The notes under the pieces were generated by a model that was given only the letters and a program-made list of their open reading frames with translations, was not told where the DNA came from and made no database searches. The position numbers and the translations under genes are program-made. A stretch of DNA of 64,000 bases from Hyaloraphidium curvatum (lineage: Eukaryota > Monoblepharomycota > Hyaloraphidiomycetes > Hyaloraphidiales > Hyaloraphidiaceae). The stretch is taken from assembly GCA_025558095.1 (NCBI GenBank), contig JAIVFI010000004.1, positions 372,001 through 436,000 of the forward strand, written 5' to 3'. Of this stretch, positions 1 through 64,000 are shown in pieces (within the stretch, counting starts at the first letter, position 1; every line of letters begins with the position of its first letter).

Positions 1-338
1 CGCACAGGCGATTCAATCGACGCGGCTTTTCGACAAATCGCGTATTTATATGCATTTCTAACGCCTCATAGCTGTGGACAACTTCACGTCCTCATGCGGG
101 GGCTCCGCGAGGTCCCAAACTTGAGCATGCCGTGCATGGAGCTCTGGGAGCGCTCGCTGACCAGTAGAGGATGGAAGAAAGCCATCATCCATCGGAATGA
201 CTTTATTGAACCATGTATGGTACATTGGGAGGGAAGTACAACATCTCTTCTATCCTAGTTGGTCTCGGGGAGGAGAACCGAGCACTAGCGTAGCGTGTAG
301 TGAAGTTCCAAGATCGCGGTTCGGCGGCGGGTCTCAGA
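1..338. other. Upstream flank without a supported gene
   Basis: No gene is supported here or in 400-967. The open frames are short, overlap one another on both strands, lack family motifs, and several depend on non-ATG starts. The repeat cluster at 339-399 is listed separately. Confidence 0.5.
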
Positions 339-399
339 GAGTCTATCCAAGGGAGCCCTTGGATAGACTCCCCTTGGATAGACTCCCTTGGATAGACTC
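339..399. repeat. 15-bp palindrome plus direct repeat cluster
   Basis: A 15-nt unit (CCCTTGGATAGACTC) occurs three times in direct orientation at 356-370, 371-385 and 385-399. Its exact reverse complement lies at 339-353, so 339-370 is a perfect hairpin with a 2-nt loop. The cluster sits about 570 bp upstream of the serine recombinase start. Repeated short inverted and direct sites of this kind are typical of recombinase or transcription-factor binding arrays, but no function is shown by the sequence. Confidence 0.8.
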
Positions 400-967
400 C
401 CCCGAACTCCGCTCGGTTTCCGATAGCGATGGCTGGAGACCCGACCGGTGCCACGAGAGAGCACCAAGCCGGACGTCCAGCGGCCTTGTCGTCTGCTTCC
501 TACTGCCTCTGGACGGCGGCGCATCGGAACATTCCTTCCCCCTCGGTTCGTGCTCCGCCGTTTCGTGGCACGAATCCTGACCAACGGCCGTGTTCTCCCC
601 CATTCTCGCTCCTATCTGGACCGGAAAAAGATCCTCGGTGCCTCCGTTGGGGCAGCCAACGGCTGTACAGTGCTTGGGGGCCTCGCGATGTAGGTGCCGC
701 GAAGCTCCTTTTCGACACCCTTGTCTGACGTCTTTGAACCCCTTCCTCCTCACTTTCCGGCCCGTCTATGGTCGCTCGCGCTCATGTTCAAGCCGGTTGC
801 GGGCTCAGTTCGTGTGTGTGACGCTCTGGTACCCCTGTCTCTCGGCGGAACGTCTGTCGCGCTTCAGGGACCGAAACCGACCCGCCACCGCCTCCTCATC
901 CCGATCGAGCTTGCATTTGGCCCTCTCCTGCTTCATTGCGGGCCGCTGATTGTCCTTCTGGGCGGAG

Positions 968-2021
968 ATGGAGCCCCAGCATGCTTCCAGCGCGCTGGAC
1001 GTGTCCCACCTCGTTTCGCTCGTTGGAAAGTTCGGAACCTATGCCTCGGCGGCCCAGCTCGGATCTGGGCGAGGCCTGCGCTGGATTGCCTACGTCAGAA
1101 AGTCGCTGGACGACGGGAGCGACAATCTGTCGCTCGTGGATCAGATCGGGATCATCCGGGACTGGGCAACCGCGCGCGGGGACATTGTCGTCGCGGTGCA
1201 CGAAGAACTGGCCAGCGGGGCACTGCCCAAGGGGCCTGGGGCGTTCGAACGGAAGGAATTGCATGCTGCATTCGTCTCCTTGCTCGCCTCGAACGACTAC
1301 GCCGGCCTGGTCGTCGTCCGGCTGGACCGGTTGTCTCGCGACATGGTTGCGACCCACAGCTACATTCAGGAGCTCACCCAGGCCCGAAAATCCTTCGTTT
1401 GCGTCAACCAGCCCGAGCTGACCTTCTTCTGGAGCGGCTCGGCGCCGTCGGCTACTTCGTGGCTGTCACTCGCAATGAACTCGCTCATGGCACAGTTTGA
1501 GCGCGAACAGGCGAGCTTTCCCCGTCTTTTGAAGGCGTAGCACCTCTAATCATTGTTCATTTTAGGTTCGCGAACGGACCAAGACATCCGTTGCTCAGCG
1601 AGTGCGCCGCGGCATCGGTGTCTCGCTCCACTCCCCGTTCGGGACGCAGTTCGAGGCGACCATGCCTGACGGCACGCGACGCCTTTCGTTCAGCTCCAGT
1701 GACCTCGTCGGACGCGCCCGTTCGAACGGGAAAGCTTCACCGTTGAATATCGTGGACCATCCGGCTGAGAGAGAGCAGTTCCTCTTGCTTGCCGCCTTCC
1801 ACCTGTCAGCTCTTCGGAAAGGCCAGAAACGGGAGCCGCGGGAGTACGCGGATCTGCTTTCCAAGCACTCCGTGAACGTCAATCATCGGAACCCAGGAAA
1901 GCTGAGAACCAACGGGAACTTGGTCAAGGCGACGATCAAGTCGATCAAGTTCTTCTCCTCCAGGGACGGCGGTAGCTTCGAAGCGGCGGTTGCGGAGCAA
2001 ATGGCAAGACTGGAAACGTGA
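968..2021 (+). CDS. Serine recombinase (resolvase/invertase family)
   Basis: The predicted enzyme carries a resolvase-type catalytic domain that would cut and rejoin DNA through a serine-phosphate intermediate. Exons are 968-1510 and 1566-2021 (332 aa). The domain shows the YVRKS segment with the nucleophilic serine near residue 40, the VVVRLDRLSRD segment, and the FEREQ..ERTK helix characteristic of resolvases. That last motif is complete only after removing a 55-nt intron (1511-1565), which starts GC rather than GT and ends TTTTAG; removal keeps the frame exactly. The C-terminal ~150 residues match no DNA-binding domain I recognise. The ATG at 968 is the first ATG of the frame; an earlier in-frame TTG was rejected. 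Serine recombinases are bacterial, phage or IS607-type enzymes, so transfer or a mobile element is likely. The repeat cluster upstream may be related. Confidence 0.75.
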
Positions 2022-3354
2022 ACGGGGCGTTCACGATCTGTGCCAGGGGTGGGGAGGCGCGGAGGACGGGGCAGATGCCAAGATAGACCATATCCTCTTG
2101 TAATCCTTTCCTCGACATTACTGCATCCTTATCTGTGTTTCAAGCAGTCATTTCCATTCATTTGATTCCGTCTTTGATGCCAAGCCCGCGAAATCTAGAT
2201 GGTCTTGCCGGAAACGTACACGAGGAGGCAGACAGGTCACCATCGGCCACGGAGCTGCTCGTCGACATGGCATCGGCAATCCTGCATGTTGTGTTCTCCA
2301 TCTTCGGCAACCAGCCGCTTCTCGGGAGGGGTTCTGAAGTGTGGGCGAAAAGTTGGCCACATCTGAGGTGACCAGGGGACCAAGCGTCCCTCGCGTGAAG
2401 CCCCAAACAAGAGCAATCAAAAACGACATTTGCTCTCTTCACCAAAGAACCCGTTGCGCTTGATTCCAACAGGTAGATCGCGCCAACGGCGCGCAGCGCG
2501 TCTCGAGCGTCGACAGTCCGTGAGCAGCGAGCCCGCCATAAGATCCACGTGACACGCTGAAAGAGCTCCCTCCAACGAACATCCGACGGAGCGAAGAGCC
2601 AAGAAATGAGCACATTCGAAGGGCGAGCGCGACAAACTTCGAGCCGGCCAAATCCTGCAGCACACGAGCGACGCGGCCCATTCCGCCCGTGCCTGAGGTT
2701 TCTAAAGGTTCCCAAAAGTGCTCTCGGCGCGCGGTGCTCGAAGGCACCCGCGTCGCGTCACAGCGAGGAGATGTGCATGGTTTTCCGTGCCCCAAGAGTC
2801 CGGAAACGCGTTGCTTCAGGTTCCACTGGCCAACTGCTCCATAGAAAAGATAAAATCATCGGATAACCGTGTTTCCAGGAGGACTGCAGCCCGCGAGGCG
2901 ACTCCGCGCAAGGTCCGGGAAGAGCACCATGTCCTGGACCCCGGCGCCGCAGAACTCCACATCGAGCACCAGGGAGGCAATCGGGAGGTCTCGAGACGCG
3001 CCAGGAGAGCCGGGAATGGGCCAGAATCGCGCAAAATGGCGTGGAAACGGGCTCCGGATTCGGGTCAGTAAACATTATTTTCCTTAATAGATTTTTCAAT
3101 CTCCAGGTAATCAAAAACAAAAATCGCCGGTCCGGCCCATCATCGCCGTTCAGATCGCAGCCTTCGAATCTTCCCTCTCCCTCGCTACCTGGGAAGAGCA
3201 ATGCCTTTACCCGCCGGGATCGAATTAGGATGGCACAGTTCCGGCGCGGCGCAGTAGCGGACGCCCCAATCCTGTCGAGTCTGGAACAATCGCTTCTTGC
3301 GAAGCCACCGCAGCCATACACAGTTAATGTAGCTCCCGTGCAGAGTTCGATACC
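2022..3354. other. 1.3 kb with no supported gene
   Basis: Open frames here reach 187 codons on the minus strand but show no recognisable domain, no splice-consistent continuation and no preferred start. I see no RNA gene or repeat. It may be intergenic or hold decayed sequence. Confidence 0.4.
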
Positions 3355-4002
3355 TTATAACGCCTTGATGATGTACTTGAGCACGATGAAAGGCGGCATG
3401 TTTTCGTGCGCCTTTCCACCTCCCTCGACGGCGGAGCGGCCATCGGATGGCGTGTTGCCTCCGAAAGGACCTTTCGACTGGAAGCCGACCGTACTGCCAC
3501 CACTGGACGCCATGTCTAGATTGCCATTGACACTCACGTCCTTGCCATCAGGTCCCATTCGCACCCTGTGCGAGTGCGAGGGCATCTCGTCGATTGTGAG
3601 CACGTGTGTCTCGGTGCCCCCCGTGGCACCTGGAGCACGTTTAGATAGGCTGTCGCGCGCCTCATTCGCTTGACCCAGCACGAACCGCGCCCTGAGGTCT
3701 GGAAGACGGGCCGCGCCAAACGGGGTTGTTCCGTCATGCTCGAGCACTTTAAGCAAGCGTGCGTAGCGGCCTTGTTCGTCCACCGTCAGCGCGCGCCCAT
3801 CACACTCGAGCCACTTTTCGGGCACGTCTTTGCCTGCGTAGGCGACGACCGTGCCGATGGGCAGCTCGCCGGGCAGGAGCGCGGCTTGAAGTGTGTTGGT
3901 GATACTGCCTTGGGGGGTTGACTGGGCGCCTGGTGGCTGCAGCACTTGGCGTAGAAGATCTACGGCCCGCTGTATATCGGCCGGGTCATGCTTCGATGCC
4001 AT
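3355..4002 (-). CDS. Phage tail collar domain protein
   Basis: A 215-aa single-exon protein starting at 4002 in a good context (AACAATGGC). Residues ~45-100 hold the collar signature (LPIGTVVAYAG, a WLECDGRA turn, LPDLRARFVLG). The C-terminal half holds the family's second module (GGTETHVLT, MPSHSHRV, ENMPPFIVLKYII). The family (phage tail collar / microcystin-dependent protein type) forms phage tail-fibre tips and bacterial surface or secreted proteins, and is uncommon in fungi. No signal peptide is seen. The first ~28 residues (SKHDPADIQRAVDLLRQV) are not part of the collar fold and recur, decayed, in front of the RING pseudogene near 16.6 kb. Horizontal acquisition from bacteria or phage is likely; role unknown. 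Confidence 0.8.
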   Translation of the reverse strand: MASKHDPADIQRAVDLLRQVLQPPGAQSTPQGSITNTLQAALLPGELPIGTVVAYAGKDVPEKWLECDGRALTVDEQGRYARLLKVLEHDGTTPFGAARLPDLRARFVLGQANEARDSLSKRAPGATGGTETHVLTIDEMPSHSHRVRMGPDGKDVSVNGNLDMASSGGSTVGFQSKGPFGGNTPSDGRSAVEGGGKAHENMPPFIVLKYIIKAL

Positions 4003-4199
4003 TGTTGCTTGATGTGGGTGTGCCTTGGTATGGTGTGTGCCGCGTGGCGCACCCGGAGAAATCCACGGGAGAGACAGCGGCACGCGACCTGCGCACGCGC
4101 GACCTGCGCGGTGGCGGAAGGCGAGTCATGAGCATCGCTTCCGGCACGGCCGGCCGCATTCGGCCCAGGGTTCACCTTCGTGATTGACAGTCATGCGTT

Positions 4200-5108
4200 T
4201 GTGGACCCGTTTTGGGTGCAGTCAGTCGCCCAACATCACCATCACAACTCTGAAGATGTTCATGGACTCTCGACGCTGCTGGGACTAGCTTCAGCTGAAC
4301 CGCGCAATTCAAGGCGTGGGCCCGACCCACACGGCATCCATGCTCGAGGACTACGCCGACGAGCCCCACAAGGGCGGCTGGGTCATGACACCCGACGCCG
4401 CGCTCCGGCTGACGGCAGCGGCCAACGCCGCCGGCATCGACGTGCACATCCACGCCTGCGGCGACGCCGGCGTGCGCGTGGCCCTCGACGCCTTTGAAAA
4501 CGTCCGCAAAACCCGACCGGACCTCACCCCCCGGAACACCGTCAGCCACCTCGAATTCTGCCACCCCGACGACGTCGAGCGGTTCGCCGAGCTCGGCGTG
4601 ACGGCCAACGGCACCCCCATCTGGGGCTGCGACTACCGCGGCGAGTTCGTCGACGCCTATCCGGCCCGGGAGCGAGCGATTCCCGCGGGACTACTGCCCC
4701 TACGGCGCCGTCGTCAAGACGGGGGCCAACGTCACGTTCGGCGCGGACTGCCCGGGGTGCGAGGTGCACGAGATCGCCCCGCTGGTGCAAATGGAGGTCG
4801 CCGTGACCCGCCGCCGGCCCGGGCGCGCGGACGACAGGCCCGTGGGGCCCGACAACGGCGTGTCGGTTGCCGAGGCGCTGAGGTGCTACACCCTGAACGG
4901 GGCCTACGCGCTGCGCCTCGAAAAAGAGACGGGGAGCATCAGGGTTGGGAAGAGGGCGGACCTGGTGCTGCTGGGGGCGAGCCCGTTCGGCGTGGCGCCG
5001 CACCGGATCCACGCCATCCCGGTGCTCTTCACCATGCTCGGGGGGAGGGTCACGCACTCGGCGCTGAATGCCGGAGTAGAGGCGGCGGACGAGCAGGCCA
5101 AGATCTGA
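4200..5108 (+). pseudogene. Decayed amidohydrolase (YtcJ-like) remnant
   Basis: Two frames together encode the C-terminal half of an amidohydrolase of the YtcJ type. Frame one (from about 4312) carries GPTHTASMLEDY, the metal-site HIHACGDA and SHLEFCHPDD segments, then WGCDYRGEF. Near 4680 the homology shifts frame and continues with GANVTFGADCP, the SVAEALRCYTLNGAYA segment and the terminal GKRADLVLLGASPF. No splice sites explain the shift. The N-terminal metal-binding HxH region is missing, and sequence upstream of 4312 (KMFMDS, then a stop) is only weakly similar to the family. It is best read as a 5'-truncated, frameshifted pseudogene, divergent from the collar gene. Confidence 0.7.
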
Positions 5109-5203
5109 TCCTGGTTGTCACGATTTTGAAGACCCAAACCGCATACTGTGAAACAGATTGTGTATCGCCCGGAGACACTAAATGCTAGTAGGATCAATCA
5201 TCG

Positions 5204-5232
5204 GTCAATCAGCAGTGAATCAGTCAGTCCAG
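5204..5232. repeat. Direct repeat copy A
   Basis: A ~29-bp stretch beginning TCAATCAGCAGTGAATCAGT is nearly identical to one at 13937-13965 in the same orientation, differing by about one inserted T. The two copies bracket the three-gene block at 5.5-13.8 kb. The unit is internally repetitive (AATCAGT-like), so independent origin as simple repeat cannot be excluded. Confidence 0.55.
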
Positions 5233-5498
5233 CGTTTTGGTCTCGTTCTGCGTAAACTCTGGGAGTGCATGCAACCGACCCATGGAGCATGCCATGAGCC
5301 CGTCCACGTTTACGTCCTTTTATCGATCATTTCAAGCCGCCGAATCTCATGTAAGTCTGAACCAGACATCTGCTATTTAGACATCGACGCCACCAAAATA
5401 CATTCCGCAGCTACAACTGAACATCTGGTAGCACCGCTTCCAGGTCGAGAATGTGCCACGCTCGCCATGCGGAACGTGTCTCCCCGTCCACCTCGTCA

Positions 5499-8400
5499 TC
5501 AAAGATCCGCTCCCGGTCCATCGATCATGCACTGGGGCACGTGAGGGTGCTCCTCTATCGTGACGTGTGCCGCGGGCACGACGCCGCTCTGATCCAGCCC
5601 CACCGGGTTGGACCCATCGAGCCAGACCACCTGCCAGCCCGCACCCAGTGTGCGGAAGAGGTGGAACATCTGCGACGATGTGCCCGCGTGGTGCAGGTTT
5701 ATTTTTTCGTTGATGTTTTCGTCGTGTCCGGCATGGCGCGCAAAGAGCCGGCGGCAGACCTCCTGCGCCGCGGGCAGCCGCTCGGCATTGTCCGACACCC
5801 ACAAAACGGTGCCGTTTAAGCGACCGTTTCTGCCAAAAAGGTCGGCGAGAGACGCGACCTCGTCTCGCCTGGCGTTTGCTGGGTCTTGGCGGCGGGGGGG
5901 CCCCAGCTCGATCTTGAAGCCCGGGTTCACCAGCACGCAGCCCATTGGATGGTCCGTGATCGAGCAGGCCCCATCCCTGTTGTCGCGGTCCGCAAAGAAC
6001 TTGCCGCACCGGACACAGGGATGCATCTGCTCGGACGACTTCAGCGGCGGCGGAGACTGCCAGGTTGCGCGGGGGACCCACGTCGGCTTTGCTTTTCCTG
6101 ATCCGCTCCTCTTCCTCGTCCGCTTCCGACGCGGGCCAGAAGATCCGCCTGCTGAGGACGTGCAACAGGTACGGATGCTGCACCGACACGCAGTAGATGT
6201 GCCTGAACCTTCCCGGCGCCCGCGACGAGGCATCCAGCGCCTCGTTCATGCTCTCCACCACGGCATCCATGGTGGCCTGCCGCCGGATCTCGTACGTAAC
6301 GTTGGGCGCCTCGTAGGTGGCCGTCAGGGGGCCCACTGCCGCGCTCGTGACGGGCCGCGACTCGCCCGGGCGCTCGTGGAGCTGCACGAGGCCGTTGAGG
6401 TCGACGAGGGTGACGGACGACCTAATCTTGAGCCGCTCCGCAAAGGCATCGTTGACGGCCGCGGCGACCGCGGCGTCCTCGCCGGAGCCGGCGCTCATCC
6501 GGTCCAGGAGGGCAAAGTGCCCCGCCGGCGCCTCGATGCAGGCCCGGAGGAGGGTCTGCGCCGCGAACCGGGCGGCGGCGCCCGAAGCTGGGTCTACCGG
6601 GAGCGCCAGATCCAGCGTGGACCTCGGCGGGGGATCCGAATCCAGGTTGCGGTCCTGGAGGTGCTCCAGGAGGATCTCCAGCAGGTCGCACACGCGGTCG
6701 ACCACGTGCCCCCGTATGTCGGCGACCTCGTGCTCCGCAAAGACGGGGTCGGGCACCCACTGCCTCGAGTTGAACCAGGTCTCCTCGTACAGGGAGTCCT
6801 TCTCCGAGGGCGTGAGGTTGTCGACCTGCCTTGCACGATCCGCAGGGACGCCCCTGCCGGCCAACCTCTGCTGGTGGATCTGCCCCACCCTGGCCGCGAT
6901 CTGCGCTGTGTTGAGTGCCGCGAAGGAGGAAAACCGGGCCAGACGGAGAAACACCCCGGCCTTCTCCTCCGCACGGCGCAAGGCCCTGCGATCCGCCGCA
7001 TTGGGTTGAAACGGAACCCACGCCGCGCCTCCGTTTTCGCCGGGCCTCTGCCAACCCGTCCCGACCCTGCGCACCAGAACGCGGTCGTCGTCCGCCACGA
7101 CCCCGAACGCGTGGTACGGCACGCCTACAACGGGTTGCTCCAGCGGGCCCGCGACCGCGATCCCCGCGCCAAAGATGCCCTGGACCCGCACATCCAGCGG
7201 TCCCACCTCCTCCCCTATGCGCTCCCACAGCTGACTGTCCGCCAGCAGCGTCCAAGCATCGGACAGCTCGTCGGACCCCCACACCGGCTTCCCCTGGAGC
7301 TCCCGCGCGCGGGCCAGCGCGGCCCTCACCTCTCCCACCCCGCCCGTCCTCTCGATCCTCGCCCAGATGCACGGCCTGTCCCCGTTTCTCCGCAGCCCTG
7401 TGCAATCCAGGACGATGCGGCCGGTGAGCGGCGTCCCCGTGCCGCGGAAGTGCGCCCCGAGCTCCCGCACCAGGTCCTCCCCGGCCCTCGCCAGCGCGCC
7501 CTCGGCGGGGTACATCCGCGGGACCACCTCGCCGGCGACGAGCACCCTCTCGGCCCTCGCGAACGCCGCTAGCGCCGCGCGGAGGACGGACCGCAGGCCC
7601 ACCGCCGAGTGCGGGCCGCGCAGCATCTGCTGGGTGGCGGGGTGCGGCAGCTCGAGGGTGCGGCAGACGCGGCGGGCGATGCGCTCCTCGGCCCCGGCGA
7701 TCTGGGCGAGGGTCAGGCGCAGGCGGTTGGAGGCGCGCCGCATGTGGTCGTGCGAGAAGCCGAGGGTCCAGGCCACGGCGTCGCTGAGGAGCTGCTCGCG
7801 GGGTTCGGCGTCGGGGGCGTAGCGTTGGAGCACCCCGTTTTGCCCTCCGAGCTGCAGGTTGATCCAGGCGCGGCGGCCGGCGGTGTCGGGTCTGCCTGCG
7901 GGCGGGGGGGGGGGGGGGGCTGGTCGGCCCGTGTCGCGCCGGACGAGGAGCCCGAAGCGCACTCACCCATGTACACCTGCGTGGACGCGCGCCGACGGAA
8001 CGCGGGGTCCATCCGGTCGAGGTAGTTGGTTCCGCCGATCACGATGAAGTTGGGCACGTCCTGCACGCCGCCGATCTGCGACAGGAGGACGCCGCGCAGG
8101 TCGTTCTTGGAGCCCTCGGCCTTGTCCCCCACGGGGGCGATGCCGTCGATCTCGTCGATGGCGGCGGCACACACGCGCCAGGGCACGAGCCCCGCGCGGT
8201 TGGCGAGCGCCCTGACCATGCCCGCGTTCTCGCCCACGTAGCCGCGCGCAAAGTCCGCCGCGCTGAGCGGCTCGCAGACGAGCTGTATGCCCAGAGAGGC
8301 GCACAACCCGCGCATGGCGTGGGTCTTGCCGGTCCCCGGCGGCCCGTGCAGCAGCGCGCCGCGGGGCATGTCCGCGTCCTTGCCGGTGTAGTCGAGCAGC

Positions 8401-9617
8401 TCGGGCAGCAGCACGTCCAGCACGTCGTCGATGCCCACCATGGCGACGATGCTGCGCGCGCCGGGCCTGGTGCCGGCGTCGCCCTCTTCGCGCCTCGTCA
8501 GCGCGCCGATGACGACCTCGTCGCGCAGCGGGGACGGGCGCTCGGGCACCGCGCCGAACGTGACCTTTGACAGCGGCTCGAGCCTGGGCGCGGCGATGCA
8601 CCACGCGGCGACCTCGGTGTGGCGGGGGTCGTACACCGGCACGCCCTCGCTGCGCACGACGGCCTGATGGGCGTCGAAGTAGTGGAACATGCGCAGGAGG
8701 TTGTGCATCTGCGCGCGAGCCCACAGCCGGGCGTCCGAAGCCCACTCGTTGCGCGCGTCGTCCCACTGCTTGCGCGCGCGGTCTGTCGGCGGGCCGCCGT
8801 CTGCGGCCAGCAGGCGCAGGCCGACGCGGTCGAGGTCGAAGGCGGCCTCGGCCTGCGCGGCGAGGTCCAGCCCGCGGTCGCCCGCGGGCTCGACGGCGAC
8901 GGCGACGTGCGGCGGCAGGATGTCGCACCTGAACGCGTCCTTGATGAGCAGCGCGGCGACGTTGACGGGCGGCTGCGGGGCGGGCGGCTGCGGGGCGGGC
9001 GGCGGGGCCATCCCGCCCAGCAGGTTCGCGAAGGGGTTCTCGGCGAGCGGGGGCGCGGGCGCGCGGGGGGCGGACGCGGCGCCGCGGCTGCGGTCGTCGG
9101 GCGGCTCGCGCACGGCGATGGGCGCGAACGGGCCGCCGGCGGGGTCGCACGCCTGCGCGGCGCGCAGCGACGCCCAGTAGCGCAGCGCGCCCGGCAGCCC
9201 CAGCGACAGCGCGCGGCGGTGCGCGCGCGCCATTGCGTGCAGCCCGAGGCCCTCGCCGGCCTCGCCGTCGTGCACGCGCAGCGTCAGCCGCGGCCGCACC
9301 GCCCACGCGGCCGCCGCGCCGCTCCATGCCGGCCAGTCCGACGGGGCCGCGCCGCCGAGGCACGCGCGCAGCGCCGCGCACCGCAGCAGCGGCGGGTCCG
9401 CCGCGAGCGCCGCGTCCGCGTAGTCCTGCTGGCCGACCGCAAGCACCTCGCGGAGCACGCTCACCGCGTGGTCTTCCTCGGCGACCAGCGGGCGCGCCGC
9501 CTTCGCGAGCACCTCCGCGTCTCTTGCGAGCTGCTCCCGCGCCGCGGCCGTGTCGAGGTCGTCCGCCGCCTCGTCGAGCAGCACCAGCCGCCGCCGCTGC
9601 TGCGCGTCGAGCTCCAT
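5499..9617 (-). CDS. Large AAA+ ATPase-domain protein, unknown role
   Basis: Predicted exons are 9617-7967, 7895-6082 and 6026-5499, giving 1,330 aa. An unknown N-terminal region and a proline-rich linker (~residues 200-220) precede a central AAA+ domain: Walker A GPPGTGKT near 425, Walker B AAIDEIDG near 489, sensor-1 GGTNYLDRMDP near 530 and arginines FRRR after it. Intron 1 (GTGAGT...GCAG, 71 nt) contains a 16-nt C run in its pyrimidine tract and joins the AAA core to its helical lid in phase 1. Intron 2 (55 nt) is phase 0. The long C-terminal region, unlike anything I recognise, ends with a putative zinc site (HPCVRCGKFF...CSITDH). The gene lies 3' to the 437-aa gene on the same strand, suggesting a functional set. 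Substrate unknown; remodelling of a protein partner is inference. Confidence 0.75.
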
Positions 9618-9768
9618 GCGTGCGGTCTCAACCGGTGCTGGATGGAGCTGGCGGTGCTGAGCGGGTGCTGCTGCGATAACTCTAAAACCCCTCCCACATC
9701 CTCACTCTCGACAGCCAACGTCTAACCCCAACGTCTCAAGTGTCCAAGCGCACGTACATCCAGAGCCA

Positions 9769-11138
9769 TCAGTCGAGCACGAGCTCCCATCTGGCGACCG
9801 CCGGCTGTCCCGAAGCAGCGTCCTCGACGACCATCGGACCGTGCCTCCAAACGCCCGCCCTTGTCTTGTAGCTCAGGAGAGCCAACGAGCACTGGTGCCC
9901 GATCTTCATGCTCTTGTCCTTGAGCCGCTCGATTCCGATTCCCGTCAGGGACGCGAGGCCGGCCCAGACCAGGTTGTCGACCTCTTCCTCCTGGTGCTTG
10001 AGGGTGCAGAGCGTGTCGCCGACCGCCGCCATGACGACGGTGCCGTTCGGGGCATCGTTTTTCAGCTTGCAAACGTGGCTGTAGAAGCGCGTGGCCTCGG
10101 CGTCGCCGCCCACGAACAGGTTGAAGTTGTGCGTTTCGGGCTGCATGCCGCCGACGGTCAGCATGCGGGCCGTATGTGGCGCCGCGGGAGCCTTACCGCA
10201 CGGTCTATGCCCCCCGTGAACGCCACGATCCGGATCCCGATGTTCCACCCGATCCTGGTGGCGGCGTCCCGGGGCCCGGCCAGCCATGGGAACACCTCCC
10301 CGCGCCAGAATAGCGTGCTGTCCGCGGCGCGCGCGCCCGCCGGCCCGACCTTGAACTCCTGCGAGCCAACGTACAACACGCGCTGTCCGCGCGGGACAGG
10401 ATCCGGCGCCTTGCCCGGCGGCTGCACGGCGAGGATGGCCTGCATGCCCCGCGAGAGGGCCACCAGCGGCACCGTAAGCGTCGGCACGGGGGGCAGCTGC
10501 GCGACCAGGGTCTCCAGCATGTGGCCGATGGCGCCCGGGGCGTACAGGGTCCAGTCCGCCATTTCGTGAAGCGCGATGTGCTCCTGGAACGACCGGAGCC
10601 GGGCCTCGGGGACCGCGGCGCGCAGCGCCCTCGACACGCGCTGGAACCGCGAGGTTTCGTCGCGGGCGTCGGCGCCGGCGATCCGCGCGAGCTGCACGAG
10701 ATGGTTCGACGCGGCGGCGAAGCCGCCCCGGTCGACGAGCACGGGCAGGTACCGGTCGCGGAGGTCCACGTCCGCGCCGGGCAGCGCGTCCGCGTCGCGC
10801 CAGATGTCGTCGCGGGCGAGCCCGGCGGCCTGGCGCACGGTTGCAGCCGCGGCTGTGCCCGCCGGCACCACGACCAGGGCGGTGTCCTCGTGCAGCTCGC
10901 CCGCGGCGATGACGGCGGATCCCGCGGCGCTGATGACGTAGGGTCCCCCGTGGAAGGTTCTGGAGGTGAACGGGGGCACCTGGAGGACGGGGGCGACGCG
11001 CCCTTCGTAGGGCGGGGGCGCGTCTTTGTCCTTGGCCGGCTCGGGCAGCTCCAGCGAGGACACGAAGACGGGCGCCGCCGATGCGTTGGCGACCACGAGC
11101 CGGAAGGCCCGCGCCGGCGGCGCAGACGCGCTGTCCAT
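9769..11138 (-). CDS. Unrecognised 437-aa protein, partner of divergent gene
   Basis: Exons 11138-10197 and 10140-9769 are joined by a 56-nt intron (GTAAGG donor, GCTGACC branch, GCATGCAG acceptor) in phase 0, giving 437 aa. The ATG at 11138 is followed by MDSASAPP. I see no transmembrane segment, signal peptide or known motif. The C-terminal exon is well ordered in composition (ETHNFNLFVGGD, EVDNLVWAGLASL) and looks like a globular beta-rich domain, but I cannot name it. It is head-to-head with the coiled-coil gene across 119 bp and tail-to-head with the AAA+ gene across 151 bp. That arrangement argues for joint function of the three. Coding is supported by the consistent splice and by long frames without stops; GC-rich antisense frames here are shadows. 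Confidence 0.65.
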
Positions 11139-11257
11139 GCTGTAGGGAACACGTTGAGAACTGAGTTGAGACTGATGCTTGCTGGCCACGCAACGCAGCG
11201 CCTGACTGAACCCTGAACCCACCGCCACATCGTCCATCGCAGGTCGGGCACGCCGCC
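11139..11257. promoter_or_regulatory. Shared divergent promoter region
   Basis: Only 119 bp separate the ATG of the 437-aa gene (minus) from the ATG of the coiled-coil gene (plus). The region lacks open frame continuity and must hold both promoters and 5' leaders. No TATA box is evident. A TTGAGA-like element is repeated near 11152-11170. Confidence 0.5.
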
Positions 11258-13816
11258 ATGGAGCGCGACGAGCTTCGGGGCGTGCGCGACGAGCCGCTGC
11301 TCGGCCCCGGCGTGGCCGATGACATGCGCCGCGCGTTCGAGGCGTTTCTCGGATGGCGGGCAGACCAAGAAGCGCGGGCCGCCCAGGGAGCGCGGGCGGC
11401 GCAGGGCGCGCGGGCGGCGCAGGAAGCGCAGGCCGCAGAGGACCAAGAGGACGCAGAGGATGCGCCCGCCGCGCCGCCGCCGCCGCCGCCGCCGCCCGCT
11501 GCGGTGGCGGCGCTGCGGCTCGCCGACGGCCGCATCCGTGACGCCCTGGCCGCCGCGGCGTCGCTGGCCGCCGGCGCCACGCGCGAAACGATCGACCTCG
11601 TCGTCGGCTCGCTGCAGCGTGCCGCGGTCCACCTGAGTGGCCCCCCCGCAGACGACCTGAGGCGCCTGGCCGAGGTGATCCGCGGCGGCGAGCTCCCATC
11701 CACCGACGAGCTGGCCGCCGCCGCCCGCGGCGCCGAGGCCGGCCTCGCCGACGCCGCCGCGGTGGTCGGCGTCGCCCTCCCCTTGCTGGCCGGCGCCGAG
11801 GCCTTCGTGCGTGGCATAAGGGACCGCGGCACGCTGGCCGCGCAGGCCGCCGCCGACCTCGCACAGAAGGTGGTCGCGGGCGACGAGGACGCGCTCAAGC
11901 GCGCATGCAAGGAGCGGAACCTGCCTCGCAGTTGCGACGGCCTCGGGGGCGCCATCCAGGACGCCGTCAACAAGGAACCCGACTCGGCCAAGAAGCAGAA
12001 GATCGCCGAGGCCGGCGCCACCGTGATCACGGCCGCGGGCGAGCTCGTGAAGGGTGCCAATGAGGACGTACGCGCAGCCGTCGAGTTCCGGGTGCAGGAG
12101 GGGGACGAGGACCGCACCCTCAAGGACGCCCAGGATGCTATCAAGGTCGCCGAGAATAACCGCGCAGATGCGAAAGCGGAACTCAAGGTGCTCGACAAGC
12201 AGCGCGACGACAAGCAGAAACAGGCTGAGCAAAAGGCGTCGGAGCAGGCGCAGAAGGCGAAGGCACTGGAGACAGCGGCGGCCGAGCAGATCGGTGCCGC
12301 GGATGCCCGCAACCGGGCCGCGGCGTCGCTTGCGGCGGCGGAGGAGGCCCTGCGCGCGCAGAAGGCGATCGCTGAGCAGGCCGCCCTCGTGGGCGAAGCC
12401 AAGGCCAAGATGGCCAGCGAGGCGGCCGGCAGGCTGGCCTTAGCCACCGAGAAGCAGAAGGCGGCGAAGGAAGCATTCGATGAAGCCGACAAGGCATGGA
12501 CCGGTGCGAAGACGGCCCTCGCAGAAGCCGCCAAAGCTACGACCACGGCGGAGCAAGCGCTCGCCAAGGCCAACGATGCCCTCATCAAGGCGCAGCGCAA
12601 GCACTCGGACGCCGAGCGCGAGCTGGCGAAGGCCCAGCGCCGCGTGCGCGAGCTCGACCACCGCCACAAGGCCCTCACCGCGGCCCTGGAGAAGATCCGG
12701 GCCGCGCGCCAACAGCTCGCGGACAGGATTGCCGAAGCCAAGCGCAAGAACTGCAACCTCTTCACCGCGCTCGCGGGGCTCGCCTCCACCCTGATCCCCG
12801 GCATCGGCCAGGCGCTGATGTTCCTCACGCCCTTGCTCGGAAACCTGTTTGGGGCCGTGCACGATGCGATCCACGCGGGCTCGCTGGAGCAGCTAGATGC
12901 GCAGATCGGCATTGTCCAAGGGCAGATCTCCAAGGTGGATGCGAAGATGGCGGGCGCGAACAACAATGTGACAACCGCCGCCACCGGGCTCGCCCAAGCC
13001 GCGGCAGGCCTCACGGACGCGGACTCGAAAAAGCAGGCTGCAGGCAGCGACGCAAAAACTGCTCGGGAAACGTGCGAAGCCGCCAGGAAAGGGGCCGTCC
13101 TTGCAGCAGACAAGCAGCGCGAGACCGACAAGGCGCTCAAAACCGCGGACGCCGACCTCACCATCGGCAAGCACGCGGATGCCCTGGCACGCAACGACGC
13201 AGCCGCGGCCGCCCAGATCAGGGAGGAGGCCGACAAGGATGCGCGCGAAAAGGCCGGAGACAAGGACCAGCTGGCGAAGGCGGCTGCTGAGGCCAACGAG
13301 GCCTGTGACAAGGCGAGGGACAAGTGCGAGGGCGCCTCGAAGGAGCTCTACGATGCCGACCAGGAGGCCACAAGGGCCCTGAACGATTTCACAGCTGCCA
13401 ACGTGAAGGCCAAGGAAGTCTTTGCCAAACGCGAGAAGCACAGCGAGGAAGCCTACCAACATGCGAACGTCCGGGACGCGGCGACCGTTCTCCGCGCCTC
13501 CGTGGCCGCGGCCAAAGACGGCATGGCGAAGCTGGCGATGGAGCAAAACGTGGTTGCCGGGGTCACCCCGCTCGCCGTGGGCCCCATCCTAGCCGGGAAC
13601 CTGCACAAAGCTGCGGTCGCGGCCGCCGACGCGTTCTCGGAGATCCCGAAGAAGCTGCCGGGCCTGCGGCCCGACATGGACGGGCTCATCCAGTGGCTGG
13701 CTTTTCCCCAGCAGCCGCAGCCGGTACCCGAGCCGGTCGTGGAGAACAGTAAGTAGCCGTCGCTGCGGCAAACCGCATGATCCCTGACGCCTTCTACAGG
13801 GCCATGGGCGGTTTGA
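11258..13816 (+). CDS. Coiled-coil protein with central hydrophobic hairpin
   Basis: The ATG at 11258 sits in a perfect GCCGCCATGG context. An alanine-rich N-terminus with a 9-proline run (~70-78) leads into a helical segment and a very long charged coiled coil (~residues 280-495). Next comes a hydrophobic, glycine-rich stretch of about 35 residues (~500-535, with LIPGIGQALMFLTPLLG), then a second long coiled coil (~540-760) and a short tail. This coil-hairpin-coil layout resembles the fold logic of alpha-helical pore-forming proteins and of membrane-inserting coiled-coil proteins; homology is not established. The open frame would stop at 13756, but GTAAGT at 13749 with a CCTGACG branch and CTACAG acceptor at 13799 gives a better phase-1 ending at 13816 (835 aa). 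Divergent from the 437-aa gene. Function unknown. Confidence 0.7.
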
Positions 13817-13925
13817 TCGGTAGGGGCCCTGTGTGCCGGAGCGAGCATGCGCTGGGGGCACCTTGGCGGGGCAGCTTTCAATGGACGGATGCTCTCCAGT
13901 AGACAACGATGCCATTGTATGGAGT

Positions 13926-13966
13926 TCAATCAGTAGTCAATCAGCAGTTGAATCAGTCAGTCTAGT
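13926..13966. repeat. Direct repeat copy B
   Basis: This copy contains TCAATCAGTAGTCAATCAGC followed by a GAATCAGTCAGTC tail and matches 5204-5232 in the same orientation. It lies about 110 bp beyond the 3' end of the coiled-coil gene and so marks the right side of the three-gene block. Confidence 0.55.
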
Positions 13967-14071
13967 TATCCTTGCTCTCTTCCCACGATCCGCTCCACGA
14001 CGCGGCGACCGATTCTGCCCCGCAACGCCCTCGTCCTCGAGCTGATAACCCGCAACATGATCGTCGGACCG

Positions 14072-15567
14072 TCAGGCGGCGACGCACCGCAGCTCCCCAG
14101 TTCCTTCGTCGAAAGTCACCCAGGCCCCCGCCCCCGTCGGCCCCTGATGCCTCCCTCCGCCGCGGGATTCCCACACCAGCCAGAACCACAGGTGCGCCAG
14201 TGCCTCCGCTGTCGTCACCCTCCCCCTCTGATCGACCTCCAGCATCCTTCCCACAAGGTCCCTGAACGCCACCGAGAACCCGGCGGGCAGCCCGCCCCAC
14301 CGGCCGAGCTCGATCGACGCGTAGAGGTCGCCGAAGTCGACCTCGCTGCCGTAGGCCGCGCCCCGGACGATCTCGGGGGTGCGACACAGGGGCGAGGTAG
14401 AACGGGGTCCCCGCGATCGTCTGGAAGGGCGCCTGCGCGAAGAAGAAGTTTGGCGACGAGGAGCACACCACCGTCGCGTCAAAATCGGCGACGGCCAGGT
14501 CCGATGGGTCCTCTTCCGGACGGCGGAGGAGCGCGTTCGAGGGTTTGAGATCGCGATGCGCGATGCCGTTTGGAGGTATGCGAGGGCGGACAAGATGGAG
14601 CGCAGGATGGGGCGCAGGGAGCGCTCCGGGATGGGGCCGTGCGAGTGGAGATAGGCCAGGCGCAAGTGTTCCTGCGTGCTGGACAAAGTGTGTCGTGCCA
14701 GGGCATCTCTGGTGCCCTGCAAAATACTCAGCTCGGTCCTTCAAATGTCTAAGGAAGACGTACCTCGAATGCAGGGCAGGGTTCGCACTTCACAAGGTAG
14801 TCCGGGCATGTTTCATCGTGTTGGTCTTTCCAGATCCTCTCCACAGGCCTGAAAAGCTCCATTCCGCGCTCTTTCACCTGCGCCTGGCAGTGCTCGCAGC
14901 GGAAGGCTTGGCACTTCGAAAGATGTGCCTCCACTTCCGACATGGCACCTTCCCAGCCGCAGCTTTTCCATCTCGGGCATTGCACTTTGAAGTTGAGATA
15001 CTGGCGTTTCCCAAAGGCGCTCCACTCTTCGAACTTGATCGCGCCCACCACGTTTCCCTTGCACGATGGGCAGAGCACGCGGGTGTCCCGTGGCGTCGGC
15101 GCAGGATCGTCCTTTAGGTTCTGCAACGCGTCCGACGCGCTGCTCCGCCCGCTCTTCCGCCCGCTCTTGAGCTCTTCCCAGCAGTAAGGCTCCCCGCAGA
15201 GGTGGTGCTCGCACGCCTTCTCGTCGGTCTCGAGCAGAACAGGATTGCGCCACGGGTAGCACTCGTTCAAGCAAATGGGGCAAGGGAACGCCGGCGGCAG
15301 TGGTTCGCGGCCAAAGGTCGCCATTGTCTGGAAGAACGGCCCTGCTGACCGCGCGGGGAGCAACGCGATGGCCTCTGCACCCGCGTTGATGATGATGGGG
15401 GGGAACCCGGTTCCCCGGCCCCTCACGCACAAGCTAATCGGCATCAGCTGCTCCGCATCTAGATTTAAGATCAAGGTATGCCTAGAACTAGGCTGCGGTG
15501 AGTGGGATTGTCGTTCCTGTGTGACTGCGGCGGCCCATGCAGGAGGCCCAAAAGCTGGCGTGCCCAT
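14072..15567 (-). pseudogene. RING/TRAF zinc-finger gene running into a broken kinase lobe
   Basis: The 5' part (ATG at 15567 or 15444; start uncertain) encodes a RING-like domain (CPICLNECYP, then EHHLCGEPYC and LCPSCKG) followed by TRAF-type zinc fingers (CPRWKSCGW, HLSKCQAFRCEHC). A good intron (14717-14763, GTACGT...TTTGCAG, phase 0) joins it to a kinase C-lobe. That lobe has NGIAHRDLKPSN, DFDATV in place of DFG, GTPFYLAP, and PEIVRGAAYGSEVD to a normal C-terminus at 14072. The kinase homology changes frame twice, near 14570 (one missing base in an A run) and near 14375-14390 (a ~13-nt insertion between YLAP and EIV). No splice sites explain either. The kinase N-lobe is absent. Either this is a decayed fusion or two adjacent broken genes; a sequencing error could account for the first shift only. 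Confidence 0.6.
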
Positions 15568-15992
15568 GTCCGTCCGGCGGATGGATGCCAAGTTCGCCAA
15601 AATTTGGTGCCAAGTTCGCCATAACTAGGGTCGAGTTCTTGCTGGGCTCAGCCCTGGCGTTTCCCATGCCTTCCATTATTCGCCTTTTGCTATTCCCTAT
15701 GCGCCGCGTTGACGGCGAAGTCGAGTTGGTGAACCTCCTCCGAATTCACCATGTTCTTGTAGCCTGCTCCCACGTGAGAACATTGATGCGGTCGCACGGC
15801 ACCGGATTGGACATTGCAGCATTCGGCGGGCATCGATCGTATGCTACATGACTGTTGCTTTTATGCAACAACAGACCACAAGGTAAGGTTACAGTTCTAA
15901 AAGGGCCAGAGAGCAGGCCAGAGAGCAGGTGGTGCGCCGCGAATAACCCAGGGAAGTTATTCATGCTTTGGCGGGCCTCCTTTTCCGCGGGC

Positions 15993-16640
15993 TCAACTCC
16001 TTGTGCACATCCTCCTCTGGTGGCACATTGGCTGTGAGCTTCCATAGACAACCGGCTCTCTTGGTTACTTACCCAATCCATTATGTGCCCTGAGGAGTAT
16101 AGCTTTATTATCTCATCCGGCCAACGGCCCGGCATCATGGCCGAGTCTCTGCTCCTTTCCACGCACAGCCGACACCCGAAACCCGGGCACGTCTTCATGT
16201 GCGCTTCGAGGTCCCCTATTTCGCGACTAGTCCATCCGTAGGCCTCGCGGCGGGGGCAGTCGACGAGCACGCCCAGGTAGGCGCTGTACCGCATTCCGCC
16301 AAGATCTTTCAAAAGAGCCGAGGCCACCACGACGCCCCTGCACTTCGGGCACACTTTGCCGTATTCAGCGAGGCAGCGTTCCGCGCACTCTGCGCAGAGC
16401 AGGTGATCGCAGGGCAACACAGGGTTGGCACGCGGTGCGGGAGGCAGTCTTCGTAGCACACCGGGCACGTGATGTCGATGGCGGCGGCCATGCCCTGGCC
16501 ATTGGGCGGCGGCGCGGCAGAGCTGGTGGGCATCGCCGCGGGTTCGGGTCGCGGCGCGGCCGAGTCGGCGGGCATCGCTTCGGGTAGCTGCACTTGGCGC
16601 AGAAGATCCACCAACTACTGTTGCACGTCAGCCAACACCA
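15993..16640 (-). pseudogene. Second RING/TRAF-type gene, frameshifted
   Basis: A paralogue of the neighbouring RING gene. Frame A (from about 16614, possible ATG 16575) reads ITCPVCYEDCLP, then near 16430 the homology moves to frame B with NPVLPCDHLLCAEC, VCPKCRGVVV, a YGWTSREIGDLEAH finger and CPGFGCRLC. No intron consensus spans the shift, so the RING is disrupted. A good donor (GTAAGT, 16072-16067) ends the coding part at HIMDW, with likely acceptors 41-56 nt on and a short tail ending at 15993. Immediately upstream, reading through a stop at about 16617, SKHGHVVLADVQQ and VDLLRQV match the N-terminal module of the tail-collar gene (SKHDPADIQRAVDLLRQV). So the gene lost an N-terminal module shared with an unrelated protein. 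Confidence 0.6.
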
Positions 16641-16944
16641 CGTGACCATGCTTTGAACAGGAGCGAATCGGAGAATCGCCGCCTTCAAACGCGTAGTGGT
16701 CTCCGGATCGGAACGCGGTGACGCCTGCTTTCGTTTGGGCATGGGCGACGGGCGAGAGAGCGCGACAGTGGACTTGCGGACCGCTGGCAACGCGGCGCCC
16801 TCCATAGCTTGGGGCGCTGTGGACACGCTCTCGTGGGTAATGGGCGGACGGCAGAATCGCGGCAGAGCCGCCGCGTCTACATCCTCCTCGCGCACATTCG
16901 AGTGCCGCATGCCCATACGCGAGGCCTCGCACGGGGCCACTATC

Positions 16945-18151
16945 AACCCCTGCCACGCACCCGCCCTTCCTCCTCCCCGGGCGGCACTTCCATTCGGTTT
17001 CGTACGTCATCACCTCAAACGACTCCTGGCTTAGCGTGTTTCTGCAGGACGAATTCGGCCAGGGAAGGCAGCGCGTGTACAACCTCGGCCTGACGGGCGG
17101 CTGGGTCGCCCGGCAGGGAGACACGGTCGGCGTCGGGTACCACCCCCGCCGCGGCGGCATCTTCTTCACCATCAACGGCCGCCGCATCCCCATCCCGCTG
17201 GACGAGGAGGAGCTCGGGAAGCGGGACGCTGATTCCGAGGAGGACAGGGAGCCGCTGCTCGCGGGGAGCGCGGCTCTGCGGGACGAGTGGGCGCAGTACT
17301 TTGCCGTCGAGGACTCGCGGTACGCGTGGCATCCCGTGGTCGGTTCCACGGGGCCGGGCGTGGTGCTCGTCAACACGGGGCGGGACGAGTTCCTGTTCCA
17401 CGGATCCAACTTCGAGGGGGACATCGGGCACGTCGGCCATGGCGCCACCGTCGAGGCTGCCGATATGCCGGTGCCTGGTGGTACGGCTGGACCCGCAGCG
17501 CTGGGTTCCCCGTCGGGCTCCGCACAGGCTGCATCACCGAACCCTTCGACCTCTGGCCTGGACTTTATGAGGCGGCCTAGCACCTCGGCTTCGGAACGCG
17601 CCCCAGCGGCCGGTCCTTCCTCCGCAGCCGGCTCGTTCTCGACTTCGCACTCCTTCGGAACATCTCCCGTCTCGCAGGCCGACCTGGTCCTGCCGCTCGA
17701 GCTGCGCCGGGCATACCTGCAGGACCCTGTCGAGGCAATCGACGCGGCACTGGACAATGTGCGGATCCTGAACCCGCAGGCGCGCTCGATCCTTGCTAGA
17801 TCGCGCGCCCCGCGCGAGACCTTCGTCATCCCCCGCCCCGGCACAACCGCCCAAGCCCCCCCGCCCGACTACGAGGCGGCGGTCACCCCGCCTCCCGGTG
17901 CGCAGCCCCCCGCGCCGTCCCCCGAACGGCGCCCCTCGCTCGCCAGCCCGTCGCGCCCGCGGACCCCACGGCTGCGCGCGGACGACGACGAGGTGCGCGG
18001 GCACCGCCGCAACCTCTCGGGCACGCCGGCGCCCGACCCGCCCGGCGCGGAGAGGGTGTCGCTGCAGATCCGGAGGTCGATCGAGGACTTCAGGGCGCCG
18101 CGTCCCGTCCTCCTTCAGCACCTCGACCCTGCCCGACCTGCCCGGTGCTGA
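16945..18151 (+). CDS. SPRY-domain protein (5' end unresolved)
   Basis: The frame ending at 18151 encodes a SPRY domain followed by a long disordered tail. In order it shows an LPGRHFHSV segment, GDTVGVGYHPRRGG, IFFTINGRRI and a WHPVVGSTGPGVV strand, which is the layout of SSH4/RanBPM-like SPRY domains that bind partner proteins. The proline/serine-rich tail (~residues 170-400) contains PPPDYEAA, a PPxY-type motif like those by which fungal adaptors recruit Nedd4/Rsp5 ubiquitin ligases. No ATG starts the conserved frame: coding similarity reaches about 16945 (THPPFLLPG), so one or more upstream exons remain unidentified; the listed start is only the limit of similarity. The 5' part overlaps antisense frames from the RING pseudogene area that I regard as shadows. 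Confidence 0.6.
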
Positions 18152-18275
18152 AGTTGCGCATTGATGGGACCGGAGTCACTTCGCCACGAGTCGCCGAATC
18201 TTTCCTCCCTCCCTACACGGGAAGACAGTGCCATGACAGGGCTTTGCATTCGGATGGTTACATTCCCAACGCCGC

Positions 18276-20036
18276 TCAGTTTCCCACTTGCAGCGACCCC
18301 CTCCGCTGCAACCTCGGCGCAAACACCTCGTTGGCCTTTCCCAGCGTCTCCCTGATCTCCCCCCCCGACCCCAGCATCAGCGCATCATCCGGCATCGCCG
18401 CCTCTGCCCCGCCCCCCACCCCATCCGCGGCCGCAGGGAACTCCTGCACCGAGCCGCTCCGGGCCGGCCGGACCCCCGCCTCGCGCATCTCCCTCGCAAA
18501 CGCCCCCGCGAGCTGCCGCGGCATCATCCCCTCGTTCCTCCCCACCGCATCCATGTACGCCCTCGCCTCCTCCGCCATGGCATCCAGCTTCGCCAGCTCC
18601 GCCTCCCACAGCGTGCGTGCACCGTGCTCCGCGGGCGGCCCGGCGAGGACCGTCCCGTGCCGCGCGCCCAGGACCACCCGGCCGGCGAGGTACACCGAAA
18701 AGATGGAAGAGTGGTGGCCATGCTCCAGGGACGGATCGGCGCGGCGGATGGATCGCGAGAGGGAGAGGATGCGCGAGGCGCGGAGCAGCGCGGCGGAGGG
18801 AAAGTCCAGGGCGACGAAGGTGGCGACGGCGACGGCGTCGCCCCGGATGGCCATCTGCGCGGCAAAGTCCGTGCGCTCGAGGGTGCCCAGGAGGGGCTCG
18901 CCCGAGTAGAAGGCGGAGAGATCGCCCGCCTCGAGGGCCTGGGCAAAGTCGGCGGGCACGGCGGAGCAGAAGACGTCGTAGAAGGTGGAGACCGCGCCCA
19001 GGGCGAGGGCACGCGGGTCGTCGCCGGACCGGCCGGCGGATGCTGCCTGCTTGAGTGTCAAAAGGACGTAGCAGAGGAAGGTGGTGGCCCAGTTCATGCA
19101 GACGATGGAGCCCCTGCCCGAGAAGGGGCGCGCGACGAGGTCGCGGATTGCCGATGCGCCCGCGGCGAGGTCCAGCGGCGAGGGGAAGGTGAATGTGTGG
19201 TCCTCGGCCCAGTGCTCGTGGCGGAAGCGCTGGAATGCACCGGCGGTGTCCGGGTCGTAGAAGAGCTCGTCCGAAGCAGGCACGGGCGAGGGCCGCGAGA
19301 ACCACGGCGCGAGGAGGGTCCATCCCTCGGCGTTCTGCGCCACGCCCAGGTCCATCGACGCCACGAGCACCTGCAGCCTGACGAGCTGCTCGCGGAACAG
19401 CCAGTCGATCTCCGTCTCGGGCAGCCCCGGGGCCATTCGAGCAAACAGAGCCTCGCAGCACGTTGCCGTGCGCGCCAGCAGCGGCACCATGCGCCGCGGC
19501 ACGCCGGCGAGCAGCACGGTGTCGCACAGGCAGAACAGCGCCTGCGCCGTCTCGAGGTCATCCTCGTTGCGCGCGAGCAGCAGCTCGACGGCGCGGTCCA
19601 GGCAGTACTTCGCTACGGCATTCCGCTCCATCTCGGGGATCGGCAGCCTCCTGGCGCCGGTGCACGCCATCGCGTACATGAGCGCCACGGGCCGCCGCGA
19701 GTACACCGAGGGACGGCCCTCCATGGCGGCCTCGAACGACGGCCGGTGGAGCATCGGCAGCACCTTGTACTGGTAGTCCCACAGAGAGCGCACCGCCTGC
19801 GGGATCAGCCACGCGATCGACGGCGCCTCCGGGTGCGGCACCGTCGGCAGCGTGGGCGACGGCGACGCGAGGGAGCCGGGCGGCGAGGGCGACGCCAGAG
19901 ACCCGGTTTCGGGCGGCGATTCGGCGTCCGCCTCGGCGCCGTCCGCGGCCCGCGCGGCGGCGGCCAGCGCGGCACGCCAGCTGGCGGGTACGCGGCGGTA
20001 GCCCGGCACCGGCGGAGGCCCGCACGGCTCGCTCAT
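18276..20036 (-). CDS. Fungal-specific transcription factor domain protein
   Basis: A single-exon frame of 586 aa from the ATG at 20036 (MSEPCG); an in-frame ATG at 20228 would add 64 residues. Residues ~80-350 hold the fungal transcription-factor middle homology region: LWDYQYKVLPMLHRPSFE, PVALMYAMACTGARRLP, and CLCDTVLLAGV-type helices. This domain normally follows a Zn2Cys6 cluster and regulates metabolic genes in the nucleus. No intact six-cysteine cluster is visible in 20.0-20.5 kb. Either an upstream exon is missed or the protein lacks the DNA-binding cluster. A helical C-terminus includes GRNEGMMPRQLAG. Expression and targets unknown. Confidence 0.75.
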   Translation of the reverse strand: MSEPCGPPPVPGYRRVPASWRAALAAAARAADGAEADAESPPETGSLASPSPPGSLASPSPTLPTVPHPEAPSIAWLIPQAVRSLWDYQYKVLPMLHRPSFEAAMEGRPSVYSRRPVALMYAMACTGARRLPIPEMERNAVAKYCLDRAVELLLARNEDDLETAQALFCLCDTVLLAGVPRRMVPLLARTATCCEALFARMAPGLPETEIDWLFREQLVRLQVLVASMDLGVAQNAEGWTLLAPWFSRPSPVPASDELFYDPDTAGAFQRFRHEHWAEDHTFTFPSPLDLAAGASAIRDLVARPFSGRGSIVCMNWATTFLCYVLLTLKQAASAGRSGDDPRALALGAVSTFYDVFCSAVPADFAQALEAGDLSAFYSGEPLLGTLERTDFAAQMAIRGDAVAVATFVALDFPSAALLRASRILSLSRSIRRADPSLEHGHHSSIFSVYLAGRVVLGARHGTVLAGPPAEHGARTLWEAELAKLDAMAEEARAYMDAVGRNEGMMPRQLAGAFAREMREAGVRPARSGSVQEFPAAADGVGGGAEAAMPDDALMLGSGGEIRETLGKANEVFAPRLQRRGSLQVGN

Positions 20037-20236
20037 CCGGGTCGGTCGGGGACTCGGAGTCGGGGCCGTGATGATGACTTCGGTCCTGCAAATCCTCAAG
20101 GATGCGCCACGCCGACGATCGCTCCGGCATCGTTGGGCGGACGGTGCCGGCTTCGGCCATTGTCGGATCGCCCATCGATTCGGCCCCTCAATCCGGCCCG
20201 GTGGCCTCTCGGCGATGGATCCGCCCATCGACCCAG

Positions 20237-20664
20237 CCGGTCCTGATCGTGGTGGCAAATCAAGTCTGGTTCCGTGAAAGGAGCGCCTCCAAGGCATGCA
20301 AGCTCTGCCGCGTCGCCTGGATCGAGTCCGATTGATGTTGGTGAGCACTGGACGGGCCCGCGAAAAGCTCCCTCGCAAGAGGATCTAGGATCACTTCTCG
20401 CAGATTGTCCCCCGCGGGCAACACAGCGAGCCTCCAAAGGTCCCATGCGCAGGCTTAAGTGACCATACACCAAAATCGGCAGCCTAGAAGTGACCTGCAG
20501 GTGGTTGATTTGTCCTCGACGTGCCACGCCCCAATCCGCCCAAAGGTGGCCCAAAGGGGCAATGGTGCCGTTGCGCTGACAGCGCAACATCAGCCTGGTT
20601 CCCGCACGCAATTGTTTTGTTTTGCTCGCCCCCGGGGCGGACGCTGGACGCCGGGGTTCCCGCT
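20237..20664. other. 430-bp gap upstream of transcription factor
   Basis: Divergent intergenic region between the transcription-factor gene (minus) and the alginate-lyase-like gene (plus). It is the place where an upstream zinc-cluster exon would be expected, but I find no convincing CxxC-rich frame with splice sites. Confidence 0.4.
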
Positions 20665-22758
20665 ATGGAGCCCTCGGATACGATGGAGAAGGGACGGACC
20701 TCGCCGGGCGGGTCGGCGGACGAGATGGTCCCGGCGCCGGGTGCGAAGCGGCCCTGGTATCGCCATCCTCTGTTCTACGCCGCTTGCGCTCTCGCGGTCG
20801 CAGCGGCCATCGCGATTCCCACCGCCGTCGTGCTGACGAGCCGCGACGCCCCGGTGGCGGCGGCGGGAGAGGCGGGCCCGCCGCCCACGCCGACGTCCGC
20901 CGCGGGACCGATGCCGACGGCGACGCCGTCAGCGGACGACGACGATGATGCGCCGGCGCCCACGCAGGCCGCACAAGACGCCCTGCCGCTGCTCGCGTGC
21001 CGCAGACAAAACGGCTCGCGGCTCAACGTCACGCTGGCCGATGTCGGCATCAGCGCAAACTCGAGCATCCTCAGCCGTGTGGTCTTTAACGGCACAATCA
21101 CCTCGTATCCCGCGCAGCCCGTGCGCAACATCGGCACCACACGCCCGCTGGACTACACGCCGCCCGCCGTCGGTCCGTTCGCCTCGGTGCCGCCGTGCTC
21201 GCGGCCCTCAGTCCCGGCACCCGCGGGCTTCCAGCAGTTCCAGCCGTTCCTGCCCTGCATCCTCGCCGCGGACCCCGTCGACGTGCAGAACAACTACTAC
21301 CTCTCGCGCTCGGTCGGCACCTCGCGGCCCCTGGCCGCGGCGCTGACCACCCTGTTCCACGAGGCCGAGGAGACAGTACGGGACGACCACGTCTACACGG
21401 TCACCAAAAAGACCATCTTCCCGCCGATCCAGAACCCGCCGGATCCGCACACGTTCTACCACCCTTCGCCGTCGTACTTCCCGGACCCGACGTGCGTGGA
21501 TCCGGCCACGGGGCTTAAGAACAGCACCGCGTGCCCGTACATGCACTGCCCGGGCTCGATCCAGTCGCCTTTGTCGCGCGCTTCGAGGGACGACAACGAG
21601 CTCGCGGGGGTCGTGGACGCCGTGGGCCGCCTGGCCCTGCGCGCCTACTTTTCCGGCGCAGAGTTTGCAATCCGCGGGCCGGATGCCAATTCCACCGTCT
21701 ATTCGTCTCCTCGACGCGGGGCTACTTTCACGGTCGAAAGGACGCCGGGCACCAACGGTGGCAACGACACCGTGACGGTGCGCGCCGGGGACCTGGCCAC
21801 CGACCAGGCGCGCTACGTGGCCAAGGCGCAGGAGATCCTCTCAACCTTCTTCCTCTCGCCTCGGACCTTCATGCGGCCCAACTTCTTCTTCGCCGGGCAC
21901 TCGCACGGCTGGCCGCAGGAAGGCGCCTTCTTCAGCGGCTTCACCGGCTTTATCAGCCTCGTAGATTCGATTGTGCTCCTGGAGAGCCTGCCCGCATGGA
22001 ACGCCACCAGTGCCGGCGTCGACGGGCAGTCGGGCGCTGAGATCACGCAGGGCCTGCGCAAGTGGTTTGCGGACCTATACCAGTGGCAGGTCGACAACCT
22101 CGGCACGGACAAGGACCAGGAGCGGGTCAACAACATCGGGCAATGGGTGGACGCCGTCTGGGTCTCGGTCGCGCACTATGCCGGCCTCGCTGGCGAACCC
22201 GCAAAGATCCTCTCGCTGGTACCCGCGCGGCGCCTCGTTGTTGCGATCAACACCGAGGGCGAGATGGTCCGCGAGACCCGGCGGGCCAACTCGTACGGCT
22301 ATAGCTCCTTTTCGTTGAACGCCCTGTCGGCTCTCTCGTCCCAGGCGGATCGCTACGCCGGCGCCTCGGCGCCGGGGTCCACCAAGAACCTCGGCGGCCT
22401 GTGGACCTGGTACGATGCCGTACCCGATCGCAACTCGTCTTCGCTGCAGCGCGGCGTGGACTTTTCCCTGCCCTACGTGCCCGGCGCCGAACCGTACATC
22501 GGCGCCAACGTCTCGCTGCTCACGGGGAGGCCGTTCGAGGTCGCGGGCCGGCCGTGGCCCTTCCCGACGGACAAGCTCAGGGACACGCTGGGGATCGGGT
22601 ACGTCCGCACGGCATACCATGCGCTGGGCGGCAGGGAGGGCGAGGCGAGGGCGGATGCGGGGACCAACACGAGGCGTTATCGGGTCGCTTGGGAGGAGGG
22701 CAAAGCAATGGCTTTCGAGGACTGGAACGAGATCAGCCGGCTGATGGAGCCGGCGTAG
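20665..22758 (+). CDS. Alginate-lyase-like type II membrane protein
   Basis: The ATG at 20665 gives a 697-aa single-exon protein; the longer frame upstream starts with GTG and was rejected. A short basic cytoplasmic N-terminus (~36 aa) precedes one transmembrane helix at ~37-57 (FYAACALAVAAAIAIP). A Pro/Thr/Asp linker follows, then a large extracytoplasmic domain with several NxS/T sites. The ectodomain shows alginate-lyase-superfamily features: the HSHGWPQEGAFFSGF stretch near 411, a helical WFADLYQWQ repeat and NNIGQWVDAVWVSVAHYAGL near 489. Such domains cleave uronic-acid polysaccharides by beta-elimination in an alpha/alpha toroid. Activity on a particular substrate is inference. It may process wall or environmental polysaccharide at the secretory or cell surface. 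Confidence 0.7.
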   Translation: MEPSDTMEKGRTSPGGSADEMVPAPGAKRPWYRHPLFYAACALAVAAAIAIPTAVVLTSRDAPVAAAGEAGPPPTPTSAAGPMPTATPSADDDDDAPAPTQAAQDALPLLACRRQNGSRLNVTLADVGISANSSILSRVVFNGTITSYPAQPVRNIGTTRPLDYTPPAVGPFASVPPCSRPSVPAPAGFQQFQPFLPCILAADPVDVQNNYYLSRSVGTSRPLAAALTTLFHEAEETVRDDHVYTVTKKTIFPPIQNPPDPHTFYHPSPSYFPDPTCVDPATGLKNSTACPYMHCPGSIQSPLSRASRDDNELAGVVDAVGRLALRAYFSGAEFAIRGPDANSTVYSSPRRGATFTVERTPGTNGGNDTVTVRAGDLATDQARYVAKAQEILSTFFLSPRTFMRPNFFFAGHSHGWPQEGAFFSGFTGFISLVDSIVLLESLPAWNATSAGVDGQSGAEITQGLRKWFADLYQWQVDNLGTDKDQERVNNIGQWVDAVWVSVAHYAGLAGEPAKILSLVPARRLVVAINTEGEMVRETRRANSYGYSSFSLNALSALSSQADRYAGASAPGSTKNLGGLWTWYDAVPDRNSSSLQRGVDFSLPYVPGAEPYIGANVSLLTGRPFEVAGRPWPFPTDKLRDTLGIGYVRTAYHALGGREGEARADAGTNTRRYRVAWEEGKAMAFEDWNEISRLMEPA

Positions 22759-22811
22759 CGTACGTATCTGTGACTTGCTTAATCTATTGACTGTTGGTGC
22801 GTGTGGAAAGA

Positions 22812-23978
22812 TCAAATGATGAACTTCGAGCCGACGACGCTGTGCACCACGCGGTCCGTTCCAAAGGTGTTTTCGAGCTCCGTGAGCGCGCGGAAGCCCG
22901 TGCAGTGGCCGGGGACTACCAGCTCTACGCCCTCCTTGAGCAGATCCGAGGCCGTCGACTTGATCCAGTCCATGGGCCGGTCCGCCGTGTGGTAGCCACC
23001 CTGTCACGATCTCGGCCGTCAGTCTATGTCATCGAGGAGACTGCGACGGCAGCACGCACCATGACCCAGTGGATCTTGTCGTTCGGGAACCGCCTGCGGA
23101 CGTCCTTGACCACGTTTACGATCCCGGCGTGCGAGCAGCCTGAGAGGACGACAAGGCCCTTCTTGTGCTTGACAAGCATGTACCGCTCATCCATGATGAG
23201 GGGGTCGTCCTTCCATTGCTTCGCCTCGGGATCGTATGATGCGTGCGTGGCCAGTCCGACTTCGTACGACGTGACCCGCGGGATCGACGGCGAGCAGAAG
23301 AACGTGTCGGCCAGCAGATGGGGTTCGCCGGCGCCCGAGGTCCCGCCGAGGCGCAGGATCTCGCCGCCCAGTGCCTCCAGTTCCTCGGGCGACGGGTTCC
23401 CCTTCATCGTGAAGTAGCGCGGCGGAGCATCCGGGGTGGGGCCGGGGAGGCGGCCGCCCCGATGCCGCACAAAGTCCGGGTGAAGGGAGACGACGGGCTT
23501 GTTTCCCGCGGCCGCGCAGGAACGGACCGCGTGCGGCAGACCGCCCGAGTGGTCGATGTGCCAGTGCGAAAGGAAGATTCCTTCGATTTTGGAGAAGTCG
23601 ATCCCCAGGAGCTTCGAGTTCGTCGAAAAGACGCGCTCGTGCGGGCCCCCGTCGAAGAGTACGGTACGTTCCTTGCCATCGCGCACAGCGGTGAGAAGGA
23701 CCTGATTCCGCGGCCGCGTGAGGAATGGCGACTCGGCTCGGAGCCGGACCACGCACCGAGTAACCGTGGGCCGCATCACACATACATCCGAAGTCAAGCT
23801 CCGGGACTCCTGGGTGGCCTTCCTCCGCCGACGGTTTCGCTCCCGACGCCATGATGGTGCGAAAGATATCCGGAATGTGCTTCGCGGCCGCGGGTTGCGG
23901 CGAGAGTGCATCCGTGCAATTGTCCACGACTACGAGGAGGTGCAGCGAGTCGACTTCGGGCGGCGTGACGTCTGACAT
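22812..23978 (-). CDS. Metallo-beta-lactamase-fold hydrolase
   Basis: Three exons (23978-23757, 23701-23060, 23000-22812) encode 350 aa; introns of 55 and 59 nt close in phase 0. Removing them restores family segments: HGYSVLLTA at the first joint and VMGGYHTADRP at the second. The metal site is complete: SHWHIDHSGG (~121), SGCSHAGIVN (~262) and VVPGHCTGF (~320), with DNCTDALSP at the N-terminus. The overall pattern matches the MBL subfamily annotated as 7,8-dihydropterin-6-yl-methyl-4-(beta-D-ribofuranosyl)aminobenzene-5'-phosphate synthase-like hydrolases, common in archaea and bacteria. It is probably a cytosolic two-metal hydrolase of unknown substrate. The ATG at 23978 was chosen because the longer frame begins with GTG. 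Confidence 0.88.
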
Positions 23979-24253
23979 CGTGCAAGGCCTCGGGAGAAGG
24001 ACGGGATGCGCCTTGGGAGACACGACAGAGAAGGATGTGGTGGAGTGGGCGGATGTGAAATCAACCGGGAGGCACTCCACTCCACTTGCTCCCTCTCTGA
24101 TAGCCTAGCCAAACGAGTAAGGAATAGAATGCTTATAGGCAATCCGAGCTAGATTCCTTGCTGCATCGGTTCGGCTCCTCAAGGTCCTCAAGCCCGGAGT
24201 TCGACTTGGCATCCAATCATCCAAATATCGGCCACGGCCGCGACCCCGCAACG

Positions 24254-25826
24254 ATGGCCATTGACGGACCTCGGCGGCCATTTTCGCAGGCCGTCGTGCT
24301 CTGCGGCTACGGAAATCGCCTGGCACCGCTCACGGATGACGAGGCACGGCTCCCCAAGGCACTGCTGCCCGTCGCCGGCGAACCGGTTCTGAAACGCTCG
24401 CTCGACTGGCTGCTGGCAGATGGCTCCGTCGACGGTGGGATACGCGCATCGCGGCGCTGCGTTTACATTGGACGCTTTCTGACGCGGGATTGCATGCCCC
24501 CTCGAACATTGGACGTGGCCTTTGCTTTCCGTTCCTGCAGAGGCAGTTCTGGTTGTCCGCCGGGCGTCGGAGCGACCGATGCGGGATTTCGCGGCGTCGT
24601 ACAAGCCACCAACATCGAACGCCAAAGCTGCATTGAAGTTTGTGGTCGCGTCCGGGCCTGGAGACGCCGGAGACGAACACGACACCTCGTCGTCTCTCCA
24701 CGCCTTGGAGGCGGCGCTGCCGGCGATAACTGCGGACCCTTTTGCCGTGGTCTCCTGCGATTTGGTCACGGACGTGCCGTTTGCGGAACTGGTCGGCGCG
24801 GCTCGCGACGCAGCGAGCCGCAACGGCGGGACCTTGCCGGCCTTGACCGCACTCTTCTACGAGGGTGCCAAAGTGGAAAAGGGCGGCGCCAGCGCAGAGC
24901 GCGGAAATGACAAAGATCCAGGTGCTCATCTCGCTCATCATGTCGGGACGTCGCTAACTTGGTTGAATGGACTACAGAGGCCGACCAGCTCGTTTTGGCG
25001 CCGTCTTCTCCGGGGTCTCCGGCGGATCTTCTCATGCTTCTTCCCCACAATCCCGATCGCGAATCCCTCGTTTTGCAGCCTTCTCTCCTGTCACGGCATC
25101 CGCGGGTACGGGTGTCTCCGGCATATCGAGACGCACATGCCTACTTGCTCCGGCGATGGGCTGCCAATTGGATGGTCTCCCGCGCCGCCGACTGGCACAG
25201 TCTCCGCGAAGAGGCAATTCCGGCGCTCGTCAAGGCGGCCTGGAAGGGACCTGAATGGCGAGAGAAGAATGGGCTGGACAAAGGTGCGGGTCACGCGGCA
25301 CTAGTTTTCGGCTTGACTCGATCTCCACCCCACAATCCAGCCATCGTCGCCGGAGATTTCGGCATCATGCCTGTCCACGTTCGCGCGCACCTTCTTCCCG
25401 CCACATCGGAACGCTACTGCCTGCGGGCCAATCGCGCGTGGTCGCTGCTGGAAGCAAATCGCCGCTTCTTGGACGCCGCGCCGCCCGGACCAAAAGAAAC
25501 GGGCAAACCGATCGTGCTCGTCCGGAGATCCGCAGTTGGGACGGGTGCATCACTCGGATTGGATGCCAAGATTGTGAACTCCGTGCTTGGAAAGGACGTG
25601 GCCGTGGGCGAGAAGAGCAAGCTGGAGGGCTGCATCGTGGCGGACGGCGCAAAGATCGGGATCAACTGCAGTTTGACTTCATGCGATGTGGGACCGGGTG
25701 CCGTAGTGGACGACGGAAGTGAGTTGCCGCCGCTAGAGCACATGTCTCTTGCTTATGCGAGTTCCAGCGACGGCCAAGGGAGAAACCTTTTCGGCCGAAG
25801 ATGATGAAGAAGACGACGACGAGTAG
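24254..25826 (+). CDS. GCD1: Translation initiation factor eIF2B subunit gamma
   Basis: Four exons (24254-24434, 24541-24921, 24978-25718, 25768-25826) give 453 aa. The introns are all phase 1; the first is 106 nt, the others 49-56 nt. The N-terminal nucleotidyltransferase-like domain shows QAVVLCGYGNRLAPLT with PKALLPVAGEPV, then VVSCDLVTDVPFAEL and ALFYEGAKVEKGG. The C-terminus has left-handed beta-helix repeats (NSVLGKDVAVG, KLEGCIVADGAKIG, TSCDVGPGAVVDDG). The last intron is inferred because it turns an abrupt end into the family ending GTTAKGETF plus an acidic tail EDDEEDDDE. With the epsilon subunit, this protein forms the catalytic part of the guanine-nucleotide exchange factor for eIF2. 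Its 3' end overlaps the antisense small gene. Confidence 0.9.
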
Positions 25827-26257
25827 ATTGCGTCCGCACAACAAGATTCCCCCGCAGAGCAGTGTCCTTTTTTCCGATTCTCCCGGTCCTTCGCCTGCTT
25901 TTTCCCCAGCTGATCCACCATCATTCTGGGGTCGTTCTTTCCGGGCATGTGCTCGTTGGCGGGATCCGTGAGGCGCGCAATGTCGGCAGCGGCGCTCCCT
26001 TCCCGGTTGCGGTCTGTGGCAACGCAGGAATCAGCCGAGCCTTAGCAGCGCGACAGAGACGAACTGATTATAGCATCGTCGAGCTCGTGCGGGACGTGGG
26101 AACCCGCGCTGTCAGCGTAGCTGACTTTGTCCTGCCCGTGCGATGAGCTGGCGCTCGACAGCGCGACGCCGGGCCCGCGAACCTGCGTAAACTTGCTGAT
26201 GGTGTCGTGCGCACCGCCGCCGCCGGCGTGCGTGCCTTTGTGGACCGTCCTGGACAT
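25733..26257 (-). CDS. Putative small protein, two exons
   Basis: Exon 1 (26257-26065, ATG in a good context) encodes MSRTVHKGTHAGGGGAHDTI and a low-complexity continuation. A 51-nt intron (26014-26064, GTTCGT donor, GCTGATT branch, CCACAG acceptor) joins in phase 1 to a charged helical segment (DIARLTDPANEHMPGKND, KKQAKDRENRKKG). The frame then runs on to 25733 through a serine run antisense to the last eIF2B gamma exons, which is suspect; an undetected 3' splice may end it earlier. No family recognised. The GAHDTI element resembles GHDTV in the 85-aa protein at 34.6 kb. Confidence is limited because both the end and expression are unproven. Confidence 0.4.
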
Positions 26258-26383
26258 GGTTGCGTCCTGTTCGAATTGTCGACGATGACTCAGCGCGGTG
26301 TGCTCGCAACTCGACCATTCGGGTCAAGCTCAAGTAGCTGTGTAGAGTTGACAAAACTCTCCCCTGCTACTCACTGAAAACGT

Positions 26384-28037
26384 CTACCAATCAAGAAACC
26401 GCCTCCCGGCACGTCGTCTCCTCTTGGCCTCCTGCGCGGCGAAGCTCGCGCCGTTGTTCACGATCGTGTCCACCTCCCCGAACGAAGTCCAGCCGCCGGC
26501 CCCTCCCAAGAAACCGGCATCGCACTCCTCCAAAGCCTCCGTGAGGCTCTGGCTGTTGGCCGAATAAAACTGCTTGAACCTGGAGGATCGCGGATTCGCC
26601 TTTGACAAAAGCCGGCTGCGGAAGCGGCACCTACCAGCGCCGGTACTGGAGGATCGCGGATTCGCCCTTGACGAATGCCGGCTGCGGAAGCGGCACCTTC
26701 TTGTCGAAGATTGCGGCGTCCCGATCGTACTGCAAGATCATGCCGTAAAAGGTGGTTTTCACTATGGGTCGAGGAACAAGAAGCGGGGCGTAGCATGTAT
26801 GTGTCACGCGCATGAGGAGAGGGTAAACTGGCGTGAGGGTTTCGACAATGATGGTCTCTGTCGCTCCACTGCCAATGTGCAGGACGGACATGCCGGGTCC
26901 ACACTGTACGGCGCGCGCGCTCATGTCGCCAACGGCGATACCGAACATGCGAAGCACGTGGCGCACGCGGATCTCGAGTACTGGCTTGCCCGATTCATCG
27001 TAAGCTCCGATCATGTCATGCACCATGAAAGGAACAAGGGATGGAAAGATCGACTCCTGGTGCGTGTACTTGAAGTGGCTAACGTCGCTCCCGTTCTCTG
27101 GAAGCTCGGCGATGTGGGCCCTCACGTAGTGCACGGCCTCGCCGTGGAAAGCGTAGCCTCCTAACAAGGTTCCACGCCCGTTTGGCGCAATCTTTGGGTG
27201 CTGGTACGGTCGGAACGGAATGTCCTTTCCGCGTCGACCTTCGGCGTCGATCCAGGCAAACACGATCCCGTTGGCTTCCTCGAGCTCATAAACATTCACA
27301 TGGTTTGCGGGGCCGGGAACCGCAGCTGCCGCGCCGTCCGAGTAAGGAATCTCCTTAAGCTTGCCGCAGCCCGGCCCGGCAAATCTCTCCTTCCCGAGGT
27401 CAAATCTCCACGAGTGGAATGGGCACTCGATGCAGCCGTCCGCGGTAAGCCGTCCTTCCGCGAGGTTCGCGCCCATATGCGGGCACGCGGCATCCACGGC
27501 CCTGAACACGGGGTGCCCGTCCCTGTCCTCCTGCAGCCTGGCAACCGCGATGGTCCGCCCGCAGGCCTCGACCTGGCGGATCTCGCCCCGCTTCATATCC
27601 GCCGATCGCACGAGTCGGTACCAAGCATTCGGGTAGGGCGGAGGTAGGGCGTCGAGGATCTTTTTCGGGTACCTCTTGGGCCGAGTCCTCGGACCAACCC
27701 ATTCATAGCGGAGAGGGGCGAACAACGCCCGAAGGACCCCGCGCAGGAAGTGCAGGGCAACGATGCCCACAGCAAGGATCGCCACGGCGTAGAATAGGTC
27801 CGAGTAGTCGTGTGCCACGCGTTGCAGCGTGCTCTGCGCCCATGTCAGCGACAGGTGCGGGATTCGTTCCGACCCTGGGCCCGGCGGGGTCGCCACGGAG
27901 GAGCGGTTCGTGAAGGCCGCAAACAGCCGCTCGAGCGCGCCCGGCGCCTTGTGCGGTGCGCGGCTGGCGGGCTTGGCGGCACCGGCCGGCGCTGAAGCCG
28001 GGAAAAGGCGCTGCCACAGGGATTCGAGGGCGTCCAT
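26384..28037 (-). CDS. Rieske oxygenase, Neverland/DAF-36-like (sterol 7-desaturase type)
   Basis: Exons 28037-26635 and 26579-26384 encode 532 aa. A membrane segment (~85-105, FYAVAILAVGIVALHFL) is followed by the Rieske [2Fe-2S] site, CPHMGANL (~186) and CPFHSW (~204). The mononuclear iron region is ENGSDVSHFKYTHQES, with the two histidines and nearby acid. Family members use O2 and an electron donor to desaturate sterols at C7-C8 in the endoplasmic reticulum; the substrate here is inference. The intron must be removed to restore the conserved YRRWFKQFYS segment; otherwise the frame stops right after YRRW. That intron is a near-copy of the adjoining exon (see the separate entry). It is head-to-head with an SDR over 78 bp, suggesting co-regulation and possibly a shared sterol or lipid pathway. 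Confidence 0.88.
26580..26634 (-). repeat. Intron derived from a 66-bp tandem duplication of its own exon
   Basis: The 55-nt intron of the Rieske gene, from its AGGTGCC to the AG acceptor, matches the last coding bases of the upstream exon (about 26648-26700 on this strand) at roughly 50 of 53 positions. The repeat period is 66 bp. The donor GTAGGT lies at the duplication joint and the acceptor CCAG corresponds to a CCAG present in the coding copy. Splicing therefore removes the second copy and leaves the protein unchanged. Confidence 0.85.
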
Positions 28038-28115
28038 CGAACTTGCGGGCTGCGTGTGGCGCGCGTGGTGGAGGAGCCGTATCCCCGACTGCCTCCCACC
28101 GCGTCTACGCGTCCA
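28038..28115. promoter_or_regulatory. Bidirectional promoter, Rieske/SDR pair
   Basis: Just 78 bp separate the two ATG codons of the divergent Rieske oxygenase and short-chain dehydrogenase genes. Both promoters and leaders must overlap here or extend into the opposing coding sequence. No specific element is recognised. Confidence 0.5.
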
Positions 28116-29028
28116 ATGGCGGCCAAGAAAGTGCTGATCATTACCGGCGGATCCCGCGGCATCGGTGCCGCAGTCGCCCGGCTCGCCGCCCCCTCGTTCA
28201 ACGTCGCCCTCACTTCCAACGCGAACAAGGAGGCGGCCGAGGCCCTCCTCCCCTCCCTGCGCTCCCACGGCAACAAAGCGATGGCCGTGCGGTGCGACGT
28301 CGCGTCGGAAGACGACGTCGTCGGCCTCTTCCGCGCCGTCGAGTCGGAGCTGGGCCCTGTCACGCACCTGTGCAATTCCGCGGGCATCCTCGGCCCGATC
28401 TCGCGGTTGGACGCGATGGACGCGAAGCGGATCGAGGACGTGTTCCGGACCAACGTGCTGGGCACTTTTCTGTGCTGCCGGGAGGCCGTGAGGAGGATGT
28501 CGACGGCAAAGGGGGGCCGGGGCGGCGCGATCGTCAACCTGTCCTCTGCGGCGGCAAGATTAGGCTCGCCATTCGAATTTGTCGACTACGCGAGCTCAAA
28601 GGGGGCCATAGATACGTAGGTCCCATCGCGGGCGAAATGCGGGCTCAATTCGACATGGGATGATCGCCAGGCTCACGATCGGGCTCGCGAAGGAGGTTGC
28701 CCGCGAGGGGATCCGCGTGAACGCGGTCAGGCCCGGGCTGATAGCCACAGGTGGGTGGTTCGGCGGGCAGATGAACGATCGTGACGGAACGGGCACCAGA
28801 CATACACGCGAGCGCTGGCGCCCCCGACCGGGTCGAAAGATTGGCCGCCGGGGTGCCGATCGGCCGCGGCGGCACGGCCGAGGAGGTCGCGCACAGCATC
28901 ATGTACTTGCTGGACGACGTCGCTGCGAGCTATGTGACTGGTGAGCTCCGCTCTTTTCCTTCCTTATTTTGGCTGCTGAGGCGAACGATCTCACAGGTGC
29001 GATCCTCGATGTCGCTGGTGGACGATAG
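28116..29028 (+). CDS. Short-chain dehydrogenase/reductase (classical SDR)
   Basis: Four exons (28116-28615, 28671-28750, 28800-28940, 28997-29028) give 250 aa; introns of 55, 49 and 56 nt. The cofactor site is TGGSRGIG (~8-15), followed by CNSAGI, the catalytic serine in VNLSSAA and the YASSKGA motif (YxxxK). After splicing the C-terminal half is canonical: LTIGLAKEVAREGIRVNAV, PIGRGGTAEEVA, and AILDVAGGR at the end. It is a predicted cytosolic NAD(P)H-dependent oxidoreductase related to bacterial glucose/sugar dehydrogenase-type SDRs. Divergent from the Rieske oxygenase. A copy of its last exons, including the final intron, reappears at 31.3-31.5 kb in a chimeric pseudogene. Confidence 0.88.
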
Positions 29029-29140
29029 AATGAACTGGTGCCAACGACGATCGGATCGTCCTTGTGATGAGGCTCCAGCAGGTTCACATGAAAGACTGGG
29101 TTGCTTCAGCTTTTGGCACCTCTTTCTCCTTCCTGCTTTC

Positions 29141-29312
29141 ACGTCGAACTTCGGGACGAAAGCCGTAGCTTGCAAAGAATGGGGTCATCTTCGTCGATGC
29201 ATAGGAAGGAAATTTGTTGTAGGCGAAATTCCGGGCGAGGCAAGAGCTCTCTCCAGTTGTTCTGGTCGTAGTTCACAAACGCTTGCTTCAGGAACTTCTT
29301 TGCCGCAACGCG
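29141..29312 (-). mobile_element. Ty3/Gypsy integrase relic
   Basis: On the minus strand two adjoining frames read FLKQAFVNYDQNNWRELLP and then, after a one-base shift near 29238, FAYNKFPSYASTKMTPFFA followed by SYGFRP. This matches the stretch after the integrase core of Ty3/Gypsy (chromovirus-type) polyproteins, where the consensus is NYDQNNW..LLP.AEFAYN..H.ST..TPF....G..P. Only ~57 codons survive, with a frameshift and no other domains or LTRs seen. It is a dead fragment of a retrotransposon. Confidence 0.65.
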
Positions 29313-29876
29313 AAGGAGGCGAGTCTCAGTGAAGGAGTGGCCGCAGCCGGCACGCGAGAGCGCGAGGACGAGAAATTTGTTGTAGGGAAGGGAAACGTAT
29401 ACAGCCTCGCAGACGCAAACGGGCGTTCGGTCGCCAATCCGGTGATGGCCATCGAGCCGGAAGTGGAGGCCGGATTGCGAGAGATCTCCCGGGCGGCCGT
29501 CCCCGTCCCAAGATCAAGGCGACGGGGCGTTCGCAGGCCGTGCAGGAAGCGGCCCGGATCAAGTTTGCGGCCGTTCTGCAGGCCTGAAGGCAGGGGGCAA
29601 GGCCGGATGCGCTGGGTGATCCGTCAGGGGGAGGGGGCGATCCTGGAGCCCAACCGACGGGCGGTCCGCGCGAGCGGAGGGGACGGATATCGTTGTGGAT
29701 CACGGCAGAGATGCAGGCGATGTAGCGTATTCGACATTTTCCCTCGACCCTAGTAAGGCGCACTTCGTCCATCCAAGACCCATCGAGCGCTGCTGGGGCT
29801 GCGGACGTGGCATTGTTCGTGAGATGGCGATCCAGCGTCCGGCCGCCGGTACCCCGACCCACCGCACCGCACCGCC
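29313..29876. other. Gap with no supported gene
   Basis: About 560 bp between the retroelement relic and the cysteine-rich gene. Open frames are present on both strands but carry no family motif. A short AAATTTGTTGTAGG element at 29374-29387 repeats one in the integrase relic at 29211-29224. Confidence 0.4.
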
Positions 29877-30571
29877 TCAGCAGACCTTGAGCCTGAGCTC
29901 GAAAGTATCGGCATTCTGTGTTGTCGTCGTGCACGTTCCCTGGCGACACTGGCAGTAAAATCCACCGTAGGTGATGTAGTGCGTCCCGGTCTTGCCCGCG
30001 TTGACACATGCGTCCTCGCAAGCGTCAAGGGTGCCATAATCTCCGGTAAAGTCGTACGTGCTGGCGAAATCGAAATCCGGTTCCGGTGCCTCGCTGCACC
30101 TGATGGTGGTCTGGTCGTTGTTGCTGCATGTCTCGCCGTACTGCGGGGCACACGCGTCAGACGGTAGCCGAGATGGGGGGTACGAGCTGGACGGGGGGGA
30201 ACCGACCCTGCGGTACAGCCCGCGCTCGTGGTACTGCGTATGGGCGACGCAGGCAACGTGCTCGGCCGGTGCGCCGGGGTAGGAGAACTCGCTGCGGCCA
30301 GGGGGAGGCACATCGGTGAGCTTCGGACCGGGCCCCGAGGCCGCGGGGGTTCCACCAGTAGACATCCTCCGCGCACTCGGCGCAGCTCCGCTTGAAGATC
30401 ACCGGGACGTCGGCGTCCGTCAGCACGGCGGCGGCGGGCGCGCTGCGATGCGTGGGGCCGGGATCAATGCGATCGGTAGACGGGGTCGGATGGCGGGACC
30501 CACGCGAGGGCCGTCGGGGCCGCGGCGAGCACCGCCAGGGCGAGCGAAACGAGGAAGGCAACGGGCCGCAT
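29877..30571 (-). CDS. Putative secreted cysteine-rich protein (exon joins uncertain)
   Basis: An ATG at 30571 begins a typical signal peptide (MRPVAFLVSLALAVLAAAPT, then ALAW). A second frame carries VLTDADVPVIFKRSC and CAEDVYWWNP. A third, ending at 29877, carries REFSYPGAPAEHV, then CAPQYGETC, a DACEDACVNAGK segment and YCQCRQGTC. The last part has the cysteine spacing of WSC/PAN-like carbohydrate-binding modules, though I cannot assign a family. The second-to-third join is satisfied by a 37-nt intron (GTCCGA...GCCGCAG, phase 2). The first join is not resolved: donor and acceptor phases disagree. Either an unusual intron or an indel is present. Likely secreted or wall-associated. Confidence 0.45.
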
Positions 30572-30974
30572 CGGGGCGCGGGCTTGGCTGCCGGATGGGG
30601 AGGGCAAGGGGCGTTTTTGCCGTTGGCGGCGCAACTACGGTTGGCGTTGCGCACGTCAGCCCGATTTTGCGGGCCGCTCGCCGCTCAGGGACCAGAACGG
30701 CCCAGATCGGGCGCGAGACCGCGGGCTTTCCGCGTTTTCTCGTGTGGCATGCAACTGCCTCCATGATCAACCCGAGGATGTGCGCATCGCCTTGCATTTG
30801 CTCCGAAAAGTCTCGGCGAGCCTCCCCAGCAGATTTTCAGAGTTTTCTCGCAGACAAAGACCTTATCCATCCGCCCGCGCCGCCGATCTCCAACCTGCCC
30901 GCCGCCGCCCCTCGCAATCTCGGTACGCATCGCGCCACCGCTCCCGCGCCGCGCCCGACCGACCGCCGCGCAGG

Positions 30975-31524
30975 ATGCCCGCCCACGAATCGTTCGGCCG
31001 CGCGCTGGCCGGCACCATCGCCGTATTCACCGGCTCCGCGTGGGCAAGGCCGTCGCGCTCGCCGCCGCCGAGAGCCTGGCGCTGGACGTCACGGCACCGG
31101 ATGCCGGGGACAGGATCCTGAATTCGTGCATCGAAAAGCTCGGCCGCGCGGCCGCGCTCTTTCTCTGCGCGGGGATCTACTCGTCCGCCTCGCTCGAGGA
31201 CACGACGGACGAGATGTGGGACCGCGTGCACACGCTCAACCTCAAGTCGGCCTTCAGGATCTGCCGTGCTTTTGCACCGCATGTCGAGTCGGAGCTGGGC
31301 CCTGTCATACACGTGAGCGCCGATCGGGTCGAAAGACTAGCCGCTGGGGTGCCGATCGGCCGCGGCGGCACGGCCGAGGAGGTCGCGCACAGCATCATGT
31401 ACCTCCTGGACGACGTCGCTGCGAGCTATGTTACTGGTGAGCTCCCCTCTTTCCTTTCCGTCTTTTGGCCGCTGAGGCGAACGATCTCACAGGGGCGATC
31501 CTCGATGTCGCCGGTGGACGATAG
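30975..31524 (+). pseudogene. Chimeric short-chain dehydrogenase pseudogene
   Basis: The 5' part begins MPAHESFGRALAGTIAVFTG, a normal SDR N-terminus. It loses the glycine-motif frame near 31035, then reads GKAVALAAAES, FLCAGIYSSAS and LNLKSAF in another frame. At about 31283-31315 it joins, through a 25-nt segment (VESELGPV) identical to the first SDR gene, onto a copy of that gene's last exons (DRVERLAAGVPIGRGG through VTG), including its final intron and AILDVAGG ending. The active-site block (Ser, YxxxK) is missing. The presence of the intron shows the copied segment moved as DNA, not as a spliced transcript. Non-functional as an SDR. Confidence 0.7.
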
Positions 31525-31674
31525 AATAGACAGCTGCAATTATTGCCGTCCTCGTCTCGGGTTCGTTCTGCCTTTTTCTGGCCTTCGGCTTTGGGAGACC
31601 ACGTGGACTTGTTTACCCGGCCGATCATGCAAGCCGAATCCCGTCCCCTCTTTTTCGTCGCCCCGACCGCCACC

Positions 31675-32626
31675 ATGTCCGGCATCGCCGCCTGGAAGTC
31701 CGACGCCGCGGCCAACGTCCCGCGGATCGCGTTCGACGGCTCGCGCCGCCGTCGCATCTTCCTCATGCGGCACGGCGACGTGTCTTACGTCAACCCCGAG
31801 GGCTCCAGAGTTTCCGACTCGAACGCCGTCCCCCTCACCCCCTGGGGCCGCGAACAGGCCACCGCGACGGGCAAGGCGCTCGCCGGCGTGTCGTTCGACA
31901 AGGCCGTGTGCTCCACGTTGCCGAGGACTCGCGAGACGCTGGAATGCGTGCTGGCGGGACAGAGGGAAGCCGGGCACACGGGGAAGCAGCCCGCGATCGA
32001 GCAGAGGACGGAGCTGGTGGAAGTGCAGGTCGGGATCACTTTGCTGCCGGCACCGCGATTGGCGAAGGGCTGATAGAAGGGGCGTTCCTCGGCAGGGAGG
32101 GAAGCACCGGCCCGTGATGTCTCCCGAGGAGGCTTTGTACGACTTGGCCTACGCGTTCCGCCACGCAACGGAGCCCGGGGCCTCGTACCACGGAGGGGAC
32201 GTGTTTGCGGACCTGTACAAACGCGTGGAGGGGTGGGTCAGCGAGCTGCTCGCGGACGACGGCTGGGAAACGGCGCTTGTGGTTGCGCACGGGGGAATCA
32301 ACCGATTCGTGCTGAGCTGGGCGATGGGCGCGGCGGACCTGAGGGCGTTTGCGTCCTGGGATCAGGTGGGGCTCTTTGAACAGTGGCGGGGTGTCGAATC
32401 TAATCCTTGGGTGCAGAACACGTCTTGCTACAACATTATTGACGTCGACCAGGCACCATCGGACGACTTCAAGTCGGGTGACAAGACGTACAGCAAGGGC
32501 GGCGTGGTCCGCAAGAGCCTCCGTGCCATGAACGTCACGGCCTTCGATCTGGCGAAAGAAAAAGACTATCTGACGTCGCTGGAGCAGATCGCGACAAAGA
32601 TGAAGAACCTCGGCACGAAACACTAG
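31675..32626 (+). CDS. Histidine phosphatase superfamily (phosphoglycerate-mutase-like) protein
   Basis: Exons 31675-32028 and 32096-32626 (intron 67 nt, phase 0) give 294 aa. The ATG at 31675 has a perfect GCCACCATG context; an earlier in-frame ATG at 31627 is weaker. The phosphate pocket appears as RRIFLMRHGD (catalytic His in RHG) and the second histidine as LVVAHGGINR. CSTLPRTRETLE supplies the third conserved arginine region. The fold is the branch-1 histidine phosphatase family, acting through a phosphohistidine intermediate; substrates range from sugars to proteins and cannot be deduced. The C-terminal ~60 residues (LRAMNVTAFDLAKEKDYL) are an extension. Cytosolic, no targeting signal seen. 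Confidence 0.85.
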
Positions 32627-32656
32627 ATTATGTCCGGGCTATAGACGTAGATCGCC

Positions 32657-33908
32657 CTATTCAGACCAGGCAAAGTGCGTCCACTTCCCCAATGGCAGCA
32701 GCACCTTGCGCAGCTTGGAACCCTCCCTGTCCCCGAGCGCCTTGACCCCCGCCTCGCTTTCCACCCCGCGGCAGTTGCGCAGGTTCAGGTACTCGAGCTC
32801 GGCGCACCCACCGAGCGCCGCGACGCCGGCGTCGGTGACGTCCGTCCCGCCGGCGTCGAGCTCGGCGAGGTCGGGGCAGCCCGCGGCCAGGAGGCGCAGC
32901 GCGTCGTCGGAGATGGGGGTGGATTGAATGTGCAGGACGCGCAGGCGGCATGGGATGCCCGAGGCGCGGCGGCCGGCGAGGTAGGCGTCCCATGCATCGT
33001 CGCCTACGGAGGTGTTGCCTGCGTACAGCCGGGCGAGCTTGGGGCACGCGGCGGCGAGCGGTGCGAGGGAATCGACGGCGCGGCAACCGGAAATGTCAAG
33101 AATCTGGAGCTCGACGGGGTGCGCCGAAGCAAGGATGGCGGGGAAGGTCGGGAGTATGGAACGGCAGGATGCCAAGACCAGCGCCGTGAGGGCGGGCATT
33201 TGGGGCCTGTGGACGCCTGGAGGCGAAAGGGCACCGGAAATGCCGTCGCAGTGGGACAGATCGAGGTGGGTGAGGTCTGCGGCAGCCAAGTGAGAGGCGA
33301 CTCGCGAGGAGTCGTCAAGGGAACCCACGGTGCCCGCAGGCGACGGCCACATTAGCCACGATTTCGTCGTCCAATAGCTTGTATATCCCCTGCGTGCTGG
33401 TCGTGCCGCTGGCGGCGACCCCGCGGCCGAGCGACACCACACGAGGGGCGCGTCCGGCCCGGCGCAGGAGAACCACAAGGGCGTCCCGGGTCTCGAGCCT
33501 CCGCTCCCGCGACAGGTCCAGGATCCTCCACAGCGAGGCGTCGAGCGCCAGCGCGTCAAAGTCTTTGCACACGCGGCGGAGCCGAAGCAGCCGCACGGGG
33601 TAGAAGCGCGGCAGCGGCGAGGGGACGAGCGACCGCCTGCCGCGCGCATCGCGCTCCGAGGCGGCCGGGTCGCACGCGGCGAAGAAGAGCACGCGCAGGA
33701 GCACCTCGTGCGGCAGCGCAAGCAGCGCGGAGCCGGCGGCGTCCCCGTCCGCAGTGCCCCGCGCACCCTCCGCGGTCCCCGCGTCGCCGAGCACGCTCTC
33801 CAGCGTCGGCCGGGGAAATCCCGCCGCGGCGTCACCCTCGCCGTCGCCGTCGGCCTCCGCCGGCTGGAGCAATTTCGCCCAAAGCGCCGGCGCAGCATTT
33901 CGGATCAT
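32657..33908 (-). CDS. F-box and leucine-rich-repeat protein
   Basis: Exons 33908-33329 and 33276-32657 (intron 52 nt, GTGGGT donor, phase 1) encode 399 aa. An F-box (ALPHEVLLRVLFF, then LRRVCKDFDALALD) lies at ~60-125. Amino-acid/cysteine-containing LRRs follow (LTHLDLSHCDGISG, LQILDISGCRAVD, LRVLHIQSTPISDD, LEYLNLRNCRGVE). Such proteins are substrate receptors of SCF (Skp1-cullin-F-box) ubiquitin ligases; the target is unknown. The frame extends upstream to about 33990 but with only a GTG before the ATG at 33908, which I therefore use. An N-terminal exon with CPNGHNTD could exist. Confidence 0.83.
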
Positions 33909-34579
33909 CTGTAAATACGGATCGGTGTTATGGCCGTTTGGGCAAAGCTTGCCCACCCCAATTTCCGCGAACGAAACGCTTGCCTAACTGCAACCGCACT
34001 CACCCCGTAACCGTTGGAGCGAGAACCAGCTAACCGGCGCGAAAGTTTCATATTTGCCGCTTTCTTTTTGCCGCCGTGGGGTGTGTGGGACGAAACACAG
34101 TGGTTTGCTGCTGGGTCTCGTTGACCGGGTGCCCCTCAGCGACGGCCAGGAAGACTGCTCAAGGCGCTGCTCAGCAGGCCTGGGTACGGCGAATGCAGTC
34201 TGCACATTGTTTTGGGATATGTACGCGGACCAGTGAGGCGCTGTAATCCGAGAACCGCGGGTTGAGCCCAGCACGGTGCTTTGGGCCTCCCGCCCTCGGC
34301 AGTTTTGCAAGCAGACAACGGAACAGATACATAGAGCGCATCAAATATGAAACATTTCCGGGTATTTCCTATTGGTTCCTGCTTTTGCCGTGGCCTGGGG
34401 GATGGGAGATTCGGCGCCCAGTTTTGTGTGCGGGGTGGGGCCGGGTGGGCAAGCTTTGGAGAAACGGCAATAGGTTGGCGTCGCGCGGACTCGCAGCGTC
34501 ACAGCTGTCTGACTCACCTCAATAAGTCTCCCGTTTCGCGACCGAAGCGAGTCGCGCCGTATCTGCACCGCCAGCTAGA
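33909..34579. other. 670-bp intergenic region
   Basis: Divergent region between the F-box/LRR gene and the small 85-aa gene. No conserved frame, RNA gene or repeat is recognised. Confidence 0.45.
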
Positions 34580-35061
34580 ATGTCTGGTTGGTGCATTTCG
34601 CGGCCGGCGCGGCGGGACGTACTCTGAATGTGCTCTTTGTCCCCCAGCGAAACCCGTCACAACTGAAACTCCGAAGGCTCCGTCCTCGGCGGAGAAGAAG
34701 GAAGAACAACCGCCGCACGTCCTGGACATGCAGGGCTACGAGTGGGGCATCAATAAGGGGGTGAGTTGCTCGCACTGCCGTAGCGTGGGCCGAGCGTGAC
34801 ACTTCGTCCCTCGCCTCCTCCGCGCGCCGCTTGGCCGCCTCGTGCTCCTGCTCCTCGCCACCGCTGATCAGGGCATGGCCAGCGGCCCCGTGGGCCACGA
34901 TACAGTGGCACACAAGGACATGTCGTTCGGCTTGAACAAAGGAGGGATGGCATCCGGGCCCGTGGGGACGTTCCCGTGCTTCTTTGCGGAAGCTACTGAC
35001 ATTGTTGCCACAGGTGGGCCACGACACCGTTGCCGGACACGAGGAGATCTCCAAAAAGTGA
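34580..35061 (+). CDS. Small 85-aa protein with internal repeat
   Basis: Four exons (34580-34586, 34648-34760, 34872-34961, 35014-35061) join in frame to 85 aa. The first exon is only 7 nt (ATG TCT G). The remaining joins use GTGAGT and GTGGGG donors in phase 0. The protein has an acidic/basic N-terminus (ETPKAPSSAEKKEEQPP) followed by two near-identical units: NKGGMASGPVGHDTVAHKD, then LNKGGMASGPVGHDTVAGHE. In the second unit an intron interrupts the codons between GP and VGHD; in the first unit the same place is uninterrupted. No family recognised; no membrane segment. The perfect repeat across a splice joint makes the exon model convincing. Confidence 0.65.
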
Positions 35062-35132
35062 TGGCTGTCCTTGGCGTTGGTGGAGGAATGGACTGCAAGA
35101 GTGCGACGAGGATACTGCGGACGTCTATCTCT

Positions 35133-37334
35133 CTACATTTTTTCGAGCGGCTCAATACCCAGGAGCATCATGCCCGTCTTCATGGTGGCCAGCGTGGCCT
35201 TGCACAGGCGCAGCCGCGACGCGCTGACGTCCTTGTCCACGCTCTCGCCCAGCACGCGGCAGTCCCGGAAAAAGTCCGAAAACTTGCCCGAGAGGCCGTA
35301 GATGTACTCGCACAGCTTGTGCGGGAGCAGGTCCACCTGCACGTCGACGATCACCTCCTGGAAGCGGCAGAGCTCGACTGCCAGAGCCATCTCGGAGCGG
35401 TGCGTGAACAGGAAGGCCTTGTCGTAGTCGGCCTCAGGGTACGCGAGCACGGCCTCCACGTTCACGTCCTCCTCGGCGGCCTTGCGGAAGATGGACTCGA
35501 TCCGCGCGTGCGCGTACTCGAGGTACACCACCGTGTTGCCGTCGGCGCTCAGCATGCGCTCGTACGAGAAGCCATAGTCCTGGTGCCGGTTCTGCTTGAG
35601 GTCGTAGTACTTCATGCCGCCGTACCCGAGGATCGACGACGCGCGCTCGATCTCCTCGGGCGTCAGCTTGGGCCGGCCCGACTCGGCGTCGGCGCCCTCG
35701 GCCTGGTACGTCTTGACCACGCGCTCCTTGGCCTCGTCCAGGACGTCCACCAGGCGCACGCTGTCGCCGCTCCGCGTCTTGAGCTTCTTGCCGTCCTCGC
35801 CCAGGATCACGCCGAACCCGGCGTGCTCCACCCGCGTCACGGCGGGGTCGTACCACCCCGCGAGGCGGCCGGCGCCAAAGATGAGGTCAAAGTGCAGACC
35901 CTGGCCCTGGTCCACGACGTAGACGAGCCAGTCGCCCCCGAGGTCCGTGAGGCGGTACTTGAGCGCGGCCATGTCCGTGCTGTCGTACCCGTACCCGCCG
36001 TCCGACTTGACCAGCATCACCGGGACCTCCTGCCCCGGGACGCGGATGATGAGGGCACCGTTGTCGACCTCGCAGATGCCCTTGTCCTTGAGCTCCTGCA
36101 CCACGGCGGGGATCTTGTCGTTGTAGAACGACTCGCCCAGCAGCTCCAACCGCTTGTCGACGCCCAGGCGCTCGTACACCTGGTCGAACATCTTGGCGCT
36201 CGCCGCCACCATCCGCTTCCAGAAGGCGATGTTCTCGGGGTCCAGTGCCTGGAGCTTGACCACCTCCTGGTGCGCGCGCTTCTTGAACCCCTCGTCCGCG
36301 TCGAACCGCTTCTTGGCGTCCCGGTAGAATGTCGTCACGTCGCGCAGGCTCGCGTCCAGCTGCTCGTCCGTCACCTTGCCCTCGGCGAGGAGCTCCTTGA
36401 CGTGGGCCAGGAGCATCCCGAATTGGGTGCCCCAGTCGCCGACGTGGTTGGCCCGCTGCACGATCTCGTGGCCGCAGTACTCCAGGATCCGGGCGAGCGC
36501 GTCGCCGATGATCGTCGAGCGGAGGTGGCCGATGTGCATCTCCTTGGCAATGTTGGGGGAGGAGTAATCGATGACCACGCGGCGCTTGTGGTCGCCGGGG
36601 ATCAGGGTGGGCTTGACGCCGTGGCGGACGGTGTAGCCCAGCCGAGATTTAAGGTAGTTGGTGGCGAGGTAGATGTTGATATAGCCCGGGCCCGAGGCGG
36701 CGAGCTTGCCAATCATGAAATGCGGGCCCTTGGCCTCGATCGCGGCAATGACAGCCTGGGCCGCCGCCTGGGGCGACGCGGGTATCGGGCCGAGGTCCAC
36801 AGCAGGCGCAGGTGCAGGTGTGGCCGGGTCGGGTTCCGGCGCGGGAGGTTCCGGTGCGGGAGGTTCCGGTGCCGGTTCGGCATCCTTGGCATCGCCTTTG
36901 CCTGACAAAACGGCATAGTCAGCTCCTGAAGCTGGATCAACCCGGGCTCACGCTCATCGCCCCCGAATGGCAACGAAAACATCACGAAACCGCCAAGCCT
37001 TAACCCAAGAAGCCCCTCGCCGTCCCCGAAGCGTCTACGCACCCTTTTTCTTCTCTTTTTTCTTCTTGTCGCCGGCAGCGCCCCCGGCCGCGGTCTTCAG
37101 GCGGTTGAAAACGGCGAACGCCGAATTGCATTGGTACTGGTGGTCAAATTTCGGGTCTTCCACGAGCGCAATGACGGCATCGCCCTGGCCCAGCGCCCGG
37201 GCCTGCGGGAAGGCGGTGTGGATGGCGTCCGTGAAGAGACGCGTGAGCTCCGCCAGGATCGACACGGTGTTCTGCTCCGTGTCCGACGGCGACAGCGGCG
37301 CTGCCGTGGGATACGATGGCAGGCTCGTGGCCAT
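35133..37334 (-). CDS. Arginyl-tRNA synthetase
   Basis: Exons 37334-37043 and 36901-35133 (intron 141 nt, GTGCGT...TTTGTCAG with a GCTGACT branch, phase 1) encode 686 aa. The ATG at 37334 is in a perfect GCCGCCATGG context. Exon 1 holds the tRNA-binding N-terminal domain (DPKFDHQYQCNSAFAVFNRL), then a lysine and Pro/Glu linker. Exon 2 has the class I catalytic core: SSPNIAKEMHIGHLRSTI (HIGH motif), NHVGDWGTQFGML, a KMSKS equivalent in DGKKLKTRSG, and the helical anticodon-binding domain ending in GMMLLGI. It charges tRNA-Arg with arginine using ATP. The shorter alternative start at 36982 with a 50-nt intron was rejected because it drops the N-terminal domain. Confidence 0.93.
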
Positions 37335-37795
37335 GGCGGCTGCGCGGCCGGCGTAGGCGCGAGAGTCCGGGGAGAAGAAGGTGGGAAGGAGAGAAACGGC
37401 GGACGGCGTCGGTCGCAGGAAGCCCCGGCAGGCAAGCGGCGGGAAGCCAATCGTCCGATGAATGAGCGCCCTGCCGACGAAACAGATCCGATCCAGCGTG
37501 CGCTCGTATGCTGCTCCACTAGCTGTTCGCGCACAAACGTGGCTACACACATATGGAATGCTACTTGCCACCAAAAAGGCGGTCCTCTCGGACTCCACCT
37601 CGATCAAGCCCACAATCGGGCACAGGCGAGGGCTCGCACCACCCGCCAATTTGTAGAGAAGAAAGATAAGAAGACCCACGGCCGGGGCCGTCCAGCCTGA
37701 CCTTCTTGGCAGAGCCGCGTCCCCGCGCCACCGCACCAGGACGCTTGGGCACGGTGGGAACGGATCCGGTCTGAAGAGTGGTGCCTGCAACGCCA
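37335..37795. other. 460-bp gap, right flank of the transposon gene
   Basis: No gene is supported. A minus-strand frame just 3' of the polyprotein stop reads a basic stretch (VPKRPGAVARGRGSAKKVR) that could be an unrecognised last exon, but no convincing intron connects it. No terminal inverted repeat was found by eye. Confidence 0.4.
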
Positions 37796-40700
37796 TCAGC
37801 TCACACGCTCCAAAGCGAGCAAAATCAGCGTACCAGCGGACTTCGCGGCCGGCTTCGACGGCTTGCGCCTCCTGGTGTCAGGCTTGAACGGCCAGGGGCG
37901 CTCGCCACCGGTAGCGATCGCGAACCAGAACAGGTACCCGATGGACCGACAGCTGTTGACGTCCCTCATCCAGTACGTGCGACAGGTCGGGCAGTACTTG
38001 GCGCCCCGGATCTCGCCACGGCACCCGGGGTTGGTGATGGGGACAACGTAGGTCGTCAGGCACCTGCCGAGAGGGCGATCAATGCCGCGAAATCAGGCGC
38101 GAAGTACGAGGGAAAACTCACTTTGAACACATCTGGCTCGTCAGGTACTCGTTGATCAAAACGAGGATTCCAACGGCCGCGAGCGCGGCCCTGAACTGCA
38201 CAATCCGAGAAGCCGGACCGCCCTTGCTTGCGTGACCAAAGCGGGCGGCGCCATAGGCGAAGGTGGTCTGGGAATCGAACTTGCCCGAGTACGGGTTGCG
38301 ACACAGGTCGCGGGCGATCCAGTCGAGCACCTGCCGACGCCTCCGGATGGTACGGACGCGGTCGCGGCTGCAAAAGAAGGCGTCAGGAAGGCTGCATCCC
38401 AATCACGCAGGCTGGCCGTGAACAAACCATATCTCATCATTGCAGTAGAACTTGACGACGGAGCAGAGCTCCTTCGTGATGGCATGGGCGTACTTGCGAA
38501 ACTGCTCGCAGCTCGTCGTCCGCTGCGAAGGCAGTGCCGATTCCCAAGCCTCGATTGTCAGGCCGGAGGGGAGGGTGTGCGACTTGCGCAGCGACGCCAG
38601 TTTCCTAGAAGCGTGCTGGTAACCACACATCCGGCGATCGAGGTCCCCAGGCACGCCGAGAATGAGCTCCGGAAGCTGGCGGACGCCGGCGCGCCCAAAG
38701 CCGGCGATACCACCCCAGAACCTGTCCCCGTCGGCATCGGACCCGCCGTCGGGGTTGGGGAAAAGCGTCCAGTTCCGTTCGGCCTTCCGCAGCTTCTCGT
38801 CGCGGTTCGCATGCCCGCGGTTGGTCGGGCGGTGAGCCGAGAGCTTGGCGGCGCCGTCCGGGTGGTGTCGGCAGCGGATGTTGCGCGGCGCCGCCTGCGT
38901 CGCCCGCGCAACGCGGGCCGTCTCGTCGCAGGAGTGTTCGAGCCGGATGTCCTTGATGCGGCCCGCAGAGATGCACCCCTTGGGCACGTTGGCGCGCACA
39001 AGAATGTATGTCGATGTGGTGCCGTCCGGGTTGGTGACGACGATCTTCTCCGAAAGCTCGGGTAGGTGGGTGTTGGCGAAGTCGAACCGTCTCCCCGGGC
39101 CGGGGTCCAGGCAGCGGGCCACAAACGCGGGTGCAAGTCGTCGACCGCCCTGCATATAGAACCAGCGATTTGGATCGCAAAAGACAACGCCACCAGAAAC
39201 GGGAAGGCCCCGTTGGGCGGCATCCCACATCTCCTCTTCCGTTGCCATTGTTAGGAAGTGCGGCATTAGCTTCTCCGCGTCCGCCTTCCGGCTAAAGTTG
39301 TAGCACGGTATAGAGGTCTTCCAGTCAACAGGCGGACGAGGTATCGATGAGCACGTAGAGCGAGGGTGCGGTGGGAGAGGAGCGGAGGTTGGAGGCTGAG
39401 CAGGGGCAGGTGGAGAAGAGGGCGGAAGCGGAGAAGATCCTGCGGCACCCACAGGCGAGGCCGTCGGGATGGGAAGAGGAGGCGGAGGAGCGAGGGTGGG
39501 AGTGAAGGAGGATGGAGACTCGGAAGGTACCGATGTGGAGGAGTTCGGTGATGTTGCGGGTGGGGGTTCGGGGGGGATGGAGGCGGGAGGCGGGAGCCCG
39601 ATCCAATCCTGATCCACGTCCATCCACGTGAAAGGAGTCGAGTCGGGATCTACCAGCAAGTGCTCGGCATCGTCGGTAATGGCGGGCGGGGGGAAGAAGA
39701 CGGTCCCGCCAGCATGGAGCCAGCCGTGAGCTTGAAGATGAACACATCAGCAGCGCTGAGTGCAGCGGCAAGGATGACATACCATCAACGACGGCCATGC
39801 CCGGCGGGGGGTCCGGAGCACCGTGCGGAAGGGTGGGCACGAGGACCGCGGGCATCCCGAACGAATCTTGGGCCGAAAAGTCGTGCCAGTGGGCGTGCTG
39901 TTCTGGCTCCGTACACTCCCAACACGGCTCGGGCGATGGCGCGCTGAGGAAGACTGTTGGGAAGCAGGTTAGGCGCGGAAGCTCCGATGAAAGAACGGGG
40001 ACCTACAATCCAAGGGCGGCGTCACTTTGGGCTCAGATTCCGTCCACTGCTGCTGCGGTGCCTTCGGCTTCGAAGCCCTGGGCACGACGGCCATTGTGCT
40101 CCTCGACAATGGCAAAGGTTGGGCCACGAAGAACCATGCCAGCAATGCACGAGCAGTGCAGCGCATCGCCCGACCGGCGAAGGGTCGGCCGTGAGGCGTC
40201 CGCGTGCCCTGCCGGGGAGCGCTTCCCCTCCTGATGGAGGCGGAAAAGACGCTCGTCCTGAACAATTTTGTTGCCATTGTTGAACAGGTGTCCAAACAGG
40301 TAATCGGGGTTGATCTTGGCCACGTCCGGTGCCAAGGGGCCGAGCTTAACACCGAGCATCTTGAAGAGGTCGGGCAGATCGCTCGCGGTTATGTACAGGG
40401 CTATGGGGGTGAGGGAAATCCTGGTCAAGAGCGGCCGGATCCCGCCCGCGGCCCAGGTCCCTCCGGTGGTGCCGCCTTGGGTCCTTGACTGCTGTTGTTC
40501 ATGAAACGTATCAGAATGACGACCTCACCACGGGAGAGAACGCGTCACCCACGCTCTTCTCCCCGCTCCCTCCGGCCGCGCTGGACCATCGGCGAGCCGC
40601 CACACGTGACTTCCCCAATCGCTTCTTCACCTTGCCCTCGGGCGACAGCGGCGCCCGCTTCTTCCCCGTCGTGACGTAGCCATGGAATCGCTTGGGTGCC

Positions 40701-43700
40701 CCGTTCTTCGGCCACGGCTTGGGGTCCACTCGGATCGGTCGGCCCTTTTTCGACTTCTGCTTCCCGCCGCCGATCGTGGGGAAGTCGTCAGCAGCCTCAA
40801 CATTGCCGTCTTCCGAGTCGGAGCATTCCATGTCCGCGCAAAGCAGGTCCACGGCGGCACTTCCGCGGAACAGAGTCGCAGAGGGTCCACCACCCTCCGC
40901 CTCGTTCGCAGGGTCAACGTCCATTGCGGCCTCGGTGGTGAAGCTGGCGGCGACGCGCCGAGCGCTGTCCGCCGCACTCGATGATGAAGGTGTCGGTGTC
41001 GAGCTTTGCGGCAAGGCCGTCGGGCTTGGTTCAGATCCGGTCGAGGCAACGCTTGACGATCGCCGCATCTTGAGCCTCGCGATCTGCTCCTCCCGCAGCC
41101 GCATAGTCTGAAAGAGAGCCTCGGAGCCAAACGCGTCCGCGTCCGCGCATTTGCCCGTCTGCGCGAGGCGAAGTTCAGCTGTGCTCAGCTGACGCGCCCT
41201 CTGCCTCTCATCGAGCAGCTCCCTCTCGTAGCGCTGCAACAGCGCCTCCTTGTCCAGGCCCTCCGTCCACTCCGGCCCCCAAAAGCGGCTCTTTGTGGGG
41301 TGGATGCCAACCCCCTGCACGGAGGGGATCTCGACGGGGATGCCACGCAACTGCAGCTTGTCAGCCACATACGTCTCGACCAGTTCGTGCCGCTCCTCCT
41401 CCTGCAGTTGCCTGATCGCTTCAGGCGGCATCCGGCGGAGCTCGGCTTGGGCCCGGTCGCGCAGATCCAGCAGGTACGCCGCCTTTGCGTCCTCCTCGTC
41501 CTGCGACTTGCCGCGCGCCTTCTGCGGCGATATGGCGACGCTGCGGATACGCGTCGCCATCGCCGACCGCTTCAGCTCCACGTCCCGCTTCCTCAGCGAA
41601 AGCATCACGCGCTGTAGGACAGTCGCTGGCCATTTTGGCCGGTCGCGGGGCTCCCGCAGGTCCATGATCGTATTCAGCGAGCGTCCGGATAGCGGCAGGA
41701 GTAGCCAGGTCAGGCGAAGCCGAGCCTCCGCGTCAAACTCGGGGCTGCAGCCAAAGGCCGCGAAGCTGGTGCCGAAAAAGTTCGTATCACCCGTCCCGAG
41801 CTTGGCCAGCACGCAGCGCAAGATGTGGCCAATCTTTTGCCGCTTCACGGCGTTGTCCAGCTCCTCCTTCAGGAAGGTGCGGATCAGGTCCGAAAGCTCC
41901 TTGCGCAGCTGGATGGGGACGGTGCGGAGGCGTCCTGCGGCAAGATTCCTGAAGTAACCGAGCAGCGGGCCGCGCAGCAGGTAGTGGTGCCAGTCGGCAA
42001 ACTCGGAAGCCAGGTCCGGCCTCAGCTCGTGGTAGGCGTCGGTGACTACCGCCCGCAGAACCGCAGCCGCCGCGTTATGCTCCTCCACGGAGAGGGTGCC
42101 GGGACCGTCAAAAACCTCGCCGTCGTCGGCCATCCCGTCGCCACCGAAGCCGGCGCCCAGAGCTTCCAGCACGTGTTCAGGTCCGTCGGCTTCCCCCTCG
42201 CCGGCCAGGAAGTCCGCGAACCCGGCGTATTCACCGAAATCTCCGCCCTCCTCTTCTTCTTCCCCATCTTCGGCAGCGGGCTCGTCATCGTCCTCCGCCA
42301 ATTCCGTGACCGTGCCGAGTCCCGCGCCAGTTGCGGTGATCTCCACGCCCGGATCCGTGCCGATGTCCCCGCGCGGCTTCTTCCTCCGGCGTGTGCCTGC
42401 GTTGGCGTTTAGCGCCCCCTCGTTCAAAACCACCAGCATCGCCATGTTCGCTACGACGGAAGGTGGGAACTTGCGCAGGATGGCAGGGGGAACGGAGCGG
42501 TTGTCCAGCAGACCGTTGTATACTGCCAGCATCGCCGAGGTCCAGACGAGCTTTGCAAAGGACGCCGCACCGGTTGCGGCGCGGGAAATGAGCAGCCCCA
42601 CGCTCTTGAGCGGCTCGATCGCCCAGGGGTGGAGGGCCTCCTCGGGCAAGAACCAGGTTGTCGACATGGCGCGCTCGGTCACGTGCCGCTCGTGCTCCGC
42701 ATCCCCGACGGCCTTGTACGCATTCTCCGCAGCTTGCCGCAAAGCCGGCCGGCATCCTCGCCGGTGTCCCCGGGTTGTCGACAGGCAGAGGTGGCACCTG
42801 GGCTCCTTTGCCGCGCAACCTTCGTCCTTCGCCCCGTCTACGTCCATCGCCGTTGCTCCGGCGGCAGCACTCTCCGCTTCCGTTGCTTGAGTGCGGCAGG
42901 CGTGCGGCACAATGTAGTTGACCTGGGCGAGCAGCAGTCCGCGCCGTGATGTGAAGGCCCGGGGGATGACGAGGCTGGGACAGCGAGGATGAGTAATGAC
43001 CCCGTGTGGATCTCTTGCGGAGACCTACTGGAGAGGAGCATCTGCATGCTGGGTTTCCACGTGTTCCCGGTACTTGGCCTCGAACGCAAACGTGACACGC
43101 CTGCCGTCTTTGCGGCAGATCTGGCACGTAAAGTGCTTCCCCGCGACGTGATGCCCGAGCCGCACGCCAGCGTCGTACTGGCGCTGATCCGACGACTTGC
43201 CGGCCGTAGCGCCGTTCGCGTCCTTTCTCTTCCGCTCCGGGTTCCGAGCCGGCACCCGGCCCTCGACCGCCACTGTGAAGGGACAATAAAGGCATCCGAG
43301 GGAACAGATGTCGACGCGCTTGGCGTCAAAGGCCTTTTCGAGCGCGTCCAACTTCAGGTGGAACGCGACGCTCGCGCGACGGGCGGCGTCGCTGACAGGG
43401 TTCACGAGCGAATCGAACCCCCAATAGTCCAGCAAATGGTCGCGCATCGGGTGGCCAGAAAAGATCAACTCAAACAGGACCGAGCGCCCCTCCTCTCCGT
43501 GCACAGCAGCCAAAGCCTTGTCGAAGAACGAGCCGAGGTCCGCGTCCGCCCTTTCGCTCACGCCTCTTAGCCCCTTCGTGGGCTGGAAGATCTCGTAGAA
43601 GGTCAGCGGCTGCGAGGAGTGCACCGTCAGCCCAGAATGCTGGAGCTGGAAGCCAGAACGTTGCTCACCAGCGCGGGCACCGGACCACGATCCGGTATGC

Positions 43701-46065
43701 CCAGGAGCGCCTCGTTGGCCTTCATGGGGCCCCAGAGGAAGGTTTCGAAGAAGATGCGGCGCTGTTCAGCCTGCTGAAAGGCAATGTCCTTGGGCAAGTC
43801 CGTGCGGACAACGAGCGCCATGCGCTCTTCCAGAGTCAGGCTGGCGAGCGCAACCTCGAGCGAACGACTCCTCCGATCCCACAGGGCTTTCCCGGACGCG
43901 TTCTTGAGCGCGCCGAGGGCGTCCTCCAGGATCTTGCGCCAGTTCTGCGGCCGGCGGAGGTGGGTCTGGGCTGGGAGCTCGAAGTCCTCCACGGGTATGA
44001 GCCCGGCTTCCGGCTGGCGAACGAAGTGCCGCACTCGAGCAAGGAATACGGAATGGACGAAATCATCCAAACGAGCCGCATCACTCGCCATCAGCCGCCC
44101 ACGCAGACGGATCTCGGTCGCTGCCGTCCAGCGGTGGAAGCCTCCTTCACGGTCGACCGCCACCAGGCGCGAGACAAAAAGTCGTTCCTTCCTCGTCGCG
44201 GAGAGGGACGAGTAACTGCCGTCCGGACGACCCTGGTCCAGGTCGGAAAGCCCGGCACAGCACGCGTACTTGACAGCCTCACGCAGGTCCTTGGGCACGG
44301 TCGGCTCCAGCGCGTAGTCCAGCAGAGCGTCCAGCTGCGCCCCCGGGGCTCCGACAACGGCTGGAGCGAAAATCGGGTTCGCTAAAACAGTTGGAAAGAG
44401 CGGCGGAGGCGGCGAGAGGCCGGAAGGGGTGCCCGCAGTGGCCGGCGATGGTTCGTCGGCGACGGGCGCGGGGAGCCGACGTCGCTCGACGAAGTTCCGC
44501 AGCTTCCGGCAGAGGGCCGCGCGGACCTCCTTGCCTTTGCCTTTCTCGACTGCGGAGCATATTCCGCGGAACTGGTCGGGAGGGAGGGAGGTGAGGGTGC
44601 CGATGACGTCCTTGGAGGCGGTGGCGCGGGCGTTCTGCAGCTCGTCCAGAAACGTGTTCCACGCCGATCCGAAAGCACCTCCATTACTGAGTCCTCGTAG
44701 TCGGCCATAGAGCTGGTTCACATCGTAGGCCTTGTGGACGTCGACCTCGGCCACTCCGAGTTCCCGGGCCTGGGAAGTCAAACGGAGGTCGGCACGCGTC
44801 AATGACGACGGCGACGAGTTCCCCACCTCCTGCAGCAGGCGGGCCGCTTCTCGAGCAGCGATGCCGTCGTCCACCGCGTTCCTGGGCGCGGCCCCGGGAC
44901 CCGGTCCGGTGTCCATGCGGGTCGAGTTTGTGTCTCCCGTGATCTCGCCAGTTGCCGTTTCCGGTTGTATGCACCCGCTCGTGGAACCAAGGTTGTCGGA
45001 CCGAAGCATCTCCCGCTGAATGCGCGCCTTCTCTTCCGCGCTGAGCTTGATGCAGTGCCGAAAAGTGGGACAGAGATCGCTCTCCCCAACAATTCGTATC
45101 GCCCTCTCGACAGCGTCAATCAGATCGGCCACAGTGGAGGGACAGTCTCGCCGGACAAGGCGCTTCAACCGCCCTATCACGTGCTCACTCGCATTGAACT
45201 CGGGAGTACGGGGTCGCAGGTACACGAGGTTGAGGTTGTTGGCTTTCGCCACCGCCTGAACCGCGAGGAACGATTTGCCGGAGGTGTTCTCTACAATCGC
45301 AGTACCATTTGCGGTCTTCTTTGCCCTCAAAGGGGATCCATGGTAACCAGCATTGTCAATCACAATGTTCAGCGCGTTCTTGGGGCCCTGTCCGTCTGCC
45401 TTAACAGACCTCAAGAAAGCGCAGAATCGCTCCGTGTTCATATTGCCACGGTAGATCACATACGAGATCACCGTTCCAGCAACTGCTCCCGGACGAGGAC
45501 TTGGTGACACTGCGAGACACAGAGTCACCTTTGGACCTCTATTCCGCGGGAGGTAGACAACAGCGCGGCTTCCGCGGTCCGAGTACCCGTGGCTGCCCGG
45601 GTCGTTGAGCTCGAAAGCCGTTTCGTCCAGTGCGACCATGCGTTCCATAGGCACATTCTCGATGCGACTATGAAACAGAAGATGCCTTTCCGGTTGCCGT
45701 AAGGCCTCGGAAGACTTGACGGTGAGCCTCTTCCTAGTGACGCCATTTGCCTTCAGCAGCCGCGAAACGTGCTGCTGGGAGACGCGGATCCCGTACTTTT
45801 CTGCCAGAAAAAGAACTAGCTCCTGCTGGGTGACCCTGACCTGGCTTTTTGCCTCGTGTACGATGTCCTGGACCATCTGGTCCGTGACCTTGCGGCGGCT
45901 CCGGACCTTGCGAACTCCCTCTCTCGATGCCGGGGGCAGCGATGCCCACTTGATCCAACGAAAATAGGTCGTGCGATGTACTCCCAACGACGCAGAAATC
46001 TCCGCCGAGCTCAGCTTCCCAGTCTGCTTGAGCCGAGTTGCGATGGCGGGGCCGTCCACCAACAT
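37796..46065 (-). CDS. Transposase-Fanzor polyprotein (DDE transposase fused to TnpB-like nuclease)
   Basis: Nine exons (46065-43669, 43609-43029, 42974-40529, 40491-40108, 40046-40007, 39953-39783, 39730-38407, 38367-38122, 38063-37796) join without a phase conflict into 2,618 aa. Residues 1-~330: Tc1/mariner-IS630-like transposase with HTH (LGVHRTTYFRWIKW), DDE residues in ALDETAF (~148), IVIDNAGYHG (~240) and EFNASEHVIG (~297). Middle: helical region, paired-cysteine fingers (CLYCPF, CQICRKDG, CHLCLSTTRGHRRGC). C-terminus: RuvC-I-like VVFCDPNRWF (~2192), then the Fanzor/TnpB end, EYLTSQMCSKC...CPTC zinc finger and WMRDVNS (~2525-2570) with the last catalytic Asp. Fanzors are RNA-guided nucleases carried by eukaryotic transposons, normally as separate genes. 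The exon D/E boundary (near 40.05-40.1 kb) is the least certain; two or more genes remain possible. Confidence 0.7.
37796..46065 (-). mobile_element. Core of a mariner/IS630-like transposon carrying Fanzor
   Basis: The coding core of a DNA transposon inserted between arginyl-tRNA synthetase and the GNAT gene. Coordinates are those of the polyprotein; true ends lie outside. They cannot be far out: flanking host genes start at 46261 and 37334. TA target duplications and terminal inverted repeats were not identified. The intact long frames suggest recent activity. Confidence 0.65.
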
Positions 46066-46260
46066 TGGCGTCCGGGGCACAGGTAGTTGTGAAGAAGCCC
46101 GAGGCGCAGAGTTTGCAGATGGAGATGCCAAGGCCACTGGCTCGCTGCAACAGCTAGTAGCAGAGGCGATGTGTGCGACTACGGGAGTCCGATGAGGCGC
46201 GGATCGACGCGCGATCAAAACAACCGTGAACCCGGAAGCCAACCCCCAGACGGGCGAACG
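46066..46260. promoter_or_regulatory. Interval between transposon gene and GNAT start
   Basis: The 195 bp between divergent starts should contain the left transposon end, the transposase promoter and the GNAT promoter. No inverted repeat is obvious. Confidence 0.4.
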
Positions 46261-47416
46261 ATGAGCGAGTCTGCTGAAGTTGCTGCGTCTCCGGCAAAGA
46301 TTGAGTATCGTCTGGCGCGTGAGGAGGATCTGCCGACGTGCGGGGAGGTGTTCTTCGAGGCAAGTACCGCACCCATTGCATGATCTCCTGCATCTCTTTG
46401 ATATCTGCGCACGGCAGGGGCTCACCGGCTACCTGAAGAAGCTCAACTCGGCGGACAAGCTCATGATGATCCGGGAGCGCATCTTGGCGGACGTGGTTCG
46501 GTTCTACCGGCATGCTCTCCAGACGGATCCAGAGAACTTTTTCATTGCTGAAGACGTGGACGCGGACAAAATCGTCGGTTTCGCCACTGCGACAAGCCGA
46601 CCTCCGATGTTCTTTGTCGGTGCGTACGCCCGGCACGGACTGCTGATCCAGCAGTAAACTCCGTCTGGCCCTCCTCCAGGCTTTGTTTTCGTACTCCCGG
46701 ACTACGCGCACCCCAAGGCCAAGGGCGTCGGCCGCACGCTCTTCGGGCGCCTCATGAAGAACGTGCCGGAGGGTGATACTGTCGGCCTGACCGTCGACAC
46801 GGCGCAGCCCATCTCGAATAGCCTCTATGCTCAGTGGGGCGTGGTCGGGAAGCAGCCCTTGCAGTACCTCGACGGACCGCTCGACGTCTCGAAAATCGAC
46901 TTCCGCAGAACGCTCACCCCGGTCAGCATCGTGGCTTCAAATCCCACCGAGTCGCAGATCACGTTCGAGGACGCGCTGCCGAAGATCCGTGCTCTTGACG
47001 CGGATATTGTTCGGTTTGCGCGGAGGAAGGAGGATTGGGACTTCATCTACGCTGGCCGGCCCATCGCGCAACTCTACAAGGACGAAGGCGGCGCGGTTGT
47101 CGGCTACTCTTTCGCTCGGCGCGGCGCGGGCATCGGGCCCGTGGTCGTCAAGAAGCCGGAACTGCTGAACGAAGTCGTGATCGACGCGCTGATGCGTGCG
47201 CTCGAGGCCGGTCGCGAAGGGAGAGAGAACCCGGAGCAAGTCACGGTATCGTTGTGGTTCCCGTCAGGCGCCCTTCCCGAGCTCTTCGCGCTACTCCTGA
47301 AAGCGGGAATGAAGATCTCCGGCTTTCCAATGTTGCTGGCATATAACGGAGCTGCTGGAGAGCCATTCCTCTGTGATCTCTCACGGGCTCTCATGTACAG
47401 TGCGTCGATGTTTTGA
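46261..47416 (+). CDS. GNAT-family N-acetyltransferase, tandem GNAT-like domains
   Basis: Exons 46261-46359, 46418-46619 and 46680-47416 encode 345 aa. The first intron is GC-AG (GAG|GCAAGT, 58 nt, phase 0): no GT donor gives a compatible frame, while this one yields EVFFEGLTGYL. The second (60 nt, GTGCGT, phase 1) joins MFFVG to FVFVLPDYAHP. Residues 1-170 form a GNAT domain (YRLAREEDLP, VVRFYRHAL, VLPDYAHPKAKGVGRTLF containing the acetyl-CoA loop, YAQWGV). The second half (EDALPKIRALDADIVRF, RPIAQLYKDEGGAVVGY, VSLWFPSGALPEL) repeats the layout. Similar fungal proteins are annotated only as acetyltransferases; the acceptor is unknown. It ends 69 bp from the convergent GMPPA gene. Confidence 0.85.
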
Positions 47417-47485
47417 AAAAGACGTTCTTCTAGTGCATTAGAGGAATATCGGTCTACGCGGGTATCTGACAGCTGGCACTCCACG

Positions 47486-49372
47486 TCACATCACAATCTC
47501 GTTCTCGTAGTGCCTGCAAGCCAGCGATGTCAGATTCGAATCAAGGGGATCGACGAGCAGGCATACCCCTTGAGTTCCTTGTGCGGCAGGACGATGCAGT
47601 TGCGAATCACGACCTCGTCGGCCACCTTGACTTCCGTGCCCAGCACGGTAGCCCCCGGGGCCTTTGCGTTGTTGACCGTTGCTCCTCCACTAGCTGCGGC
47701 GGCGTGCACGTCGATGTGGCCACCCTCAACACGGGCCCAACAGCCGATACGGCAGTCCTTTCCGACGATGGAGTTGAGCACGATCGAATCGTGCTTGATC
47801 TCCACGTTGTCCAGGATGATCGAGTTGTGGATGCGGACGCCGCGCCCGACCACGACCCGCTCCGCCAGGGACACGTTGGGACCGATCTTTGCCGTCGGGT
47901 GAACGATTGCACTGGGGTGAATGATGACCGGTTGGATTATCTCCGGCTCGGTGCGCGCCTTGCGCACGGGGGAAACCGGCGCCTGAGGAGCCTCCGCCGG
48001 CGGGTTGATGTAGCCAGGTTCCGGAGACTCCGGCGTGAGCTGGCTGGGAGAGTGAGTGGCCAAGACAGGAGGGCCCCCAACCGTCACGCTGCCGCCGTTC
48101 TCGCGTGCAGCGCCGAACATGTGCGGCCGCGTTTGGTTCGGCAGCGCTGCCGCCATGTGGGCCAGCGCAAACGTGGATGGCTTCCGCGCGAGACGGTGAG
48201 GCGCCGTCTTGGCCCAGTACTGCAGGTAAAGCGCGTTGGCCGGCAGCGCAGAGGCTGCGGCCTTGATCTGCATCCAAAAGTCGTTAGGCCCGATGGGGTA
48301 GACATAGAGCCGGCCCGTGCCGGCGAGCTTCTGGATCACGTCGTTCTCGAGCTGCACGGCGTCGACTTCGGCCGACGACAGGCTACCGTACGTGAAGGAA
48401 TCGTCCTCCAGCTCCTTTTCATAGCGAGCACGGCGCTCCGCGACGGCTTTGGCCATGTCGCGGAAGATGCTGCGGTCAAAGATGTAGACACCGCAGGAGA
48501 TGATGTCGGAGATGAAAGTCTCGGCTGTTTGAGGGGGTCGTTTAGAAAGGGAACAACTGCGTACTGCCAATGGACCCACGTTTCTCGACGTAGTGGAGCA
48601 CCTCGTTCGTCTGCGGGTCCGCCACAAGGGACCCATAGCGACGAACACTTTCCTTCGAGACCTTCGTGCCCATGATCGTGAACGGCTTGCCGTGGGATCG
48701 GTGGAACTCCAGCATGTCCGAGAGTGGGAACGACGAGGCAATGTCGGCGTGCAGGACAAAGACGTCTGGCGAAGAGGGTAAGCGAGATGAAGAAGACCGG
48801 CAGTCGCGCTCACAATCGGGGTTTCCACGGAGAACTTCGTCCCTGAAGTGATGCAGGCCACCGCCCGTTCCAAGAGAGACGTACTCGCGCAGGTAGCTGC
48901 ACGCAGGAGTTCCATTCGTGCCCGTTCCGTCGGCACATAGGGTGGAACCCACCGGAAGTTAATCCCAGGAAAGTCCAGCGTCACTTCGGAGAGAAAGCGG
49001 TCGAAAACGCCGTTCTCTGCAGGAGACGCGAAGCGACCGCGCAGTTGAGCGTTCGGGTTCCACGAAGCCAAAAGAGCACGAAGCGCACCGTAGAAGCCGA
49101 TAAGAAGAATGTCCCGCATGCCTTCAACTTGTGCCAAAGCGTCCACGTGGTGCCGTATCATTGGGAGCCCGGCAATCGGGAACAGAGGCTTGGGAGTGGT
49201 GAAAGACAGAGGCCGGAACCGCGTGCCTGCGCCAGTCCGTGTCAGGGCCGACTTTCGGCGAGCTGCGGCACGGAAAAGCACCGATAGAATTGCCGCCGAC
49301 AAGCAGAACCGCCTTCCGGCGGTTACTGGTCGCCGGGATATCCGGAGACGTCAGGAGGGGGGAGGTCGCCAT
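47486..49372 (-). CDS. Mannose-1-phosphate guanyltransferase alpha (GMPPA)
   Basis: Six exons (49372-49282, 49226-48953, 48896-48814, 48765-48580, 48524-47567, 47513-47486) encode 539 aa; the five introns are 48-56 nt. The nucleotidyltransferase domain reads KAVLLVGGNSIGTRFRPLSF, then YLREYVSLGTGGGLHHFR, VFVLHADIASSFPL and VEKPETFISDIISCGVYIF. A ~80-residue proline/serine insertion separates it from the hexapeptide beta-helix (HPTAKIGPNV, GVRIHNSIILDNVEI, SIVGKDCRIG). The last 9-codon exon restores the family ending HYENEIVM. The alpha protein regulates or supports GDP-mannose synthesis from mannose-1-phosphate and GTP. The first glycine loop (GGNSIGTRF) differs from the catalytic GGxGTRL consensus, in keeping with the GMPPA rather than the catalytic beta branch. 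Confidence 0.9.
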
Positions 49373-49620
49373 TGCTGCCCTTCTGGCGTTTTTCTCGGCG
49401 CGAGAGCCAAGGATTTAATGTGCCTGCTTTCCCTCTTGCCGCCAATCGCCGTCTGCCGAGGACGATAGCGGAGTAGGACGTCAGCTGTGAGGGTCGGTTC
49501 GTTGGGGGTCTCCGCGCCTGGGCCGAGGGCCCCATCACGACGCTGCGATGTCTTCTGTTCCTCCGATCGTTCGCGCGAATGCTCAAGAATCAGCCAGAAT
49601 ACAAAGGTCAAGCGACTACA

Positions 49621-52136
49621 TCAGTCGTCTGCATCGTCGCTGTCGTCCGCATCCGGGTTCTTTGACGAGGCCTTGGGTGCCCGATCACCTTGGTCATCGC
49701 TCCCAGAGTCCTCATCGTCATCGTCCCCGCCGTCGTCGATCTCGATTTCGTCGCCATTGGCAAAAGAAACCGGTCCGCCAGAGCCGGTTTTCGGCCTGAT
49801 CTCGTCCTCGTCCGCATCCTTTGCCGGCGCAGACGCCTGCTGCTTCTTCCACTGGTGCGCAAGCTGCAGCAGCTTCAGCGCGGGGGTCTTCTCCTTCTCG
49901 TCGTCGGGGAAGATGTAGTCCAGGTACTCCTCCCAGGTTCCGGATTCCTCCACCCGCCGCCGCTTCTTGACGACGCGCGGCATGCGGGCCTCGAGCTTCT
50001 TCAGCTCCTCCGGCGACCCGTTCTTCTTCTCAAAGTCCTTCCAAGTCTCCAGGAGGAACACCCGCTCCTCCTTGGACTCAGGCATCCGGCGCTTGACCGC
50101 CGTGTGTGCGCGGTCAAGGACGGACCGCGCCCTGTCGGCAGCAGAGAGGTCCTCGAGTCCTTTGGGACCGACGGGTGTGCTGGCCTCAAAGTTGGCAAAA
50201 GAGATCCAGACCTGTGAACAACTGTCAGCAACGAGAAATTCATAGCGGCAACGGCGCGAACCTTGACGTGCTCCGTCTTCTTGAGCAGCTTCTCGTAGAG
50301 CCGCCGCGCCTTGTCCCACTCTTCCTCGCCGACCTGGAAGTCAATGTACGCCTTCCACAGCACCTCGGGCATGTCCAATGCCGGCTGCGCGACCGCGATT
50401 TCAAACACGCCCTCGGCACGCTCAATGTCCCCGAGCATCCGCTCCATCTCGGCAAACTTGACCCAGGCGTAGCAGTTCTGGGGATTCCATTCCAGGTACT
50501 TCTGATAGAGGATCCGCGCGCGGTCGAACTCGCGCAGCTTGAGCTCCAGCTCGATGTAGCTCCGGAACAGCTTCTCCTTCGGGCACGTGCCGATCGCGAC
50601 CCCCAGCATCTTGCGGGCCGCCGCGAGATCCTTCCGCCGGACAAGGTGATTCGCGTAGAGCACCCACACCTTGGCGAACGTGAACTGCTTGTGCGGGATC
50701 AGGTTTAAGCACGCCTGGTAGACCTGTTTCGCCCGGTCCATGTCCTGCAAAGCGCAAGACTCAGGAAATGGGATGAGCGGCCGAACAAGGAGACCCACCC
50801 CAGCGTCCCGCTCCTCCCAGACGGCATAGAAAAGCCACAGATAAATGTACCGCCGCCAAAAACGCTTTTCCGTCACCGGAGGGACCTGCGCGATGGCCCT
50901 CTCGTAGACCTCGCGGACCCGTTCCGGGTTGCCTGCACTCTCCTCCAACCGCGCGTAGTCAAACCACGTGTCGTAGTTCTGCGGTGTCGCCTCCAAATCC
51001 TCCTCGTACTTTTTCCGCCGTTTCTCCGTGATGACGTCCTCGATTCCTTCGCGGTCCCCGTGCTGCTTCTCAAACTGGCCATAGTTCTCCTGGATCGTCT
51101 GCGACCGCGTCTTGGGTATCTTCTCAAGCGCAAACTTGTAGACGGCCCGCGTCCGCTCGTACTCCTGCTGCCGTGCCTCGAACTTGGCGAACGACACAAA
51201 AATATTGGGATCCAGGACCCTCGGGTCGTCCGTCTGCTGGGCGTCCTTGTCCATGTGATCGATACATTGCTCGTACAGGGCGCGAGCGCGGTCGACGTCG
51301 CCGATGTCCTCCTCGAACCGAGCCCATTTTACCCAATTCTTCGGTTCGGGTTGGTTAGAGACGAAGCGCTGGTAAATTTGCCGCGCCCGCTCCGTTTCCT
51401 TGTACCTAAAATCCAGTTGAGCGACAATCCAACAGAGGGTCCGAATTCGACCAACCTTCTCTCGAACTTGATGTAGGCCATCCAAGCTTCTTCGGACGGC
51501 TCCCACTGCATCCACCGCTCAAACACCTGCCGTGCACCGGCAACGTTCCCGAGCGTCTCCTCCATCAGCGTGTACTTGTACCAGAACTGGTCCACGCGCG
51601 GCAGCACGGAAACCGCGCGATCGTAGATGTTGCGCGCGTGGTTGACGTTCCTGTGCTTCATCTCCATCTCGGCATACCGCACCCAGAGAGTTATGTTGCG
51701 GTGGTCCACGTCGAGGGCGCGTTCAAAGATGGACCGGGCCCTGCGAAAAACAAGGGGTCGGTCGCGGTCCCATCAGACAATCCAGACGCATCGACAGCAT
51801 ACCTCTCATATTCGTGCTGGCTCTCTTCCCATGCTGCGTATTTGAGCCAGTGGCCGACGTGCGTCCGATTGCGGCGGATCTTGTCCTCAAACTCCTTCCG
51901 CCGCTCCCCCTTGTACTCCATCAGCTCTTGCTGGTCCATAATCTTCTGTTTCGGAAGCTTGAGCGCCGGTTCCTGGAACTGATTCGCCTCGCGAAGGATC
52001 CTGCCCGGGGGACGGCGTCTGAGTCCCGGCACCACGCAGTGCCGCGGCGCCGTTCCACGCACTGTTCCGCGGTAATCTGGACCGGCGCCGGGGCCTTGTT
52101 GGCCACCCGGCCCTGGCGAGCGCCTCGGTCCCCCAT
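49621..52136 (-). CDS. CLF1: Crooked-neck-like pre-mRNA splicing factor (Clf1/Syf3)
   Basis: Six exons (52136-52063, 52000-51803, 51740-51456, 51405-50799, 50744-50262, 50211-49621) encode 745 aa; introns are 50-62 nt. The N-terminus [18 protein letters not shown] and [15 protein letters not shown] is diagnostic. About fifteen HAT (half-TPR) repeats follow: [104 protein letters not shown]. The protein scaffolds the Prp19-associated (NTC) complex in the spliceosome and would act in the nucleus. The acidic C-terminus ([15 protein letters not shown]) is typical. Strong conservation across every splice joint makes it a calibration gene for this genome's introns. Confidence 0.95.
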
Positions 52137-52447
52137 GATAGCGATTGGCGGTCGTGGAGGGGCTCTGAAGGTTCAATGACGCGGGACCGCGATTCCACGC
52201 CCCTGTCGCGGCTGGCGCAGCCCGGGCGACTGGGAGCAAATCCGGCTGAATGCCAGACGCCGCCCAGCTGGAGAGAACGCTACAACAGAGTCTCCTTCAG
52301 GGGGCTGCGCGTCAAACGAGTTCCGCGCCGCGATCAACAAGGCATCAAAACGCAACCACGACAGACTAGTGGGACCTTGACACGCTATAGGACTTCCAAG
52401 AAGGTCTTTATAGAGGAGCCAACAGAACTCTACGCGGATTACACGCG

Positions 52448-53389
52448 ATGCCGCTCCCTCGCGCGTTGAAGCTCCGCTCAGCGGACCTGGTCCCGCTCCT
52501 CGGCCTGGGCACGTGGAAATCGCAGCCCGGAGAAGTTGGAGGCGCCGTTCGCGCCGCTTTGGACCTTGGGATACGGCACATCGATTGCGCGTGGATTTAC
52601 GGAAATGAGCGAGAGATCGGAACTGTGTTGAAGGACAAGGTCGGCACTGACTTCCAGCGATCTGAGCTTTTCGTCGTCTCGAAGCTGTGGCCGATATTCT
52701 ATGGCGACCCGTCTCGTATCGTCCGCGCCGTCGAGGAAAGCGTGGGGAATTTGGGACTGGACCACCTGGACGCCCTGCTGCTGCATTGGCCGTTCTGCTA
52801 CCAGTACATCGGCGACAAAGTGACGATGCCGAAGGACAAAGCCACCGGAGCTGCGCTTTTCGATGAGAAGTGGCACATCCGGGACACGTGGCCCGAGCTC
52901 GAGAAGCTGGTTGAGCAGGGAAAGACGAGGAACATCGGAGTCTGCAATTACGGTATCACCAGACTGGAAGAGCTCCTTAAGGTGGCCAAGATCAAGCCGG
53001 CCGTGAATCAGGTCGAGCTGCACCCGTACAACCCGCAGCCCGAGCTCGTCGAGTTCTGCAAGCAGGAGGGCATAGCCGTGACCGCGTATTCCCCGCTGGG
53101 TTCCGGAGGAAAGCCTTCGCTGCTTGAAGATCCGATCATTCTCGAGGTCGCCAAGAAGCTGTCTCTGACGCCGGCCCAGGTTCTGCTCTCGTGGGGCGCC
53201 ACTCGCGGCACTGTCGTGATTCCGAAGTCGGTCAAGCCTGAGCGCATCAAGGAGAATATGCACCTGGTCGAGCTGGACAAGGACTCGATGGAAAAGATTA
53301 ACGGGATTTCAAAGCGCGTCCGCTACGTCGACCCCAAACCGTGGCAAGATGCAGCGCGGAAGGTGTGGGGCACCGGTCTTTTCGATTGA
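52448..53389 (+). CDS. Aldo-keto reductase
   Basis: A 313-aa single-exon protein from the ATG at 52448. The catalytic tetrad is present: Asp and Tyr in RHIDCAWIYGNE, Lys in FVVSKLW and His in LLLHWPF. The NADPH-binding C-terminal block includes YSPLGSGGKPSL, VLLSWGATRGTVVIPKSV and ERIKENMHLVELD. The (beta/alpha)8 family reduces aldehydes and ketones, such as sugar aldehydes, in the cytosol. The closest subfamily appears to be AKR1/2-type fungal alcohol dehydrogenases. It has no intron, unlike most neighbours. The short spacing (311 bp) to the divergent Clf1 gene holds its promoter. Confidence 0.93.
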   Translation: MPLPRALKLRSADLVPLLGLGTWKSQPGEVGGAVRAALDLGIRHIDCAWIYGNEREIGTVLKDKVGTDFQRSELFVVSKLWPIFYGDPSRIVRAVEESVGNLGLDHLDALLLHWPFCYQYIGDKVTMPKDKATGAALFDEKWHIRDTWPELEKLVEQGKTRNIGVCNYGITRLEELLKVAKIKPAVNQVELHPYNPQPELVEFCKQEGIAVTAYSPLGSGGKPSLLEDPIILEVAKKLSLTPAQVLLSWGATRGTVVIPKSVKPERIKENMHLVELDKDSMEKINGISKRVRYVDPKPWQDAARKVWGTGLFD

Positions 53390-53438
53390 GGAAATGGAGC
53401 ATGCAAGATCTTTGTCACATGTTGTAACATCATCTGCC

Positions 53439-55082
53439 CTAAAGCTTGGCCGGGAGCTTCAGCGGCATTGGAAGGCCTGCAAGCACCCGCCCGCTGCGGC
53501 CTTCGTCCGGAGCCGGGACACCCCTCCACTCGACCCGGAGCTTGCCCTCGAAGAGACCGGTGTCGCGGTGGTAGATGGTCCTCACGAGCATGTCGGCGAT
53601 CAAGTTGGCGCATGTGTCCGCCTGCTCCTCGAGATGCAAATGGTGTCCGCCTGGCAAAATGACGACTTTTGCTCCGCCCCGGCCCGCTTCCCCTTCGAGC
53701 ACCGCCGACTCCTCTGCGCCAACGGCCAGTGCCCAGAAGCGTTTCTCCCATCGCAGGCCCTGGCCTTGCTCGATGTTCCTCACAAAGTAACTGGATAAGT
53801 TGTGAGTCTCCGAGACACGCAATGGACCAAAGGGCAACCCACCCTCCCGACGCGAGAATCAGCAACACCGGCACCCGAGCCCGTCCGATGCGCTTCAGGA
53901 TCTCCAGACAGGTCGCCTCAGTGGGCGGGAAGGGCTCCGTCATCGTCAACCTTTGATCTGTCCTCCACGTATAGGCCCTCTTGCGCTCGGGCTCGGCAGG
54001 AGGCTTGTCGTGGACCGGCGGCGGCTGATCCTCGGGACGGCGCCCGTCCGGCGACGAAGCAACTGTCGCGACGACGCGGACCTTTTGCTGGAAGGGGTCC
54101 GAAACCATGCTGCTGTCCTCCTCGACCTACAGGTGCCGGAAACGGCCGCGTCAGTGAGCAGTGTCGAAAGCGGCTGCTTGTGAAATAGCCCACGATCTCC
54201 ATGAGCCCACGGGCCACAAGATGCGATGCGCCCTCGTAACCAAGCGGAATCCGAGGTGCCTTGGTTCGCGCCAGTGTTGCCTCATGCACAGAGGCGTAAC
54301 GCGGCTTGCGTTTGCGTGAAAGCACCTTTTCCTCCTCGATCCGTTCCAGAATCTCCTCCGGAATCTGCTGCGCCGGCCGCGTGAAGGGCCCCACATTATC
54401 GACCAGGATCATGGCTTGAATGCGATTCGGATACGCGGTCGCGTAGAAGCAGGAGACCGCTCCGCCCATCTAAATGAGACGTAAGCAAAGGCGTTTGTTT
54501 GGGTAGAGGACGCCGGCTTACCGAGTGCCCCATGAGGACGAAGCTCCTCCAGTTCAAAGCCTGAACGCAAGCCTCGACATCAATCGCGCTGCGCGGCGGT
54601 AATCAACATCCGTGTTCTTGCGCTTTTGTCCTCTACCTACTAACGCATGTCGGCATAGTCAGACTGACCGACAGCAACGTGTCAGGAGTAATGCCACTGA
54701 GCCAATAGAGCCACGACCCACATCCTTGGAGCGGTGGTCGCTCAGACCGTGGCCGGGAAGGTCGAGACAGACGACAGTGCACTTCAACGAAGGGTTGGCA
54801 GCCTCGATATCGTGCAGCAGTGTCGGGATCAACTTGTTCCACGTGTGGCAATTGTCTAGCCTGCGTACCGTCGGAATCAACGCTTCCCAAGCGCGGAATT
54901 GACCTCTACCAGCCATGGCAAGCGAGGATTCTGATCCAAGTGCGGTCGGTGTCTTTCGCGGACTCGTTGTCCTTCGACGTGTCATCGCTGTTCGGGATGT
55001 AGCCCCAACGCCGCGCCGCGATCCTCAAGCCTTGGAAAGAGGTGAAGGAGATGTCCGAAGGGGGTGGGTACTTCTGGGCCAT
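53439..55082 (-). CDS. SERHL/Kraken-like alpha/beta serine hydrolase
   Basis: Exons 55082-54910, 54860-54722, (unresolved), 54588-54522, 54469-54194, 54126-53843 and 53790-53439. Family segments: ILACHGWLDNCHTW (oxyanion HGW loop), VVCLDLPGHGLSDHRS, the nucleophile elbow MGHS|MGGAV split by a phase-0 intron, DNVGPFTRPAQ, LILASGG, and the histidine in VILPGGHHLHLEE. This order matches serine hydrolase-like proteins (SERHL family). Between 54592 and 54721 the phases do not agree: a micro-exon (SDYADM at 54636-54654) may lie there, but it leaves the frame one base out, so a small indel or another splice is needed. If that is a real lesion the gene is broken. Probable cytosolic or peroxisomal esterase-type enzyme. 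Confidence 0.75.
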
Positions 55083-55345
55083 CCTTGACGGTGTTGCTGC
55101 CGGCGATGTGGTCCACGAGGAGAGTGGCACTGTTTCCCAGCTCCACAAGACCACCCAGTGGCGGACAAGGGCGCTAACGCGTCGTCTGAGCCAGAAAAAA
55201 GATGCCCGACGGCTTAGGCGTCTGTTTTGAGGGGCGGAAAGGCCAAGAACTGCCGGCAGATTGTGGTGTTTCCGTTTTCCGACTCGGGCGCCATCAGGCT
55301 GTGCACATCGTCACTCATCCCACTCTTTTCGAGAACTGGTGGTCG

Positions 55346-56299
55346 TTACAGCACTGGAGACATGCCTCCGTCGAGATTGACCGCGACGCCGGTGACGTAG
55401 CTCGAGGATGGCCCCAGCAAGTAGACGATCGCGTCCGCCGCCTCCTCGGACTCCCCCACCCGCCCGAGCGGGATGTTGGCCGTCTTGGCGAACCCAGCAG
55501 ACCATTCCTCGTAGCTCTTTCCGCTACCAGCGGCCATCCGCTCCACCTGCGCCGATCTCACGAGCCCGATGCAGACCGCGTTCACGCGGATGCCGTGAGG
55601 CCCGAGATCGCGCGAGAGGGCCTTCGTGAGCGCCAGACCCGCCGCGCGGGAGACCGAGGTCGGCACGGAGGATGCGCCGGGGGCTTTGCCGGCGATGGCA
55701 AGCACAGAGACGATAGATGCGCCCTTGGCCTTCTTCAGGTGCGGCAGGGCGGCGCGGGTGCACCTGATCGCGGCCTTGACCTGCAGGAACGAACCCCGTG
55801 AGCATGCTGCCGAAGCTGCACACAATGTTTCCTACCTTAAGATCGAGGTCGTCATCCCATTGCTCGTCCGTCACACTCTCGAAAGGCCGGGCAGCCGACG
55901 TGCCCGCATTGCTGCGAACCAGGGCATAGTCGCGCAGACCGTCACCCAACTGCCCCTCGCGCCGCAAATGCAACGCCCCAGCTCACTTGACGAGGTACGT
56001 AATCCCGCCGAACCTGGCCACCGTCTCCGCCACGGCCCGCTCGCACTCGTCCTTCCTCCGCACGTCCGCCTGGACCTGCAGCGCGTCCTTCCCGGTCTTG
56101 GACTTGATCAGCGCCGCGGCCTTTTCCAGCTTCTCCTTGGTCCGGCCCGCGATGGCGACTTCGGCGCCCTGCGACGCGAGCTTCACCGCGGTCGCGAGGC
56201 CGATTCCTGGGGGGCGATTCCGGGTGTTGGCGGCGGGGGAAACGCGACGGCGGCCGGCACACCTTCGGAGCCGCCGGTGATGAGCGCGACGATGGCCAT
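55346..56299 (-). CDS. SDR-family protein with substituted catalytic Tyr/Lys
   Basis: Four exons (56299-56263, 56206-55987, 55911-55836, 55780-55346) encode 255 aa; introns 56, 75 and 55 nt. The cofactor loop is intact (TGGSEGIGLATAV after splicing; VAIAGRT; YLVNNAGTSA). The catalytic serine region is SIVSVLAIAG. The position of the YxxxK motif reads VPTSVSRAAGLAL, where classical SDRs have VPYSVSKAA: both catalytic Tyr and Lys are replaced (by Thr and Arg). The rest is canonical (LGPHGIRVNAV, GRVGESEEAADAIVYLL, VAVNLDGGM). It is likely a binding or scaffold SDR, or a recently inactivated enzyme. Alternatively it uses other residues. No frame lesion is seen. Confidence 0.85.
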
Positions 56300-56537
56300 C
56301 GTTGCGGGAATGGAGGGCGATTGGGGGCGGGGACGGGGCGCGGAGTTTTCAGTTGGGAGACGCTGTTGCGCGATCCGACGATCCGATCACGTCAGTCATC
56401 GAAGTGTGGTACAGGGGCAGTCTGGCGGGCATGATGCACGTCGTGAAGTGGGCGTCGGCAGATCTGCGACGGACCGAATCGATTGGTAGCGCGATACCAG
56501 CTTCATAGATTGATGCCATCGGGCCACCCTACCCTCG

Positions 56538-58194
56538 TCAGCTGAACGCCTCAATCACGCTCACCGCCGTCCCCGCGACGGCCACAAACAGGCCGAAAAC
56601 CAGCACCAACCAGGCGAAACCGAGGTCGTACCAAGGTGCCTTCCCTCCAAACATCCGCAGGTAGCACGCCGCCGGAAACACGATGCTCACCCCCGACGAG
56701 AGCAGCGAGCCCATGAGCGCCAGCACGGCCTCGAAGCGCGGGAACAGCAGCGAGATGAGCAGCGCGAGGAGGGAGAGGAAGGTCTTTACGGCGGGCTTGA
56801 GCCACCCGGGGGGCGGGACGGGCTGCGCGAGGGGGGCTTCGACGACGTCGTCGGTGGGGAGGGGGGTGCGCGCGGGGGAGGGGGGCGCGGAGAGGGTGGC
56901 GTGGCTGGGGCCGCGGCGGATGCGGGTGGCGGCGGGGGAGGAGGGGGGTTTGGTAGCGGAGGAGGACGAGGACCAGATGGAGAGGCTGATGGTGTACGAG
57001 ACCGGTTCCATGAGGAGGGCGAACTGCAAAGCGGGTGTGAGCTCAATCAGGGGAATGGAGGCGTCGGAGAGGCTCACCTTGGTGACGGGAATAAACACCA
57101 TGAGCCTGCGGGTCGACGAACTGTGAGCAAATGTAGCCCGTGGAATGAACGTGCACACAAACCAGGTGATGATGGTGTTGAGCAGCACGTTGTGCTCCAG
57201 CGGCAGCAGGTTCTTTGTGATCTCGTTGGACGTGTCCTCCCCGAACATCAGGTACCCGCTGCCGTCCGCGCGTCAGCAGCGATCGACCCCCAGCCCGCGC
57301 AGCGGCCACCCACGTGACGGCCATGGTCGCGTACACCGCGGCCACGATCCCGAAGCTGAGGTCCAGCACCCTCCCCACCCTCTCCCTCCCCCGCATCGCG
57401 AGGTATATGCCCGGGTACACGGCGTGCCCGCTCAGGCAGCTGATCAGGATGCCGACGACGAGCGTGAGCCTGTACGGCGTCGTCCACAGCTCCGTCGGCA
57501 TGGGGTCCAGCAGCGACCCCGGGCTCTCGCTCTTGGTGAGCCCGTCGAACACCACGGCGGAAACGAGCGTCAGGGAGCCCAGCATCCCAAACAGGCTCGT
57601 GTAGGACAGGTACGCGAGGTTGAGGAAGGTCGAGGCGTACATGACCGCCCCGACGAGCAGCTTGGCGTGCAGCGCCGGGACGCCGGGGTACAGCTGCGAG
57701 AGGTTGTCCGCGGCGACGATGAGGATGGCGACGTCGGCGACGTAGAGCTCCGTGACGAAGAGGATCGAGATGAGCGCGCGGGCGGCGGTGCCCCCGAACG
57801 CCGCGTCGGCGAGGTCCGGGAAGGAGGTGGGGACGAACGCGTGGCCGCCGTCGGCGAGGCAGCGGCAGACCATCCTCGCGGTGCGGTTCATGACGAGCAC
57901 GCAGAGCGCCAGGGCGGGGAGGCCGAATGCCCAGCCGGCCTGGCGCAGGCAGTACGGGATCGAGAGCAGGCCGAGGCCGACGATCAGGTTCACGACGTTG
58001 AACGTCGTCTGCGGGAAGGAGCACGTGCCGACGATGCCCGAGGCGGCGGGCTTGGCCTTGCCGGGGAGCAGCGCGGCCGTCTCGTCCGGCGCGTCCGCCT
58101 CGTCGTACACGGACACCTCCTCGTCCAGCGAGTCGTTGGACGCGGCGGGGACCGCGCTGACGACCACGCGGACTTCCCCCCGTTGCGACGCCAT
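56538..58194 (-). CDS. Amino acid/auxin permease family (AAAP) transporter
   Basis: Exons 58194-57314 and 57258-56538 (intron 55 nt, GTGGGT donor, phase 2) encode 533 aa with about eleven hydrophobic helices. The start is the ATG at 58194. A hydrophilic acidic N-terminus (~60 aa) precedes TFNVVNLIVGLGLLSIPY, the AAAP entry motif. RLTLVVGILISCLSGHAVYPG and TGYLMFGEDTSNEITKNL (restored across the splice) match the AVT/VIAAT branch, which moves neutral amino acids across vacuolar or vesicular membranes by proton antiport or symport. A ~65-residue Pro/Ser-rich cytoplasmic loop (SAPPSPARTPLPTDD) lies between later helices. Substrate is inferred only at family level. Confidence 0.88.
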
Positions 58195-58538
58195 TTTCCG
58201 GGGGTCCGACCGGGAGACGCGCAACGCGTTGTCGTGACTGGAGCTGATATAGCGGAGGAGCGGAGTCTACCGAGCACGCAATCACATCCAATCACGGCCG
58301 GTCGAGATCGCAAGACGGACCTGGAACTTACTTGATAGTTCGTGATGTATCATTCAGCACCTAGAACGGGAAGCTGGGACACCGTGGCAGGTCGGGGGCT
58401 GGGGTGACCAGGCAGGCGTTGCGTGGCCACGCGACAGCCGCCGCCCAGCCGCCGCGACGGATGCAATTCAAGATGAGCTAGTTGGTCGCATGCATTGCAG
58501 CTGGAATTCTCTGCGGATGGGCTGGAAAGGCGTGGGGG

Positions 58539-60725
58539 ATGGAAGCGCCTCCCGGAGCGCTCGAGCCCGGCCCTGACTCTCAAGCCTCTCAACGGAACCG
58601 ACAAACACGCGCAATGGACGGTCCGCCCGGGTCCGCGAGCCCAGTCGCCGTGCCGCCGCGCCGCAAGGGCAAGGAGGTCTTACGCGGCCGCGGCGCGCCG
58701 CCGGTCGATGCGCTGCGTGCGGCGCTGGCCGACTTCTTCCCGGGCGCGCCCGGCGGGGCCGGCGAGGGCGCCCCTTCGGCCCCCCCGCGCGACGGGACGG
58801 GCGTCCCCGAGCGCGAGCGCGCGTCGCTTTCCACGCTGCCGACGGAGCTCGTCGTGCTGATTGTGGAGCGCGCGGGCGGCGGCCAGCGCGAGCTGCACGC
58901 GCTGTCGCTCACCTGCCGCCGCCTGCGCGCCGTGGCGGTCCCGCTGCTGTACGCCGCGCCGCTCGTGCGCTCGACGTTCCAGTGGGCGCAGCTGGTCGTC
59001 TCGCTCAGGCGGGACCCCGCGCTGGCCGGCCTCGTGCGCCACCTCGACCTGTCGTCGATCGAATCCGGCAAGCACAGCCAGCCGGGCAGGCCGCGCCCGC
59101 CGCTCGGCGCCGCCGACATCGACGACCTGGCCGTGCCCGGCTGGATCCCGCCTGGCCTCGCGGCGCCGTGGAACGCGAACCTGCCCGGCACGCTGCACGC
59201 AAACCTGAATGGCACGCTGCACGCAAATGCGCCGCACGCAAACGCGCCGCACGCAAACGCGCCGCACGCAAACATGCCCAGGCCCGCCGCTGTGCTCGCG
59301 CACCACGCCGTCCCCGCCGTCGCGCTGCAGGCCCCCGCACCCGCGCACCCCCACGCGCACGCTGCGGAGCCCGCGGGCCCCCCGCGCCCGCCGCCGCCCT
59401 CGTCGGCGCTCACCTACCGCCTCAACTTTGCGCGCTCGTACGCCAGCGCGAGCAGCTCCCCGCCCAAGCAGCTGGGCAGCTCGCCGTCGCGCCCCGCCGC
59501 GTCTTCGTCGGGTCTCGCCGGCTTCTTCAACAACCGCGGACACGACGGCTCCTCGGCCGCCGGCGCCTCCTCGTCTGCCGGCCCTTCGTCGTCCGCAAGC
59601 GCCTCTTGGCGCTCCTCGCGCACGCACGCGCACCCGCCGCGCGCGGACCCCTCGGACCGCGACGCCGCCGACGCCGCCATCGCGCGCGCCGTCGCCCTCG
59701 GCTTCGAGTTCGAGGAGCTCGTCAACCTGCGCTCGGGCGCCGCGGGTCGGTTCCCTGGCGGCGGGCCGAGGAGGAGCGTGTCGTTCCGCTACGGGGGGAG
59801 GGAGCAGGGCAGGCCCGGCAGGCCGTCGGCGGCGGACCTCGCGTTCGCGGTCGACCTCGAGTCCGATTCCGAGAACGAATTGTCGCTCTCCGATGACGAG
59901 TGGGTGCACATTGATCTTCCCGCCTGCGTTCAAGTTGCTCATTGCCTGCACCTTAGGAGGTCGCCGCCGCGCGCTCTGCGCTCCGCACGCCAGGGTGCCG
60001 CCTCGTCGCAGCCGTCATCGCAGCCGTCGTCGCAGCCCGCTCCGGCGGCCAACGGCGACGCCCCGAGGCGCGCGCACCAGTGGACCGACGGTCCGCGGCC
60101 TCGGCAGCCGTACTTTGCCGGCGCGAGGAGGCCGCCGCACACGTACCTCTCCATCTCGGCGTCGAGCCTCGTCGAGCTCGCCAAGCGCGCGTCGGAGCTG
60201 CGCACGCTCAACCTGTCGTACTCGTCCATGGTCCCGGACAGTGGGTTTTCCGCCGCCGAACGCGCGCAGCGCTTGTCGTCTCACGCCCCGCGCCCCGCAG
60301 CCTACCTCGTCGAAACCGACGAATACGTCTCGCAGATGCAGTATTCCCCCCACAGCTACCTCACCCGCGTCCCCGTGACGGTGCACGACGCCTTCCTCGC
60401 CCTGGCCGAGAACTGCCCCCGCCTCGAGGCGCTCAGCCTGCGCGGGTGCGAGTTCGCGACCGACGCGCTGGTGCGCGCGCTGCTCGCCGCCGCGGGGGCG
60501 CTGCGGTACCTCGATCTGACGGGGTGCAGCAGGGTGTCGACGGGGGCGCAGCTGGTGTGGGAGGTGAAGGAGGGCGCGGAGGCGGCGGACAGGGGGGCCA
60601 GGAGGCGGGACGGCGGGGAAGGGGGGAAGGATGGGGACGACGCGGATTCGGATAGGGAAGGGGAGGGCAAGCCGAGCCCGCTTTGGGATGCGGTGCTGCC
60701 CAAGCTGGCCGGAGGCGCGCCGTGA
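58539..60725 (+). CDS. F-box protein with disordered middle and C-terminal LRRs
   Basis: A 728-aa single-exon protein from the ATG at 58539 (an in-frame TTG upstream was rejected). An F-box (LSTLPTELVVLIVERAG, then LSLTCRRLRAVAVPLLYA) lies at ~90-145, and one LRR-like strand (LVRHLDLSSIES) follows. The next ~350 residues are low-complexity and disordered, with a tandem repeat of ANAPH near residue 230-245 encoded by 15-nt DNA units (59220-59273). LRRs resume at the end: LRTLNLSYSSM, LEALSLRGCEFATD, LRYLDLTGCSRVS. It is a predicted SCF ubiquitin-ligase receptor with unknown target. GC at this locus is extreme, and long antisense frames are artefacts. Confidence 0.8.
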   Translation: MEAPPGALEPGPDSQASQRNRQTRAMDGPPGSASPVAVPPRRKGKEVLRGRGAPPVDALRAALADFFPGAPGGAGEGAPSAPPRDGTGVPERERASLSTLPTELVVLIVERAGGGQRELHALSLTCRRLRAVAVPLLYAAPLVRSTFQWAQLVVSLRRDPALAGLVRHLDLSSIESGKHSQPGRPRPPLGAADIDDLAVPGWIPPGLAAPWNANLPGTLHANLNGTLHANAPHANAPHANAPHANMPRPAAVLAHHAVPAVALQAPAPAHPHAHAAEPAGPPRPPPPSSALTYRLNFARSYASASSSPPKQLGSSPSRPAASSSGLAGFFNNRGHDGSSAAGASSSAGPSSSASASWRSSRTHAHPPRADPSDRDAADAAIARAVALGFEFEELVNLRSGAAGRFPGGGPRRSVSFRYGGREQGRPGRPSAADLAFAVDLESDSENELSLSDDEWVHIDLPACVQVAHCLHLRRSPPRALRSARQGAASSQPSSQPSSQPAPAANGDAPRRAHQWTDGPRPRQPYFAGARRPPHTYLSISASSLVELAKRASELRTLNLSYSSMVPDSGFSAAERAQRLSSHAPRPAAYLVETDEYVSQMQYSPHSYLTRVPVTVHDAFLALAENCPRLEALSLRGCEFATDALVRALLAAAGALRYLDLTGCSRVSTGAQLVWEVKEGAEAADRGARRRDGGEGGKDGDDADSDREGEGKPSPLWDAVLPKLAGGAP

Positions 60726-61289
60726 TCATGCGTGGGATCCCAAGACAACCTCTTGGTGTACCATTGGTTATCATTTCTTGAACGGCCCGTGCTGTACATG
60801 CGCGATGGATGCCCGAAATGATCGGACGTGGTGGGATCGGATGATGGCGGGGAGCTGGGTGCCAGCTTCCATGCCTTTCGAACAGTACGTGGCAGAGTTT
60901 GAAACCTTTGCTCCAGATAAGCAACGAGGGACATGCTTTTGCAGACGTGCTATGTGCATTGATGGCACCAATAGAGCGCTCGACTTGACAGAATGGGTCC
61001 CATCGTGTCTTTCCGATCGTAAGCCGGGGGACATCTAAGCAACAATGCGCGCACACACAAAGCATCTTCTTCAAAGACCACAGCATCTCCGGACTGGCGT
61101 GCGAGGTCCTGTGTAGCAGAGCGGAAAGTCTCTGGACTGATGCCGCATGCCGGCCAGCTGGGCGAGGAGGAGCTCGGACGACTCCGACTCAACATCGGAG
61201 CAGTGTGCCGGATCCATCATGTTGCTGGCTGTGAGCCCGCAATCGACTGAACGTGGGCCTGCGAGTCGTTGCAATGCAGCTCCGGCCGG
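60726..61289. other. 560-bp convergent intergenic region
   Basis: Lies between the 3' ends of the F-box/LRR gene and the GT61 gene. Open frames on both strands reach about 90 codons but show no family similarity. Confidence 0.5.
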
Positions 61290-62819
61290 CTAGCAGTACA
61301 ACCTCTCCTCCCGCACCACGTGCCCCACGGCCTCTCGCACCGCCTCGTCCCAGTCCTCCTTCTCCAGGGTCACGCTCCCATCCCGCGAGGCGTACATCCC
61401 GGTCCTGTAGTGCCGCGATCCCGTCCCCTCGGCCAGCTGCCCGAACCAGAACGCCTCGTCTCCTGCCACGCTCCACCCCTTCACCGGATCCCCGGGCTTC
61501 CATTCCGGGCGCTGTATCTTCATCAGCCTAGGCACGGAGATCTCGAGGAGGACGGAGCCGGGGGGGAGGAACAGGCCCCAAGAGAGGCCGGCGCCGTGGA
61601 CGCCGGCGAGGATGCGGGTGCGGAAGGCGGCGCGGAGCTGCTCCGCGGGCGGGTGCGGCGCGTCGAAGGAGGCGAGGGCGGGGACGACGCGGGCGCCGTG
61701 GAGGCGTTCCAGCTCCGGGTTGAGCTCCGAGATCCAGCGCAGGGCCTGGTCCGGGTTGGTGAGGTTGCGGTCCGTGCTGCGGCCGGTGCGGAGGACGAGC
61801 AGGAGCGGGATCAGGCTCCGGTGGCAGGGGTAGCGAAAGGGCGGGGAGAAGGGCGACAGCGGTGGGGAGTCGAACGGGGTGTCTGCCGGGAGCGAAGCCG
61901 GGGGCCCGGGGAGCAGGCGGAACGGCGTGCGGAAGGTTGGGTGCAGGGCCACACGGCCGGGGGGGAAGAGGTGCGCGGGGAAGGGGCCGTCGCCAAAGAC
62001 CAGGGAGCGATAGTGCGCGACCAGCATCGCGTTGCGGTAGGCGACAAAGTCGGCGGGGAAGCGGGTGTTCCACTTGCGCATGGTCAGGAAGACGCCCCAC
62101 ACCGATCGCGCGAAGCAGGCCGGTGCGGCGGGCACATGCGGCGGCACGAAGCGTCGAATGCCGGTCTTGTTGGAGAACTGCTCGTCGACGAGGATGTTCT
62201 TTTGCGGGTCGCGCACCACGGCCGAGAAGAGGAAGCTCATCTGGCCGAACCAGTTGCCGCGCAGGGCGCCCTGGACGCGGTTCAGCATGTGCACGCGCAG
62301 GTCGCGGGGCGCGGCCGGCAGCGGCGTGCCGGGCAGCAGCTCACGCACGGTGCTGTGCAGCGCGACTGCGGCCAGCATGGTGTGGAACGCGTTCTGCAGC
62401 ACGGTGGCCTCTGCCACGGCGAGGGCGGGCAGCATCTCCGGCGCCGCCCCGCGATCGGCGGCGGGCGCCGCGCCGGCGAACTCAAAGAACGGGCCGATCG
62501 GGCCGCGGCCGCCCATTTCGCCGCAGAGCCGCGCGAACGACGGGTTGCGCGCGCCCCACGGCGGCGGCGCCTCCCGGGGAAACACCGTCCGCGGCCGCGT
62601 CGACACCGCGTCGGGCGGCGGCGCGACCGGCCGGCCGCGCGGCGTCGCGATGCAAACGCCGTCGAACCGCAGCGGCGGCTCGCACGGCGCGGCCGCCCAC
62701 GCGCGGCGCATCCGCGGGAACTCCGCGGCGGGCGCCCCCGGGGGCGGCCCGCGCAGCAGCAGCCACGCCGCGCACATCGCGGCCACTGCGAGCAGCGCAC
62801 ACCCCCGCCGGGGGCCCAT
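61290..62819 (-). CDS. GT61-type glycosyltransferase, type II membrane protein
   Basis: A 509-aa single-exon protein from the ATG at 62819 (an upstream in-frame GTG rejected). A short basic N-terminus is followed by a signal-anchor helix (~8-24, CALLAVAAMCAAWLLL), placing the catalytic domain in the Golgi lumen. The C-terminal region has the GT61/DUF563 signature ILAGVHGAGLSWGLFLPPGS with VLLEI, and AFRTRILAG before it; NRVQGALRGNW and HPTFRTPFRL are upstream. GT61 enzymes (plant xylosyl-/arabinosyltransferases, EOGT-like enzymes) transfer pentoses or GlcNAc from UDP-sugars. The acceptor is unknown; wall or glycoprotein decoration is inference. Confidence 0.85.
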   Translation of the reverse strand: MGPRRGCALLAVAAMCAAWLLLRGPPPGAPAAEFPRMRRAWAAAPCEPPLRFDGVCIATPRGRPVAPPPDAVSTRPRTVFPREAPPPWGARNPSFARLCGEMGGRGPIGPFFEFAGAAPAADRGAAPEMLPALAVAEATVLQNAFHTMLAAVALHSTVRELLPGTPLPAAPRDLRVHMLNRVQGALRGNWFGQMSFLFSAVVRDPQKNILVDEQFSNKTGIRRFVPPHVPAAPACFARSVWGVFLTMRKWNTRFPADFVAYRNAMLVAHYRSLVFGDGPFPAHLFPPGRVALHPTFRTPFRLLPGPPASLPADTPFDSPPLSPFSPPFRYPCHRSLIPLLLVLRTGRSTDRNLTNPDQALRWISELNPELERLHGARVVPALASFDAPHPPAEQLRAAFRTRILAGVHGAGLSWGLFLPPGSVLLEISVPRLMKIQRPEWKPGDPVKGWSVAGDEAFWFGQLAEGTGSRHYRTGMYASRDGSVTLEKEDWDEAVREAVGHVVREERLYC

Positions 62820-62877
62820 GGACCGGGGCAGGGACGCTCCGGTGCATATGGATTTGGAGAGCCTGGCTTCCACGATA

Positions 62878-64000
62878 TCACGTCGACACCCATTTGTGCT
62901 TCACCCCGATCTTGAAGTGCTCCGGCTCGCCGTACGGCTTCACGGTCACCTTTGGCAGCCGCTTGTCCGCAGGGACATAGTGGCCGTACTCGGAGTTGGT
63001 CGCCTCGAGTTCCGCGCGCACGAGCCGCGCGATCGTCCCCTCGAGCTCCGCGACCGTGCCGGAGGCCATGCCGGCGAGGTCCTCCCGCGCGTCCAGCTCC
63101 ACCACCACGCTGAGCACGGGATCCTCGGAGGAGTCGAGCGCGGTGCCCAGGACGAATTTGCCCGTAACCCTGTGAGCGATCTCCGGGTTCTCCAGGCCCG
63201 GCCTGTCCGGAACGTCGCGCCACCGTCAGCACGAAAGCACCGCGACTCAGGAAAGCGGGTACGCACATCACCTGGTCCACGAACACGTTGGCACCGTAGA
63301 GCGAAACGGCCCAGAACGCACGACCAAAGCACCACACGAAAGGCATCCTCCTCTCTGCCCTGGCAGCGTCGGCACACCACGCAACGGCCTCCGGCAGGGG
63401 ATCGTGCCCGTTTTCGCGGCAGAAGGCGAGCACCTCCTCAAAGGAGCGGATCCCGCCGGCGTCGCCGATGTTGTACTTTACCAGCGGCGCAAGGAGGCCC
63501 AGAGCATACCTGCCCAGCGTCGGGTCGGCATACCGGGCGGGGGCGAGGGTGGAAAAGGCAAGGGTGCCGCCGGGCGTGAGCTCCATCATGCGCTGGCAGG
63601 GATCGAATTGCATGAGGCTGGGGAGGCGGTCCCGGCCAAAGAGGGCGCGGGCAAGTTCGGGACGGGAGGCGAGGAAGCGGCGAACAGAGGTCGACAGGGG
63701 CGTCTCGCAGGCGAGGACGCCGGCATCCGCGGTGCCGTAGATCGAGACGATGTGGCAGGCTGCACGGATGTCAGAATCCCCTCGATCGATAGGCACATCA
63801 CTGCACAGAACTCACGAGACTTGATGCCGGTCCGTTCCATCAGGAGGTTGCGCCAGGTTTCGCTGAATACCTCGCCAGCAAACACGCAGCGCAGGTTGTA
63901 CTCCTTCCACGGCACACCCATCCGTATCCCAGCGTCCACGCACGTCTTGAAAAAGGGAGGGTACGAGAGCACGACCACCGCCTGGTAAAGCGGCGCGAGC
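62878..64000 (-). CDS. PaaK-like AMP-forming CoA ligase, 5' end beyond window
   Basis: The 3' part of an adenylate-forming enzyme. Exon 64000-63816 (partial) carries VVLSYPPFFKTCVDAGI and RCVFAGEVFSETWRNLL. A 56-nt phase-1 intron leads to exon 63759-63272 with IVSIYGTADAGVLA (the adenylate-forming YGxxE region, here with A replacing E), QFDPCQRMMEL and LVKYNIGDAGG (hinge Asp). The last exon (about 63189-62878) encodes GKFVLGTALDSSED and PKVTVKPYGEPEHF, a PaaK C-terminal domain. Its acceptor is uncertain (63189 keeps phase 0 but is a weak site; 63202 is a better site in the wrong phase). Family members activate phenylacetate or related acids as acyl-AMP and acyl-CoA. Truncated by the window only. 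Confidence 0.78.

Follow-up and report, generated by a model that had tools for sequence, protein, structure and literature searches.

A minus-strand transposon with a predicted transposase–Fanzor gene

Fanzors, nucleases related to CRISPR-Cas12, are known to travel in eukaryotic transposons as separate passengers. A locus in the GC-rich eukaryote Hyaloraphidium curvatum raises the question of whether a transposase and a Fanzor might be made as one protein. We analyzed a 64,000-nt stretch, hereafter the window (assembly GCA_025558095.1, contig JAIVFI010000004.1, positions 372,001–436,000 of the forward strand), in which a first-pass annotation of the sequence had proposed such a fusion. The locus is a DNA transposon of ∼8.64 kb on the minus strand, slightly longer than the gene it carries and flanked by a 2-bp CG/CG duplication. 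It is inserted upstream of a minus-strand arginyl-tRNA synthetase gene.

37540..46181, minus strand: whole transposon of family A, left end at 46181, right end at 37540; ends near-identical in 5 genomic copies

Looking for other genomic copies, a check proposed at first pass, was productive. Family A has five copies in the 32-Mb genome including that in the window, the other four being near-identical (99.6–99.9%), while a second family, B, has 10 copies. Two diverged elements, C and D, occur once each. In all four, a transposase, a zinc-finger-like region and a Fanzor RuvC domain follow in identical order on one strand, with ∼7–8 kb from transposase start to RuvC in C and D. The exon 2 zinc-finger-like region is weak in C (tblastn E 0.002) and in D (E 0.25–0.6, by eye). 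The 15 A/B copies recovered with the transposase are also those recovered with exons 2–3 and with the RuvC part, a 1:1 copy number.

Predicted full-length reading frames in families A and B

Eight GT–AG introns link the exons of the A gene. Spliced in silico, four of the five A copies yield a single frame of 2,693 codons; the parts are listed here at their positions in the window copy.

43669..46065, minus strand: exon 1, 799 codons; HTH-like region, DDE_3 transposase (D147, D237, E294) and C-terminal extension
43610..43668, minus strand: intron 1, 59 nt, GTGAGC...CTGAC...GCAG, phase 0; carries an in-frame TGA at which the transposase would stop if the intron were retained
43029..43609, minus strand: exon 2, linker and zinc-finger-like region (CLYC..., FTCQIC...HVETQH); conserved with B
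40529..42974, minus strand: exon 3, long middle region with a C-x2-C...H-R-x2-C knuckle; 35% identical to B over residues 1011–1800
40007..40491, minus strand: exon 4, one base longer in the window copy than in the four other A copies
39783..39953, minus strand: exon 5, 24-residue block matching B
38428..39730, minus strand: exon 6, proline-rich linker and Fanzor RuvC-I (D2212 in DPNR)
38122..38367, minus strand: exon 7, RuvC-II, its glutamate relocated (NEYLTSQMCSK, E2534); 83% identity with B across 83 residues
37834..38063, minus strand: exon 8, zinc ribbon CPTC and RuvC-III aspartate (WMRDVNS, D2577)
37561..37784, minus strand: exon 9, basic tail ending in the stop; conservation with B is lost in the last part

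The first-pass annotation had given eight introns and one frame of 2,618 codons ending at 37796. The eight introns stand, but the length does not: the last intron (37833–37785) takes the frame beyond 37796, and four other A copies give 2,693 codons. Nor is the window copy itself in one frame. With the introns of the other A copies it falls out of frame in exon 4 at the single-base length difference, and this exon is kept open only by a weaker 45-nt alternative intron; the earlier frame, built on the window only, probably absorbed this difference. Four of the 10 B copies were examined: two have 2,653 codons, a third has lost 171 bp in frame and has 2,596, and the fourth carries a frameshift. 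Fused frames were built in full for A and B, and C and D were modeled at the exon 1/exon 2 junction only.

The A and B proteins align at ∼39% identity over almost their whole length, in two BLAST stretches (residues 1–1623 and 1724–2649), the first of which spans the transposase/exon 2 junction. B has matching coding blocks for exons 1–8 in the same order, and for exon 9 weakly. A Pfam search of the ORF gave no match in the exon 3 middle region. One might suspect an artifact in which chance ORFs or dead exons have been joined across stop codons; the unclean exon 4 of the window copy would fit, as would the middle regions of C and D, for which tblastn gave no match at E 0.01. However, exons 1–8 are conserved as protein in the independent family B and near-identical recent copies keep intact frames, by which this reading appears largely refuted already, and we consider it very improbable.

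The exon 1/exon 2 junction

Intron 1 lies at the same position and in phase 0 in A–D, with lengths of 59, 57, 60 and 59 nt, respectively, and the downstream frames agree in all four only when it is removed. Stop-codon readthrough at the TGA was rejected: B and C, with 57 and 60 nt, would stay in frame, but A and D, with 59 nt each, would not. Exon 2 begins at the acceptor in A–D and its head has no conserved start codon, the first Met being at residue 55 (A), 10 (B), 70 (C) and 43 (D). Four families share the position, the phase and the length class of the joining intron, and the exon after it has no conserved start; this supports the single protein proposed at first pass. We consider it probable that a single spliced gene encodes one transposase–Fanzor protein of ∼2,600–2,700 residues.

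If intron 1 is left unspliced, all four families read 13 residues past the donor and reach a TGA as the 14th codon. The A and B readthrough tails score above shuffles (p ∼ 0.002) and are 56% identical without gaps (20/36), against a mean of 26% and a maximum of 44% in 55 comparisons of other shared introns. In a gapped DNA alignment, intron 1 is unexceptional (z 1.7 vs. −0.5 to 3.5), and the A/B tails are unlike those of C and D. Over the first 25 codons of exon 2, changes number 12/13/15 by codon position, with no clear third-position excess. Because the A/B tails are unusually similar and the TGA follows 13 residues in every family, a transposase-only isoform is plausible; the retained-intron form may be real and intron 1 not always removed.

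These observations bear on two alternatives. The first is that two separate proteins are made. The transposase would stop at the TGA in "intron 1", and the exon 2-to-Fanzor part would have a transcript to itself, be joined at the same acceptor to an alternative leader exon, or be translated from an internal start. The invariant place of the TGA and the similar A/B tails would be expected, and a Met of exon 2 that is aligned between A (residue 55) and B (residue 54) may be an internal start in these families. Published Tc/mariner Fanzor1 elements likewise encode separate proteins, according to the accessible part of PMC3627910. Set against this are the exon 2 head devoid of a conserved start, the phase-matching donor at the conserved transposase end in 4/4 families, and the differing intron 1 lengths that all restore the frame, so that we find two separate proteins unlikely.

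The second alternative is dual output by regulated splicing, where retention of intron 1 would give a transposase of ∼812 residues and its removal the fusion, both being functional. Such dual output is known for P-element repressors. Intron 1 has the look of an intron in A–D and of coding sequence in A/B, which favors this reading, yet the tail is not conserved between A/B and C/D, and the TGA is also the likely core of a branch point (CTGAY, in our reading), which would place a TGA ∼15–18 nt from the acceptor anyway. We give dual output somewhat less than an even chance. It overlaps with the single spliced gene, which permits it: retention of intron 1 may additionally yield a transposase-only protein.

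The transposase half

The DDE transposase reported at first pass was confirmed by the Pfam model DDE_3 on the long minus-strand ORF (E 4.1e-12; 46.6 bits vs. a cut-off of 28.6), and HTH models at its N terminus scored below their cut-offs. Residues 1–350 are 65% identical between A and B. Both families have imperfect terminal inverted repeats of ∼26 bp, identified by eye.

46156..46181, minus strand: left terminal inverted repeat, imperfect, ∼26 bp, TAGTCGCACACAT...TGCTACT, from by-eye comparison with the right end and the B ends
37540..37565, plus strand: right terminal inverted repeat, imperfect, ∼26 bp, TGGCTACACACAT...TGCTACT, from by-eye comparison

The target-site duplication is 2 bp in 12 of the 14 copies examined and never TA (CG, CT and CC in A; CC, TG, TG, AC, AT, GC, CG, CC and AG in B). 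The element thus resembles IS630/Tc1-mariner transposases in its HTH-like N terminus (below the Pfam cut-offs), DDE_3 core, D-D-E residues and 2-bp duplication, and differs from them in its lack of TA preference, the 56 residues from second D to E, and the C-terminal extension. The earlier label "mariner" is right only in a loose sense, because the duplication is 2 bp of any sequence rather than TA.

The Fanzor half

Zinc-finger-like cysteine clusters are present, as the first-pass annotation had stated, and its Fanzor/TnpB assignment of the C terminus is borne out by the zinc ribbon PF07282 on the spliced A piece (E 1.5e-5; 25.5 bits against a cut-off of 26.3, which it narrowly misses) and by retention of the D/E/D residues. 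B scores 26.1 bits, also just below the curated cut-off, whereas C and D exceed it (32.9 and 36.5 bits). In alignment, the RuvC catalytic D, E and D are invariant in A–D, and a C4 zinc ribbon followed by RD is found in 4/4. A glutamate lies six residues before the first CxxC in each (NEYLTSQMC, NEYLTSQMC, NEHGSSANC and HEHGSSQKC in A–D), and an alternative glutamate at this distance is a Fanzor fingerprint (PMC10711439, partial text). RuvC-I reads DPNR in A–D and DPG is absent, although DPG is described as occurring "near exclusively" in Fanzors (PMC10711439, partial text). By analogy with SpuFz1, whose metal ligands include D383 and N385 (PMC10432273, partial text), DPN may represent known variation. 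The spacing from the first D to [TS][TS] is ∼324 residues in A and exceeds the 2013 Fanzor pattern D-X(125,275)-[TS][TS] (PMC3627910, partial text).

A profile of A–D matches the solved structures of LaTranC (E 6e-4) and Guillardia theta Fanzor1 (E 1.2e-3); when only the A RuvC part was compared with solved structures, no relevant match emerged. In NCBIfam, searched up to E 1, all A–D members match TnpB models, the best at 1.7e-6 and the A member at 0.18.

A target motif 20 bp from the insertion point

Two further features might bear on how the element is inserted.

46202..46210, minus strand: host target motif GCGTCGATC, outside the element, ending exactly 20 bp from the insertion point
37574..37609, minus strand: near-terminal hairpin GCTTGATCGAGGTGGAGTCC-GAGA-GGACCGCCTTTT, 92% identical to B in a 3' end that otherwise aligns poorly

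The motif was ruled out as part of the element, since it is outside the 2-bp duplication. The 20-bp distance is found in all three A copies with a target duplication (one with one mismatch), and A and B are mostly inserted 20 bp from a family-specific motif, the motifs differing and the spacing being the same. Genome-wide, GCGTCGATCAC occurs 79 times versus 6 for the reversed pattern, a control that does not keep dinucleotide content. Three further AAGGGGTTTCCC sites, at none of the listed A/B copies, are predicted to be future B targets. To see whether the element might itself encode a guide to the motif, a matrix of the B motif was run over it; the best score is 11.7 inside the B element and 10.2 inside the A element, with no element site standing out. 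Real sites included in the matrix score 12.3–19.7 for 8/9 and 2.6 for the ninth, and only about 4–17 when left out, so that the element matches are not clearly worse. The hairpin 19-mer has 15 exact occurrences in the genome, one per A and B copy, and is a candidate guide-RNA scaffold or end-binding site; Rfam gave no match up to E 1 in 37300–46400.

What might read the motif? There is close to an even chance that it is a host factor-binding or promoter site whose reader is neither the fusion nor its Fanzor part. The excess of GCGTCGATCAC over its reversed pattern, with the same reservation about dinucleotides, is what a host regulatory site might show, and the position upstream of the tRNA synthetase gene fits; the same 20-bp spacing in both families despite differing motifs argues against it. 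Cas12/TnpB-type nucleases cut at a distance close to 20 bp from the motif they recognize. A bolder and rather unlikely proposal is a one-chain targeted transposase, in which the Fanzor module, or the zinc-finger module next to it, would read the motif, possibly with the help of an RNA that contains the hairpin, and the tethered DDE domain would insert the element exactly 20 bp away. If true, what was once an RNA-guided nuclease would now serve a transposase as its targeting arm.

Comparison with known systems

The predicted protein would thus have an N-terminal IS630/Tc1-mariner-like DDE_3 transposase, a zinc-finger-containing middle and a C-terminal Fanzor1-like RuvC nuclease. The transposase part would bind the inverted repeats and cut and join DNA with a 2-bp stagger, and the Fanzor part might help choose or cut DNA, perhaps loaded with RNA containing the right-end hairpin. 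With both tethered in a single chain, cutting of the target or donor would be linked to integration. Were the fusion kept across diverged families, this would imply that both activities are needed together, which can be tested with one protein. The 20-bp rule, if caused by the fusion, would mean that a single polypeptide acts as a targeted transposase in a eukaryote, and would be of direct interest to programmable DNA insertion.

Type V-K CRISPR-associated transposons also combine a Cas12-family module with a DDE transposase, as separate subunits with a CRISPR guide and a spacing of ∼60 bp. The pairing and the fixed site-to-insertion spacing are alike, whereas here a fusion is predicted, the spacing is 20 bp and the guide is hypothetical. 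The Fanzor1 Tc/mariner elements PGv-1 and PUl-1 (Bao and Jurka 2013, PMC3627910), as far as the accessible text describes them, resemble ours in having a DDE transposase and a Fanzor1 per element and inverted repeats, with the transposase in the 5' part and the Fanzor in the 3' part of PGv-1. Elements of that type encode separate proteins, have TA duplications and are in some cases virus-borne, in contrast to the one spliced gene predicted here, the ∼8.6-kb length, the 2-bp duplication of any sequence and the large unannotated middle. The Fanzor1 nucleases SpuFz1 and GtFz1 (Saito 2023, PMC10432273, partial text) share the RuvC D/E/D and the C4 zinc ribbon, and SpuFz1 also an Asn two residues past the first Asp, but they are described as stand-alone nucleases, not the C-terminal part of a putative ∼2.7k-residue transposase fusion. 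Words starting with "fused" or "fusion" occur 0 times in the accessible text of PMC3627910, as do "fused" and "fusion" in that of PMC10432273, and no description of a transposase–Fanzor fusion was found among the literature matches listed, as excerpted.

In viral contigs, none of 81 pattern stretches was confirmed as a relative. A larger element on contig 23, left out of the family count, matches the transposase at E 4e-70. On the same strand, ∼17 kb away, it weakly matches the Fanzor-like zinc ribbon (E 0.008 for the A query, 0.001 for the B query), with REFRTSRMC at the site of the relocated glutamate.

A multicopy transposon with a DDE transposase

A long minus-strand ORF at 43627-46425 contains, in the translated window, a DDE_3 domain (Pfam, E 4.1e-12), in agreement with the first-pass annotation of a DDE transposase. 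The window occupies 372001-436000 of contig 4 in the host assembly (31.9 Mb, 55 contigs). When this ORF was used to search the assembly, 34 places matched, including 1) family A, with five near-identical copies counting that in the window, 2) family B, with 10 copies showing 47-48% identity to the window ORF, and 3) weaker matches. The further genomic copies that had been suggested as a check are thus present. When the window is aligned with the other four A copies, a repeat unit of ~8.6 kb emerges, from about 46180 to 37540, which is 99.6-99.9% identical among copies, and this high identity points to recent movement. Imperfect terminal inverted repeats of ~26 bp are found at its ends. Both ends were readable in 14 copies (five A and nine B; for the tenth B copy, no left end was found in the stretch examined), and in 12 of them a 2-bp duplication, its sequence differing among copies, borders the element (9/9 B and 3/5 A). 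For A, these counts apply to a left boundary placed, following B, one base beyond the conserved AGTCG, since a boundary at AGTCG leaves 0/5 copies with a matching duplication. Just inside the left repeat, at 46142-46148, length varies among A copies (three forms), the remainder being nearly identical. On the downstream side of the element (region 35133-37540), Pfam identifies an arginyl-tRNA synthetase gene on the minus strand (E 1e-109), and the element is perhaps within the promoter region of this gene.

Predicted splicing joins transposase and nuclease

Exons 1-8 of A are matched in order by family B proteins, with six introns at matching positions and two additional ones in A. The DDE parts of the A and B proteins share 65% identity, their middle regions 35-39%, and their RuvC parts 56%. 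The first-pass annotation had proposed one eight-intron frame of 2,618 codons; a single frame with eight introns is indeed open in four of the five A copies, but at 2,693 codons. Exon 4 of the window copy differs in length by one base, which puts this copy out of frame there when the same introns are used. Gene models for 4 of the 10 B copies gave 2,653 codons and six introns in two, 2,596 codons with a 171-bp in-frame deletion in the third, and a frameshift in the fourth. This deletion, in the B copy on contig 7 (minus strand), falls in the proline-rich linker before RuvC-I, and the fused frame is still open.

The case for a fusion depends on removal of the first intron:

43668-43610, minus strand: intron 1, between transposase and exon 2 (splice model)

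This phase 0 intron was compared in A, B, and two diverged single elements, C and D, both on contig 2, which were modeled at the junction alone, the complete fused frame resting on A and B. It measures 59, 57, 60, and 59 nt in A, B, C, and D, is preceded by a VP segment in all four, and ends in a GCAG acceptor immediately followed by exon 2 (PLTFYEIFQ, LLSFPGLFQ, ARTLQECATA, and AQTIEEAFAA, respectively), whose first Met is at residue 55, 10, 70, and 43. The downstream register is restored in 4/4 only if intron 1 is removed. Counting against a fusion, retention would add 13 residues and then TGA in each of the four elements, and the retained tails of A and B are more similar than expected (p ~0.002 against shuffles; in a separate comparison, 20 of 36 positions the same, with a mean of 26% and a maximum of 44% in 55 controls), which makes a transposase-only isoform produced upon intron retention a real possibility. 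In a gapped alignment, intron 1 is no outlier. On this balance of junction evidence, we therefore favor with reasonable confidence one gene, predicted to be spliced, that would encode a transposase–Fanzor fusion protein, while keeping the transposase-only isoform in play.

As the first-pass annotation had stated, Fanzors occur as separate cargo of mariner-type elements, a Fanzor and a separate mariner transposase within one element being already known from PMC3627910. No account of a covalent fusion, which the first-pass annotation also did not know to be described, turned up among the literature entries listed and the article text consulted.

The C-terminal part resembles Fanzor1

The C-terminal alignment of A-D reveals a conserved D (in DPNR), an E six residues ahead of a CxxC, four zinc cysteines, and RD. 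The glutamate arrangement is the same as the relocated glutamate described as a Fanzor fingerprint in PMC10711439, whereas the first motif is DPN here and DPG there. The first D and the TS pair are about 324 residues apart, exceeding the 2013 Fanzor range (PMC3627910). Pfam PF07282 scores above cut-off in C and D and slightly below it in A and B. Against solved structures, a four-family profile matched LaTranC (E 6e-4) and Guillardia theta Fanzor1 (E 1.2e-3), followed by a TnpB-like viral protein (E 0.11) and three unrelated proteins (E at least 0.33), these matches being confined to the final ~57-71 core residues. The Fanzor/TnpB assignment of this end is supported, and we call it a Fanzor1-like, putative RNA-guided nuclease.

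Insertion mostly at a fixed distance from a host motif

A GGCAAGGGGTTTCCC-like motif is common to the left flanks of nine B copies, and in eight its end is exactly 20 bp from the element. Its summed information is 11.0 (maximum of 5,000 random-offset runs, 6.95), and under leave-one-out scoring eight copies had it at rank 1 or 2 among 536 positions, and the ninth (B_C5) at rank 147 among 490. Of the five genomic occurrences of the 12-mer AAGGGGTTTCCC, two are beside B copies. The right flanks of the B copies showed nothing comparable. In the three A copies bearing duplications, GCGTCGATC (one mismatch in one copy) stops exactly 20 bp short of the element:

46202-46210: A target motif of the window copy, in host DNA upstream of the left end

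The two A copies without duplications also have GCGTCGATC, closer to the element; GCGTCGATCAC has a genome count of 79. Orientation is the same across copies, and the A and B motifs differ while the distance is equal (3/5 A and 8/9 B). Since the motif is outside the duplication, it is host DNA, and candidate readers are the Fanzor part, the zinc fingers, or a host factor.

From the observed architecture, conservation, duplications, and target motif, we infer a mechanism in which, as with splicing, every enzymatic step is a proposal. Most likely, the HTH-like region of the fusion would bind the inverted repeats and its DDE triad would carry out integration. The C-terminal nuclease would either help find the target or cut an unoccupied donor or target site, which would lead to the element being copied back.

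A right-end hairpin and possible larger relatives

37609-37574, minus strand: hairpin of 36-37 nt, 92% identical between A and B, within 3' ends that otherwise align poorly

This hairpin, which has a T run, is a candidate guide-RNA scaffold. A 19-mer from it has exactly 15 mismatch-free genome occurrences, one per A and B copy, and TGATC plus a hairpin is found at a similar place in C and D (by eye only). The conserved hairpin overlies the last codons of the A gene model and lies past the stop in B.

In a larger element on contig 23 (296501-315800), ~17 kb separates a transposase match from a weak match to a Fanzor-like zinc ribbon (REFRTSRMC...WSRD), both on the same strand, and on contigs 13 and 15 weak matches lie 20-23 kb from a same-strand transposase match.
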